A DNA stretch of 53,496 nucleotides from Verrucomicrobiota bacterium. GTDB lineage: Bacteria > Verrucomicrobiota > Verrucomicrobiia > Opitutales > Opitutaceae. Numbering within the stretch: position 1 is the first letter of the stretch; each line of letters begins with the position of its first letter. The stretch lies in the NCBI GenBank assembly GCA_028293565.1, contig JAQGON010000099.1, positions 1-53,496 on the forward strand, in the 5' to 3' direction. The notes beneath the pieces were generated by a model. That model was not told the origin of the DNA and ran no database searches. It was given only the letters and a program-made list of their open reading frames with translations. The position numbers were made by a program, and so were the translations under genes. This document shows, one piece after another, positions 1 through 53,496 of this stretch.

Positions 1-20
1 TACCCTCCCCAACTCTCCCC

Positions 21-920
21 ATGGCTAAAAATAAACCGAAATCCACCGCGAAAAAGCCGGCCGCGAAAACCGCCAGACCCGCGCCGAAGCCTGCGAAGGC
101 TTCCGCACGGAAACCAGCCCCTTCGAAGTCCTCGAAGCCGGCGGCGGCGAACGCGAAATCCGCACCCTCTACCATGGCCAAACCCTCCAAGAAAAACGCC
201 CTGCGCGACAGCATCCTGAAGCACAAGGCGCCCGCCAAACCCATTGCCTTCAGCCTCGACGAGGTCCGCGCCATCGCGAAGACCGTCACGACCAAGGCCG
301 CGACGGACAGCAAAACCGCCAAGGTGGCCGCCAAGCCGTCCGCCAAGGCCCTCGAGCTGATGAAGCCCTCCAAGCCGCATCACATCAAGGCCGCCTCGCT
401 TTCCGAAATCCTCGGGTTCAACCCGAAGCGCGCGAAGGCCCCGACCCCCGACGAGGGCAAGGACGTCCCCGAGAAGTTCAAGCGCTTCTACAAGCTCCTT
501 CTCGATCTCCGCAACCATCTCACCGCCGGCATCACCCTCCATTCCGAGGAAACGCTGAAGCGCTCGAGCAAGGAGGACAGCGGCGACCTCTCCAGCTATG
601 GCCAGCACATGGCCGATGCCGGCACCGACACCTTCGACCGCGACTTCGCCCTGAGCCTGGTCTCGAGCGAGCAGGAGGCCCTTTCCGAAATCGACGCCGC
701 GATCAAGCGGATCCACGACGGCAGCTACGGCACGTGCGAGATCACGCAGAAGCCCATTTCGAAGGATCGGCTCCTTGCCGTGCCCTTCACCCGGTACTCC
801 GCCGAGGCCCAGAAGGACATCGAGCGGAACCGTTACCGCAGCCGCACCGCCGGGGGTCTCTTCGGCGAGGGCGAGGAAGGCGGCAAGATTGCGAGCGACG
901 ACGGCGGCGGCGACGAATAA
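21..920 (+). CDS. DksA/TraR-like regulator with Lys/Ala-rich N-terminus and degenerate zinc finger
   Basis: 299 aa. Residues 1-145 are a low-complexity Lys/Ala/Pro-rich tail resembling histone H1-like tails, and may bind nucleic acid (inference). Residues 150-270 match the DksA/TraR family: a helical hairpin region (KFKRFYKLLLDLRN onward, then acidic DTFDRDFALSL), followed by the zinc-finger segment with conserved I246, R250-L251 and P255. DksA proteins bind the RNA polymerase secondary channel and act with ppGpp. Only one of the four expected zinc ligands remains: C239 is present, but the other positions hold T242, S260 and A263, so classical zinc binding is unlikely. lspA begins 6 nt after the stop, suggesting co-transcription. 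The ATG at 21 has no clear Shine-Dalgarno, and an internal ATG at 172 is possible. Confidence 0.85.
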   Translation: MAKNKPKSTAKKPAAKTARPAPKPAKASARKPAPSKSSKPAAANAKSAPSTMAKPSKKNALRDSILKHKAPAKPIAFSLDEVRAIAKTVTTKAATDSKTAKVAAKPSAKALELMKPSKPHHIKAASLSEILGFNPKRAKAPTPDEGKDVPEKFKRFYKLLLDLRNHLTAGITLHSEETLKRSSKEDSGDLSSYGQHMADAGTDTFDRDFALSLVSSEQEALSEIDAAIKRIHDGSYGTCEITQKPISKDRLLAVPFTRYSAEAQKDIERNRYRSRTAGGLFGEGEEGGKIASDDGGGDE

Positions 921-926
921 GCCCCC

Positions 927-1463
927 GTGGTTTCCGGAGCACCCACCCCCGAGCCTTCGGTCCTTCCGCCTCCCGCCGGACTCCGGCGGCTGCTGCCGTA
1001 CCGCCTTTTCTGGATCATTGCTCTAGTCACGCTCGTCGTCGACCAGCTGAGCAAGCTCTGCCTCGAAGCCCGGCTGCCCTTCGGGACCTACGGCGAGCCC
1101 GGCGCGATCCGCATCGTCCCGAATTTCCTCCACCTCGTGCACGTCGGCAACACCGGCGCCGCGTGGAGCATGTTTTCCGGCCGCAGCCTCTTCCTCGCCG
1201 TGCTCGCGGCCGCGACGCTGGCCGCGATTTTCATCTGGCGAAGGGCGCTCGGCCTGCAGGACCGCGTCGGACAGGTCTGTTTCGGCCTGCTCTGTGGAGG
1301 GATCACGGGAAACCTGGCCGACCGCCTCCGCCATGGTTACGTCGTCGATTTCATCGACCTGCACTTCGGGAGCTACGTCTATCCCACCTTCAACATCGCC
1401 GACGCCGGCATCTGCATCGGAGTCGGCCTATACCTCCTCCATAGCCTCCGCCATCCGGCTTAG
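927..1463 (+). CDS. lspA: Lipoprotein signal peptidase (signal peptidase II)
   Basis: 178 aa inner-membrane aspartyl protease that cleaves the signal peptide of lipidated prolipoproteins. The family motifs are intact: NTGAAW at 75-80, GNLADR at 128-133 with catalytic D132, and FNIADA at 155-160 with catalytic D159. The 27-residue spacing of the two aspartates matches the family. About four hydrophobic segments are visible (roughly 27-45, 87-105, 115-130, 155-172). The N-terminus is a Pro-rich extension of about 20 residues. The start is a GTG 6 nt after the upstream stop, and no ATG lies near the first membrane segment. The gene is probably translated from the same message as the DksA-like gene. 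Confidence 0.95.
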   Translation: MVSGAPTPEPSVLPPPAGLRRLLPYRLFWIIALVTLVVDQLSKLCLEARLPFGTYGEPGAIRIVPNFLHLVHVGNTGAAWSMFSGRSLFLAVLAAATLAAIFIWRRALGLQDRVGQVCFGLLCGGITGNLADRLRHGYVVDFIDLHFGSYVYPTFNIADAGICIGVGLYLLHSLRHPA

Positions 1464-1465
1464 GA

Positions 1466-1650
1466 CAAGGCAGTTTGAACAGAAGCTAATAGAGGAAAGC
1501 GTCGCCCGTCGGAAGTGCGAGGGTTGCAGGCTGCATCCACCCATCGGTTTGGTTTCCGAACCCCCTCCGACTCAGCCTCCGCCTGCAACCCGGACCCCGC
1601 CCACGAACAGCGCTTCGTTACCTTTGTTAGCTTCGGTTCAAACTGCCTTG
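1466..1650. repeat. Long imperfect palindrome filling the lspA/yicC convergent gap
   Basis: The left arm (1466-1501, begins CAAGGCAGTTTGAAC) is the imperfect reverse complement of the right arm (1611-1650, ends GGTTCAAACTGCCTTG). An inner pair (GGGTTGCAGG near 1521 and CCTGCAACC near 1582) extends the structure. It fills the whole space between the lspA stop (1461-1463) and the yicC stop (1655-1657). It could act as a bidirectional terminator, although there is no clear T-tract. Confidence 0.8.
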
Positions 1651-1654
1651 GAAT

Positions 1655-2527
1655 TTATTCGACGTTCGCGATCTGTTCGCGAACGCGCTCGAGCTCGTTC
1701 TTCAATTCGATCACCGCGCGTGAAATCGTCAGGTCGTTGGCCTTGCTTCCGATCGTGTTCACCTCGCGGCCGATCTCCTGGAGGATGAATTCCGCCTTGC
1801 GCCCAATCTCCCCGTCGGACCGCAGCAGGCTGGTGAACTGCTCCAGGTGGCTCCGCAGCCGGGTGAGTTCCTCGGTCACGTCGCACCGGTCGGCGAACAG
1901 CGCGACTTCCTTCAGCACCCGCTCGTCGTCCAGGTCCAATTCCAATTCCGCCTGGCGCAGCCGCTGGAGCAACTGCTCGCGATAGGCCGCCGGCACCACC
2001 GGCGCGCGGACCGCGATCACATCGACCTGGGTCCGGAGGACGGTCAGCCGCGTGAGAAAATCAATCAGCAGCGACTCGCCTTCCTTCGCCCGCATCGCGG
2101 CGAATCCGCGCAGCGCCTCGGCGAGCGCGGCCTTGACCGCGGGCGCCGCGACTTCAGCGGACGGCAGTTCCGCCGATTTCCGCTGCGTATTCGCGATCGA
2201 CCAGAGCAGCTCGGGCGTCGGCGTGAAACTCACGCCGCGGGTGTCGGCGAGATCCGCCAAGCGATCGAGCGCGGCTCCGACCTCGACCTCGTCCCAGACG
2301 ATCTCGCTCGCCGCGCGGTCGCCGGTCAGTTCGACGACGACGCTCACGCGCCCGCGCGAGGCGACCTTGCGCACCTGCTCGCCCACGCCCGCCTCGAGGC
2401 TCTCCCATTCCTCCGGGAGCTTCACCGCCAGATCGAGGGTCTTCCGGTTCACCGAACTCACCTGGACGGTGAGCGTATGGTTGCCCATCGCCGCCGCCCC
2501 ACGGCCGTATCCGGTCATGCTTCTCAT
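1655..2527 (-). CDS. yicC: YicC/YloC-family endoribonuclease
   Basis: 290 aa, the usual length for the family. The N-terminus MRSMTGYGRG is the YicC signature, followed by the conserved SVNRKTLDLAVKLPEEW segment. The C-terminal half carries the DUF1732 motif (EIGREVNTIGSKANDLTISRAVIELKNELERVREQ, about residues 250-285). Family members are metal-dependent endoribonucleases involved in RNA turnover; that activity is family knowledge rather than visible here. The gene lies 91 bp downstream of trpB on the same strand, separated by a palindromic repeat, so co-transcription is uncertain. Confidence 0.93.
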   Translation of the reverse strand: MRSMTGYGRGAAAMGNHTLTVQVSSVNRKTLDLAVKLPEEWESLEAGVGEQVRKVASRGRVSVVVELTGDRAASEIVWDEVEVGAALDRLADLADTRGVSFTPTPELLWSIANTQRKSAELPSAEVAAPAVKAALAEALRGFAAMRAKEGESLLIDFLTRLTVLRTQVDVIAVRAPVVPAAYREQLLQRLRQAELELDLDDERVLKEVALFADRCDVTEELTRLRSHLEQFTSLLRSDGEIGRKAEFILQEIGREVNTIGSKANDLTISRAVIELKNELERVREQIANVE

Positions 2528-2541
2528 GGCTGAAGGGAATT

Positions 2542-2613
2542 AACCGCGAAGAACGCGACGAGCGCGAAGAAAATTCCGGCCCGGTCCTTCGCGCCCTTGG
2601 CGATCTTTGCGGT
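2542..2613. repeat. Palindromic intergenic repeat, family B (copy 1)
   Basis: The left arm AACCGCGAAGAACGCGA (from 2542) pairs imperfectly with the right arm GCGCCCTTGGCGATCTTTGC... (2591-2613). A second copy lies at 22784-22864 with the same arms but a different centre. It lies between trpB and yicC. Confidence 0.8.
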
Positions 2614-2618
2614 GGGAA

Positions 2619-3845
2619 TCATGAGTGTTTTTCGCCCAGGAGGCGCGCGACTTGCTCGACGTCCTTGTCCCCGCGGCCGGAGAGATTGACGATGATGATC
2701 TTGTCCTTCGGCAGCGCCTTGGCGCGCTTGATCGCGTGGACCAGCGCGTGCGTCGACTCCAGCGCGGGGATGATGCCCTCGAGCCGCGAACACAACTGGA
2801 AGGTCTCCAGCACCTCGTCATCCGACGCATGCGCGAATTCGATCCGTCCGCGATCGCGGTAGAACGCATGCTCGGGTCCGACGGCGGCGTAGTCGAGGCC
2901 CGCGCTCACCGAATGCGTGAGCTCGATCTGCCCCTCCGCATCCTGCAGCATGAAAGTCTTGCAGCCCTGCAGCACGCCGAGGCGCCCTCCGGCGAAACGC
3001 GCCGCATGCTCCCCGCGGCCGAGGCCGTGACCGCCGGCTTCGACGCCCGTCATCCTGATCGCAGGTTCCTCCAGAAAATCGAAGAACAGCCCGATCGCGT
3101 TGCTCCCGCCCCCCACGCACGCGATCAGCTCGTCGGGCAGCCGGCCCTCCCGCGCGAGAATCTGCTCGCGCGCCTCCTGCCCGATCACGCGGTGAAAATC
3201 GCGCACCATCGTCGGATACGGATGCGAGCCGTAGGCCGTCCCCAGGATGTAGTGGGTGCTGCGGACGTTGGTCACCCAGTCGCGCATCGCCTCGTTGATC
3301 GCCTCCTTGAGCGTCTTCTGGCCGGCCTCGACGCGGCAAACTTCCGCGCCCATCAGCCGCATGCGGAAAACATTCAGGGCCTGCCGTTCCATGTCATGCG
3401 CACCCATGTACACGACGCACTCGAGGCCGAACTTCGCGCACGCCGCCGCGGTGGCGACGCCGTGCTGGCCCGCGCCGGTTTCGGCGATGATGCGCTTCTT
3501 GCCCATGCGCCTCGCCAGCAACGCCTGCGCGAGGGCATTGTTGATCTTGTGCGCGCCCGTGTGGAGGAGATCCTCGCGCTTCAGGTAAATCTTCGCCCCG
3601 CCGCAGTGGTGCGTCAGCCGCTCGGCAAAATACAGCTCGGTCGGACGCCCCGCGAATTCCTTCAGGTGATGGCGCAGCTCCTGGAGGAAAACGGGATCCT
3701 GGCGCGCCACGTCATAGGCGGCGGTGAGCTCCTGCAGCGCCGTCATCAGCGTCTCGGGCACGAACACGCCGCCATAGATCCCGAAATGGCCGGCGGCATC
3801 GGGAAGCGAGAGGCGATCGAGGGAAGCGGCGGCGGAAGAGGACAT
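2619..3845 (-). CDS. trpB: Tryptophan synthase beta chain
   Basis: 408 aa from the chosen start. It catalyses the PLP-dependent condensation of indole with L-serine, the last step of tryptophan synthesis, normally in an alpha2-beta2 complex with TrpA. The PLP lysine is K100 in [11 protein letters not shown], and the catalytic glutamate lies in AETGAGQHG (E122). The phosphate-binding GGGSNAIG loop and the C-terminal [10 protein letters not shown] are present, so the chain is complete. The ATG at 3843-3845 ([10 protein letters not shown]) fits the family better than an upstream ATG at 3881. No trpA or other trp gene is in the window. A 42-bp-arm palindrome lies upstream and a family-B repeat downstream. 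Confidence 0.97.
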
Positions 3846-3926
3846 CGCCGAGGAATGTGGCGCATCGGCGCAAAAAACCAATCTGAAGTTTCAGTCCGCG
3901 CCCGGCGCCAGGCGGCGGACAAGCGG

Positions 3927-4094
3927 CGAACATCGAACTTCCAACGCTCAACTTCCAACGTTGAATTCCCGAGTGAATCTCGGAACTGCCGCTGCCGATC
4001 GCAAGTATCTCCAGGACGATGCCGGATAGGACGTCTTGGTACCACCGCTTCGGAATTCGACGTTGGAAGTTGGGCGTTGAAAGTTCGATGTTCG
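3927..4094. repeat. Long palindrome with 42-bp arms (repeat C)
   Basis: Arms 3927-3968 (begins CGAACATCGAACTTCC) and 4053-4094 (ends AAGTTCGATGTTCG) are reverse complements with about 39 of 42 positions matching, around an 84-bp centre. In one frame the arm would read TSNFQRSTSNVEF, a string I associate with spurious hypothetical proteins in verrucomicrobial genomes (recollection, not checked). It occupies most of the 314-bp space between rsbU-like and trpB genes, where I see no protein-coding gene. Confidence 0.85.
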
Positions 4095-4159
4095 CCCGGA
4101 CCGATCGCCGTTCGTCCCGACCCATTCCAAGCCCCCGCAATCCCGCCTGCCCTCCGCCA

Positions 4160-5596
4160 TCACGACCGCTTGACGGTCACCAGCGTCAAATCATCCCGCA
4201 GCGTCGTCGAGCCCGTGAAGCGCTGCACCGTTTCCAGAATTCCATCGTTCAACTCCCGCGCTGGACGGGCGTGCAGCGCCCGCACCGCATCGGCCAGGCG
4301 CGCGTTCGAAAATTCCTTGTCCTCCTCGTTCGGCGCCTCGGTGAGTCCGTCGGTGTAGAGGACGAGGATGTCGCCCGGCTCAAACCGCTCCGTGCGGTCG
4401 GCGATCACGCGGGAAAAAATCTCGTCCGGCACCATCCCGAGCGGCATCCCCTCCGAGCCGATGTACTCCGCCGTCGGCACGCTCGTCGCGGGATCCCGCC
4501 GCAGAAACAGCGGGAGCTCATGCCCCGCGCGGGCGACGGTCACCTCTCCGCGCAGCGGATCGATCACCGCATACAGGATCGTGATGAACATTCCGCGCAG
4601 GTCGCCGCCGAGGGTCCGGTTCAGCTCCGCCAGCGTCTTCGCCGGGGAATCGTGCCGCGGCGCGATCTGGCGCAGGTCGGTGCGGCACATCGCCATGAGC
4701 AGCGAGGCCGGGATGCCCTTCCCCGAGACATCCGCCACTGCGACGCCGAGGCGGTTCCCCGGCAGCACGAACAGATCGTAGAAGTCGCCGCTCACCTTCT
4801 GCGCCGGAATGTAACGCGCATCGATGCCCAATCCATCGATCTCCGGCGCCGCCTTCGGCAGCAGCATCTGCTGAATCCCGCTGGCCAGCGAGAGGTCGAG
4901 GTCGAGCTGGTGCTTCTCGAGCTGATAGTGAAGGAACTCCGCGTTGTGCAGCGCCAGGGCCGCCTGCTCGGCGAGGGACTGCATCAGCGAAAAATCGTTC
5001 TGCGTGAACGGCTCGCCGTCGGCGGAATTCGCCACCGCCAGCACGCCGAAAAACCGGTCGCGAAACTGCAGCGGCACCGCGATCACCGACCGCACCTTCA
5101 GCGCCGCATCCTCATGCCGCACGATGCGGTCGTCGGCCGCCGCATCGGCAACCAGCTGGCCGCGCCCGGTCTGCACGACCGTTCCGACGATCCCCTCGTT
5201 GTCCGGAAAGGACTCCGATTTCAGCACCTGCTCGATGAAGCGCGCGCGGGTCGCCAGCTTCTCCCGCACCGCCGCCGGGAGCGGACGATGCGGCGGAAAC
5301 AGCCCCTCGACCGCCACGCTCCGCATTTTTCCCTCCGTCCGCTCAAAGAGGCAGGCGCTCAAGGCTCCCGAGCACAGGATCGCCGCGTGCACGATCCGCT
5401 GGAGCAGCGCCTCGCGCGTCAGGCCCTCGCCGAGGGCCTCGACCATGTGGTGCATGAAGTCGACGATGAGCTGCCGCTCCTGCGCCACCTGCTGCTTTTC
5501 CTCCTCCAGCCGCGCGGCTTCCCGCCGCGCGCGGTAGATGGGAAACAGCATTCCGAGGACGCCGAGGAGCAGGCCGATGACCAGAACCAGAAACAT
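4160..5596 (-). CDS. Membrane-anchored GAF-PP2C (RsbU/SpoIIE-type) serine phosphatase
   Basis: 478 aa. One N-terminal membrane helix (residues 2-20, FLVLVIGLLLGVLGMLFPIY) leads into a short coiled segment (about 25-50). A GAF-like sensor region covers about 55-215, and a PPM/SpoIIE-type phosphatase domain covers about 235-478. Metal-binding acidic residues are visible in SGDFYDLF (about 268-275) and ADVSGKG (about 288-294), with a late DDLTLVTVK at the C-terminus. Such proteins dephosphorylate STAS-domain anti-sigma antagonists in partner-switching pathways. The STAS protein encoded just upstream on the same strand (5770-6279) is the obvious candidate substrate (inference). No RsbW-type kinase is nearby. 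Confidence 0.9.
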   Translation of the reverse strand: MFLVLVIGLLLGVLGMLFPIYRARREAARLEEEKQQVAQERQLIVDFMHHMVEALGEGLTREALLQRIVHAAILCSGALSACLFERTEGKMRSVAVEGLFPPHRPLPAAVREKLATRARFIEQVLKSESFPDNEGIVGTVVQTGRGQLVADAAADDRIVRHEDAALKVRSVIAVPLQFRDRFFGVLAVANSADGEPFTQNDFSLMQSLAEQAALALHNAEFLHYQLEKHQLDLDLSLASGIQQMLLPKAAPEIDGLGIDARYIPAQKVSGDFYDLFVLPGNRLGVAVADVSGKGIPASLLMAMCRTDLRQIAPRHDSPAKTLAELNRTLGGDLRGMFITILYAVIDPLRGEVTVARAGHELPLFLRRDPATSVPTAEYIGSEGMPLGMVPDEIFSRVIADRTERFEPGDILVLYTDGLTEAPNEEDKEFSNARLADAVRALHARPARELNDGILETVQRFTGSTTLRDDLTLVTVKRS

Positions 5597-5633
5597 GGGA
5601 GGAGAATGGTTGGGCAGGCCGGACGCCTACGGC

Positions 5634-5771
5634 AATTGCGGAGTGCGGATTTCGGAGCGCGGATTGAAAGACCCGCTCCCGTTCGACGGGCAATGCGGGG
5701 GTCAGATCCGCTCCTCCGGCGGGTTGACACCCAGTCCGACGCTCCGTCCACCCTGCTCCCGATCCGCAATT
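5634..5771. repeat. Palindromic repeat D abutting the STAS-gene stop
   Basis: Perfect 9-bp outer arms AATTGCGGA (5634-5642) and TCCGCAATT (5763-5771) enclose further GCGGAT-type half-repeats (5640-5665). The right arm overlaps the TAA stop of the STAS gene (5770-5772). Related GCGGA-rich sequence occurs at 9201-9227 and inside smc at 20103-20136. Confidence 0.7.
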
Positions 5772-6279
5772 ATTTCTGCTCCACGCGATTCTTCAAAAAC
5801 GCCATCACGTCCTGAAATTTGCTCCGGTTCGCTTCGTCGACAGAGACGAGGTTCTCGTGGGCCTCCAGGACCATCCGCGCGCTTTCGAGCTCGGACCGGT
5901 CGTCACACGCGAGCGGCTGGTCGCACTTGTCGAAATTCATCGGGAAGTCCCCCGAATCCACCGTCAGCAGCCGGTGCAGCCCGAGGTTCCGGATCAGCTC
6001 GAGGTTCCGCGGCCCGATCCTCGCCAGCACCAGACTTCCCCCGGGCGCCACGCGGCGAAGCTCCAGCGCGCTTCCGGCCAGGACGCCGAGGAAGGTGCTG
6101 TCCATGCTGGTGCAGTGGAGGAAATCGACCACGAACCGGGTTTTGCCCTGCCGCAGGAGCTCCCCCATGAATTCCCGCAGGCACGCGCTGTTCTGGAAAC
6201 TCGCGCGGCCGTCGATGCGGATCACGACCGGATCGGAATAGGCGTCGACCAGATAGGTGGGCTTGTGGTTTTCAGACAT
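5770..6279 (-). CDS. STAS-domain anti-sigma factor antagonist
   Basis: 169 aa. Residues 8-110 form a STAS domain with the antagonist motif DSTFLG at 60-65; S61 or T62 is the expected phosphorylation site. It is preceded by the strand FVVDFLHCTSM and followed by GSLVLARIGPRNLELIRNLGLHRLL, typical of SpoIIAA/RsbV-like proteins. A C-terminal extension of about 55 residues is mostly helical and charged. Its neighbour downstream encodes a matching PP2C phosphatase, which supports a partner-switching role (inference). The ATG at 6277-6279 starts MSENHKPTYL; the frame stays open much farther upstream only because it is antisense-like to acnA. Confidence 0.88.
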   Translation of the reverse strand: MSENHKPTYLVDAYSDPVVIRIDGRASFQNSACLREFMGELLRQGKTRFVVDFLHCTSMDSTFLGVLAGSALELRRVAPGGSLVLARIGPRNLELIRNLGLHRLLTVDSGDFPMNFDKCDQPLACDDRSELESARMVLEAHENLVSVDEANRSKFQDVMAFLKNRVEQK

Positions 6280-6356
6280 CAGGAGATTCGATGAAGCGGC
6301 GGGACCGGCCACCCGCCGGCCGGGTCGCCCTCCCTCACGCCCAACGTACGCGCCGC

Positions 6357-9194
<2,838 letters not shown>

Positions 9195-9200
9195 CGAAGG

Positions 9201-9227
9201 GCGGATTGGCGAATGCGGGATGCGGAG
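9201..9227. repeat. Short GCGGAT-rich repeat (family D half-element)
   Basis: Three imperfect GCGGATT/GCGGGAT units between acnA and the peroxiredoxin gene, resembling the repeat at 5634-5665 and the insertion in smc. No matching opposite arm was found here. Confidence 0.45.
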
Positions 9228-9243
9228 AGGGGAAGCGGCGATC

Positions 9244-9717
9244 CTATTGGGCGAGGGCGGCCTTGACGGCGGCGAAATTCGGGAGGTCCTTCGGCGTGGC
9301 CGTCTGCTCGGCGTACTTGATCATGCCGTCCTTGCCGATGACAAACGCCGCGCGCGCCGACGTGTCGCCGACCCCCGCGAGCATCGGAAACAGCACGTCG
9401 TAAGCCTTCGTCACCTGCTTGTTCAGGTCGCTCACCAGGGTCACGCCGATCCGGTTGGCCTTCGCCCACGCCTCCTGCGCGAACGGACTGTCGACGCTGA
9501 TGCCGATGACCGCCGCGCCGAGCTTTTCGTAGTCCCCGAGGCCGGAGGTCTGGTCGCACATTTCCTGGGTGCAGGTGCCGGTATACGCCAGCGGGAAGAA
9601 AAGCAGCACGGTCTGCTTCTGGCCGAAGTTGTCGCTGAGCTTGATGTCCTTGAGACCGTCGGCGGTCTTCGTCTTCAGCGTGAAATCAGGGGCTTTGGAA
9701 CCGGTGGAGAGAGGCAT
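9244..9717 (-). CDS. Thiol peroxidase, AhpC/TSA-family peroxiredoxin
   Basis: 157 aa thioredoxin-fold peroxidase that reduces hydroperoxides. The peroxidatic motif PxxxTxxC is present as P42-LAY-T46-GT-C49, with a further cysteine at C54 that could resolve or be structural. [17 protein letters not shown] and [12 protein letters not shown] follow the family pattern. The size and absence of a long C-terminal arm place it near the BCP/AhpE group rather than typical 2-Cys AhpC. No signal peptide is seen, so it is probably cytoplasmic. It sits directly upstream of acnA, whose iron-sulfur cluster is oxidant-sensitive; a functional link is only suggestive. Confidence 0.92.
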
Positions 9718-9914
9718 GGGAGAAGCGGTTGAACGGATTCGGGAAAGGCCCCGGCGCCGGGGTGGCGTCAGGGGTGAACGGAAGAACTAGAGGGCGCGAA
9801 GGCGCGGCGGCAAACCGTTTTTCCGCAAAGAAGCGCCGATTCTAGGCACCGCGGTCCCCGCATAAGTTTTGTTTTGCTCCGTTCCTCCCCGCGCCCGTTA
9901 ACTCGCGCGCCTCC

Positions 9915-11192
9915 ATGACCATCCTCGAAGACCTTCACTGGCGCGGGCTCCTGGCCGACTGCACCGACCTCGAGGCGTTGACGAAGCGCGTGCAGGCCGG
10001 ACCGCTGACGCTTTACTGCGGCTTCGATCCGACCGGGGACTCGCTCCACGTCGGGCATCTCGTGCCGCAGCTGATCCTGCGCCGCTTCCAGCTGGCGGGG
10101 CACCACCCCATCACGCTCGCCGGGGGCGCCACCGGCATGGTTGGCGACCCCTCGGGGAAGTCCGCCGAGCGCAACCTCCTCACCCCCGAGCAGCTCGCGC
10201 GCAATGTCGCCGCCATCAAGCTCCAGCTGGCCCGCCTGCTGGATTTTTCCGCGGCGCCGAATCCGGCGAAGCTCGTGAACAACGCCGACTGGACCGCGCC
10301 GATGAGCTACCTCGATTTCCTGCGCGAGATCGGAAAGCATTTTTCGCTGAACGTCATGCTCGCCAAGGATTCGGTCCGCTCCCGCATGGAGGGCGACAGC
10401 GGCATCAGCTACACCGAATTCAGCTATCAGCTGCTCCAGGCCTTCGACTTCTACCACCTGCGCCGCACGCACGAGTGCGAGCTCCAGATCGGCGGCTCGG
10501 ACCAGTGGGGCAACATCACCGCCGGCACCGACCTCATCCGGAAGAAACTCGATGCGACGGCCTGGGGCCTGACGTTTCCGCTCATCACGAAATCCGACGG
10601 CACGAAATTCGGGAAGACCGAGGGCGGCGCCGTCTGGCTCGATCCCCGGCGCACCAGCCCGTACAAGTTCTACCAGTTTTTCGTGAACACCGAGGACGCC
10701 AGCGTCGTCGACTACCTCCGGAAATTCACCTTCCTTTCGCGCCCCGAGATCGAGGAACTCGCGGCGCGCCATGCGGCCGATCCCGGCCGGCGCGAAGCCC
10801 ACAAGGCGCTGGCGCGCGAGGTGACGCGCCTGATCCACGGAGCCGACGCGCTCGACGCGGCCCTGAAGGCGAGCGAGATCCTGTTCGGCGCCGAGATCGG
10901 CGACACCTCGGAGGAGACCTTCCGCGACGTCGTCGGCGAAATTCCCACCCGGACGCTGGAGCGGGCGCAGCTCGAGGGCGCCGGCGCCGGCATCGTGGAT
11001 CTCCTGGTTCATGCGGGGCTCGCCGCGTCGAAAGGCCAGGCGCGAAAGGACATCGAGGGCGGCGGAGTCTACCTGAACAACGTGCGCGTGGCCGAAGCCG
11101 GACGGACGATCACCTTCGCCGATCTCCTGTTCGGGCAGCATCTCCTGCTTCGCAAGGGCAAGCGCACGCACGCCGTGATTTCGGTAAGGTAG
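9915..11192 (+). CDS. tyrS: Tyrosyl-tRNA synthetase
   Basis: 425 aa class I synthetase that charges tRNA-Tyr; the tRNA-Tyr(GTA) gene is also in this window at 43742-43824. The HIGH motif is HVGH at 45-48, within YCGFDPTGDSLHVGHLVPQL. The KMSKS equivalent is KFGKT at 231-235. The C-terminal about 65 residues form an S4 RNA-binding domain (VHAGLAASKGQARKDIEGGGVYLNN). The stop TAG at 11190-11192 lies inside the GTAG foot of a REP-like element, so the element supplies the terminator codon. No T-box leader was recognised upstream. Confidence 0.97.
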   Translation: MTILEDLHWRGLLADCTDLEALTKRVQAGPLTLYCGFDPTGDSLHVGHLVPQLILRRFQLAGHHPITLAGGATGMVGDPSGKSAERNLLTPEQLARNVAAIKLQLARLLDFSAAPNPAKLVNNADWTAPMSYLDFLREIGKHFSLNVMLAKDSVRSRMEGDSGISYTEFSYQLLQAFDFYHLRRTHECELQIGGSDQWGNITAGTDLIRKKLDATAWGLTFPLITKSDGTKFGKTEGGAVWLDPRRTSPYKFYQFFVNTEDASVVDYLRKFTFLSRPEIEELAARHAADPGRREAHKALAREVTRLIHGADALDAALKASEILFGAEIGDTSEETFRDVVGEIPTRTLERAQLEGAGAGIVDLLVHAGLAASKGQARKDIEGGGVYLNNVRVAEAGRTITFADLLFGQHLLLRKGKRTHAVISVR

Positions 11193-11317
11193 CACGGGTC
11201 TCCGACCCGTGACCGCGGAGTCTGTCCGCGAACCAGCGTTTTTCGAGGACGGACCACGCCATCACGGGGTCGAGAGACTTGCGGAGCACGCCCTCACGGG
11301 TCGGAGACCCGTGCTAC
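11189..11317. repeat. REP-like inverted pair (BIME-like), copy 1
   Basis: The left REP (11189-11211) has a GTAG foot followed by CACGGGTC, loop TCC, GACCCGTG. The right REP (11295-11317) is its reverse complement and ends CTAC. About 83 bp lie between them. The structure is like REP elements mobilised by RAYT (TnpA-REP) transposases. The left foot contains the tyrS stop codon. Confidence 0.88.
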
Positions 11318-11385
11318 GCCGGGCGCGCGGCGCGACGAAGAATTGACGCGCAACCCGCGCGCGACATTGCAGTCTCAGATCCCGC

Positions 11386-12537
11386 ATGCCCCGCGCCACG
11401 CCCCGTCCCGTCCTCACGCCGCCCCCGCGATGGCTGTCCTCGGGCGCCGACGCTTTCCGCCGCATGCTGCCCGCGCTGGAATCCGCCCGCACATCCGTCC
11501 GCTTCGAATTCTATATCTACCGCGCGGACGAAACCGGCGCGCGGTTTCGCGGGGCGCTGGTCGACGCCGCGCGCCGGGGCGTGCGGGTCCAGGTGCTGCT
11601 CGACGCCTTTGGCGCGCATGAACTCCCCGCCGATTACTGGGCCGCGCTCCGCGAACACGGCGGCGAGGTCCGGCTGTTCAATCCGTTCACCTGGCGGCTG
11701 TTCGCCTTCCGGAATCACCGCAAGCTCCTGCTCGTCGACGACGCGGTGGCCTTCATCGGCGGGTTCAATATCGCCGATGAATACGACGGCGACGGCGTCA
11801 CGCGCGGGTGGCGCGATCTGGGGATGGAGGTGCGCGCGCCCGCGGCCCTCCGGCAGCTGGCGGATGCGTTCGACGACATGTTCAGCAATTCCGACCTGCG
11901 CCGCCGCGTGCTGCAGCGGATCCAGAATCCATGGGATGCGCGCCGGCGCGCGGGCCGCGACGAAGCGGTCCTGCTTAGCGGGCCGCGCATGGGTCGGAAC
12001 CGGTTTCGGACGAGCCTGCTGAAATCGCTGCGGCGCGCGCGGCACGTGCGGATCGTCTCGAGCTATTTTCTGCCCAGCCTGCGCCTGCGCCACGCGCTGC
12101 GCCAGGTGGCGCGCCGCGGCGGGACGGTCGAGCTGGTCCTCGCGGGCAAGAGCGACGTGCCGCTGGCGCAGTTTGCGGGACGCGCGCGCTACGGGACGTT
12201 CCTGCGCGCGGGCGTGCGAATTTTCGAATACCAGCCGCAGGTGCTCCACGCGAAGCTCGCGGTGGTCGACGGGACGGTCTTCGCCGGTTCGTCGAATCTC
12301 GACGCGCGCTCCTTCGGCATCAACTACGAGCTGATGCTGCGATCCGACGATCCGCAGCTGGCCGCCGAGGGCCGGCAGCTCTTCGCCGCGGACCAGGCGC
12401 ACTCGACGGAGATTACCCTGGGAAAATGGCGCGAGAGCCAGACGTTCCTGACGCGCCTGCGCGGGATGTGGGCCGGTTTCCTCCTCACGAAGATCGATCC
12501 CTGGCTGGCCAACGTGCAGCTGCGGTCGCTCTCGTAG
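11386..12537 (+). CDS. Phospholipase D-family protein, cardiolipin synthase type
   Basis: 383 aa with two HKD motifs: H111-R-K113...D118 followed by FIGGFN, and H288-A-K290...D295 followed by GSSNLD. Such enzymes join phosphatidylglycerol molecules into cardiolipin or carry out related phosphatidyl transfers. Unlike the second PLD gene at 43927-45375, this one has no N-terminal membrane segments and resembles the soluble ClsB type (assignment by architecture). The stop TAG (12535-12537) overlaps a GTAG directly followed by hairpins. A REP pair precedes the gene by about 70 bp. Confidence 0.88.
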   Translation: MPRATPRPVLTPPPRWLSSGADAFRRMLPALESARTSVRFEFYIYRADETGARFRGALVDAARRGVRVQVLLDAFGAHELPADYWAALREHGGEVRLFNPFTWRLFAFRNHRKLLLVDDAVAFIGGFNIADEYDGDGVTRGWRDLGMEVRAPAALRQLADAFDDMFSNSDLRRRVLQRIQNPWDARRRAGRDEAVLLSGPRMGRNRFRTSLLKSLRRARHVRIVSSYFLPSLRLRHALRQVARRGGTVELVLAGKSDVPLAQFAGRARYGTFLRAGVRIFEYQPQVLHAKLAVVDGTVFAGSSNLDARSFGINYELMLRSDDPQLAAEGRQLFAADQAHSTEITLGKWRESQTFLTRLRGMWAGFLLTKIDPWLANVQLRSLS

Positions 12538-12573
12538 GTGGAACGCGTTGCCCAACGCGTTGGCGGCTCCGCC
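12534..12573. terminator. Hairpins between convergent cls-like and opcA genes
   Basis: GTAG (12534-12537), then a perfect 9-bp hairpin AACGCGTTG/CAACGCGTT (12542-12550, 12553-12561), then GGCGG/CCGCC (12562-12566, 12569-12573). The whole 36-bp space between two convergent stops is hairpin, so a bidirectional terminator or a solo REP is likely. The same AACGCGTT motif recurs near 43620. Confidence 0.65.
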
Positions 12574-13560
12574 CTAAAAAAACATCGCTTCGCTCAAGGC
12601 CGCCTCGGGCACCAGGAGGCCGGCCGCGGCCGGGAGGGTCGTGCGTCCCGTGCCGAAGTCCGCCTCGAACAGCGCGGTCCCCTTCGCCAGATCCGCCGCC
12701 CAGGAAAATGCCTTGGCCCCGCCTTGGTAGCTGAACTTCAGCTGGAACGTGCCCTTGGCGTTCGCCGGCAGCGGACGAAGGGAAAACGCCGCCTGGTTTT
12801 TCCCGCATTGTCCGATGCGGTCCTTCAGCCAGCCGAGTAGCACCCTCGCCTCCGCGGCATGCGCGCCGTCCTGCGCCAGCTCCACCGCCTGCAGGCCGGC
12901 GCAGAGCGTGTCCATCGGATAGCGGCTGAGAAACTGCCCGAGACTCTGCCGGATCGGCAGCAGCCGCGCGTGCACCAGGTCCCGCAGCGCCTCCGGACGC
13001 GGCCACGGGTAGGTCAGGGCGTCATCCGGCGCGATCGCGCTGTCGATCAGCACGCGCTTCGCCCGCGTCAGCAGGTAATGGTAGTCGGCCAGCTTGCTGC
13101 TCGCGGAGAAACGGTGCGCCCAGTAATAAAGCGGCAGGTCGGTGGAGAGGGAGATCGAAACCTGGTTCTCGAGGAACTGGCGCGTGCCGCGCGGATAACT
13201 CAGCACCACGAATTCCACGCAGCGCTTGTCGCCCTTCGATTTTCCGAGGTGACACTCGCCGTAGACCTTCGCCCGCATTTCGGTGATCGACGCCTCCTCC
13301 GACAGCGGACACAGGACGACCACGCGGCTGGGATAACGCTTCGAGAACGCCACGGCGGTCCGGAACTGCGCGGCCGCGTCCTCCGGCGTCGTGTTGAATC
13401 CGAGGTGGAGCACGAAATTGACCTGCGTCGCCTTCGCATCGTCCGACGCCGGCGCCGGTCCGCCCTTCGCGGCCGTGTCCGCCCACATCTGGGAAAGGCC
13501 CTTGGAAATCCCTCCCACCGGGATCTCGATTCCAGGGAGCGCGGTGAAACTGTCTGGCAT
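12574..13560 (-). CDS. opcA: OpcA-like glucose-6-phosphate dehydrogenase assembly protein
   Basis: 328 aa from ATG 13558-13560 (MPDSFTALPG). The gene follows zwf on the same strand with an 85-bp gap, the classic zwf-opcA order of cyanobacteria and actinobacteria, where OpcA activates or assembles G6PDH. Sequence features fit: a predicted alpha/beta N-terminal half with VNFVLHL and SRVVVLCP, the central ECHLGKSKGDKRCVEFVVLSYP, then STDLPLYYWAHRF, a segment I associate with OpcA. No catalytic motif is visible. Identification rests on these segments plus context; a distant homologue with a divergent role is possible. Confidence 0.75.
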   Translation of the reverse strand: MPDSFTALPGIEIPVGGISKGLSQMWADTAAKGGPAPASDDAKATQVNFVLHLGFNTTPEDAAAQFRTAVAFSKRYPSRVVVLCPLSEEASITEMRAKVYGECHLGKSKGDKRCVEFVVLSYPRGTRQFLENQVSISLSTDLPLYYWAHRFSASSKLADYHYLLTRAKRVLIDSAIAPDDALTYPWPRPEALRDLVHARLLPIRQSLGQFLSRYPMDTLCAGLQAVELAQDGAHAAEARVLLGWLKDRIGQCGKNQAAFSLRPLPANAKGTFQLKFSYQGGAKAFSWAADLAKGTALFEADFGTGRTTLPAAAGLLVPEAALSEAMFF

Positions 13561-13645
13561 CGGGATGAAATTCGGAGGGAGAACAAAAAGGGCGGTCGAA
13601 AATGGAATCCGGATTTGCCGCTTCAGCTTTCCCACGGGCCGCGGG

Positions 13646-15184
13646 TCACGGTTGCCTCCAGAGGTGTCCCTTGCGCGCCAGCAGCGCATCGCCGCCCGGC
13701 GGCCCCCACGAGCCTGCGGCGTAGGTGTCCATGCCCTCCCGGCCGGCCGCCGCCCACGCCTCGAGCACGGGCGTGTAGAGTTTCCACGACGTCTCGGCCT
13801 CGTCGCCGCGGATGAACAGCGTCCCGTCCCCGATCATCGCGTCGAGCACCAGGCGCTCGTAGGCTTCCGGCGTGTTCGAGCCGAAGGTCGTCGAGTAGCG
13901 GAAGCTCATCTTCACCGGCTGGGTCCGCGTCTCGAGACCCGGGATCTTCGTGTTCAGGATGAGGCTGAGCCCCTCGTCGGGCTGGATCTGGAACGAGAGC
14001 GTGTTGGCGGCGAGGTTGAAGCCGTCGCTCTCGGCGAAAAGCGTCCCCGGCGGACGCCGGAAGTTGATCGCGATCTCCGACACGCGCCGCGCCATGCGTT
14101 TCCCGGAGCGGAGATAAAAGGGCACGCCCTGCCAGCGCCAGTTGTTGATCGAAAGCCGGATCGCCGCATACGTCTCGGTGGCCGAATTGGGCGCGATTCC
14201 TTCCTCCTCGAGATAACCGGGCACCGCCTTGCCCGCGATCATGCCGGCGACGTACTGCGCGCGGGCCACGTCGCCCCCCGCGCCGAGATTGAGCGGCTGG
14301 ATGGCCTTCAACACTTTCACCTTCTCGTCGCGAATCGCCTCCGCCTCGTACGCGACCGGCGGCTCCATCGCCGTCAGCGCGAGCAGCTGCATCGTGTGGT
14401 TCTGGATCATGTCCCGCAGGCAGCCGCTCTGCTCGTAATAGCCGCCGCGCGTGCCGACGCCGACCTCCTCCGCCACCGTGATCTGCACGCTCTCGATGAA
14501 GTTCCGGTTCCACAGCGGCTCGAAAATGGCGTTCGCGAAACGCTGCACGAGGAGATCCTGCACCGTCTCCTTCCCGAGGTAGTGGTCGATGCGGTAAACC
14601 TGGTGCTCGGCGAAGACGCCCCGGATCGTGGCGTTCAGCTCGAGCGCCGACGCGAGGTCGCGGCCGAAGGGTTTTTCGATGATCACCTTCGCGTGATGGC
14701 CCTTGCCGACATATTTTCCCGCGAGGCCCGAGGCGCCCAGATTCTGCAGGATCGGCCCGAACACCGAGGGCGGCGTCGAAATGTAGAACAGCGTCTGCAC
14801 CTCGCGGCCGATGTTCTTCTCGATCCCCGCGATGTGCGCCGCCAGCCGGTCGAACGCCGCCTTGTCGTCGTATCCGCCCGCGACGTACGTCGTGTGCGCC
14901 GCGATCCGGGCCCAGTCCGCCTCGTTCAGCTCGCGGCGCGAGAACTCCTTGATCGCCTCGCTCGCCAGCGTGCGGAACTCGTCGTCGGGGATCGCCTTGC
15001 GCCCGTAGCCCACGAGATAAAAATCCGCCGGCAGGAGGCCGTCGACGCTCAGGTTGTAGACGGCGGGGATCAGCTTCCGCGCCGTGAGGTCGCCCGAAGC
15101 GCCGAAAATCACCACGACCGTCGGCGGCGCGCCGCGATGCTTGCTAAGCCCCTGGAGAAAAGGATGACGCGGTGATTCTGCCAT
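13646..15184 (-). CDS. zwf: Glucose-6-phosphate 1-dehydrogenase
   Basis: 512 aa; oxidises glucose-6-phosphate to 6-phosphogluconolactone with NADP+, opening the oxidative pentose phosphate (and Entner-Doudoroff) route. The nucleotide-binding motif is GASGDLT at 28-34. The active-site signature is YRIDHYLGKE, with the catalytic-site FANAIFEPLWNRNFIESVQI downstream, and the chain is of normal length and ends with a typical C-terminal domain. The ATG at 15182-15184 (MAESPRHPFL) precedes the NADP fold by about 20 residues. An opcA-like gene follows and a yraN gene precedes by 56 bp, suggesting one operon. The KDG-kinase-like gene at 24478 would fit an Entner-Doudoroff connection, but edd/eda are not in the window. 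Confidence 0.97.
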   Translation of the reverse strand: MAESPRHPFLQGLSKHRGAPPTVVVIFGASGDLTARKLIPAVYNLSVDGLLPADFYLVGYGRKAIPDDEFRTLASEAIKEFSRRELNEADWARIAAHTTYVAGGYDDKAAFDRLAAHIAGIEKNIGREVQTLFYISTPPSVFGPILQNLGASGLAGKYVGKGHHAKVIIEKPFGRDLASALELNATIRGVFAEHQVYRIDHYLGKETVQDLLVQRFANAIFEPLWNRNFIESVQITVAEEVGVGTRGGYYEQSGCLRDMIQNHTMQLLALTAMEPPVAYEAEAIRDEKVKVLKAIQPLNLGAGGDVARAQYVAGMIAGKAVPGYLEEEGIAPNSATETYAAIRLSINNWRWQGVPFYLRSGKRMARRVSEIAINFRRPPGTLFAESDGFNLAANTLSFQIQPDEGLSLILNTKIPGLETRTQPVKMSFRYSTTFGSNTPEAYERLVLDAMIGDGTLFIRGDEAETSWKLYTPVLEAWAAAGREGMDTYAAGSWGPPGGDALLARKGHLWRQP

Positions 15185-15240
15185 GGCGCCGGAGTCTTCG
15201 CCCCCGCGCCTGCGCCCCGCAAGGGAAATGGTGACGGCCG

Positions 15241-15720
15241 TCACCCCCAATGGTGTTTCGAGAACAGCGGGATATTCGCGAAATGGCGGATGCCGGGAGA
15301 AGTGTCCGCGCCTGCCGGCGGCAGCGCGACCTCGACGATGTCGAAGCGGAAGGTGCGCGGCCGCCGCGGCAGCCGCGCGAGGTAGGCCATGCAGGCGCGG
15401 CGCATCGCGCGTTTCTTCCGGGCGTTCACCGCGAAGTATCCGGACACGAGCGCGTCCGCGGCGCGGGTCTTGATCTCGACAAACACCAGCGTGTCGCCGT
15501 CGCGGCACACCAGGTCGATTTCCGCCCGGCGGTCGCGCGCCGCGCGCCAGTTGCGCGCGACGATCGCGAACCGGCGCTCGCGGCGCAGAAAATCGGCCGC
15601 CATCCGCTCGCCCGCTTCGCCGCGCGCCGCGGCCGGCGTGAGCGCGCGCTGAAAATGACGGAGAAGCCATGCGAACATGCAGAATGCATCCGCGAACTGC
15701 GCCCGGACGTTCTTTCTCAT
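15241..15720 (-). CDS. YraN/UPF0102-family putative endonuclease
   Basis: 159 aa from the ATG at 15718-15720. The core (about 35-150) carries the UPF0102 pattern GEAGERMAADFL...NWR...AEIDLVCRDGDTLVFVEIKTR, with the E-x-D...E-x-K residues of a PD-(D/E)XK-like restriction-endonuclease fold. Function in the family is poorly defined; a DNA-processing role is presumed. An AGGAG lies about 10 nt upstream of this ATG and supports it over the later ATG at 15676-15678 or an earlier one at 15748-15750. It precedes zwf on the same strand and is divergent from the PilB-like gene by 58 bp. Confidence 0.85.
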   Translation of the reverse strand: MRKNVRAQFADAFCMFAWLLRHFQRALTPAAARGEAGERMAADFLRRERRFAIVARNWRAARDRRAEIDLVCRDGDTLVFVEIKTRAADALVSGYFAVNARKKRAMRRACMAYLARLPRRPRTFRFDIVEVALPPAGADTSPGIRHFANIPLFSKHHWG

Positions 15721-15778
15721 TGCGGGTGCACTCCTATGCTGACAATCCAAGAAAACACCCCCAGACGCGCCCTACCAC

Positions 15779-17965
15779 ATGGCCACGCCCAATATTACCG
15801 GCACGCTCCGGCGTTCGCTGTTAATCAAAATCATTTCCAAGGCCGCGCCGAGCCGCGAGGACGTCAACTCCGTCATCGAGCTCACCGCCTCCAAGGTCGT
15901 CGAGGCCCTCCAGGCCCAGTCGATGACGTTCTACATCGTGGAGGGAAATGAGATCGCCTTCAAAAACGTCTATTATTCACCCACGCTCTGGGCGAGCAAC
16001 CCCCCGCTCGAGCAGAAGCTCCACGAGACGTCCGCCAAGCTCCTCGCCCTGAAGCTGCCGCTCGGCACGGGCGTCGTCGGCAAGGTCATCGCCACCGGCG
16101 AGCCGTCGTTCTACCGCAACTCCGACAGCCAGGCGCCCTTCATGGCGTCGATGGCCAAGACCACCGGCTTCGAGGTCCGCTCGATGCTGACGGTGCCGCT
16201 GAAGACGAACATCGTCATCGGCGCCATCCAGGTCCTCAACAAGGAGCAGTCCGCCGGCACCGACGGCGAATTCACCGACAAGGACCTGCTCCTCCTCAAG
16301 GAGGTCGCCGAGTACTCGTCCTCGCTCCTCCAGCGGATGCTGGACCCGAAGTTCCAGCTCAGCGCGGACGACACCGCCAAGTTCATCGCGAAGCTCACCG
16401 ATCTGCCGCTCGTCACCAAGCTCGAGGAAATCGACGGCGACGACAAGCTGATCGCGAGCATCGGCGACGCCCTCATCCGCCGCGAGGGGATTTTCCCCTA
16501 CAAGCAGGGCTCCGACACCCGCTCGGTGTCGGTCGTGATGACCAACCCGCTCGATTACGCGAAGCGCGAGGCGTTCACGCAGGCGACCGACTTTGCGATC
16601 GAGGACGTGCGCGTCGTGTCGGCCGTCCTGTTCGAGGCGCTGATCAAGAAATTCTTCAAGGAGAGCAAGGCCGGCCCGGAGAACGTCGACGTCGGCAAGG
16701 CGATGGAGGCGATCAGCGACGCCTACGAAGCCGACGAGACCGCGGCGGAGATGAGCGCCGCCGACATGGAGAGCGAGGATTCGGCGCCGATCATCCAGAT
16801 GACGAACCGCATCATCGAGGACGCCTACCTGCAGGGCGCGTCCGACATCCACGTCGAGCCGATGGAGAAGGAGCTGCTCATCCGCTACCGCATCGACGGC
16901 CTGTGCCAAGAAAAGCTCCGGCTCCCGAAGCAGGCGGCGAACGCCCTCGTCACCCGCCTCAAGATCATGTGCAACCTCGACATCTCGGAGCGCCGGTTGC
17001 CGCAGGACGGACGCATCGTGTTCAAGCGTTTCACGAAAAAGAACATGGACATCGACCTTCGCGTGGCGACGGGCCCGATGAAGGACGGCGAGAAGGTGGT
17101 CATGCGTATCCTCGACAAGCAGAAGTCGACGCTGCCGCTGCCGATGCTCGGTTTCTCCGAGGAAAACCTCGCGCGCTACCGGGAGTGCATCCGCCAGCCC
17201 TACGGAATGATCCTGCATTGCGGGCCGACGGGCTCGGGAAAGTCGATGACCCTCTACTCCGCGCTGGGCGAGGTGAACACGCCGGACGTGAATATCCAGA
17301 CCGCCGAGGACCCGATCGAATACACGCTCGCCGGCATCAACCAGATGCAGATGAGCCGGGCGATCGGGCTGACCTTCGCGCGCGCGCTGCGCTGCTACCT
17401 GCGCATGGACCCCGACATCATCCTCGTGGGCGAAATCCGCGACGAGGAAACGGCCGGCATCGCCGTCGAGGCGGCGCTCACGGGTCACCTGCTCGTGTCG
17501 ACCCTCCACACGAACGACGCGCCGTCGACGATCGCGCGCATCGGCGAAATGGGCGTCGAGCCCTTCAACAGTTCCGCCTCGCTCGTCTGTGTCTGCGCCC
17601 AGCGGCTGCTCCGCCGGGTCTGCAAATCCTGCAAGGTGGAGTACGAGCCCGAGGGCCGGGAAAAAATCCTCCTGGAAAAGGCGCTCGGCGGGTCCGTCCC
17701 GAAGATCTTCAAGGCAAATCCCCAGGGCTGCCCGACGTGCGGCGGCACCGGTTACAAGGGGCGCGTGGGCATCCACGAACTGATGGTGAACAGCGAGCAG
17801 CTGACCGAAGGCATCAACAAGGAAGTCGAGGTCGCCGAGCTGAAGCGCATCGCCATGCGCAACGGCATGAAGACGCTGCACCAGGACTCGATGCTGAAGG
17901 TCAAGATGGGCCTGACGACGATCGAGGAAGCGCTGAGCAACGTCCCGCCGGATTTGATCTTGTAG
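15779..17965 (+). CDS. GAF-domain-fused type IV pilus/type II secretion ATPase (PilB/GspE)
   Basis: 728 aa. Residues about 15-190 form a GAF-like sensory domain ([38 protein letters not shown]). Residues about 210-310 resemble the T2SSE N-terminal module ([16 protein letters not shown]). The ATPase domain (about 345-725) has Walker A GPTGSGKS at 482-489, Walker B/Asp-box [16 protein letters not shown], a His-box ([20 protein letters not shown]) and the zinc tetracysteine C615/C618 and C651/C654. Family members power pilus assembly or type II secretion from the inner-membrane face. A GAF at the N-terminus is unusual. No other pil/gsp gene is here. The TAG stop abuts a REP element. Confidence 0.93.
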
Positions 17966-18069
17966 TGGCACGGGTCTCCGACCCGTGAAGTGGGACTCGA
18001 GCTGAACGGGCAAACTTGACGTCCCCCCGCTGGCCGAGTCCGCCCACACGGGTCGGAGACCCGTGCCAC
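17965..18069. repeat. REP-like inverted pair, copy 2
   Basis: The left unit (17965-17987) is a GTGG foot plus CACGGGTC/TCC/GACCCGTG starting on the last base of the pilB-like stop codon. The inverted right unit (18047-18069) ends 5 bp before the smc stop. It fills the convergent pilB-like/smc gap. Confidence 0.87.
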
Positions 18070-18074
18070 TCCGG

Positions 18075-21000
18075 CTACACGCCCACGGGCTTCGCGCCGG
18101 TGACCGATTCCGCGAGGTTTGGCGCGTGCGTCTCCGCCTCGCCGCGCTCGTGGTTGAACCGCATCGAAACCGTCTTCGACACCCCCCGCTCCTCCATCGT
18201 CACCCCGTAGATCGCGCTCGCGGCCGAGACCGTGCGCTTGTTGTGGGTGATGATGATGAACTGGGACTCGCCGACGAATTTGCGCAGGAGGTCCGTGAAA
18301 CGGCCGATGTTGGATTCGTCAAGCGGCGCGTCCAGCTCGTCGAGCAGACAGAACGGCGACGGCTTCACCATGTAGAGCGCAAACAGCAGCGCGACCGCGG
18401 TCAGCGTCTTTTGTCCGCCGGAAAGGAGCGTGATGCTCTTGAGCTTCGTGCCGGGAGGCTGGGCGACAATCTCGATGCCGCTCTCGAGGATATCCTCCGC
18501 CTGGATCAGCTCGAGCGCCGCGCGCCCCCCGCCGAAGAGCGTCTCGAACGTGTACGCGAAATTCTTTTTGATCTGCTCGAACGTCACCTCGAACTGCTTC
18601 TGCGACGTCAGGTTGATCTCGTCGATCGCCTGCAGGAGTTCCGCGCGGGCCGTCGTGAGATCCGTGCTCTGCGCCGTGAGGAAATCGTGGCGCTGCTTCA
18701 GCTCGGCGTATTCCTCGATCGCGACGAGGTTGACCGCCCCCATGCTGTTCAACCGGGCGCGAAGCCCGTCGGACTCCGCCTTGATCTCGTCCCAGTTCGT
18801 CGACTCCAGCGCCGCCAGGTCGTCGGCCGTCGCCTCGCCTTTTTCCTTCTTCGCCCTCGGCTTTCGGCGCTCCGCTTTCGGCGCGACCGCATCCGCGGCT
18901 GCGCTCTCCGCCTGGCCCGCGTCCTCCTCCTCATCGAGGTCGAGCGGCTTCACGCCCGCGGGCTCGTCGTCGGCGTGCCAGAGGAGCTGCCTCCACTCCA
19001 GCGTGCCGATCTCCGTCTGGTACTCGCGCGCCACCTCCTCGCTCAGGAACTGCGCGCGCTGGCGCGTTTCGGCGAGCTTCACCTCATGCGCGCTGAGCTC
19101 GTCGTGGGCCGCGTCGGCCTCGGTGTGCAGCGAACTCCGGGAATTTTCCAGGGCCGTGATCTCGCGTTCGATCCCGACGAGTTCGATCCGCGCCTTCTCC
19201 ACCTGCTCCTGCGCCACGCCGAGCGTCTCGCCGATCTGCGCGCCGCGCGCGCGCTGGGCCGACGACTCCCGCTCCAGCTCCTCGATCTGCGTGCCCCAGG
19301 TTTCGATCTCCTGCTGGCGCTGGACGAGGAGGTCGTCGAGCTGGATGCGGCGCTTTTCCATTTCGGTCAGGCCGCGGTCGAGCACTTCGACTTTCTGGCG
19401 GCGCTCCGCCAGCTCGAGGCGGGCCTGCGCGAGGGACTCGCGCTTCACCTCGCGGTCGGTGCGGATCTCGCCGATCCGGATTTCCATGCGCTGGATTTTT
19501 TCCCGCTGACCCGTCGCCGCGGCATCGGCCTCGAGGAGGCCGGCCTGGGCCTTTTCCCAGCGGGCGTGCGCCTCGTTGCGCGCCTGCTCGAGGGAAACCA
19601 GCTCGCCTTCCATGCGCCGGAGGCGGCTTCCGACGTCCTCCTGAGCGCGCAGGACGCTCCGCTGCTCGGCCTGCACCGCCGCCAAAGTTTGGGTCACCGC
19701 GAGCACGTCGGCGCGGCGCTGTTCCAGCGTCTGCTCCGAAGCGGCCAGCCGCGCCCCCAGCGCCTCGATCTGGGCCTTCTGGTCGTCGTGCAGCTTCTGG
19801 TCGTCGGCGAGCGCCTTCGCGGTTTCCCGCAGGTCGATTTCCCGCTGCACGATGCTGTTCGACGATTTTCGCGCGCTGTGATGCCCGCCGTAAACCAGTC
19901 CGCGGCGGTCCACCAGATCGCCCTTGCGCGTCGCGACCGCGAGAAACCCGAAACCCGGGTTCGCCTTCCAGAATTCGAGGAACGCTCCGAGGTCGTCCGC
20001 AATGTAGCACTCGCCGAGCACCCCCAGCGCCGGATGGCCCGCCTCGCCGTTCACCGCATCCGTCGCCGGCACCAGCCCGGAAGGCAGATTCCCGCGGTTA
20101 TCAGTCCGCCATCCGCACTCCGCGATCCGCAATACGACCGAGCCGATCTGTTCGGCTTCCAGCTGCGCCAGGATCCGCTGTGCCGTCGCCAGGTCGCTGA
20201 CGCTGATCGCCTCGGCGGCGGCGCCGAGGATCGCCTCGACCGCCTTGCCGAACTCCGGCTTCACCTCGAGCCCCTGCGTGATCGGCGTCGCCTTCGCGCC
20301 GGCCAGCGCGCCATCGAGGCGGCCCTGCAGGACCGCCTTCGCGCCTTCGCCGAATCCCTCCCATTTCTCCTGGAGCTGCTGGAGCAGCCGCAGCCGCGCT
20401 GTGCGCTGCGCGAGCTGGCGGTCGATGTCCTGGAGCCGGCGCTGGCTGTCGCGAAATTCGCGGGTCAGGTCCGTGACCGCCTGCTGCGCCGCCGCGGCCT
20501 CAAGGTGGGTGCGGGACTTTTCCACCAGCGCGGCCTCGGCTTTCGCGGCGTGATCCGTCACGGCCTGGATCGCCGCGGCGTGCTGTTCGCGCACCTGCCC
20601 GATCTCCTGTGCCACCGCGTCGTGCCGGAGCACGCTGGTCTTCTGGTCGACTTCGTAGCCCGATGCATCGGTGCGCAGGCGCGCGACGGTGCTCTCGAGC
20701 TGGAGGAGCTGGAATTTCGCCTGCTGCAGCTCCTGCTCAAGCTTGCCCAACTCCCCTTCGACCACGGCGAGGTCGCGGTTGCGCTGCTGGAAAACGGCGT
20801 CGCTGCTGCCGAGCAGGCCGAGCTGGAGCTGCTTGTCCTGCGCGCCGGTGTCGACCTGCGCCGACACCTCCCGCAGCTGCATTTCGAGCTCGCCGAGATT
20901 GTCGCGCGAGGAGCCGAGCCGGTCCTCGAGGCCCGTGCGCCGGATCTGCGCGAGGTTCGCCTGGTTCTCCGCCGCCTCCTTCTGCGAGCGCAGGTCGAAC

Positions 21001-21869
21001 ACCGCCTGCTGCGCGTCCTGCACGCGCTGGTTCAGGCGCGCGCGCCCCGACTTCTTCGCCTCGAGCTCCGCCTGCTGCGTCTCAAGGTCGCCCCGCCGGG
21101 CGTCGGCTTCCCCGCGCAGGGCCGCGACCCTGGCCTCGAGCCCGCCGAGCGCCGCCGTGAGCTGCGCGTGCTGGCGGCTGCTCCACGCCAAGCTGAGATG
21201 ACGAAGCCGGAAACTCAGCCGCTTGAAGCGCATCGCCTTGGCCGCCTGCCGGCGGAGGCTCCCGATCTGCCGGCCCACCTCGGCCACCACGTCGGCCACC
21301 CGCGCCAGGTTCTGCTCGGTCAGCGCGAGCTTGTTCATCGCCTCGCGGCGGGCCGACTTGTATTTGGTGATGCCCGCCGCCTCCTCGAACACCGCGCGGC
21401 GCTCCTCGGGCTTCGACGACAGGATCTGGTCGATCTGGCCCTGGGCCATGATCGAGTAGCTGGTCCGGCCGACGCCGGTGTCCATGAAAAGCTTCTGGAT
21501 GTCCTTCAGCCGGCAGGTCTGGCCGTTGAACGCGTAGTCGCTCTGGCCGTCGCGATGCACGCGGCGCGTGATCTCCACCTCGTGGAATTCGGTGCCCAGC
21601 TGTTTCTCGCACTCGGTGAGCAGCAGCGAAACTTCGCACACCTGCGCCGCCTTGCGGGTGTCGGCGCCCTCGAAAATGATGTCCTGCATCTTGCCGCCGC
21701 GGAGGGCCTTCGCGCTTTGCTCGCCGAGGACCCAGCGGATCGCGTCCGCGATGTTCGACTTGCCGCACCCGTTGGGGCCGACGACCGCCGTCACGCCAGG
21801 TTCGAATCGGAGAGTGGTGGCATCGGCGAAGGACTTGAAGCCGTGCAATTTTAGCGCCTTGAGATACAT
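18075..21869 (-). CDS. smc: Chromosome segregation protein SMC
   Basis: 1264 aa ATPase of bacterial condensin, which dimerises through a hinge and organises the chromosome with ScpA/ScpB (not in this window). Walker A GPNGCGKS is at 31-38. The C-terminal head has the signature LLSGGQKTLTAVALLF and Walker B PFCLLDELDAPLDESN. Long coiled coils flank a hinge at about 510-670. Within the hinge side at about 578-590 the residues RIAECGWRTDN coincide with a GCGGA-type intergenic repeat read in frame. A Lys/Arg/Ala-rich stretch with KAERRKPRAKKEKGEA lies near 1010. The start is the ATG at 21867-21869 (MYLKALKLHGFKSF), the canonical SMC N-terminus; the frame remains open upstream without homology. 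Confidence 0.97.
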   Translation of the reverse strand: MYLKALKLHGFKSFADATTLRFEPGVTAVVGPNGCGKSNIADAIRWVLGEQSAKALRGGKMQDIIFEGADTRKAAQVCEVSLLLTECEKQLGTEFHEVEITRRVHRDGQSDYAFNGQTCRLKDIQKLFMDTGVGRTSYSIMAQGQIDQILSSKPEERRAVFEEAAGITKYKSARREAMNKLALTEQNLARVADVVAEVGRQIGSLRRQAAKAMRFKRLSFRLRHLSLAWSSRQHAQLTAALGGLEARVAALRGEADARRGDLETQQAELEAKKSGRARLNQRVQDAQQAVFDLRSQKEAAENQANLAQIRRTGLEDRLGSSRDNLGELEMQLREVSAQVDTGAQDKQLQLGLLGSSDAVFQQRNRDLAVVEGELGKLEQELQQAKFQLLQLESTVARLRTDASGYEVDQKTSVLRHDAVAQEIGQVREQHAAAIQAVTDHAAKAEAALVEKSRTHLEAAAAQQAVTDLTREFRDSQRRLQDIDRQLAQRTARLRLLQQLQEKWEGFGEGAKAVLQGRLDGALAGAKATPITQGLEVKPEFGKAVEAILGAAAEAISVSDLATAQRILAQLEAEQIGSVVLRIAECGWRTDNRGNLPSGLVPATDAVNGEAGHPALGVLGECYIADDLGAFLEFWKANPGFGFLAVATRKGDLVDRRGLVYGGHHSARKSSNSIVQREIDLRETAKALADDQKLHDDQKAQIEALGARLAASEQTLEQRRADVLAVTQTLAAVQAEQRSVLRAQEDVGSRLRRMEGELVSLEQARNEAHARWEKAQAGLLEADAAATGQREKIQRMEIRIGEIRTDREVKRESLAQARLELAERRQKVEVLDRGLTEMEKRRIQLDDLLVQRQQEIETWGTQIEELERESSAQRARGAQIGETLGVAQEQVEKARIELVGIEREITALENSRSSLHTEADAAHDELSAHEVKLAETRQRAQFLSEEVAREYQTEIGTLEWRQLLWHADDEPAGVKPLDLDEEEDAGQAESAAADAVAPKAERRKPRAKKEKGEATADDLAALESTNWDEIKAESDGLRARLNSMGAVNLVAIEEYAELKQRHDFLTAQSTDLTTARAELLQAIDEINLTSQKQFEVTFEQIKKNFAYTFETLFGGGRAALELIQAEDILESGIEIVAQPPGTKLKSITLLSGGQKTLTAVALLFALYMVKPSPFCLLDELDAPLDESNIGRFTDLLRKFVGESQFIIITHNKRTVSAASAIYGVTMEERGVSKTVSMRFNHERGEAETHAPNLAESVTGAKPVGV
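20103..20136. repeat. Family-D repeat embedded in smc coding sequence
   Basis: On the minus strand this stretch reads ATTGCGGATCGCGGAGTGCG and continues GATGGCGGACTGATAA, closely like the intergenic GCGGAGTGCGGAT units near 5640. It is translated in frame as part of RIAECGWRTDN, so the reading frame is not broken. Confidence 0.6.
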
Positions 21870-22036
21870 TAAAGCGGACAGTGTGAGCGGGCCGCGCGAG
21901 CGCGGGCAAACGGAAAGTGACGCCGCCGTTTTCCGCTCGCATGCCCGGCCCGTTTCTCCCATGCCGCGAGCCTTTGGACGCCGCGAACCAAGCGTTGTGA
22001 TTTGCGGGAAGTTGCGCTGGCTTTCCCGCCACGCCC

Positions 22037-22786
22037 ATGGACCCCACCTCCCGATCCGCGGAAATCGCGGCTGTCCTCATGCGGCGCATCCCTCCGTCGT
22101 CCACGGAAAAAACCGCGGTCCTCAGCCCGGACGCATCCGCCCCGCTCCTCCGTTTCGGCGTCGAAGCGCACCGCGGCACGCTGCAGGTCCGCCTGGATCC
22201 GGCGCCGCCCGACGGGACGCCGATCCAGTGGACGCAGCACGGCACGCCGATCCAGGGGCAGGCTTCCAGGTCGCTTTCGCTGGCGAATCTGACGCCCGAG
22301 GACACCGACCTTTACTTTGCCCTGATCGGCCCCGCCTCCGCTCCGTCGCGATCGCAGGCGTTCATGGTGGTCGTGATGCCCGGCCACCCGCTGCTCAATT
22401 TTTCCGCGCGCGGCCGCGTCGCGGACGGACAGCCGCTGACCGCGGGGTTCGTCATCGGGCGCGTCCCCGGACCGGCGAATCCCAGGCGTTATCTCATCCG
22501 TGCGATCGGTCCGTCGCTCGAACGTTTCGGCGTGAAGGAGTTTGTCGCCGATCCGGTCGCCTCCCTGCATCGGCGGAACACGCTCCTCGAGCTCGAGCGG
22601 CTCGACTCCGATGGCGAGACCGCCCGGCAGCTGGGTTCGAGGACCGGAGCCGCCGCGCTGATGCCGGGAGCCCGCGATTTCGTCGCGGTCGCGGAATTGC
22701 CGCCGGGCGCCTACAGCCTGGTCGTTCGCGGGGGAAAAGGCTCGGGCGAGGTCCTGGTGGAAATCTACGAGATCCCGGCCTTTTAA
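22037..22786 (+). CDS. Ig-like domain protein with verrucomicrobial C-terminal domain, no visible signal peptide
   Basis: 249 aa. Residues about 45-115 look like an Ig-type beta sandwich (IQWTQHGTPI, then LSLANLTPEDTDLYFALI), without the usual cysteine pair. Residues about 122-249 match a domain that I know from Opitutaceae surface proteins: LLNFSARGRV, TAGFVIGRV, YLIRAIGPSLERFGV, DPVASL, LPPGAYSLVVRG and a final VLVEIYEIP. Such proteins are normally large and exported. Here no signal peptide or membrane segment is seen at the N-terminus, so it may be a truncated relic or be cytoplasmic. The stop TAA (22784-22786) is the first part of a family-B palindrome. Confidence 0.7.
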   Translation: MDPTSRSAEIAAVLMRRIPPSSTEKTAVLSPDASAPLLRFGVEAHRGTLQVRLDPAPPDGTPIQWTQHGTPIQGQASRSLSLANLTPEDTDLYFALIGPASAPSRSQAFMVVVMPGHPLLNFSARGRVADGQPLTAGFVIGRVPGPANPRRYLIRAIGPSLERFGVKEFVADPVASLHRRNTLLELERLDSDGETARQLGSRTGAAALMPGARDFVAVAELPPGAYSLVVRGGKGSGEVLVEIYEIPAF

Positions 22787-22864
22787 CCGCGAAGAACGCG
22801 AAGAGCGCATCGGTCGATCCATGGATGGCTCGCCCTTTGCGCCCTTCGCGACCTTTGCGGTAAA
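22784..22864. repeat. Palindromic intergenic repeat, family B (copy 2)
   Basis: The left arm TAACCGCGAAGAACGCGAAG (from 22784) is complementary to the right arm CTTCGCGACCTTTGCGGTAA (ending near 22863). It starts at the stop codon of the preceding gene and ends shortly before the stop of the opposing FAD-oxidase gene. The arms match copy 1 at 2542-2613. Confidence 0.8.
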
Positions 22865-22880
22865 AAGGGTCTCCGCGATT

Positions 22881-24320
22881 TCATTTGTGATCCCACGGCA
22901 GGTGGATCGCGAGCTTCGGATATTTCCAGATCCGCACGGGCTCGAACATTTTTCCGGGATTCAGGATCCCGCGCGGATCGAGCGCATCCTTGACGGCCCG
23001 CATCGCCTTCACCTGCGCCGCCCGATGCTGCACGCGGAGGAAGGGCGATTTGGCGAGGCCGATGCCGTGCTCGCCCGAAATCGCGCCGCCGAGGTCGACG
23101 ACCGTCCGCATCAATTCGTTCACCGCCGCTTCCGCCGCCCGCATCTCGCCGGGGTTTGCGCGGTGATACATGATGTTCACGTGGAGATTGCCGTCCGCGA
23201 TGTGTCCGAACGTCGGAATCGGCAGTCCCGACCGGCGCTTCAGCGCGGCGAGGAAGCGGATGAACTTCAGGTAGCTTCGCATCGGCACCACGATGTCCTC
23301 GTTCAATTTCGAGTCGCCCAGCTCGAACATCGCCCCCGAACATTTCCGGCGCACGGCCCACAGCGCCTCGGCTTCCGTCCGGTTTCGCGCCGCCCGAAAG
23401 GCGGTCGCATGCTCTTTCGCCCAGCCCAGCACCAGGGCCTTCTGCTCGCGCACCTCCGCGGCGCCTCCCGCCAGCTCGATCAGGATCAGCGGACGCCCCG
23501 CCTGTCCCGGAAAGACCGTCGTCCTGGCGGCCCGCTCCGCGCACACGACGCTCTCGCGGTCGAGAAACTCGCAGATCGCCGGCTGCACGCGCCGGCGAAA
23601 CAGCTCGAGGGCGGAGCGCAGCGCCGCGGTCTCGTCGCGGAATGACGTCAGCAGCGTCCAGCGCGCGGGCGGGAGCGGGATCAGTTTCAACACCGCGCCC
23701 GTCACGACGCCGAGCATGCCCTCGCTGCCGATCCACAGATCCCGCAGGTTGAAACCCGCGGAGAATTTCTTGGTCGCCGTCCCCCACTCCACGTAGTCGC
23801 CGGAGGCGAGGAAGCCGCGCAGCGCCAGGACAAAATCGCGCGTCACCCCGTACTTCCCGCCGTGCATGCCGCCGGCGTTGCAGGCGATGTTGCCGCCGAT
23901 GGTGCAGTATTCCTTGGACGAAGGATCGGGCGGATAAAACCAGCCTTCCGCCTCGGCCGCGCGCTGGAGGTCGCCGACTTTTGCGCCGCACTGCACGTGC
24001 GCCATCCCAGCCTGGGCGTCGATCGCGATCCGGTTGAGCGCGAGCATGTCGATGACCCACCCGCCCCGGACCGGCGCGGCGGAGCCCATCAACGTCGTGC
24101 CGCGGCCGCGGACCGTCACCGGCACGCGATGACGATTGGCCAGCGCCAGCACCACGCCGATGTCCGCCTCTTTCCGCGGCTTGATCACCGCCTCCGGCGG
24201 GAACGAAATCTTGCTGCTGTCGAACGACGCCTCGAACAGCGCCGCCTCCGCCGTCGACACCACGCTTGGCGGAAGGCGGCGCTTGAGCTGCAACGTCGCG
24301 AAACGAAAAGTCTGCGTCAC
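22881..24320 (-). CDS. FAD-linked oxidase, GlcD/D-lactate dehydrogenase type
   Basis: 479 aa. The N-terminal PCMH FAD-binding half contains VTVRGRGTTLMGSAAPVRGG, PPDPSSKEYCTIGGNIACNAGG and GSEGMLGVVTGAVLKLIP; the C-terminal oxidase half contains PTFGHIADGNLHVNIMYHR and the signature SGEHGIGLAK. Family enzymes oxidise 2-hydroxy acids such as glycolate or D-lactate and pass electrons to the respiratory chain or an ETF. Partner genes glcE/glcF are absent here, so the substrate is open. The frame begins at a GTG (24318-24320) placed directly against an 11-bp hairpin with no ribosome-binding site, so the true start is uncertain. Confidence 0.9.
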   Translation of the reverse strand: MTQTFRFATLQLKRRLPPSVVSTAEAALFEASFDSSKISFPPEAVIKPRKEADIGVVLALANRHRVPVTVRGRGTTLMGSAAPVRGGWVIDMLALNRIAIDAQAGMAHVQCGAKVGDLQRAAEAEGWFYPPDPSSKEYCTIGGNIACNAGGMHGGKYGVTRDFVLALRGFLASGDYVEWGTATKKFSAGFNLRDLWIGSEGMLGVVTGAVLKLIPLPPARWTLLTSFRDETAALRSALELFRRRVQPAICEFLDRESVVCAERAARTTVFPGQAGRPLILIELAGGAAEVREQKALVLGWAKEHATAFRAARNRTEAEALWAVRRKCSGAMFELGDSKLNEDIVVPMRSYLKFIRFLAALKRRSGLPIPTFGHIADGNLHVNIMYHRANPGEMRAAEAAVNELMRTVVDLGGAISGEHGIGLAKSPFLRVQHRAAQVKAMRAVKDALDPRGILNPGKMFEPVRIWKYPKLAIHLPWDHK

Positions 24321-24350
24321 GCGCCCACCTCAGCGGAGCGAGGTGGGCGC
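24321..24350. repeat. Perfect 11-bp hairpin abutting the FAD-oxidase start
   Basis: GCGCCCACCTC (24321-24331), loop AGCGGAGC, GAGGTGGGCGC (24340-24350). It would lie at the 5' end of the oxidase message immediately before the GTG start. It could be a mobile palindrome or a regulatory/terminating structure. Confidence 0.7.
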
Positions 24351-24477
24351 TTCAACCCGATAAGCACGTTTTTCCCGCGGACCGAGCCAAACCCCGGGAA
24401 GGGATGCCCGCGCCGCCGCACAAAAGAGCTTCCTTTTCTCCCGGGGTGCTTTGGAGTGCGTTCGTCGCCTCCCCATC

Positions 24478-25575
24478 ATGAGCCTTACCCTCAAGCCCGG
24501 TGCCGCCTGCGCGTTCGACCAGATTTCACTCGGCGAGGTCATGCTCCGGCTCGATCCCGGCGAGGGGCGCGTCCGGACCGCGCGCGAGTTCAGGGTCTGG
24601 GAAGGCGGCGGAGAATACAACACGTCCCGCGGGCTGCGCAAATGTTTCGGGCTGAAGACGGCGGTCTGCACCGCGTTCGTCGACAACGAGGTCGGGCGCC
24701 TCGTGGAGGACTGCATCATGCAGGGCGGCGTGGCGACCGACTTCATCCGCTGGCGCGAGGACGACGGCATCGGCCGCACGGTGCGCAACGGACTCAATTT
24801 CACCGAGCGTGGTTTCGGCGTGCGCGGGGCGGTCGGCACTCCCGACCGCGGCAACACGGCCGCGTCGCAGCTCCAGCCCGGCGACTTCGACTGGGACCAT
24901 CTTTTCGGAAAGCTCGGCGTGCGGTGGTTTCACACCGGCGGAATTTTCGCGGCCCTTTCGGAAACGACGGCCGCGCTGACGGTCGAGGCGGTCAAGGCCG
25001 CGAATCGCCACGGGACGATTGTCAGCTACGACCTCAACTACCGCCCGTCGCTCTGGAAGACCATCGGCGGATTGAAAAAGGCGCAGGAGGTGAACCGCGA
25101 AATCGCGAAACACGTCGACGTGATGATCGGGAACGAGGAGGACTTCACGGCATCGCTCGGGTTCGAGGTCCGGGGTGCGGACCAGAACCTCGCGCATCTC
25201 GAGACCGCTGCATTCAAGGCCATGATCGAGACGGCGGTGAAGGAATTCAAAAACTTCAAGGTGGCGGCCACCACGCTGCGCCGGGTCATCACGGCGACGA
25301 AGAACGACTGGGGCGCGATCCTCTGGCATGCGGGAAAATTCCACGAGAGCCGCCCGTATCCGGAACTCGAGATTCTCGACCGGGTCGGCGGCGGCGACAG
25401 CTTCGCCTCGGGACTCCAGTTTGGATTTCTGCAGTTCAACGATCCGCAGAAGGCGGTCGACTACGGCGCCGCCCACGGCGCGCTGGCCTCCACCACGCCG
25501 GGCGACACGTCGATGGCGACGCGGAAGGAAGTGGAAAAACAAATCGCAGGCGGCGGGGCGCGGGTCGTGCGGTGA
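24478..25575 (+). CDS. PfkB-family sugar kinase, probably 2-keto-3-deoxygluconate kinase
   Basis: 365 aa. Ribokinase-like fold with substrate-binding start SLGEVMLRLDPGEGRV and FRVWEGGGEYNTSRGLRKCFG, and the ATP/anion-hole signature VGGGDSFASG with catalytic base D307. The motifs SYDLNYRPSLW and MIGNEEDF are characteristic of KDG kinases, which phosphorylate 2-keto-3-deoxygluconate for uronate or Entner-Doudoroff catabolism. No kdgA/eda gene is adjacent, so the exact sugar is inferred. ATG 24478-24480 was chosen because it begins the aligned region (MSLTLKPG). Two hairpins that could end transcription follow the stop. Confidence 0.85.
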   Translation: MSLTLKPGAACAFDQISLGEVMLRLDPGEGRVRTAREFRVWEGGGEYNTSRGLRKCFGLKTAVCTAFVDNEVGRLVEDCIMQGGVATDFIRWREDDGIGRTVRNGLNFTERGFGVRGAVGTPDRGNTAASQLQPGDFDWDHLFGKLGVRWFHTGGIFAALSETTAALTVEAVKAANRHGTIVSYDLNYRPSLWKTIGGLKKAQEVNREIAKHVDVMIGNEEDFTASLGFEVRGADQNLAHLETAAFKAMIETAVKEFKNFKVAATTLRRVITATKNDWGAILWHAGKFHESRPYPELEILDRVGGGDSFASGLQFGFLQFNDPQKAVDYGAAHGALASTTPGDTSMATRKEVEKQIAGGGARVVR

Positions 25576-25594
25576 TCCGCCGCCCGGCGCGGGA

Positions 25595-25651
25595 TTTTTA
25601 CATCGGATCGGGAGGTTCCGGATGAACGCCCGAGCTTTTCCGATGTAAAAA
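25595..25651 (+). terminator. Intrinsic terminator-like hairpin after the PfkB gene
   Basis: A perfect 13-bp outer stem TTTTTACATCGGA (25595-25607) / TCCGATGTAAAAA (25639-25651) with an inner TCGGG/CCCGA stem. A-rich and T-rich flanks on both sides mean it could work in either direction. Confidence 0.65.
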
Positions 25652-25666
25652 ATTGGGTAAATAAAA

Positions 25667-25686
25667 CCCACGCTTCGCCGCGTGGG
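25667..25686 (+). terminator. Second hairpin, followed by a T-run
   Basis: CCCACGC (25667-25673), loop TTCGCC, GCGTGGG (25680-25686), with CCCTTTTTT about 10 nt further on. Possible terminator; weaker than the one before it because the T-run is displaced. Confidence 0.45.
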
Positions 25687-25804
25687 CGGCAGGTCCCTTT
25701 TTTCGGGCGAAAACCCGAGTCGCCCCTGCGCAAGCGCCTGTGTCCCGGGCACATAAAAAATGCGGATCAAAACGCACGCTGGCGTGTCTATGCGGACCGT
25801 CCCC

Positions 25805-25868
25805 ATCCCGTAGTCCAGATTACGGGATTTCCCGGATACCCGTGTAGGAGAATACAGAACATACTGTA
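25805..25868 (+). promoter_or_regulatory. Palindromic leader upstream of the 67-aa peptide gene
   Basis: A perfect 8-bp inverted repeat ATCCCGTA (25805-25812) / TACGGGAT (25821-25828) is followed by TTTCCCGGATACCCGTG, which repeats the CCCGT theme. A second palindrome, TACAG-N6-CTGTA (25853-25868), ends 3 bp before the ATG. An AGGAG occurs at 25846-25850, but 21 nt from the start is too far for a normal ribosome-binding site. An operator or structured leader is inferred only from symmetry. Confidence 0.4.
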
Positions 25869-25871
25869 CCC

Positions 25872-26075
25872 ATGAACTCTACATCCCTCGCCCTCTTTCT
25901 CCTCGGTGCCACTGCTTCGGTCGTCGGCACCTTAGCCCTGTTGAAGAATTTCCACGGCGCGGTGGAGGGCTACGAGGATTCCCAGGGATTTCATTACGGC
26001 CGTCCCAGCAAGGAATTGGTCGTCCGCACGGCGGTCGCCCGCGCCCGTTCTTACGAGCACCAGACGGCGGCTTAA
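25872..26075 (+). CDS. Small hypothetical membrane protein
   Basis: 67 aa. Residues 3-24 (STSLALFLLGATASVVGTLALL) form one hydrophobic helix, followed by a polar tail with GYEDSQGFHYGRPSKELVVRTAVARARS. I do not recognise the family. Support for a real gene is positional: it has a palindromic leader upstream, an intrinsic terminator 28 nt after the stop, and no long overlapping frame with homology. It therefore looks like a stand-alone short transcript. The topology is probably a single-pass protein with the tail in the cytoplasm (inference from the positive tail). Confidence 0.6.
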   Translation: MNSTSLALFLLGATASVVGTLALLKNFHGAVEGYEDSQGFHYGRPSKELVVRTAVARARSYEHQTAA

Positions 26076-26103
26076 ACCAGCTTTCGCTCGCCGTCTCTCT
26101 CGG

Positions 26104-26132
26104 CCCGGGCCTTTCACGGTCCGGGTTTTTTT
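26104..26132 (+). terminator. Intrinsic terminator of the 67-aa peptide gene
   Basis: Stem CCCGGGCC (26104-26111) / GGTCCGGG (26118-26125) with one G-T pair and a 6-nt loop, followed by TTTTTTT (26126-26132). Confidence 0.8.
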
Positions 26133-26497
26133 GCGCAGCGACCTGGAGCAACGCCATCGCCTACGCCGCGAAGGGCGAAGGGCAGTTCCGGACGGCCATC
26201 AACGCCGAGGACACGTTGAAATACGATGAACCACCCGTGTGGATCATTCCGGTCCGCCACTCGCTCGGCGCGGCGCTGATGGCCCACGAGCGCTATGCGG
26301 AGGCCGAGCAGGTTTATCGCGACGACCTCTCCCGCCTCCCGGGGAACGGCTGGGGGCTTCACGGTCTCGGCGAGGCGCTCGCCCGGCAGAAAAAAACCAG
26401 CGAGGCGGCGACCGTGCGGAGCCAGTTCAATCGGGTCTGGAGCAAGGCCGATCTCACGATCACCTCGTCATGTCTCTGCCAGGTGGCCTCACGCTAA
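26132..26497 (+). pseudogene. 5'-truncated TPR-protein gene (C-terminal remnant)
   Basis: An open frame without a plausible start runs from the T-tract of the preceding terminator to a TAA at 26495-26497. It encodes WSNAIAYAAKGE, then YDEPPVWIIPVRHSLGAALM and HERYAEAEQVYRDDLSRLPGNGWGLHGLGEAL, a TPR-type helix pair, ending VWSKADLTITSSCLC. This resembles the C-terminal end of a large TPR protein family with the same YDEPPxWxxPxR segment (family recollection). The N-terminal several hundred residues are missing, so a deletion or rearrangement probably joined the two loci at about 26132. A TTG at 26216 gives at most a 93-aa product. Confidence 0.75.
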
Positions 26498-26582
26498 GCT
26501 CGAAGAAAATATTCCCGCCTCCGGTTCGGTGAAACCCGACCGGGCCCCGCCGGCCGCCAAGGCGAAAAGATTCGGGACCGCA

Positions 26583-28814
26583 TCAAGGCGCGGCTGCGAG
26601 TGCCACGTCGCGGCAGCGCTTGAGGTCCAGCTTGCCGGTTCCAAGCACGGGAATTTTATCGACCAGGTGCACGATTCGCGGAACCCAGAGGTTCGCGAGG
26701 CCGGCGCCGAGCAGTTTGTCGCGGAGCTGGCCGCATGAAATCGGCACCGTCGTCAGGAGCACGAGCGCCTCGCCCTTCGCCTTGTCCGGCACGCCCATCA
26801 CGGCGACGGCTGGGCCGTCGGTCTGGTCGAGCTGGAACGCCTCGGCGATCTTCTGCTCGACGGTCCCATGCGGGATCATCTCGCCGCCGATCTTGGAAAA
26901 ACGCGAAAGCCGGCCTTCGATGAACAGGAATCCCTCGTCGTCGAGCCGGCCGAGGTCGCCCGTGACAAACCAGCCGTCGCGGAAGGCGCCCTGCGTCTTC
27001 TGCGGGTCGTCGAGATAACCGCCGAAGACATTCGCGCCCTTGAACCACACGATGCCCTGCTCGCCGGGCGCCACTTCCGCCCCGGTCTCGGGATCCACGA
27101 TGCGCACGGTCATCCCGGGCAGGAGCCGTCCCGTGGACCCGGCTTTTTTTCCGACCTGCGGCTCCGCGGTGGAGGTCGTGATCGGCGGATGCGGCTGGTT
27201 GATGTTGCTCGCGGGCGTGGTCTCGGTGAGCCCGTAACCCTGCAGGATCTCGAGGTGGAACGTCTCGAGAAACGCCTTGTACAGATCGTCCGGCAGCTTC
27301 TCGGCCCCGGTGACCACCAGCTCCAGCGAGCGCAGCTCCCCCGGCTGGGCCTTGCGCAGGATCGGGCGGATGAACGTCGGCGCGCCCAGCAGCACCGTCG
27401 CCTTCTCGTCGCGGATCGCGTCGATGATCCGCCGCGTGTCGAGCGGACTCGGGACCGTGATGACCTTGCAGCCGCGGATGAGCGGGTACCACAGCGTCAC
27501 CGTGAATCCGAAGCTGTGGAAGATCGGCAGGCAGCCGAGGAGCGACGACCACTTCGGCAGGATCGACAGCGACGAGATCTGCGCGCAGTTCGCGAGGATG
27601 TTCCGATGCGACAGCGCCACCCCCTTGGGCTCGCCGGAACTTCCGCTGGTGAACAGGAGCCCCGCCTCGGCGCGATCGCCCACGTGCGGCAGGCCCAGCA
27701 GGCTGGCGCAGACCTGGTTCGGGAGCACCCAGGCCGCGACGAGCCACGGAAAAATCGCCTTCTTCCCGCCCATGGCGTCGATCTCCTTTTTCAGGTCGAG
27801 CGTCCGCTCGGGCCACGGAAAGGCCGGCACCTTCTGGCGGACCGCCTCCGCGGAAATCACGGTGCTCACGCGCCCGAGCTTCATGCTGGCCTCCAGCGCC
27901 GCGCGTCCGGCCGTGAAATTCAGGTTAACCGGAATCTTGCCGGCGCACACGACAGCGAGGTTGGCCACGAACGCGCCGGCGCCCGGCGGCAGCACGATCC
28001 CGACGCGTTGCTCCGGAATCGTGCGCCGCAGGTGGCGCGAAAGCGCCGCGGACGTCGCGAGCAGCTGCCCCGCCTTGACCGCGCGGCTCGGGCCGGTCCG
28101 GTCCACGACCGCGACGCGCCCGGGATGCTTCGCGAGGGCCTGGACGCACTCGCGCCCGAGGTGCCGCCGCAGCACCGGGCGCTGGTCGAAGGCCATCGCC
28201 CCGAGGTCCATCAGGATCTTTCGCGCGAGCAGCGGCGAGGCCTCCGCCGGAGGGACCGGCGCGCCGAACTGGACGAACACGGGCGTCGGCATCAGTCGCG
28301 GGGATTTCCAGAGATATTTGTTGTCCGCGAACGAGAAGACGGAACCCCAGACGCCGTCGATGAACGCCGGGAGGACCGGCACCCCGGCCTTTCGCGCGAC
28401 CACCTCGAACCCCCGCATGATCGGCATCAGCTGGCCCGTACGCGAGATGTGGCCCTCCGGAAAAATCGCGACCACCTCGCCGGCCTGCAGCGCCCGGATC
28501 GCGCGGCGCATGCCCTCGGTCGGGCTCCCGCGGGAGATGGGGATCGACCCGCTAAGCCGGAAGACCCACTCGAAAAAACGGTTCTCCTGGAGCCCCTTGT
28601 AACCGACGAAGCGGATCGGGCGCGGACACGCCAGCTGGAGCACCACCGGATCGACGTAGGAGAGATGGTTCGCGATCAGGAGCACGCCGCCGGTGCGGGG
28701 AAAAAATTCCGTTCCGCCCTGCCGCACCCGGTAGAGCAGGCGCGCCACCGCGGACGCAATGACCTCGAAGAAGAACGGAACGTAGGAACGGCGGCGAAAG
28801 CCGGGGGTGGGCAT
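26583..28814 (-). CDS. Fused acyltransferase and acyl-ACP synthetase (Aas-like)
   Basis: 743 aa. Residues about 15-200 are a PlsC-type acyltransferase with H50-x4-D55 in NHLSYVD and FPEG at 118-121. Residues about 230-740 are an AMP-forming acyl-activating domain: ATP loop LLFTSGSSGEPKG at 386-398, GYGLTETTP, TGDLGRLDDEGFLFIEGR and the C-terminal GTGKLDLK lysine. The same fusion in E. coli Aas reacylates lysophospholipids using free fatty acid; the MFS module found in some homologues is absent. The ATG at 28812-28814 (MPTPGFRRRS) fits; an upstream in-frame extension would come from REP sequence. It is transcribed away from the ABC importer. Confidence 0.9.
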   Translation of the reverse strand: MPTPGFRRRSYVPFFFEVIASAVARLLYRVRQGGTEFFPRTGGVLLIANHLSYVDPVVLQLACPRPIRFVGYKGLQENRFFEWVFRLSGSIPISRGSPTEGMRRAIRALQAGEVVAIFPEGHISRTGQLMPIMRGFEVVARKAGVPVLPAFIDGVWGSVFSFADNKYLWKSPRLMPTPVFVQFGAPVPPAEASPLLARKILMDLGAMAFDQRPVLRRHLGRECVQALAKHPGRVAVVDRTGPSRAVKAGQLLATSAALSRHLRRTIPEQRVGIVLPPGAGAFVANLAVVCAGKIPVNLNFTAGRAALEASMKLGRVSTVISAEAVRQKVPAFPWPERTLDLKKEIDAMGGKKAIFPWLVAAWVLPNQVCASLLGLPHVGDRAEAGLLFTSGSSGEPKGVALSHRNILANCAQISSLSILPKWSSLLGCLPIFHSFGFTVTLWYPLIRGCKVITVPSPLDTRRIIDAIRDEKATVLLGAPTFIRPILRKAQPGELRSLELVVTGAEKLPDDLYKAFLETFHLEILQGYGLTETTPASNINQPHPPITTSTAEPQVGKKAGSTGRLLPGMTVRIVDPETGAEVAPGEQGIVWFKGANVFGGYLDDPQKTQGAFRDGWFVTGDLGRLDDEGFLFIEGRLSRFSKIGGEMIPHGTVEQKIAEAFQLDQTDGPAVAVMGVPDKAKGEALVLLTTVPISCGQLRDKLLGAGLANLWVPRIVHLVDKIPVLGTGKLDLKRCRDVALAAAP

Positions 28815-28882
28815 GGCGCTCCGCGGAGTTGAAAGTCGAAGCGCAACGGTTGAAAGCGAAATCCTCCGCTGCGCCTCGCGAC

Positions 28883-28907
28883 CGCCGGAACCCGAAAGAT
28901 TCCGGCG
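28883..28907. repeat. 8-bp hairpin upstream of the Aas-like gene
   Basis: CGCCGGAA (28883-28890) and TTCCGGCG (28900-28907) with a 9-nt loop, 8 bp from a REP element. Function unknown. The rest of 28815-28914 shows no gene. Confidence 0.5.
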
Positions 28908-28914
28908 TGGAGGT

Positions 28915-29018
28915 GTGGCACGGGTCTCCGACCCGTGTGGGCGGACTCTGCCAACGGAGAACGTCGAGCACACCCGTTTAGCTCGAGTCCAGCTTCACGG
29001 GTCGGAGACCCGTGCTAC
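28915..29018. repeat. REP-like inverted pair, copy 3
   Basis: The left unit has a GTGG foot with CACGGGTC/TCC/GACCCGTG (28915-28937); the inverted unit at 28996-29018 ends CTAC. Unlike the other copies it sits between two divergent gene starts rather than at a gene end. Confidence 0.87.
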
Positions 29019-29094
29019 CCATCGGCGACGATTAGTGTTTATTCGCGGTTGAAATCCGGAAGGCTCGCCGCGCGGCTCCGAGCTCCCCTTCACG

Positions 29095-30486
29095 ATGCCC
29101 ACCTCCTTCGCCGCGATGCGGCGCACCGTTTCGTCCGGGATCGGGATCATGCTGGCGCTCGCCGTCGTTTCGTCGATCGGCATTGCGCTGCTGCCCGCGC
29201 ACCACACGGCCGGGCTTCAGGCGTGGGCCTTCGATGCGGGACATGTGGACGTCTACAATCTCGTGGTCCCGTCCTGGAACCAACGTCATCCCGACCACCC
29301 GCTCAACGTCTCCCTGCTGCTGGGCCCCGCCCTACAGACGCGGATGATGTCGGGCTTCTACGCCGGCACGCCGGTCGCCGACCTCCTCGAGATCGAGCGC
29401 ATGCAGGCCGGCCCGGTTTTCGCGGGGCCGCTGGCTGACATCGGCTTTGTCGACCTCACCGACCGCCTGCGCCGCGAGGGGCTGATCGACGGGATCAACG
29501 CGGCGTCGTTCAGCCCGTGGACCACCCGCGGCCACATCTTCGGCCTGCCCCACGACGTCCATCCGGTGATGCTCGCGTACCGCTGCGACCTCGTCGAAGC
29601 CGCGGGAATCGACGTCTCCAAAATCGAGACGTGGGACGACTATTTCCGGGCGATGCGTCCGCTGATGCGCGACACCGACGGCGATGGCCGCGTCGACTGC
29701 TATCCGCTCAACGGCACCTACGCCAACTCGACGACCACCGAGGTGATCATGCTCCAGGCCGGCGGGACGCTCTTCGACGACCACGGCCAGCCCCTCCTCG
29801 ATTCGGACGTCAACGTCGACATCCTCGCCCGGCTCGCGACCTGGTTCGGCGGCCCGAACCGCGTCACCCTCGACGTCAACATCGCCTCGAAGTCCGGACT
29901 CATGCTGATCCACGCCGGAGCCGTCCTCGGCGTGATCGTGCCCGATTTTTCCGCGGGCTCGATGGTCGTCTTGCTGCCGATGCTGGCCGGGAAATACAAG
30001 CTGATGCCCCTGCCCGCCTGGGAGAAAGGCGGGCGGCGCACCTCCGTCCAGGGCGGCACGATGATGGGGATCGCGCGCTCGACGCCCGACGTCGACCTCG
30101 CGTGGGCGGCGCTGAAGCACCTTTATCTTTCGCCCCTCGGCGCCGAGCGTCTTTTCCTCGACCGCGGAATCGTGACCCCGGTGAAGGCCAGCTGGAGCAA
30201 TCCGGTCTTCGACCGGCCGAGCGCCTATTTTTGCGGGCAGCCGATCGGGCGGATGTACCTGCGGCTCGCGCCCGACGTGCCGCTGCGCCCCTCGTCGCCC
30301 TACTACAGCCAGGCGATCAACCGCCTCGGAAACATCGAGAACGAGCTCGCGAACCTGGCCGCCGACAAAAACATCGGCGACCCTGCGGAACTGAAGCCGC
30401 TCGCCCGCCGGCTCCTCGCGGCCGCGCAGCAGGACCTCCAGGCCCAGATCAACCGGAATGTCTTTCTCGGCGGTCGCTCACGATGA
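29095..30486 (+). CDS. ABC sugar transporter substrate-binding protein
   Basis: 463 aa. A hydrophobic segment at about 15-33 acts as a signal peptide or membrane anchor; no lipobox cysteine is evident. The mature part looks like a family-1 extracellular solute-binding protein: FYAGTPVADLLEIERMQAGPVFAGPLADIGFVDLTDRL, then LPHDVHPVMLAYRCDLVEAAGIDVSKIETWDDYF and a late MMGIARSTPDVDLAWAALKHL. It captures a sugar or oligosaccharide in the periplasm; the ligand cannot be read from sequence. The stop overlaps the permease ATG (ATGA). No ATPase gene is in the cluster, so a shared MsiK/MalK-type ATPase elsewhere is expected. Confidence 0.88.
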   Translation: MPTSFAAMRRTVSSGIGIMLALAVVSSIGIALLPAHHTAGLQAWAFDAGHVDVYNLVVPSWNQRHPDHPLNVSLLLGPALQTRMMSGFYAGTPVADLLEIERMQAGPVFAGPLADIGFVDLTDRLRREGLIDGINAASFSPWTTRGHIFGLPHDVHPVMLAYRCDLVEAAGIDVSKIETWDDYFRAMRPLMRDTDGDGRVDCYPLNGTYANSTTTEVIMLQAGGTLFDDHGQPLLDSDVNVDILARLATWFGGPNRVTLDVNIASKSGLMLIHAGAVLGVIVPDFSAGSMVVLLPMLAGKYKLMPLPAWEKGGRRTSVQGGTMMGIARSTPDVDLAWAALKHLYLSPLGAERLFLDRGIVTPVKASWSNPVFDRPSAYFCGQPIGRMYLRLAPDVPLRPSSPYYSQAINRLGNIENELANLAADKNIGDPAELKPLARRLLAAAQQDLQAQINRNVFLGGRSR

Positions 30487-31379
30487 AGTCCTTCCGGCCC
30501 CACCCTCCTTGGATTCCGTGGCTGTTCCTGTCGCCCTTCTTGGTCTTCTTCGCGCTTTTCGCGAGCTGGCCCGTGGCGCGTTCGCTGATGCTCGCGTTCG
30601 AGCAGACCTACGGTCCGCGGACGAAGGCCTTTGTCGGCCTGCTCAATTTCCAGGCGGTGTGGCACGATCCCTATTTCTGGACGGCAGTGCGCAACACGCT
30701 GCTCTTCACCGGCGGCACGCTCCTCGTGCAGATTCCGCTCGCGCTCGGGCTCGCGCTGCTGATGAACCGGCCGCGGCTGCGGGGACGCGCCGCGTTTCGC
30801 CTCCTGTTTTTTTCGCCGTCGATCATCGGCTTCGTTTTCGCCGGCACGCTTTTCTTCCTGCTGCTGGAAAAACGGATCGGCCTCCTGAATGCCGGGCTGC
30901 ATACGGTGTTCTCGCACTGGGATCCGGATTTCCCGTGGATCGACCACTACGTGATGACCTCCCTGATCATCGCGTCGGCCTGGCTGTCCGCGGGCTTCCA
31001 CATGGCGTACCTCCTCGCGGCGCTGCAGAATGTCTCCGGCGACCTCCTCGACGCGGCGGCGATCGACGGCGCGGGACCCTGGCGTCGTTTCTGGCATGTG
31101 ACGCTTCCCGGGATCCGCCCGGTGCTGGAGGTGCTCGTGCTGCTGACGCTGATCACGGGTTTCCAGGTCTTCGACCTGCCGTTCATCTTCTACAACGACA
31201 GCATGGGGAACGGGCCGAACAACCAGGCATTGACCATCGTCACGTACCTCTACCAGACCGGGTTCATCGCCGGAAATCTCGGCTATGCCAGCGCGATCGG
31301 CTGGCTGCTGACGCTCGCGCTGATCGGCCTCGCGCTGGCGCACCGCCACCTCACGCGCACGGAGGACCCCAGCCGATGA
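30483..31379 (+). CDS. ABC sugar transporter permease (MalF/UgpA type)
   Basis: 298 aa with about six membrane helices. The EAA loop that contacts the ATPase reads AAAIDGAGPWRRFWHVTLPGIRP in the C-terminal third. The N-terminal FLSPFLVFFALFASWPVARSLMLAF is characteristic of MalF/UgpA-type permeases. The ATG lies within the ATGA overlap with the binding-protein gene, and its own stop overlaps the next permease in the same way, so the three are translationally coupled. Confidence 0.93.
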   Translation: MKSFRPHPPWIPWLFLSPFLVFFALFASWPVARSLMLAFEQTYGPRTKAFVGLLNFQAVWHDPYFWTAVRNTLLFTGGTLLVQIPLALGLALLMNRPRLRGRAAFRLLFFSPSIIGFVFAGTLFFLLLEKRIGLLNAGLHTVFSHWDPDFPWIDHYVMTSLIIASAWLSAGFHMAYLLAALQNVSGDLLDAAAIDGAGPWRRFWHVTLPGIRPVLEVLVLLTLITGFQVFDLPFIFYNDSMGNGPNNQALTIVTYLYQTGFIAGNLGYASAIGWLLTLALIGLALAHRHLTRTEDPSR

Positions 31380-32227
31380 TCCGCCGACGGCTTGGCCGCG
31401 GGCTGCTGATGATGGTGCTGGTTACGTTCGGCGCCCTCACGCTGCTGCCCTTCGTCTGGATGGTCTGCGCGGCGGTGAAGACCCCCGCGGATTTCATCGC
31501 GTACCAATTCCTTCCGGGGGGCCCGGGCTTTCTCGGCATCGCGTGGGACCGCCTGACGACCGCCAATTTTTTCCGCGCCTTCACCGTCCTCCCGATGGGA
31601 CGCGCGCTGCTGCACTCGGTCTTCCTCGCGTCGGTCACGAGCGTGCTCTCGACCCTCTGCTGCTCGGCGGGCGGATATGCGCTCGCCAAATTCCGTTTCG
31701 CCGGCCGCGGATTCATCACGACGCTGGTTCTCGGCACCGTGGTTCTGCCTGCGGCGCTGCTGCTCGGCCCGAGCTTCGAGACGGTCTACCACCTCGGCCT
31801 CGTCGACACCTACGCCGCGGTCATCCTGCCGGCGCTGACCCCGGCGTTCGGAATTTACCTGTTCCGCCAAGCGATGCTGAACAGCGTTCCGTCCGAGCTG
31901 ATCGAGTGCGCGCGGCTCGAAGGCTGCGGCGAGATCCGGATCTTCGTCGAAATCGTCGTGCCGCTCGTCCGCCCGATGATCGGCACCTACCTCGCGCTCG
32001 CGTTCATCGGGAGCTGGAACAATTTCCTGAATCCACAGGTGATGCTGCAGTCTCCCGAGCGGTATCCGCTGTCGGTCGCGATCTTCAACCTTCGCGGGCT
32101 GTACGGGTCCGATTACGGCCTGATCATGGCCGGGATGCTGATCTCGGTGGCGCCCGTGATGTGTCTGTTTCTCGTGCTCCAGCGCGAATTCATCTCCGGC
32201 CTCACCAGCGGCGCCGTCAAAGGCTGA
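31376..32227 (+). CDS. ABC sugar transporter permease (MalG/UgpE type)
   Basis: 283 aa with about six membrane helices. The EAA loop reads CARLEGCGEIRIFVEIVVPLVRP, and the N-terminal LPFVWMVCAAVKTPADF and central NSVFLAS-like (HSVFLASVTSVLSTLCCSAGGYALAKFRF) pattern are typical of MalG-type subunits. The start is in an ATGA overlap with the preceding permease. The ferritin-like gene begins 82 bp later without a visible terminator between. Confidence 0.93.
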   Translation: MIRRRLGRGLLMMVLVTFGALTLLPFVWMVCAAVKTPADFIAYQFLPGGPGFLGIAWDRLTTANFFRAFTVLPMGRALLHSVFLASVTSVLSTLCCSAGGYALAKFRFAGRGFITTLVLGTVVLPAALLLGPSFETVYHLGLVDTYAAVILPALTPAFGIYLFRQAMLNSVPSELIECARLEGCGEIRIFVEIVVPLVRPMIGTYLALAFIGSWNNFLNPQVMLQSPERYPLSVAIFNLRGLYGSDYGLIMAGMLISVAPVMCLFLVLQREFISGLTSGAVKG

Positions 32228-32309
32228 CCCCTAATTTCCTGCACCTTTGACGGGAAGAATCTGGACGCATCTCGGTCGCCGACCGCCTAAGATGCGGTCC
32301 CCCCACCCT

Positions 32310-33713
32310 ATGAAACATCCTGAAGAAACCGGCGGCCCCGCAGCCGCTCCCACCGCCATCGTCGCGCAGAGCCTGGCCGGGCAGCGCGAGGCCGCCGCGG
32401 AACGCCGGGCCCGCTATCCCTTCCGCTTCCCGACCGACCGCCGCCAGCTCGGCGGGAAGTTCACGGTGAAGGAAAACAGCCGCCGGCTCCTGCGGTTTTT
32501 CTATTTCGAGCGCCGGCTGATGCACGCCCTCGGGTCGTGGACGCTGTCGATCCCGGACTATGAGGTGAAGCTCGAGACCGGCCGCCACATTTTCTACCAC
32601 GCCGACGCCGCGCGCCTGCTCCGCGAGCGCCTGACCGAACAGGAAATGCGCCCGCATGCGGTCGATGCCCACCGCGATCCGGAAATCGACCGCTTCATCG
32701 ACGAAATGCTCAGCGCGCACTCGCCGGCGGAGCTCCTGGTCGGCGTCCACCAGGTGGTCGGGCGCGCCATCGCCACGACTTACCGTCATCATATCGACGA
32801 CACGGACCAGGTGACGGATGTCCCCACGATCCGCTGCCTGCGCCGGATCCTGACCGACTACGAGCCGATGCTCGAATGGGCCGACGCGGCAGTCGAGGCG
32901 TACGTCGCCGGCGGCGAGGACGAGGCGAAGCTTTCGACCTGGCGGTGGCATGTCAGCCGGCTGCTGGCCTCGATCGGCGGGATCGCGGGCGCGGATGCGC
33001 GGGCGGAGGCGCCGAAGCCCCTGCGGATCGACGAAAAGCCCTACGAGCGCGGGACGGTCCCGCGGCGCGATGCGCGGTTCGACACCTTCAAGCACACCGG
33101 CGACTACGAGACGGCCGACAGCGAAAAACGCTACGACAAGGATTCATACGAGGCGATCCGCCTCCGGTTCATCCGGACGCAGCGCGACGAGGTCGATGCG
33201 ATCGAGGCCTTCGGCACGTTTGTCTGGGACATCCGCTTCAAGGATTTCAATGCCGAGTACGACCTCGCCCGGATCACCTGGGACGAGGCGCGCCACACCG
33301 AGATCGGCCACCGTGCGATGCTCGCCTCGGGTTACGATCCCTACGAGCTGCGGAACCGTCTCACCAGCTCGACGTGTCGCGGCCCGATGGACCCGGCGTT
33401 CGCGATGGCGGAGATCAATCTCTTCGGCGAGGTCGGCGTGCTCAAGACGATCAACGACCTGATCGACACCGCGGCCAGCCGGAACGACGAGCTCCTCCGG
33501 CACATCTCCGACTACATCCGCGCCGACGAACGCACGCACGTGCGCAAGGGCACGCGCATTCTCGAGATCATGACCAAGCTCGACGCCAAGGCCCTCGAGC
33601 TGCGCACCCGCGAACTGTTCACCGAGTGCCTCGTGAGCCTCGGCGCCATCAAGAAGGACATCGACATGCAGACGCTGAGCCGCGAGGAGATCGAACACCT
33701 GATCGGCGAGTGA
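32310..33713 (+). CDS. Double ferritin-like (putative diiron) protein of unknown function
   Basis: 467 aa. I do not recognise a named gene. The C-terminal half (about 285-430) has the four-helix carboxylate ligand pattern of a ferritin-like diiron site: E294/E299 on helix 1, E326-AR-H329 on helix 2, E368/E374 on helix 3 and E407-RT-H410 on helix 4. The N-terminal half (about 55-200) has a related pattern (FFYFERRLMHALGSW, KLETGRHIFYHADAARLLRERL, VGVHQVVGRAI, YEPMLEWADAAVEAYV) but with fewer canonical ligands, suggesting a duplicated bundle. No signal peptide. The ATG at 32310 is preferred; 32292 and 32247 are in-frame alternatives. It follows the sugar-importer genes and precedes a strong terminator, so it may be the last gene of that operon. 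Confidence 0.7.
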   Translation: MKHPEETGGPAAAPTAIVAQSLAGQREAAAERRARYPFRFPTDRRQLGGKFTVKENSRRLLRFFYFERRLMHALGSWTLSIPDYEVKLETGRHIFYHADAARLLRERLTEQEMRPHAVDAHRDPEIDRFIDEMLSAHSPAELLVGVHQVVGRAIATTYRHHIDDTDQVTDVPTIRCLRRILTDYEPMLEWADAAVEAYVAGGEDEAKLSTWRWHVSRLLASIGGIAGADARAEAPKPLRIDEKPYERGTVPRRDARFDTFKHTGDYETADSEKRYDKDSYEAIRLRFIRTQRDEVDAIEAFGTFVWDIRFKDFNAEYDLARITWDEARHTEIGHRAMLASGYDPYELRNRLTSSTCRGPMDPAFAMAEINLFGEVGVLKTINDLIDTAASRNDELLRHISDYIRADERTHVRKGTRILEIMTKLDAKALELRTRELFTECLVSLGAIKKDIDMQTLSREEIEHLIGE

Positions 33714-33737
33714 CACGCCCAAAAGTAAGACGCCAAG

Positions 33738-33768
33738 AGGGCGGCCCTTTCGGCCGCCCTTTTTTTTC
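33738..33768 (+). terminator. Strong intrinsic terminator
   Basis: Perfect 9-bp stem AGGGCGGCC (33738-33746) / GGCCGCCCT (33752-33760), loop CTTTC, followed by TTTTTTT. It ends the importer/ferritin-like transcription unit. Confidence 0.92.
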
Positions 33769-33934
33769 GAGACGGGCAAAAGGCGTTACCACCCTCTCGA
33801 CCGCGAATCAAACATCCGACGCACGGCTCTTCGCGTCCTTCTCCGTCCCCTTCCCGGTCCTTCGGGTTCAAACCTGATTTCCGTTCGACGCTGCGCTTGC
33901 CGGGGCGCGCGATTCGCCCTTACTCGGGAGTTTC

Positions 33935-34720
33935 ATGGCCACCACTGTTTTCACCATCGCGAACCAAAAGGGCGGCGTCGGCAAGACCACCACGGCGGTC
34001 AACCTCGCGGCGGCGCTGGCCGAGAAGAAAATCCACACGCTGCTGATCGACCTCGACCCGCAGGCCAACGCGACCAGCGCTGTCGGCGTCGAGAAGCAGC
34101 CCGGGAAAAGCCTGTATGGCCCCCTGCGGGGCGAAGGTGCGGCGATCGACATGGTCACGCCGACCGCGTACGAGCACCTCGCCCTCATCCCCAGCGAGGA
34201 GGACCTGGCCGCTGCGGAAATCGAGCTGGCGCAGATGGAGAATTACCTGATGAAGCTCCGCACGGTGCTCGAGCCGCTGCGCGCCTCGAATGGCTACCGG
34301 GCAATCATCGTCGACTGCCCGCCGGCGCTCGGGATGCTCTCGATGAACAGCCTGGCCGCCGCGGATTACCTGCTGATCACGCTGCAGTGCGAGTATCTCG
34401 CCCTCGAGGGCCTCGGGCAGATCCTGCGGAACGTCGACCGGCTCAAGTCCGCGCACGTGAACGACGCGCTGACCCTCGGCGGCGTCGTGATGACGATGTT
34501 CGACTCGCGGACCAACCTCGCGAAGCAGGTCGTCGACGAGGTGAAGCAGCATCTGCCCGACAAGATTTTCCACACGGTCATCCCGCGCACCGTCCGGCTG
34601 AGCGAGGCCCCGAGCTTCGGCAAGCCGATCTTCGCGTACGATCCCCACGGTCCGGGATCCGTCGCGTACCGGAGCCTGGCCAAGGAAGTCATCACCCGTT
34701 TCGCGCTCGGCTCCTCGTAG
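33935..34720 (+). CDS. parA: ParA-family chromosome partitioning ATPase
   Basis: 261 aa Soj/ParA-type ATPase. The deviant Walker A KGGVGKTT is at 12-19, LLIDLDPQANAT gives the A' motif, and IIVDCPPALGMLSMNSL is Walker B. PRTVRLSEAPSFGKPIFAYDP and SVAYRSLAKEV are typical of chromosomal ParA. It moves or positions DNA (ori regions) with ParB, but no parB or parS-like sequence is adjacent; the next genes are ABC-2 permeases. The plain ATG start gives the canonical N-terminus. The 166-bp region before it (after the terminator) shows nothing specific. Confidence 0.95.
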   Translation: MATTVFTIANQKGGVGKTTTAVNLAAALAEKKIHTLLIDLDPQANATSAVGVEKQPGKSLYGPLRGEGAAIDMVTPTAYEHLALIPSEEDLAAAEIELAQMENYLMKLRTVLEPLRASNGYRAIIVDCPPALGMLSMNSLAAADYLLITLQCEYLALEGLGQILRNVDRLKSAHVNDALTLGGVVMTMFDSRTNLAKQVVDEVKQHLPDKIFHTVIPRTVRLSEAPSFGKPIFAYDPHGPGSVAYRSLAKEVITRFALGSS

Positions 34721-34848
34721 TGCCGGGCGGTGACGCGGGAGGTGTGACGGGTGCGAAGACAATCCGGACGATCAAAACCCGCCATTGAATCCGCGCCTCT
34801 TTTTGCCTTCCTGATCGCTCCGCCGCTCACGCGTCACCGCCGCTTCCG

Positions 34849-35649
34849 ATGAACAAATACCGCCACGCGTTCCTGATCGGGTTGCAGAGCAACCTGGTTT
34901 ACCGCTGGAACTTCGCGGTGCGGGGGTTCTTCTCGATGTTTCACCTCGCGGTCGTGTTCATCCTCTGGGGCGCGGCCTACACCGGCGCGTCCGACATCGG
35001 CGGGTTCAGCTTTGGGCAGACGCTCACCTATTTCCTCGTGATGCTGGTGCTGCAGTTCTTCGTGGGCGCCTTCAACGAGGACTACCAGATCAGCGAGGAA
35101 ATCCGGAACGGCCTGATCAACCAGTTCCTGCTGAAGCCGATCAATTATTTCCTCTATCGCTTCAGCATTTTTCTCGCCGCGCGGATGGTCACGGGCGCGC
35201 TGGTGCTGATCCCGCTTGTCTGCGCGATGCCGCTGCTGCACAGCTACCTTTCGCTGCCGCACGACCTGTGGCGGCTGCCGCTCGGGCTCGTCGCGATGGC
35301 GGGGTCGGCGCTGATCCAGTTCAGCATCGCCTACTGTTTCGGCATGCTGACGTTCTGGTTTCTCGAGATCCAGGGCTTCGTCATCCTCTCGATGGCGATC
35401 GAATCCGTCCTCGGCGGGCAGATGTTTCCCCTCGATCTGCTCCCGGGGTGGATCTACCGCATCGCGCAGTTCCTGCCCTTTTATTACCAGACCTATTTTC
35501 CGGCCGCGATCTTCACGGGCCGGATCCACGAAATCGGCCAGGTCGGCCAGGGCCTCGCGGTCCAGCTGTTCTGGGTCGTCGTCCTCCTCGGCGTCAACCA
35601 GCTGCTCTGGCGCCGCGGCCTGCGGAGGCACACCGCGGTGGGAGGCTGA
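34849..35649 (+). CDS. ABC-2-type transporter permease (COG4587-like)
   Basis: 266 aa integral membrane protein with about six helices (near 25-45, 58-78, 105-130, 140-160, 170-195, 230-250). The pattern LLKPINYFLYRFSIFLAARM and GGQMFPLDLLPGWIYRIAQFLPFYYQTYFPAAIFTG matches paired ABC-2 permeases of the uncharacterised COG4587/COG3694 system. The substrate is unknown. The paired permease gene follows after 93 bp. The ATPase that normally accompanies these subunits is not in the window. Confidence 0.82.
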   Translation: MNKYRHAFLIGLQSNLVYRWNFAVRGFFSMFHLAVVFILWGAAYTGASDIGGFSFGQTLTYFLVMLVLQFFVGAFNEDYQISEEIRNGLINQFLLKPINYFLYRFSIFLAARMVTGALVLIPLVCAMPLLHSYLSLPHDLWRLPLGLVAMAGSALIQFSIAYCFGMLTFWFLEIQGFVILSMAIESVLGGQMFPLDLLPGWIYRIAQFLPFYYQTYFPAAIFTGRIHEIGQVGQGLAVQLFWVVVLLGVNQLLWRRGLRRHTAVGG

Positions 35650-35742
35650 CGGGTTGCGAGTGACAAGTGGCGAGCGCTGCGCAGCCTTGGCCGTCGTCCC
35701 ACCCGTTCCTCCTCCTCCCTCGCTCGTCCCTTATTTTTCAGC

Positions 35743-36531
35743 ATGACCCGGCACCTCCAGATCTGGCTGGCCAGCGCGCGCTATTCCGTCGTGCGGACGA
35801 TGATGTTCCGGTTCGATTTCTTCCTCTGGGCGATGGTCGAGCTCTGCTGGATGAGCGTGAACGTCCTGCTGATCTCCGTCATCTACGAGCACACGGGATC
35901 GATCGCGGGCTGGACGAAATACGAGATGCTCCTGCTCGTCGGCACGTCGCTCCTGGTGCAGCGGTTCCTGATGGGATTCTTCTGGAGCAGCCTCTTCGAG
36001 ATGGGGCGCAACATCCGCAGCGGTTACTTCGACTTCTTCCTGGCCCAGCCGGGGAACATCCTGTTCATGGCGTCGACCCGGAAGCTCGACCCCGACGGGC
36101 TGATGAACTCGTTCGTGGCGATGGGGGTGGTCGCCTACGCGGCGCACAAGCTCGGGCTGCATCCCTCGGCCTTCGATCTCGCGCTCTATGCGCTCATGAT
36201 CTTCAGCGGCCTCGTGATTCACTACAGCATGCTGCTGATTTCCATCTCGCTCGCGTTCTGGATGACCAGCGCGCAGGGCGTGGAGGGGATTTACTTCACC
36301 CTGTCGGAATTCTCGCGGCTGCCGCGCGAGGCGTTCCGCGGGATCGCGAGCCTCGTCTTCGTCTGGCTGCTGCCGGTCGTCGTGGTGAGCAACGCCCCCG
36401 CCCACACGCTGCTGCATGGGTTCCAGCCGCGGTGGGCCTTCGCGCTGCTGGGCGCCGCGCTGCTGTGGTTCGGCGCGGCGGTCCTGGTCTTCCACCGCGG
36501 ACTTCGGCGCTACGCCAGCGCCAGCTCATGA
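35743..36531 (+). CDS. ABC-2-type transporter permease (COG3694-like)
   Basis: 262 aa with about six membrane helices. The motif NIRSGYFDFFLAQPGNILFMASTRKLDPDGL corresponds to the LLRP-like cytoplasmic loop of this family, and EFSRLPREAFRG lies before the last helices. It partners the 34849-35649 permease. Its stop overlaps the rnc ATG by 4 bp (ATGA), so rnc is translationally coupled to a membrane transporter subunit, an incidental but tight arrangement. Confidence 0.82.
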   Translation: MTRHLQIWLASARYSVVRTMMFRFDFFLWAMVELCWMSVNVLLISVIYEHTGSIAGWTKYEMLLLVGTSLLVQRFLMGFFWSSLFEMGRNIRSGYFDFFLAQPGNILFMASTRKLDPDGLMNSFVAMGVVAYAAHKLGLHPSAFDLALYALMIFSGLVIHYSMLLISISLAFWMTSAQGVEGIYFTLSEFSRLPREAFRGIASLVFVWLLPVVVVSNAPAHTLLHGFQPRWAFALLGAALLWFGAAVLVFHRGLRRYASASS

Positions 36532-37229
36532 GCCCGGCCCTTGACCAGCTCCAGGACCGCATCGGTTATACCTTTCGCGACTCCGCGCTGCTGGAGCAGG
36601 CGGTGACCCATCCGTCGTGGCTGCAGGCGCACCGCGAGACGGTCGAGAGCAACCAGCGCCTGGAGTTCCTCGGCGATGCCGTCCTGCAGCTGATCCTGAC
36701 CGAGGCGCTGTTCCAGGAGTACGCGGCGGAGCGCGAAGGCGCTCTGAGCCAGCGGCGCGCGTCGTTGACGAAAGGGCCGTTCCTCGCGCTGCTCGCGCGC
36801 GAGATCGGCCTCGAGGCGTGCCTGCGGCTCGGCGGGAGCGAGGAGGCCGCCGGAGGACGCACGCGGGCGTCGGCGCTGGAGGACGCCTTCGAAGGCGTGA
36901 TCGGCGCCATCTACCTCGACAGCGACCTGCCGGCCGTGCGGCGGGTCGTGCTCGGACTCTATGGTTCGCTTTCCGACCGGCTGGCGCTCGAGAAATTCGA
37001 CAACCCGAAGGGGCGGCTGCAGGAGATGATCCAGCCGGTTCACGGCAACGAGGCCCTGCGGTACGAGGTGACGAATGTCGAAGGCGCCGACCACGCCCGC
37101 GAATACGAGGTGGCCGTGCTGCTGAATTCCGAACCCGTGGGAACCGGCCGGGGCACCTCCAAAAAACTGGCCGAGGAAGCGGCGGCGGAGGCGGCGCTCG
37201 CCGCGCTGAGCGCTCGGAAGAACGCCTAG
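36528..37229 (+). CDS. rnc: Ribonuclease III
   Basis: 233 aa. The signature NQRLEFLGDAVL carries catalytic E46 and D50, and LEDAFEGVIGAIYLD carries D119 and E122, completing the two-metal site. A double-stranded RNA-binding domain spans about 160-230 (NPKGRLQEMIQP, then GTSKKLAEEAAAEAAL). The enzyme processes rRNA precursors and other duplex RNA. It starts in an ATGA overlap with the upstream permease; mfd follows after 71 bp on the same strand. Confidence 0.97.
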   Translation: MSPALDQLQDRIGYTFRDSALLEQAVTHPSWLQAHRETVESNQRLEFLGDAVLQLILTEALFQEYAAEREGALSQRRASLTKGPFLALLAREIGLEACLRLGGSEEAAGGRTRASALEDAFEGVIGAIYLDSDLPAVRRVVLGLYGSLSDRLALEKFDNPKGRLQEMIQPVHGNEALRYEVTNVEGADHAREYEVAVLLNSEPVGTGRGTSKKLAEEAAAEAALAALSARKNA

Positions 37230-37300
37230 GGAAGGCCGGCCCGCGGCTGCCCAACGGCTTGTCTTTCCGGCGTTTCGCCGTTCGTTCCCCCGCTTCCTTC

Positions 37301-40300
37301 ATGCCTCTCGACTCCCCGCGAATCAAACTGACCGGCGTCATCGCGCCGTCCCGCGGCGCCGTGATCGCCGAACAGCTTCGCCAGCACCTCGCGCCGGTCT
37401 GGCTCGTGGTCGCCGAAGACCTGAAAACCGCGGAGCACCTGGCGGAGGACATCGCGTTTTTCCATCAGGCCTCGGGCGCGACCCGCGACCTCGCGACCCT
37501 GGTCTTCCCCGAATCGCTGGCCGACAGCCGCGACCAGCGCGAGGCCTTCGCGGCCTCGAGCGACCGGCTGACGGTCCTGTCCCGCCTCCGCGCCACCCGC
37601 GCGCACGCCTCCGCGCCCGACTCGCTGGTGGTGGTGACGACTCCCGCCGCGCTGCTGCAGCCGGTGCCGGCGCTCGAGGAATTTTCCACGCGCGAACTGA
37701 CACTGGCGCGCGGACAAAAGCAGTCCTTCCACGGCTTGCTCGAACAGCTGCAGCAGCTGGACTACGACTCCGAGGCGGTCTGCGAGGCGCCCGGACATTA
37801 TGCGATCCGCGGCGGAATCATCGACGTCTACCCGGTGACCGCGAACCAGCCTTACCGCCTCGATTTTTTCGGCGACGAGATCGAGGAGATCCGGGAGTTC
37901 GACCCGGTGACACAGCGTTCCGGCGCGGGCGTCGAGTCGATCATGCTGTCCGCCTCGCCGCGGGTGAAGTTCGCGGATTCCGCGACCGGCCTGGCGGACT
38001 ACCTTTCGCCCGGGACGCGCCTGGTCTTCGTCGAGCCGGCTTCGCTCGACGAGGAGTTCAGCGCCTTCGCGCGCGAAGGCCGCGACGCCCTCACGCCCCT
38101 CCTCGAACGCTGCGCGGCGATGTTTGCGGTCAGCGACCTCGACGAAGCCAGCGCGCTGTTCGAGAACCCGACGCAGGAGTTCACCTGGAACACCGAGACG
38201 CTCGCCCACCATCGCAGCTATCCCGACGACGCGCTCGTCGCGCAGGAGCGCCTGGTGGTCGAGGAGGAGTCGCGGCTGAAATTCCTGCGCCAGATCGCGG
38301 CCTGGAAAAAGGCGGGCTATGCGATCCACGTGGTCGCATCGAAGGAGGGCGAGGAGCAGCGCATCCATGAGATCCTCGCCGAGGATTCCGCGCTGAAGGC
38401 GATCCGTCCCCGCTTCCTGCGCGGCGGCCTGAACGAGGGGTTCCGGATCACGTTCGGTCCCGCCCTCCCCGCGCTGGAATGGCCCGCGCTCAACCGCGCG
38501 GCCGGAATCGTCGTCGTCACCGAGACCGAGATCTTCGGCCGCCAGCGGGCGCGCCGTCCCGCCCTCAACACCCGCGCCGTCGCCCAGCGCGCGCAGATCG
38601 ACCAGCTGCTGGATTTCTCCGAACTGGTCGAAGGCGATTTCGTCGTCCACCTCCAGCATGGCATCGCGCTGTACCGCGGCCTGACGAAGCTCGACACCGC
38701 CCAGGGCATGCGGGAGGTCATCTCGCTCGAGTTCGACGACCACGTCACGCTGCACGTGCCGCTGCAGGAATCGCACCTGATCAGCCGCTACGTCGGCCTG
38801 AGCAAAACCCGGCCCCAGCTCGGGCGCATCGGCTCGAACCGCTGGGAAAAGGCGCGGCAGTCGGCCGAGCGCGCGACGATCGACCTCGCGGCCGAGCTGC
38901 TCCGGATCCACGCCGCGCGCGAGGCGCAGCCGGGCCATGCCTTCCCGCCGGACACGACCTGGCAGAAGGAGTTCGAGGCGTCGTTCCCCTTCACCGAGAC
39001 GCGCGACCAGCTGCGCGCGATCCAGGAAGCCAAGGCCGACATGGAGCGCACGCGTCCGATGGACCGGCTCATCTGCGGCGACGTCGGGTTTGGCAAGACC
39101 GAGGTCGCGATCCGCGCCGCGTTCAAGGCGGTGCAGAGCGGCCGGCAGGTCGCGGTGCTCGTGCCCACCACGGTGCTCGCCCAGCAGCATCTCAACACGT
39201 TTCGCGAGCGCATGGCCGGCTACCCCGTCGCGGTCGAGATGCTCAGCCGGTTTCGCACCCGGGCGGAGCAGTCGAAGATTCTCGCCGCCGCCGCCGCCGG
39301 GCAGGTCGACATCCTCATCGGCACGCACCGCCTGCTCCAGCTCGACGTGAAATTCCGCGAGCTCGGCCTCGTGATCATCGACGAGGAGCAGCGCTTCGGC
39401 GTGAAGCACAAGGAGCGCTTCAAGGCGATGCGCGCCATGGTCGACATCCTGTCGATGAGCGCGACGCCAATCCCCCGCACCCTTTACATGGCGCTGACCG
39501 GAGCGCGCGACCTGAGCGTGATCGAAACCGCTCCGACCAACCGCCATCCCATCCAGACGATCGTCAAGACGTACGAGGAGAAAGTGGTGGTCGACGCGAT
39601 CCGCCACGAGATCCGCCGCGGCGGACAGGTCTTCTATCTTCACAACCGCGTGCAGACGATCGATCTTGTGGCGGCGCGGCTGCGGCAGCTTTTGCCCGAC
39701 CTGGACATCGGCGTCGGCCATGGTCAGATGGAATCCTCCGAACTCGAGCGCGTCATGACGGAGTTCGTCGCCGGCCGCCACAAGGTCCTGGTCTGCACGA
39801 CGATCATCGAGAGCGGGCTCGATATCCCGAACTGCAACACGATCATCATCGAGGGCGCGGACCGGTTCGGACTGTCGCAGCTTTACCAGCTTCGGGGGCG
39901 TGTCGGACGCTTCAAGCACCAGGCGTACGCCTATCTTCTGCTTCACCGCCACACGCGCCTGCTCGACGTCGCCCGCCAGCGGCTGTCGGCGATGCGCCAG
40001 CACAACCAGCTCGGAGCCGGTTTCCGGATCGCGATGCGGGACTTGGAGCTGCGCGGGGCCGGGAATCTCCTGGGGGCCGAGCAGAGCGGGCACATCGTGG
40101 GGGTGGGCTTCGAGCTATACTGCCAGCTCCTCCGGCAATCGGTCGCGCGGCTGAAGGGCGAGAAAACCGCGGCGGCGATCCGGGCCAACGTGAAGCTGGA
40201 TTTTGTCTTCGTCGGCGAGGGCAGCGGCAAGACCCGCATCTCCGCCCGCGGCCGGCACGAGGACCGGTACACGGCGATCAAGGCGGCGGAGGACGAGGCC

Positions 40301-40693
40301 AGCGGAAGCGCCGAGGTGGAATCGATCCAGGCGCGGATCCCGCTCGGTTACATCGGCGAAACCCGTTTAAGGATCGATTTTTACCGCCGGCTGGCGCTCG
40401 CTGACACCTTGCCCGCCCTGAAGCAGATCGACTCGGACCTCCGCGACCGGTTCGGAAAGTACGGCGACGAGGTGAAGGCGCTGTTGCTGGTGACCGAAAT
40501 CCGAATTCGGGCGGAACAAAAGGCCATTGGTTTCGTCGAAACCGAAGGTAGCCGCCTGAAATGCCTTCGGACGAGCGGTCGTCGCGATGACTGGGTGCAG
40601 GTGGGCACCCGGTTTCCAAGATTGACCGCCCCCCGACCGCTTCTACGGTTGCGAGAAATCGTGTCCTTTTTGAACCACCTTCCCGCCCCATGA
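37301..40693 (+). CDS. mfd: Transcription-repair coupling factor Mfd
   Basis: 1130 aa. It removes RNA polymerase stalled at DNA lesions and recruits UvrA. Order: UvrB-homology region about 1-330 (YDSEAVCEAPGHYAIRGGIIDVYP), RNA-polymerase-interacting CarD-like domain near 440-510 (ELVEGDFVVHLQHGIALYRGL), then the RecG-type translocase with Walker A GDVGFGKT at 593-600, the DEAD-box equivalent DEEQ, SMSATPIPRTL, and the TRG motif region. The C-terminal TRCF domain (LGYIGETRLRIDFYRRLA) is complete. The length is normal. The ATG at 37301 (MPLDSPRIKL) is used; the frame is open far upstream only as an overlap with rnc. The stop overlaps the next gene (ATGA). Confidence 0.97.
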   Translation: MPLDSPRIKLTGVIAPSRGAVIAEQLRQHLAPVWLVVAEDLKTAEHLAEDIAFFHQASGATRDLATLVFPESLADSRDQREAFAASSDRLTVLSRLRATRAHASAPDSLVVVTTPAALLQPVPALEEFSTRELTLARGQKQSFHGLLEQLQQLDYDSEAVCEAPGHYAIRGGIIDVYPVTANQPYRLDFFGDEIEEIREFDPVTQRSGAGVESIMLSASPRVKFADSATGLADYLSPGTRLVFVEPASLDEEFSAFAREGRDALTPLLERCAAMFAVSDLDEASALFENPTQEFTWNTETLAHHRSYPDDALVAQERLVVEEESRLKFLRQIAAWKKAGYAIHVVASKEGEEQRIHEILAEDSALKAIRPRFLRGGLNEGFRITFGPALPALEWPALNRAAGIVVVTETEIFGRQRARRPALNTRAVAQRAQIDQLLDFSELVEGDFVVHLQHGIALYRGLTKLDTAQGMREVISLEFDDHVTLHVPLQESHLISRYVGLSKTRPQLGRIGSNRWEKARQSAERATIDLAAELLRIHAAREAQPGHAFPPDTTWQKEFEASFPFTETRDQLRAIQEAKADMERTRPMDRLICGDVGFGKTEVAIRAAFKAVQSGRQVAVLVPTTVLAQQHLNTFRERMAGYPVAVEMLSRFRTRAEQSKILAAAAAGQVDILIGTHRLLQLDVKFRELGLVIIDEEQRFGVKHKERFKAMRAMVDILSMSATPIPRTLYMALTGARDLSVIETAPTNRHPIQTIVKTYEEKVVVDAIRHEIRRGGQVFYLHNRVQTIDLVAARLRQLLPDLDIGVGHGQMESSELERVMTEFVAGRHKVLVCTTIIESGLDIPNCNTIIIEGADRFGLSQLYQLRGRVGRFKHQAYAYLLLHRHTRLLDVARQRLSAMRQHNQLGAGFRIAMRDLELRGAGNLLGAEQSGHIVGVGFELYCQLLRQSVARLKGEKTAAAIRANVKLDFVFVGEGSGKTRISARGRHEDRYTAIKAAEDEASGSAEVESIQARIPLGYIGETRLRIDFYRRLALADTLPALKQIDSDLRDRFGKYGDEVKALLLVTEIRIRAEQKAIGFVETEGSRLKCLRTSGRRDDWVQVGTRFPRLTAPRPLLRLREIVSFLNHLPAP

Positions 40694-41685
40694 CGCTCGG
40701 TCCTCGTTTTTCCGCCGCCCTCCTCGCCACCGCCCTCGTTTCCCGCGCGTTCGGGGAGGTGCAGGCCCCGCCCGACAACCTCAACCTCCGGTTCGCGAAC
40801 GGCATTGCCGCGATCGCCGAGGACAAGGTGATCACGGTCGACGACGTCCGCCGCGAAATTTCGCCGCTGATTCCCCAGCTGCAGCGCGAGGCCCGCAACG
40901 AGAAGGAGTTCAACCAGAAGCTCGAGAGCCTCCAGGACGACGTGATCCAGCAGCTGATCGACCGCGTGCTGATCGTGAAGGAGTTCCGCAAGGACGAAAA
41001 GCGCCACATCCCGGCCAGCTTCATCGACAACCGGATCGCCGACATCCAGACCGAGCAGTTCGACAACGACCGCTCGAAATTCCTCGCCTACCTCCGGTCG
41101 CGCAGCACGACGCTCCGCGAGTACCGCAAGGAGGTCGAGGAGGACATCATCTACAGCTACATGCGTGGCCAGCAGCGCAAGAGCACGAGCCTGGTCAGCC
41201 CGGTGCGCATCGAGACTTTCTACAAGGAAAACAAGGACCGTTTCTATCAGGAGGACGGTGTCCACCTTCGCCTGATCCAGTTCAACCGGAACAACGGGGA
41301 GACGGACGCCGACCTCGTCACCAAGGCGGAGGTCGTGCTGGCCCGGCTCAATGCCGGGGTGAAGTTCGAGGACCTCGCCAAGGAGTACAGCCAGGATTCG
41401 CGCCGCACCAAGGGCGGCGACTGGGGCTGGCAGAAGCGTTCGGACTTGAAGCCGGCGTTCAGCGAACCGCTTTTCACGCTCAAGAAGGGCGAGACGACGG
41501 CGCCGGTGCTGACGCCGGAGGGTTGTTTTCTCCTTCACGTCGAGGACCGGAAGTATGCGGGGATCCAGCCGCTGGACGACGTCCGCGAGCAGATCGAGCG
41601 CATGCTGGTCCAGCAGATGGGCCAGGTCAGCCAGGAGCGCTGGCTCGAGCGCCTCCGCCGGAACGGGTACGTGAAGCACTACTGA
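40690..41685 (+). CDS. Periplasmic peptidyl-prolyl isomerase, SurA/parvulin type
   Basis: 331 aa. The N-terminus (about 1-22, LGPRFSAALLATALVSRAFG) is a signal peptide. Residues about 40-175 form the helical chaperone part (NGIAAIAEDKVITVDDVRREI, then LIDRVLIVKEF), and about 190-290 a single parvulin rotamase domain (VHLRLIQFNRNNGETDADLV, FEDLAKEYSQDSRRTKGGDWGW, FTLKKGETTAPVLTPEGCFLLHVEDR). It assists outer-membrane protein folding. SurA of E. coli has two parvulin domains; this has one. The ATG overlaps the mfd stop. The TGA is followed immediately by a GTAG REP foot. Confidence 0.93.
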   Translation: MTLGPRFSAALLATALVSRAFGEVQAPPDNLNLRFANGIAAIAEDKVITVDDVRREISPLIPQLQREARNEKEFNQKLESLQDDVIQQLIDRVLIVKEFRKDEKRHIPASFIDNRIADIQTEQFDNDRSKFLAYLRSRSTTLREYRKEVEEDIIYSYMRGQQRKSTSLVSPVRIETFYKENKDRFYQEDGVHLRLIQFNRNNGETDADLVTKAEVVLARLNAGVKFEDLAKEYSQDSRRTKGGDWGWQKRSDLKPAFSEPLFTLKKGETTAPVLTPEGCFLLHVEDRKYAGIQPLDDVREQIERMLVQQMGQVSQERWLERLRRNGYVKHY

Positions 41686-41795
41686 GTAGCATGGGTCTCC
41701 GACCCATGTTGAAGGACGCGGACCGCGCTTGCCCGTCGCCGCAGCCTTTCGCCGTCGAATGAATCCCCCCTTACGGGTCAGGAGACCCGTGCTAC
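41686..41795. repeat. REP-like inverted pair, copy 4 (variant)
   Basis: The left unit (41686-41708) starts GTAG and has the arms CATGGGTC/TCC/GACCCATG: the C-to-T change is matched by G-to-A in the opposite arm, preserving pairing. The right unit (41772-41795) has the longer loop TCAGGAG region and ends CTAC. It starts directly after the SurA-type gene stop. Confidence 0.85.
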
Positions 41796-41820
41796 CGCGC
41801 CAAGTTCGCCAGGTTGATTC

Positions 41821-41931
41821 TTGGGTCTCCGACTCCGACCCATGTTGAAGGACGCGGACCGCGCTTGCCCGTCGCCGCAGCCTTTCGCCGTCGAATGAGT
41901 CCCCCTTCACGGGTCAGGAGACCCGTGCTAC
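41821..41931. repeat. REP-like inverted pair, copy 5 (tandem duplicate of copy 4)
   Basis: The central about 60 bp (CATGTTGAAGGACGCGGACC onward) are identical to copy 4. The left arm lacks GTAG and carries a duplicated CCGACT. The right unit (41908-41931) contains the TGA stop of the thuA-like gene. Confidence 0.85.
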
Positions 41932-42672
41932 CGGCTCTTTCGCCGCGATCGTCTCCAGCGGAAGTTTCGCATTCGGGCACGAGTCGATCCACTGGCCCTG
42001 GGGGCGCGCCCATTCGACGGCGTTCGCGATGACGCGGCGCACGTTCTTGTCGTGGTACGTCGGATAGGTCTCGTGGCCGGGGCGGAAATAAAAAATCCTC
42101 CCGTTGCCGCGATGCCAGCAGCACCCGCTGCGGAAAACCTCGCCGCCTTCGAACCACGAGATGAAAACCTGCTCGTCGGGAGCGGGAATCGCGAAGGGCT
42201 CGCCGTACATCTCCTCCTGCGGCAATTCAAAACAGCGGTCGAGGCCGCGCGCGATCGGATGCCCGGGATTGCACACCCAGAGACGCTCGCGCTCGTCCGC
42301 CTCGCGCCACGTGAGCGAACACGTCGTGCCCATCAGCCGCTTGAAGATTTTCGCGTAGTGGCCGGAGTGCAGGACAATCAGCCCCATCCCCTCGAGCACC
42401 CGCCGCTGCACGCGGTCGACGACCCGGTCGTCCACCTCGCCATGCGCCATGTGCCCCCACCAGACCAGCACGTCGGTCGCAGCGAGCCGCGCCTCGCCCA
42501 ACCCGTGTTCCGGCTCCTGCAGCGTGGCCGTGGAAATTTTCACCCCCGGCAAAAATTCCTGCACGCCCTCGGCGATCGTCGCGTGCATGCCCCGCGGATA
42601 AATTCCGCCCACCTTCGGATTCTTGTGCTCGTGGACGTTTTCGCCCCAGACGACGACTCGCAATGGATTCAT
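41914..42672 (-). CDS. ThuA-family (trehalose-utilisation-like) protein
   Basis: 252 aa with a ThuA/class-I-glutamine-amidotransferase-like fold: [14 protein letters not shown] at the start, [16 protein letters not shown] (about 72-87), [20 protein letters not shown] (about 102-121) and a late [18 protein letters not shown]. ThuA proteins act in sugar (trehalose, keto-sugar) metabolism; the exact substrate is unknown. The last residues (VARVS) and the TGA come from an overlapping REP element, so the native C-terminus may have been replaced. The ATG at 42670-42672 ([10 protein letters not shown]) leaves 53 bp to the divergent radC gene. Confidence 0.85.
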
Positions 42673-42725
42673 GATAAAGAAATCGGAGGATTGGCAGATT
42701 CGAAAGGGGTGTCCAAGCCAATCCC

Positions 42726-43451
42726 ATGATCGCCATCTCCGAATATTCGACCTCAAACCGGCTGCGTGAAATGGCCGTCGGCGAGCGCCCGCAGGAACGG
42801 CTCGAACGCCATGGGGCCCGCGCGCTCAGCGACACGGAGCTGCTCGCGCTGCTGTTGCGCAGCGGAACGCAGGGACACGACGTGGTGACGCTGGCGACGC
42901 GGCTCACGGCCGACGCCGGATCGCTCGCGGGACTGCTGGCCTGGCACGAAGGCGAATTCCGAAAATTGAAGGGGATCGGGAAGGTGAAGGCGCTGCAGCT
43001 GATCGCCGTGATGGAAATCGCCCGACGCGTGATCGAGCAGCAGGGGGCCGGAGCGCCGCTGCTCAACCGCGCCGAGCTGGTCAGCGCGTATTTTCAGCCC
43101 TTCATCTTCGGGCTGCAGGTGGAGAAATTCTGGGTGCTCTGCCTGAACCGAAAAAACCGCCTGCTGCGGCGCGTGGAGGTCTCGTCGGGCACGGCGACGT
43201 CGGCGCTCGTGCATCCCCGGGAGGTTTTCCGGGCGGCGATCCGCGAATCGGCCACGGCTGTCGTGTGCGTCCACAATCACCCCAGCGGTGACCCCACGCC
43301 GAGCTCAGCCGACATCCAGATCACGCGGCAGCTGTGCGACGCCGCCAAGGCCGTCCAGATCGAGTTTCTCGATCATGTCGTCGTGGGTTCCCCCGCGGCG
43401 GACCCGTCCGGCCGCGGATTTTTCAGCTTCCGCGAGGCGGGCCTGGCCTAA
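42726..43451 (+). CDS. radC: RadC-family JAB/MPN-domain protein
   Basis: 241 aa. N-terminal helix-hairpin-helix part ([23 protein letters not shown], then [12 protein letters not shown] at about 81-92) and C-terminal JAMM metalloprotease-like domain with H183-N-H185[11 protein letters not shown]196 as the zinc motif. The family was named for DNA repair, but the role is disputed; it is widespread in housekeeping contexts and near mobile elements. The gene is divergent from the thuA-like gene. A hairpin and a repeat-rich region follow the stop. Confidence 0.94.
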
Positions 43452-43474
43452 GGAGGAGACCATGAAATTCGAGG

Positions 43475-43493
43475 TCCGCCGATCGTCGGCGGA
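43475..43493 (+). terminator. Hairpin downstream of radC
   Basis: Perfect 8-bp stem TCCGCCGA (43475-43482) / TCGGCGGA (43486-43493) with loop TCG. No T-tract follows, so terminator activity is a guess. Confidence 0.4.
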
Positions 43494-43499
43494 GCCCAC

Positions 43500-43715
43500 G
43501 GTAGCAGCCGCCGTCAGGCGGCTGAACCCATTGGGCTTGATCGGCGCACGCGCGCAAAAACCTCCTGACGTCGGCTGCTGCCGGAAGACGCCGGCTTCAG
43601 AAGTAAAAACGCGTTTTCAACGCGTTAGACGCTCCGTCAGTCCCTTGAGTCCAGCTCGCGCCCCCAGCGCATCGGGACCCGCTCGACAGCCTCAGGGTCT
43701 GCGCCAATGCGCTCC
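43500..43715 (+). repeat. Composite palindromic element, left copy
   Basis: Starts GGTAGCAGCC with a GTAG foot and hairpin CAGCCGCC/GTCA/GGCGGCTG (43505-43524). A partner inverted unit lies near 43565-43583 (TGACGTCGGCTGCTGCC). Then an AACGCGTT motif, GTTAGACGCTCCGTCAGTCC, and a tail ending CAGGGTCTGCGCCAATGCG. The same order of segments recurs on the opposite strand at 45397-45613, so the two copies form an inverted repeat around tRNA-Tyr and cls. Confidence 0.85.
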
Positions 43716-43741
43716 ATCTCCGCCGCCCGAAAGCCAAGGAA

Positions 43742-43824
<83 letters not shown>

Positions 43825-43926
43825 AAAAAACCGAACGGGCAAGGTTCCGGCTCGACCTCGCGACTTCAAGGTTTTTCTAACGCCGCCTTGCCACTCCGCC
43901 GGCACAACCTAGTCCTAGCCGGCCAA

Positions 43927-45375
43927 ATGGTTGCTGACCTCAAGGAATGGCTTTCCGAGTTTCTCGCGCGCGGATTGCTGGCGGACATCATCACCCTTGC
44001 GGGCTTCCTGCTCGCGCTGCTCGTGGTGGCCCGGCTCATGAGCCAAAAGAAGGCGCCGGCCAATACCTTCGCGTGGCTGCTGGTCATCGTCCTCGTCCCG
44101 TACGTCGGCGTGCCGCTTTATCTCCTGTTCGGCGGCAGCAAGCTGCGCCGGCTTGCCGCGCGCAAGACTCCCCTCGCCCCCGCCCTGCGCCACCGGCCCG
44201 ACACGCCCTCCCTTTTTTCCGAATCCGCCGTGGCGCAGACCATCATGGCCAGCGGCGCCGGCGCACCCTTCGCCGGAAACCGGCTGAAACTGCTGACGAC
44301 CGGCCCGGAAACCTTCGCGGAACTCGCGCGCCAGATCGCCGGGGCGCAGCACTGCATCCACATCACGACCTTCATCCTCGGCCGCGACGAAACCGGGCGC
44401 CGGATCGTGCAGCTGCTCGCCGAGCGCGCGCAGGCGGGGGTCAAGGTCCGGCTGCTGCTCGACTCGGTGGGCTCGATGTTCATCGGCGCCTCGTTCATCG
44501 CGCCCCTGCGCCAGGCGGGCGGCGAGATCATCCGGTTCATGCCGGTCCTGCCCTTCACGTCGCGTGGCTCGGCCAACCTGCGGAATCACCGCAAGATCGC
44601 CGTGTTCGACCACAGCCGCGCCATCATCGGCGGACACAATCTCGCCGACGACTACATGGGGCCGCTGCCCTCGCGAAAATATTTCGACGACGTCGGCGCC
44701 CTGGTCGAGGGGCCGGCCGCGGTCCTCCTCAACGAGGTGTTCATCGCCGACTGGTGCTTCGCGAGCCGGCGCTCCCCGGAGGCGTTGCGCGCGCCGCTGC
44801 CGCTCGAACGCGCGGCCACCGGCGGGCATGCCGAGCTGCAGGTCGTCGCCAGCGGCCCCGACGTGCCGGGCGATCCGCTCTACGAGGGCATCATCTCGAT
44901 GATCCAGGAAGCGGAGCGCAGCATCTGGATCGTGACCCCGTATTTCATTCCGGACGACGTGCTGCTGCGTTCGCTGATCGTGAAGGCGCGGGCCGGGCGG
45001 GACGTCACGCTGATCGTGCCGGCGCACTCAAACCATCCGGTGACCGATTTCGCCCGGCGGCATTATGTCCGCGAGCTCCGCCGCGCCGGCGGGCGCGTGC
45101 AGCTCTTCGGTCCCGGCATGATGCACAGCAAGGCGGTGATGGTGGATGATCGCATCGGCCTGCTTGGCTCCGCCAATTTCGATCTGCGCAGCCTGTTCGT
45201 GAATTTTGAAATCGGGCTGGTGATCCACTCGGAGCACGAGGTCCAGGCGATCAAGGCGTGGGCCAGGGGCCTGCTGCCGCATTGCCGGGAGATGAAGATG
45301 GAGGGGCCGAAAAAGTATCGTCTCCTGGGAAACATTCTCGAGGATTTCAGCCGGCTGCTCGCGCCGCTGCTGTGA
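43927..45375 (+). CDS. cls: Cardiolipin synthase
   Basis: 482 aa. Two N-terminal membrane helices (about 17-37 and 45-67, with the family hallmark NTFAWLLVIVLVPYVGVPLYLLFGG) precede two PLD HKD motifs: NHRKIAVFDHSRAIIGG (near 225) and MHSKAVMVDDRIGLLGSANFDLRS (near 400). It condenses two phosphatidylglycerol molecules to cardiolipin at the inner membrane. This membrane-bound ClsA-type enzyme complements the soluble-type PLD at 11386. The ATG at 43927 is preferred; the frame is open upstream across the tRNA antisense strand without homology. Inverted composite repeats flank the gene together with tRNA-Tyr. Confidence 0.95.
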   Translation: MVADLKEWLSEFLARGLLADIITLAGFLLALLVVARLMSQKKAPANTFAWLLVIVLVPYVGVPLYLLFGGSKLRRLAARKTPLAPALRHRPDTPSLFSESAVAQTIMASGAGAPFAGNRLKLLTTGPETFAELARQIAGAQHCIHITTFILGRDETGRRIVQLLAERAQAGVKVRLLLDSVGSMFIGASFIAPLRQAGGEIIRFMPVLPFTSRGSANLRNHRKIAVFDHSRAIIGGHNLADDYMGPLPSRKYFDDVGALVEGPAAVLLNEVFIADWCFASRRSPEALRAPLPLERAATGGHAELQVVASGPDVPGDPLYEGIISMIQEAERSIWIVTPYFIPDDVLLRSLIVKARAGRDVTLIVPAHSNHPVTDFARRHYVRELRRAGGRVQLFGPGMMHSKAVMVDDRIGLLGSANFDLRSLFVNFEIGLVIHSEHEVQAIKAWARGLLPHCREMKMEGPKKYRLLGNILEDFSRLLAPLL

Positions 45376-45396
45376 GTGCTGGGTGAAGGAAGAGGT

Positions 45397-45613
45397 GGAG
45401 CGCATGGTCGCAGACCCTGAGTCGCAGACCCCGAGCTTATCGAACGGGATCCGATGCGCCGGGGACGCGAGCAGGACTCGAGGGACTGACGGAGCGTCTA
45501 ACGCGTTTTACTTTCGAACCTGCACCTTCTGGTAGCAGCCGACGTCGGAAGGCTGTTCCGTGTATGCGTCGATCCAGCGGAATGGGTCCAGCCGCCTGAC
45601 GGCAGCTGCTACC
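45397..45613 (-). repeat. Composite palindromic element, right copy
   Basis: Reverse-complement counterpart of 43500-43715. From its right end: GGTAGCAGCTGCCGTCAGGC, GGCTGGACCCATT, the inner GTCGGCTGCTACC, AACGCGTTAGACGCTCCGTC, AGTCC, and ...GCGCATCGGATCC with a doubled CAGGGTCTGCG tail. It contains REP-like units at 45532-45555 and 45589-45612. Confidence 0.85.
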
Positions 45614-45649
45614 GGAACGTGAAGTCGAGCTGGCCTGAGGGCCAGCGCC

Positions 45650-46765
45650 TCAAGCCATCGCGCTGGCGAGCTCCAGGAGATCGAAGGCGTGGCGGACCTC
45701 GCGGCGAATCTCGATGAGCGCCGCCCGGGCGTGCTCGATCTGGACGTCGGTCTTCTCCGCGTATTCGGCCTTGAGGGCCGTCCAGCGTTCGCCGAGATGG
45801 TGCAGCTTCGCTCCCGAATGCTGGAGCAGAAGGCGCATGCGGCCCTGCAGGGGCGTCACCTGGCAGGCGAGCCGGGCATCGAGCCGGCGGCGGGCCTCCG
45901 CGAGCTGCAGGAGAAGAATTTTTTCCTCCGACACGCGCCGCAGGCCCTTCACGAGCCCCAGTTTCGACAGAATCCAGATCGACCACTTCGTGGGATCCCA
46001 CTGCCACCACTTCACGCCGTTCCGGTAGTCATGCTGAAACTCGTGGTGATAGTTGTGGTAGCCTTCGCCGAAAGTGAACACGGCCATGAGCGCGCTGTCG
46101 CGGGCGCTGCACTGGTCCGAATAGGGCTGCCGGCCCACCGTATGGCAGAGCGAGTTGATGAAGAAGGTCATGTGCTGCACCGCCACGACGCGGGCGACGC
46201 CGGCGATGAGGAATCCGCCCAAGGCGCCGATCCAGCCGGCATGCAGGAAGCCAAGCAGGGCCGGGAGGAGGAAACCGACCGTGATCGCGGTCCTCACATA
46301 ATATTTTTCCTGCAGCATCACCAGACGGTCCTTGCGGAGGTCGGCGACGTTGTCCCACGGCGGCTCGGGATCGAGACGGAAGAGGATCCAGCCGATGTGC
46401 GCGTGCCAGAAGCCCTTGGTGATGTCGTAGGGGTCGTCGTCGCTGTCGACGTTCTTGTGGTGGCGGCGATGATCCGAAACCCACGCCAGGGCGCTGTTCT
46501 CGAAAGTGGCCGCGCCGAACAGCAGGGTCAGCAGGCGGATGGGCCAGCGGGCCTCGAAGGCCTTGTGGGCAAACAGGCGATGGTAGCCGAGAGTGATGCT
46601 CAACCCGGTGGCCACGAAGAAGCAGAGGAACATCCCAATCTGGAAGGCGTCGACCTTCACGAACCAGGCATAAAGCGGGACGGCGGTGACGGACGTGATC
46701 GCCGTGCCGATGAGGAACGAGCTATTGGTCCAATTGATGCGAGCGGAGGGAATGCGGAATGCCAC
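45650..46765 (-). CDS. Acyl-CoA/acyl-lipid delta-9 desaturase
   Basis: 371 aa membrane diiron enzyme that introduces a double bond into saturated acyl chains. The three histidine boxes are HRLFAH (62-67), HRRHH (99-103) and HNYHH (237-241), with four main membrane segments. Residues about 285-371 form a charged helical tail (LLLQLAEARRRLDARLA...) not part of the core. The family core starts close to FRIPSARINWTNS; the only nearby start codon is GTG at 46763-46765. The gene lies 62 bp after thrC on the same strand and may be the last gene of the serA-plsY-hom-lysC-thrC operon. Confidence 0.9.
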   Translation of the reverse strand: MAFRIPSARINWTNSSFLIGTAITSVTAVPLYAWFVKVDAFQIGMFLCFFVATGLSITLGYHRLFAHKAFEARWPIRLLTLLFGAATFENSALAWVSDHRRHHKNVDSDDDPYDITKGFWHAHIGWILFRLDPEPPWDNVADLRKDRLVMLQEKYYVRTAITVGFLLPALLGFLHAGWIGALGGFLIAGVARVVAVQHMTFFINSLCHTVGRQPYSDQCSARDSALMAVFTFGEGYHNYHHEFQHDYRNGVKWWQWDPTKWSIWILSKLGLVKGLRRVSEEKILLLQLAEARRRLDARLACQVTPLQGRMRLLLQHSGAKLHHLGERWTALKAEYAEKTDVQIEHARAALIEIRREVRHAFDLLELASAMA

Positions 46766-46827
46766 GATGGCACCATTACGGGTGAAATTCGCCGGAACTG
46801 CGAGAGGAATTTCTCGCGTTCCGCCGC

Positions 46828-48186
46828 TCAAACTGCGTGCGCCGCGATAAACGCTTTGATCGCAGCGGGCTCTGCTCGCACAAAAAATTTCCGCACCGCG
46901 CGGCTTTTCAATGCCTCGAGGGAAGGATGCGTCGGCGAGACTCCGATCGCCGTCTGGATCGTCTCGGGGAATTTCGCGGGACTCGCCGTCGCGAGCACCA
47001 CACTGGGCCGTCCGGGCGTCAAATCCCGGAAGGCGCACGCCGTGTGCGGATCCACGATATAGCCATGATCGCGGTGCACGCGCCGGATGATCCCGGGGAT
47101 TTCCACATCGGCGCAGTGCGAGGCCGAGAACCTGCCGCGATCCCAGTCCTTGAACTCGTACCGGCCCGTTTGCCTGAACTCCGCCATCACGGAGCGCACC
47201 CGCGCGGAATCGCGGCCGACCAGATAATAGAGGAAGCGCTCGAAGTTCGACGCGACCTGGATGTCCATCGACGGCGCCAGGCTCGGCGCGACGTCGCGCA
47301 CCCGGTATTCACCCGTCGTGAACAGCCGGTAAAGAATGTCGTTCTGGTTGGTCGCGATCTTGAATCCCCGGATCGGCACGGCCATCTGCTGGAGCATCCA
47401 GCCGGCGAGGACGTTGCCGAAATTCCCCGTCGGCACGACGAACTCGGCCTCGGCCCGCTCCGCGCCGGAAAGCCTGAGCCAGGCATGGAGGTAATAGACG
47501 CACTGCGCGAGCACCCGCGCCAGGTTGATGGAGTTGACGGCGGAAAGCCGGTGCCGCCGGCGGAATTCCTGGTCGCCGAAAACCTCCTTCATCGCCGCCT
47601 GCGCGTCGTCGAAGGTCCCCTCGACCGCCAGCGCGAACACATTCTCGGCGCCGGTGCAGGCCATCTGACGCTCCTGCAGCGGCGACACCCGCCCGTCCGG
47701 ATAAAGGATGAAAATCGCGGCGCCGGGTTTGCCGAGCAGTCCGTGGATCGCGGCCGCCCCGGTGTCGCCCGACGTGGCGCCGAGGACATTGATCGACTCC
47801 CCCCGCATACGGCACTGGTACTCGTAAAGGTTGCCGAGGAGCTGGAGGGCAAAATCCTTGAAGGCGAGGGTCGGACCGTGAAACAACTCGAGCACCTGGA
47901 CGTCGCGCGTCAGGCGGCGCAACGGGGCGATCGCCGGGTCGGAAAAGGTCTGGTAGGACTTCGCGACAATCCCGCGCAGGATGTCCGCCGGAATGTCGGT
48001 CGCAAAGACGCGGAGGAATTCAAAGCAGAGGCCGGGATAGGAAAGCCCCTCGAACTCCTTCAGTTTCCCCGAAAAATCCGGCAGGGTCTCCGGCAGGAAA
48101 AGCCCCCCGTCCGGCGCCAACCCGGTGGCCACCGCGTCGGAAAATCCAAGGGCGGGAGTTTGTCCCCGGGTGGAGAGATAGCGCAT
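46828..48186 (-). CDS. thrC: Threonine synthase
   Basis: 452 aa PLP enzyme that converts O-phosphohomoserine to threonine. The PLP lysine is K110 in FHGPTLAFKDFALQLLG. The N-terminal YLSTRG and the later LGATSGDTGAAA and VVPTGNFGNVLAGW motifs are intact, and the length fits the longer class. It lies 20 bp downstream of lysC on the same strand. Homoserine kinase (thrB), needed to make the substrate, is not in the window. Confidence 0.97.
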   Translation of the reverse strand: MRYLSTRGQTPALGFSDAVATGLAPDGGLFLPETLPDFSGKLKEFEGLSYPGLCFEFLRVFATDIPADILRGIVAKSYQTFSDPAIAPLRRLTRDVQVLELFHGPTLAFKDFALQLLGNLYEYQCRMRGESINVLGATSGDTGAAAIHGLLGKPGAAIFILYPDGRVSPLQERQMACTGAENVFALAVEGTFDDAQAAMKEVFGDQEFRRRHRLSAVNSINLARVLAQCVYYLHAWLRLSGAERAEAEFVVPTGNFGNVLAGWMLQQMAVPIRGFKIATNQNDILYRLFTTGEYRVRDVAPSLAPSMDIQVASNFERFLYYLVGRDSARVRSVMAEFRQTGRYEFKDWDRGRFSASHCADVEIPGIIRRVHRDHGYIVDPHTACAFRDLTPGRPSVVLATASPAKFPETIQTAIGVSPTHPSLEALKSRAVRKFFVRAEPAAIKAFIAAHAV

Positions 48187-48206
48187 GAGGACGCCCCCGC
48201 CCGGCG

Positions 48207-49421
48207 CTACGGCCGGTCGAGCTGGAAGGCCGTGTGCACGACCCGCGCCGCCTCGTCGGCGCGCTCGAGGTCGAGCACCACCGAGATCTTGATCTCGGAG
48301 GTGCTGATGAGCTCGATGTTGATCCCGGCGTCGGCCAGCGCCTGGAACAGGGTCGCAGCGACGCCCGAATGGGTCTTCATGCCCACGCCGACCACCGAAA
48401 GCTTCGCAATGTGCTCCAGCACGGCGACGTCGCCGCCGATCACGGCGACCACCGGCTCGAGGACTTTCGCGACGCGTCCGGTCTCGGTCTGCGGCACGGT
48501 GAAGGTGAGATTGGCGACGCCCTGGCGGCCGACGTTCTGGACGATCATGTCGACGTTCACATTGGCGTCGGCGAGCGCGCGGAACACCTTGGCCGCCGAG
48601 CCGGGCTTGTCGCGGATGTTGCTCACGACCACCTTCGCCTGGTCCTTGTCGACGGCGACGCCGCGGACGACGACTTTTTCCATATAGGCGACTTCTTCTT
48701 TCACGATGGTTCCTGGGTTGTGGTTAAAGGAGGAGCGGACTTCGAAGACGACGTTGTATTTCTTCGCGAACTCGACGGACCGGGTCTGCATGACCTTGCT
48801 GCCGGAGGACGCGAGCTCGAGCATTTCATCATAGGAGATTTCCGGCACCTTCTGCGCGTTCTTCACCACCCGCGGGTCGGCGCTGTAGACGCCGTCGACG
48901 TCGGTGTAGATCTCGCACTTGTCGGCCTTCACCGCCGCGGCCAGCGCGATCGCCGTCAGGTCCGACCCGCCGCGACCGAGCGTGGTGATCTGGCCCTCTT
49001 CATTGATCCCCTGGAAACCCGCGACGATCACCACCTTTGCGTTCTCCAGGTCCCGCACGATCGGCTTGGCATTGATCGTCTTGATCTTCGCCTTGGTGTG
49101 CACCTTGTCGGTGAAGATGCCCGCCTGGGCGCCGGTGTAGCTCACGGCGTCGACTCCGATCCCGTGGAGCGCCATCGCGGTGAGGGCGATCGTCTCCTGC
49201 TCGCCCGTGGCCAGGAGCATGTCGAGCTCGCGCTCGCTCGGGAACTCGCAGACTGCCTTGGCCCGGGCCAGCAGCTCGTTGGTCACGCCGGAACGGGCGG
49301 AGACGACGACCACGAGTTCGTTGCCCTCGTCGCGCGTCGCCTTGATGCGCTCGGCCACCTTCTTGATGCGTTCGACGTCGCCCACCGAGGTGCCGCCATA
49401 TTTTTGGACAATGCGTGCCAT
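48207..49421 (-). CDS. lysC: Aspartate kinase
   Basis: 404 aa; phosphorylates aspartate, committing it to lysine, threonine and methionine synthesis. The N-terminal kinase domain has KYGGTSV at 7-13 and TTLGRGGSDLTAIALAAA. Two ACT regulatory domains cover about 265-400 (MEKVVVRGVAVDKDQAKVVV, then VEHIAKLSVVGVGMKTHSGVAATLF), suggesting feedback control by lysine and/or threonine, as is known for the family. hom ends 12 bp upstream and thrC begins 20 bp downstream. Confidence 0.97.
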   Translation of the reverse strand: MARIVQKYGGTSVGDVERIKKVAERIKATRDEGNELVVVVSARSGVTNELLARAKAVCEFPSERELDMLLATGEQETIALTAMALHGIGVDAVSYTGAQAGIFTDKVHTKAKIKTINAKPIVRDLENAKVVIVAGFQGINEEGQITTLGRGGSDLTAIALAAAVKADKCEIYTDVDGVYSADPRVVKNAQKVPEISYDEMLELASSGSKVMQTRSVEFAKKYNVVFEVRSSFNHNPGTIVKEEVAYMEKVVVRGVAVDKDQAKVVVSNIRDKPGSAAKVFRALADANVNVDMIVQNVGRQGVANLTFTVPQTETGRVAKVLEPVVAVIGGDVAVLEHIAKLSVVGVGMKTHSGVAATLFQALADAGINIELISTSEIKISVVLDLERADEAARVVHTAFQLDRP

Positions 49422-49433
49422 AATCGGAAGGAC

Positions 49434-50765
49434 TCAGTCGGCGAAGTCGCCAATCCGCAAGAGCAGCGGCGGTTCCTGCACGCAGCCGAGCCGCGCCAGC
49501 CGCGCCAGGGTCGCGCCCATCGCGCGCTCGTCGCTCACGTGGGTCGTCAGCACGAGCGAAGCCGAACCCGCCGGCTCCTGCGCGCTCTGGATCACGCTCG
49601 CGATGCTCACCTTCTGCGCGGCCATCGCGGCCGCGATCCGGGCGAGGACACCCGGCTCGTCGCTGACCTTCAGTCGGAGATAATAGCGGCAGCGGATATG
49701 CCCGAGCGGCGCCAGGCGGCATCCCGGCGCGCGCTGCTCCGGCCCGCTCTCCTTCCGGGCGGTGATGAATGCGCGGCGGTCGTTCTTGAGCAGCGAGACG
49801 GCGTCGACCAGGTCGCTGATCACCGCGCTCGACGTCGCGTCCTGCCCCGCCCCGCGGCCGATGTAAAGGGTCGTGCCCGCGACGTCGCCGCGGACCGAAA
49901 CCGCGTTGAACACGCCGCTGACCTTCGCGACCACGTGGCTCTCAGGCAGCAGCGTCGGATGCACGCGGACGCTCAATTCGTCCGTCGCAAAATCGCGCGC
50001 GATCACCGCCAGCAGCTTGATGCCGTAACCCAGCGCCGCCGCGTGCTTGAAATCCGCCGGCGTGATCCGGTCGATGCCCTCGACGATCATCTGGGACGGT
50101 TTCACCCAAGTGCGGTGCGCGAGGTACGCGAGCACCGCCGCCTTGTGCGCGGTGTCCCAGCCCTCGACATCGAGCGACTCGTCGGCCTCGGCGTACCCCA
50201 GCCGCTTCGCCTCGCCGAGGACCGCGGTGTACGGGGCGTCCTGCTCCTCCATCTGCGTGAGGATGTAATTGCAGGTGCCGTTGAGGATCCCGTAGATCAG
50301 CGGAAAGCGGTTGGCCACGAGTCCCTCGCGCAGCGCCTTGATGATCGGGATGCCGCCGGCGACGCTCGCCTCGAAGAGAAAATGCCCGCCGTGCTTCCGC
50401 GCCATCGCGAAGATTTCCGCGCCGTGCCCGCAGATCAGGGCCTTGTTGGCCGAGATGACGACCTTGCCGCACCCCAGGGCCGCCAGCGTGACGTCGCGGG
50501 CAACCGTCGTGCCCCCGATCAGCTCGCAGACAATGTCGATGTTCGGATCCGTCGCGACCTCGAGCGCGTCGGTGGTGAGCCGGGATGGCGCCAGGCGCAC
50601 GCTGCGGGGCTTCCGGAGATCGCGCACCGAGGCGCGCGCCAGTTCGAGCCGGACGCCGAGCCGGGTCTCCAGGTCGCCGCGCACCCGCGTCAGGTGACGC
50701 CAGACGCCCTGGCCAACCGTGCCGAGGCCGCAGATTCCGATCCGGATCAAGGGCGCCGACTTCAT
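49434..50765 (-). CDS. hom: Homoserine dehydrogenase
   Basis: 443 aa; reduces aspartate semialdehyde to homoserine with NAD(P)H. The nucleotide-binding motif is GLGTVGQG at 13-20. The conserved VISANKALI and ASVAGGIPIIKALREGLVAN motifs contain the catalytic region, and the C-terminal ACT domain (about 350-435, RYYLRLKVSDEPGVLARIAAAM) suggests feedback by threonine. The ATG (50763-50765) overlaps the plsY stop by 4 bp. The open frame extending upstream is an overlap, not part of Hom. Confidence 0.97.
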   Translation of the reverse strand: MKSAPLIRIGICGLGTVGQGVWRHLTRVRGDLETRLGVRLELARASVRDLRKPRSVRLAPSRLTTDALEVATDPNIDIVCELIGGTTVARDVTLAALGCGKVVISANKALICGHGAEIFAMARKHGGHFLFEASVAGGIPIIKALREGLVANRFPLIYGILNGTCNYILTQMEEQDAPYTAVLGEAKRLGYAEADESLDVEGWDTAHKAAVLAYLAHRTWVKPSQMIVEGIDRITPADFKHAAALGYGIKLLAVIARDFATDELSVRVHPTLLPESHVVAKVSGVFNAVSVRGDVAGTTLYIGRGAGQDATSSAVISDLVDAVSLLKNDRRAFITARKESGPEQRAPGCRLAPLGHIRCRYYLRLKVSDEPGVLARIAAAMAAQKVSIASVIQSAQEPAGSASLVLTTHVSDERAMGATLARLARLGCVQEPPLLLRIGDFAD

Positions 50766-51400
50766 GCCTTCGGGGGCGCCGCGGATTTTTGGCCGATCTT
50801 GGTCTCGGTGCCGGCGATGAGTCGGGAAATGTTCGCGCGGTGGCGAATCGCGACGAAGAGCATCACGGCCGCGCACATTCCCAGGAGGATCGGCCGGACG
50901 TGAAGGAGCCAGGCCGCCACGGTGAGCGCGAGCGCGGCAAGCATCGACGCGAGCGAAACATAACGCGTCAGGGCCGCGGTCACGGCCCACACCGTCGCCG
51001 CGATCAGCGCGCCCGAGGGGAACAGCACGAGGAATCCGCCCGCGCCGGTCGCGACGCCCTTGCCGCCCTTGAAGCGCGTGAAGCACGAGAACGAATGCCC
51101 GAGCAGCGCGCCGAAAAGTCCGGCGATCATGGCGGGCAGCGGATCGAGGGCGGCCTCGCCCCTGAAAAATCCGGCCCATGCGAGCGGCCAGCCGGCGGCG
51201 GCCGCGCCCTTCAGCGCGTCGAGCGCAAAGACCAGGTTTCCCGGGCCGGGGCCGAGGACGCGCCGCACGTTGGTCGCGCCCGGACTCTTGCTTCCGACGG
51301 CGAAGATATCGACCCCCTTGGCGCGGGCCACGAGGTAGCCGCATGGAATCGCCCCCAGGAAATAACCGCCCACACCGGCAATGAGGATCGGCGTCAGCAT
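50762..51400 (-). CDS. plsY: Glycerol-3-phosphate acyltransferase PlsY
   Basis: 212 aa integral membrane protein that acylates glycerol-3-phosphate from acyl-phosphate, the first step of phospholipid synthesis. Family motifs: GAIPCGYLVARAKGVDIFAVGSKSPGATNVRRVLG (about 16-50), SCFTRFKGGKGVAT (about 105-118) and a late LLHVRPILLG. Five or so membrane helices are visible. It is encoded between serA (6-bp gap) and hom (4-bp ATGA overlap), so a lipid-synthesis enzyme is embedded in an amino-acid operon. Confidence 0.95.
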   Translation of the reverse strand: MLTPILIAGVGGYFLGAIPCGYLVARAKGVDIFAVGSKSPGATNVRRVLGPGPGNLVFALDALKGAAAAGWPLAWAGFFRGEAALDPLPAMIAGLFGALLGHSFSCFTRFKGGKGVATGAGGFLVLFPSGALIAATVWAVTAALTRYVSLASMLAALALTVAAWLLHVRPILLGMCAAVMLFVAIRHRANISRLIAGTETKIGQKSAAPPKA

Positions 51401-51406
51401 GACACG

Positions 51407-52996
51407 CTAAAGCTGCACGAACTTCGCGAGCTTGATCGCGCGGTGCGACTTGAGCTCCTGCCGCGCGGCGGCGCTCGGCTCGCTGTCGAGATTGATCACC
51501 ATCAGCGCGGTTTCCCCCGCGCGCTGCCGGCTGAGGGACATGTTCGCGATGTTCACGCCGTCGCGGCCGAGCAGCGTTCCGACGTATCCGATCATGCCGG
51601 GCTCGTCGTGGTTCTCGATGATGAGGAGCTTGCCATGCGCTTCCGCCTCGACCTCGCGGCCGTTCAGTTCCACGAGCCGGGGCTTCGCCGTCTTCCCGAT
51701 CAGCGTGCCCTTCGCGGCGTGCAGCGAGCCGTCGGCCGCGACGGCCTCCACGCCGATCAGCTCGGAATAGTCGATGTCGTCGGTCGACTTCACGACCTCC
51801 AGCTTCACGCCGAGGCGCTCGAGCGCGATCGGGGCGTTCACGAAATTGATCGATTCGCCGCTGATGCGCCGCAGCCATCCGCGCTGGATCGACCGCGTGA
51901 CTGCGTTCACGTCGAGGTCGATCATCTTCCCCCAATAGGTGATGCGCAGGGTACCGACCTGGGCCGGCGCGACCTGCTGCACGAGTGTGCCGAGCTTCTG
52001 GCCGAGATCGAGATAAGGCCCGAGCACCTTCAGCATCGTGGCATCGATGCTCGGCATGTTCACGGCGTTGCGGATGATCCCGCCTGCGAGCACGTCGGTG
52101 ATCTGCTCCGCGATCTCGAGGCCGACCGCATCCTGCGCCTCGGCCGTCGACGCCCCGAGGTGCGGGGTCAGCACCACGTTCGGCAGCGACCGGAACTCGC
52201 TTTCCTTGGCGAGCGGCTCCTCCTCGAACACGTCCAGCCCCGCCGCCCCGACCTGGCCGGACTTCAGTGCGGCGATAAGCGCGGATTCCTTGATGATGCC
52301 GCCGCGCGCGCAGTTGAAGAGCCGCACGCCCTTCCTGCACTTCGCGAGCGCCGCCTCGTCGATCAGGTAATGCGTCGCATCGGTCAGCGGCATGTGCACG
52401 GTGATATAGTCCGACTGCGCGAGCAGCTCGTCGAGCGCCACCGCCTCGACCTGCATGGCCTTCGCCCGGCTCGGGGCGAGATAGGGATCGTAGGCGAGGA
52501 CGCGCATGCCAAAGGCCTGGGCGCGCTTCGCCACCTCGGACCCGATGCGGCCGAGGCCGACGATGCCGAGGGTCTTACGGAAAAGCTCGCTGCCGGAGAA
52601 ACTTTTTCGGTCCCACTGCCCCGCCCGCATCGAGGCCCCCGCCTGCGTCACCGGACGCGCCCCGCAGAGAATATGGGTGAAGGTGAGCTCGGCCGTGGCG
52701 ATGGTGTTGCCCGTCGGCGTGTTCATCACGATCACGCCGCGTTCCGTGGCGGCCTCGACGTCGACGTTGTCGACCCCGACGCCCGCGCGCCCCACGACCT
52801 TCAATTCGGGGGCGGCCGCGAACACGGCCGCCGTAATTTTCGTCTCCGACCGCACCGCGATCGCCTGCACGTCCTTTACGAGGGCCAGCAGCTTGTCGGG
52901 CGCCGTGTTGTACGACTCGATGACCTCGAAATTCGGTTGCTGTCGCAGGTAAGCGACTCCCTTCGGTGAAATCTTGTCGGCGACGAGGATTTTCAT
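51407..52996 (-). CDS. serA: D-3-phosphoglycerate dehydrogenase
   Basis: 529 aa, the long (four-domain) type. It oxidises 3-phosphoglycerate to phosphohydroxypyruvate, the first step of serine synthesis. NAD-binding GLGRIGSEVAKRA (near 148-160), FNCARGGIIKESAL, the catalytic-histidine region TPHLGASTAEAQ, then an allosteric-substrate-binding domain (about 315-450) and a C-terminal ACT domain (about 455-529, LLIIENHDEPGMIGYVGTLLG) are present. The ATG at 52994-52996 (MKILVADKIS) is canonical; an upstream in-frame ATG at 53098 has no homology. It is the first gene of the minus-strand operon serA-plsY-hom-lysC-thrC. Confidence 0.97.
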   Translation of the reverse strand: MKILVADKISPKGVAYLRQQPNFEVIESYNTAPDKLLALVKDVQAIAVRSETKITAAVFAAAPELKVVGRAGVGVDNVDVEAATERGVIVMNTPTGNTIATAELTFTHILCGARPVTQAGASMRAGQWDRKSFSGSELFRKTLGIVGLGRIGSEVAKRAQAFGMRVLAYDPYLAPSRAKAMQVEAVALDELLAQSDYITVHMPLTDATHYLIDEAALAKCRKGVRLFNCARGGIIKESALIAALKSGQVGAAGLDVFEEEPLAKESEFRSLPNVVLTPHLGASTAEAQDAVGLEIAEQITDVLAGGIIRNAVNMPSIDATMLKVLGPYLDLGQKLGTLVQQVAPAQVGTLRITYWGKMIDLDVNAVTRSIQRGWLRRISGESINFVNAPIALERLGVKLEVVKSTDDIDYSELIGVEAVAADGSLHAAKGTLIGKTAKPRLVELNGREVEAEAHGKLLIIENHDEPGMIGYVGTLLGRDGVNIANMSLSRQRAGETALMVINLDSEPSAAARQELKSHRAIKLAKFVQL

Positions 52997-53269
52997 GGGG
53001 AAAATGGACCTCAGCGAAAAGTCCGGGTCCTCAAAATGCAACGCTAACAAAAATGCGGCGTCACGGGAGTGTGTCATCGGAACCCGCGCGGTGCGCAAGA
53101 TCCCGATTTCAAACGCCCCAAACCCGATCCGAACTCAGGGTCGCGCGATCCAGGGACAAACCGGGAAAGTCACTCCCTCGTTTTCGGCTCAGATCGTCCC
53201 CGGATCGCGTCCAAAAAACGCTCTTGAATCTTGAATTTTAAATCCGAAATTTCTTTCCTTCCCTAATCA
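52997..53269. other. Intergenic region between serA and the oligopeptidase gene
   Basis: 273 bp with no credible protein gene. It should hold the serA promoter (minus strand). No riboswitch-like structure or repeat family seen elsewhere in the window is recognisable; the section near 53225-53260 is AT-rich relative to the rest. Confidence 0.4.
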
Positions 53270-53496
53270 TTATTTGGCCGGAATTCCGAGCTCGTGCGCG
53301 GCGAAGCCGAACATGTCGGCCCACTCGTTGATCGTCTTCGAAACCGGGGTCGTGCCGCTGGAGCCGCCGTGGCCGGCGTTGGACTCGATTCGTATCAAGG
53401 CCGGCCGGGGCGAATCCGCGACCGCGCTCTGCAGGGCCGCCGCGTACTTGAAGGAGTGCGCCGGGAACACCCGGTCGTCGTGGTCGCCGGTGGTGA
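53270..53496 (-). CDS. Prolyl oligopeptidase family (S9) serine peptidase, C-terminal end (partial)
   Basis: The last about 74 residues of a protein whose start lies beyond the right edge. [20 protein letters not shown] carries the catalytic Asp (the DDR motif) and ESNAGHGG carries the catalytic His of the S9A peptidase triad; the nucleophilic serine would lie outside the window. The ending ([19 protein letters not shown]) matches the family C-terminus. Prolyl oligopeptidases cleave short peptides after proline and may be exported; localisation cannot be judged from this fragment. Confidence 0.9.

Follow-up and report, generated by a model that had tools for sequence, protein, structure and literature searches.

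Why should a ferritin-like protein be encoded directly behind the genes of a sugar importer, and what might such a protein do there? The question is raised by one gene in a stretch of 53,496 nucleotides from a Verrucomicrobiota bacterium (Opitutaceae), which is called the window in what follows. The gene was proposed, from the sequence alone, to be the last before a strong terminator and to follow three transport genes, and both the coordinates and the gene order proved correct:

29095..30486, forward strand: solute-binding protein gene of an ABC importer (SBP_bac_1, Pfam E 1.4e-15)
30483..31379, forward strand: gene of importer permease 1 (BPD_transp_1, Pfam E 9.3e-13), with a 4-bp overlap with the solute-binding protein gene
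31376..32227, forward strand: gene of importer permease 2 (BPD_transp_1, Pfam E 9.9e-15), with a 4-bp overlap with the gene of permease 1
32310..33713, forward strand: gene of the two-bundle ferritin-like protein (467 aa)
33735..33767, forward strand: predicted intrinsic terminator (12-bp stem, 5-base loop, T8; from folding energy)

The reading frame at 32310-33713 is open and conserved, and it is separated from the gene of permease 2 by 82 bp; no ATPase gene was found within 29095-33713. An in-frame TTG at 32247 was considered as an alternative start and rejected, the N-termini of the close orthologues (mostly M-K-x-P) fitting a start at 32310 instead. The terminator stem-loop begins 21 bp past the stop codon and has a folding energy of -23.2 kcal/mol (z -3.4); it is not among the matches of a simple terminator scan.

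The first step towards an answer is the architecture of the protein, which consists of two halves:

32442..33029, forward strand: N-terminal half (residues 45-240), a degenerate ferritin-like bundle without the ligand set
33075..33653, forward strand: C-terminal half (residues 256-448), a bundle with the predicted diiron ligand set

A family alignment comprising 5 orthologues and 44 paralogues (49 rows in all, the paralogues at 19-26% identity to the 467-aa protein) was cut at these boundaries, in the numbering of the 467-aa protein, and its two blocks were compared using hhalign; sequences of less than 330 aa were excluded (none is listed), and those sharing the same last 250 residues were counted once. 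The halves matched each other with a probability of 85% for the whole family and 84% for the columns of the protein itself (E 6e-6 to 7e-6), as against 0.1% for the reversed C-terminal half and 7.5% for the best among 40 block shuffles. The best full-length AlphaFold2 model has a mean pLDDT of 80.2 and a pTM of 0.79, the remaining four models lying at 63-70. The blocks of the C-terminal half reach a pLDDT of 54-91 in that best model and just 54.5 when this half is folded on its own; in the best model, its helices span residues 280-307 (broken), 313-339, 362-390, and 394-421, with the ligand motifs near mid-helix.

Structural comparison using VIA-align gave 3ez0_C as the best match of the N-terminal half (Z 16.3, rmsd 2.3, 171 aligned residues), followed by aldehyde-deformylating oxygenase (Z 15.1), the azoxy synthase VlmB (14.3), chain B of toluene 4-monooxygenase (14.2), and R2lox (13.6); Dps-like proteins and bacterioferritins also match at Z 13-14, the tool itself cautioning that values up to about 13-14 are common among helical bundles. 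The aligned rows cover mainly residues 47-256 and hardly include the C-terminal half, so no structure-based claim is made for the latter. Foldseek returned no match at E<=0.001. Together, these comparisons show that the N-terminal half has a ferritin-like fold and that the two halves arose by duplication. The tandem ferritin-like architecture of the original prediction is thereby borne out by the match between the halves and by the Z-score of the first of them, as is the degeneracy of the N-terminal bundle, in which the family alignment has no ligand set; the structure prediction and fold comparison that it had called for yielded matches to solved ferritin-like folds for the N-terminal half and hardly reached the C-terminal one.

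The second step concerns the metal site. A complete set of diiron ligands had been read from the C-terminal half, with a choice between E294 and E299 for one position and between E368 and E374 for another. In the family alignment, E294, E326, H329, and E374 are invariant in 49 of 49 rows, as are D325 and R328, and E407 and H410 are invariant in 48 of 48, one row ending before them. Position 299 is E in 27 rows, D in 20, and A in 2, which rules out E299 as a ligand, and position 368 is E in just 5 of the 49 rows, namely the orthologues, which rules out E368. The ligands at the two positions in question are taken to be E294 and E374 because these are invariant, whereas positions 299 and 368 vary. 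The complete set itself thus stands and the alternatives fall, which leaves the following predicted ligands:

33189..33191, forward strand: codon of E294, first helix (49/49 rows)
33285..33296, forward strand: codons of E326 to H329, ExxH, second helix (49/49 rows; bacterioferritin motif)
33429..33431, forward strand: codon of E374, third helix (49/49 rows)
33528..33539, forward strand: codons of E407 to H410, ExxH, fourth helix (48/48 rows)

When the orthologue profile is aligned with bacterioferritin over about 100 residues (E 0.08), E326-H329, E374, and E407-H410 fall on its ExxH, E, and ExxH positions, which we take to be its metal ligands; the profile of the C-terminal half alone gives E 0.015. 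The proposal that E326/H329 and E407/H410 belong together agrees with this alignment, in which both pairs lie on ExxH motifs of bacterioferritin. We therefore hold a diiron site in the C-terminal half to be very probable, indeed as certain as sequence allows. A trace of a second site may exist in one group of paralogues (group B), where 16 of 17 rows have a D-E-x-R-H motif at position 183-187 of the N-terminal half, as if the duplicated bundle had formerly held a site of its own.

To which family does the protein belong? DUF455 (PF04305) is matched over residues 295-427 with E 4.6e-7 and 30.1 bits, which is below the cut-off of 34.3, so the protein is classed as a relative of DUF455 rather than a member. 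The relationship extends to the family as a whole: DUF455 is matched by 36 of 36 rows of a family alignment (A1) at E<=0.01, and one paralogue, at locus L069, passes the cut-off (39.2 bits). Neither Ferritin PF00210 (13.9 bits, cut-off 24.5) nor Phenol_Hydrox PF02332 (16.6 bits, cut-off 24.4) is reached; the latter, which comprises diiron hydroxylases, is weakly matched by 13 of the 36 rows of A1. In the open-access literature searched, no function was found for DUF455 or for the family of the 467-aa protein. In an excerpt of one source, DUF455 is tied to a fold solely via designed sequences (PMC4520260), and part of another has it in a coral domain table (PMC6214176).

The distribution of the orthologue is wide and patchy. 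Orthologues are 64-91% identical and scattered across at least eight phyla, going by record titles, and they form a single clade (100/99) on a long branch of the tree, from which this clade alone was used and the order of the long-branch paralogues was disregarded. A scan of genome contigs gave 46 loci, comprising 26 close ones (85-90% identity), titled Opitutae, Opitutaceae, or Verrucomicrobia, and 20 more distant ones (65-76%), titled other Verrucomicrobia, Hydrogenedentota, Armatimonadota (Chthonomonas), Planctomycetota, Omnitrophota, Zixiibacteriota, BRC1 (Sumerlaeota), Latescibacterota, and Chloroflexi; these phyla are those of the record titles, which may be wrong for metagenome bins. 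Within its own genus, the orthologue is present in 11 of 12 genomes, its own included. The sole genome of the genus that lacks it (G001) retains a ThuA gene (a family discussed below) at a contig start, so an assembly gap is possible. At a larger scale, the orthologue is uncommon: 11 of 68 genomes have it in the phylum of genome G337 (titled Hydrogenedentota), 8 of 251 in the phylum of genome G335, and 3 of 288 in a sample of its own phylum, where 22 of 288 have any family match. A plasmid collection contained no match to the orthologue. In its own genome, the orthologue is accompanied by three paralogues.

Does the gene travel with the importer? Of the 26 close loci, 18 have importer genes immediately upstream, and the remaining 8 have a ThuA-family gene in that position (Pfam was run on one of the eight). 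Those importer genes share about 50-74% identity with the ones of the window, as against 85-90% for the ferritin-like protein. In the 20 more distant loci, the window's importer was found in none, within the flanks examined, and a general rule of co-travel with the importer finds no support outside the close group. The original prediction, which expected homologues near sugar importers, is upheld by the close loci; that the gene travels with this importer holds for 18 of them and not as a rule, and that the enzyme acts on the imported compound is favoured by the same 18 loci and opposed by the 20 distant ones. The tie to this particular importer is lineage-specific. A relative of ThuA is present in 24 of the 25 genomes searched, including the one under study, where it lies as follows:

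41914..42672, reverse strand: ThuA-family gene, the genome's only copy, 8.2 kb from the ferritin-like gene, with housekeeping genes between

Within the window, the linkage of ThuA to the ferritin-like gene is suggestive only.

Neighbours were then counted at 32 orthologue loci beyond the close group, in 31 genomes, as genes on the same strand within 400 bp; the count omits two Opitutaceae loci (L071 and L170) as well as L159, regarded as a duplicate of L062. The genes were called by a composition-based caller, and part of the Pfam scans used mostly stop-to-stop frames. Such a neighbour exists at 19 of the 32 loci (24 genes, 14 of them upstream) and is absent from 13, and no gene is a constant partner across the 32 loci. 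The upstream gene is of a carbohydrate type, a category defined post hoc after the neighbours had been viewed, in 9 of 14 cases, or in 7 of 12 if the look-alikes L057/L064 and L160/L161 are counted once. The nine comprise a BPD_transp_2 permease adjoining a two-domain ABC ATPase (L054), Gfo/Idh/MocA (L073 and L165), DUF2961, which we take to denote glycosidase activity (L160 and L161), a GH106 rhamnosidase (L169), a phosphoglucomutase/phosphomannomutase (L060), a DUF4432-like protein below the cut-off (L057), and its BLAST relative without a Pfam match (L064). Upstream genes of other types encode a P450 (L069), a Peptidase_S9-type hydrolase (L158), an aldo/keto reductase (L166), and a protein without a family (L163). 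Downstream are an SBP_bac_5 importer gene (L059) and genes for SDR (L165), Iso_dh (L067), PSD1 (L057), ABM (L056), DUF1326 (L157), and a protein without a family (L068). The neighbours without a Pfam scan include the one upstream of L066 and those downstream of L054 and L166.

As a control, 77 genes at least three places away were picked and 74 scanned: among the matches listed (25 of 138 families), none of the nine upstream families occurs with at least two members. The control also has carbohydrate-type matches (two SIS, one G6PD, one Apiosidase, and the ABC ATPase of L054 itself). An enrichment of carbohydrate-type genes upstream of orthologues is suggestive.

Several individual arrangements were seen in these loci. 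In a genome titled BRC1, a P450 gene, the orthologue, and a paralogue follow one another (L069:3308-7721). Downstream of the orthologue, an ABM-domain gene was called in L055 and L056, with a Pfam match for L056; an iron-containing alcohol dehydrogenase gene, identified by Pfam in L055 and with look-alikes in L056 and L070, is found downstream as well. PhyH-family genes, chosen by eye, are found within 2.5-4 kb of two orthologues (L067:14151-14918 and L169:7985-8758).

The reading that we prefer, with a probability of roughly 0.5, is that the protein would be a diiron oxygenase or oxidase that uses O2, is built of two fused bundles, and acts on sugar-derived metabolites. Its parts differ in strength: that the protein is a redox enzyme using O2 seems likely, and a carbohydrate-derived substrate is slightly favoured. 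Iron as the metal, the activation of O2, the carbohydrate substrate, and the type of reaction are all inferred. Because carbohydrate-type genes of further families are again found as neighbours in other phyla, an oxidase or oxygenase with a sugar-related role fits better than the iron storage that had been named as another possibility.

The same neighbourhoods bear on a first alternative, namely a diiron hydroxylase with a substrate other than sugar (a tRNA base, a cofactor, a lipid, or a protein residue), whose stand-alone modification would explain both the conservation and the patchy, single-copy occurrence. It would account for the 64-76% identity between distant phyla without a constant partner outside the close group, and some neighbours have to do with neither transport nor sugar (Iso_dh, ABM with iron alcohol dehydrogenase, and DUF1326). 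However, carbohydrate-type genes from several families stand upstream in those 9 of 14 cases, and an importer or ThuA accompanies 26 of 26 close loci. We consider this alternative unlikely.

Further evidence comes from the neighbourhoods of the paralogues. All 10 of the group-B copies that bear the group motif are immediately preceded by a PhyH-type gene in the same orientation, as are 11 of 11 if the truncated copy in L079 is included; with this probe, no such gene turned up immediately before any of the other 27 copies. The probe has no row for L121, and Pfam confirmation is for L090 and L075. Group-B clusters also hold genes for AraC-type regulators, sodium:solute symporters, and Gfo/Idh/MocA (Pfam on representatives). 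PhyH genes of another branch adjoin the paralogues of L074, which is in the own genome, and of L078, and in L081 such a gene lies one gene off. In L136, the sole case seen, the gene that begins 13 bp after a paralogue encodes an FAD_binding_6/NAD_binding_1/Fer2 protein, and a zinc alcohol dehydrogenase gene comes next; reductase-type proteins with FAD, NAD, and 2Fe-2S domains are the usual electron donors of diiron oxygenases.

The own genome provides two of these arrangements: on one contig (C181, L075:1617-6290), a PhyH-type gene, a paralogue, and a sodium:solute symporter gene follow each other, and on another (C226, L074:1579-3795), a paralogue lies between a PhyH gene (E 6.4e-35) and an MFS transporter gene. 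Elsewhere (L132:7242-10315), the gene after a paralogue encodes a flavoprotein of the Trp_halogenase family (E 5.5e-93).

The genomes that carry the orthologue also tend to encode a terminal oxidase. In 27 of the 28 carriers tested, subunit I of heme-copper oxidase (COX1) scores above the Pfam cut-off; the exception is G348, whose orthologue is split across two contigs. In the phylum of G337, COX1 is present in 11 of 11 carriers versus 25 of 57 non-carriers (hypergeometric 4e-4, kinship ignored). This link fits an O2-dependent function, yet it would also fit an iron or oxidant-defence protein.

That second alternative, in which the C-terminal bundle would oxidise Fe(II) or remove peroxide in the manner of ferritin, Dps, or rubrerythrin while the sugar neighbours are incidental, has more than the terminal oxidase of all but one of the carriers tested to recommend it, as bacterioferritins are the closest sequence matches among solved structures and the N-terminal half resembles Dps-like proteins and bacterioferritins at the Z of 13-14 given above. 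Against it are the shortfall on PF00210 (13.9 versus 24.5 bits) and the length of 467 aa in two fused bundles, as well as the company kept: paralogues beside PhyH and once a reductase, and carbohydrate genes upstream of orthologues. We regard such a role as improbable. A structural or regulatory protein whose carboxylate/histidine cluster binds metal for stability alone would be in keeping with DUF455 relatives that have no known activity in the open-access literature searched, but it is very unlikely given six ligands that stay invariant at 19-26% identity, where most other residues have changed, and paralogues that sit in operons with redox enzymes.

If the protein is indeed a sugar-related diiron oxygenase or oxidase, its mechanism might be as follows. 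The degenerate N-terminal bundle would support the fold and perhaps form part of the substrate pocket, and the C-terminal bundle would hold two irons via E294, E326, H329, E374, E407, and H410. The diiron centre would activate O2 with electrons supplied by a reductase encoded elsewhere, and a small carbohydrate-derived metabolite would be oxidised or hydroxylated. In Opitutaceae, the substrate might be a product of the importer or of the ThuA step.

A more speculative extension, for which the odds are rather against than for, is that the family constitutes an undescribed class of diiron oxygenases with two fused bundles, which would act on sugars, glycosides, or methylated sugars by hydroxylation or oxidative cleavage; its paralogues would often act in series with PhyH-type dioxygenases, and one highly conserved branch would occur in at least eight phyla. 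Known diiron oxygenases act on hydrocarbons, aromatics, fatty acids, nucleotides, and amino acids. A link to sugar would mean a new oxygenase chemistry for the breakdown of glycans in Verrucomicrobiota, Hydrogenedentota, Planctomycetota, and others, and a widespread enzyme of this kind would hint at a function for DUF455-related proteins. What makes the idea directly testable is that the ligand residues are defined, that paralogues lie in operons, one of which includes a reductase, and that the orthologue is associated with aerobic genomes.

How, finally, does the protein compare with known systems? ThuA (PF06283) is a gene neighbour of orthologues, yet it shares no sequence with the 467-aa protein, and we know of no ferritin-like gene in the described thu (trehalose-utilisation) clusters. 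DUF455 differs from the protein in that the latter has an extra N-terminal bundle. Bacterioferritin (3uof, 3qb9, 2wtl) is alignable with the C-terminal half over about 100 residues with the motifs in register, the match being weak (E 0.015-0.1); its solved chains are single bundles of 161-174 aa, whereas the 467-aa protein has two fused bundles, and bacterioferritin assembles into a cage.

Aldehyde-deformylating oxygenase, VlmB, and R2lox each consist of one catalytic bundle. Their fold is like that of the N-terminal half, with identities of merely 6-14% in the structural alignments, and the half that matches them is the one without the ligand set in the 467-aa protein; the C-terminal half gives a weak match to aldehyde decarbonylase (E 0.13). 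The N-terminal half is also alike in fold to chain B of toluene 4-monooxygenase (rmsd 3.0, 182 aligned residues). Among the neighbours scanned with Pfam, no reductase, effector, or ferredoxin gene was recognised adjoining an orthologue. In the hydroxylases of multicomponent diiron monooxygenases, a catalytic and a non-catalytic bundle lie side by side, and in the 467-aa protein, the equivalent of this pair is fused into a single chain.
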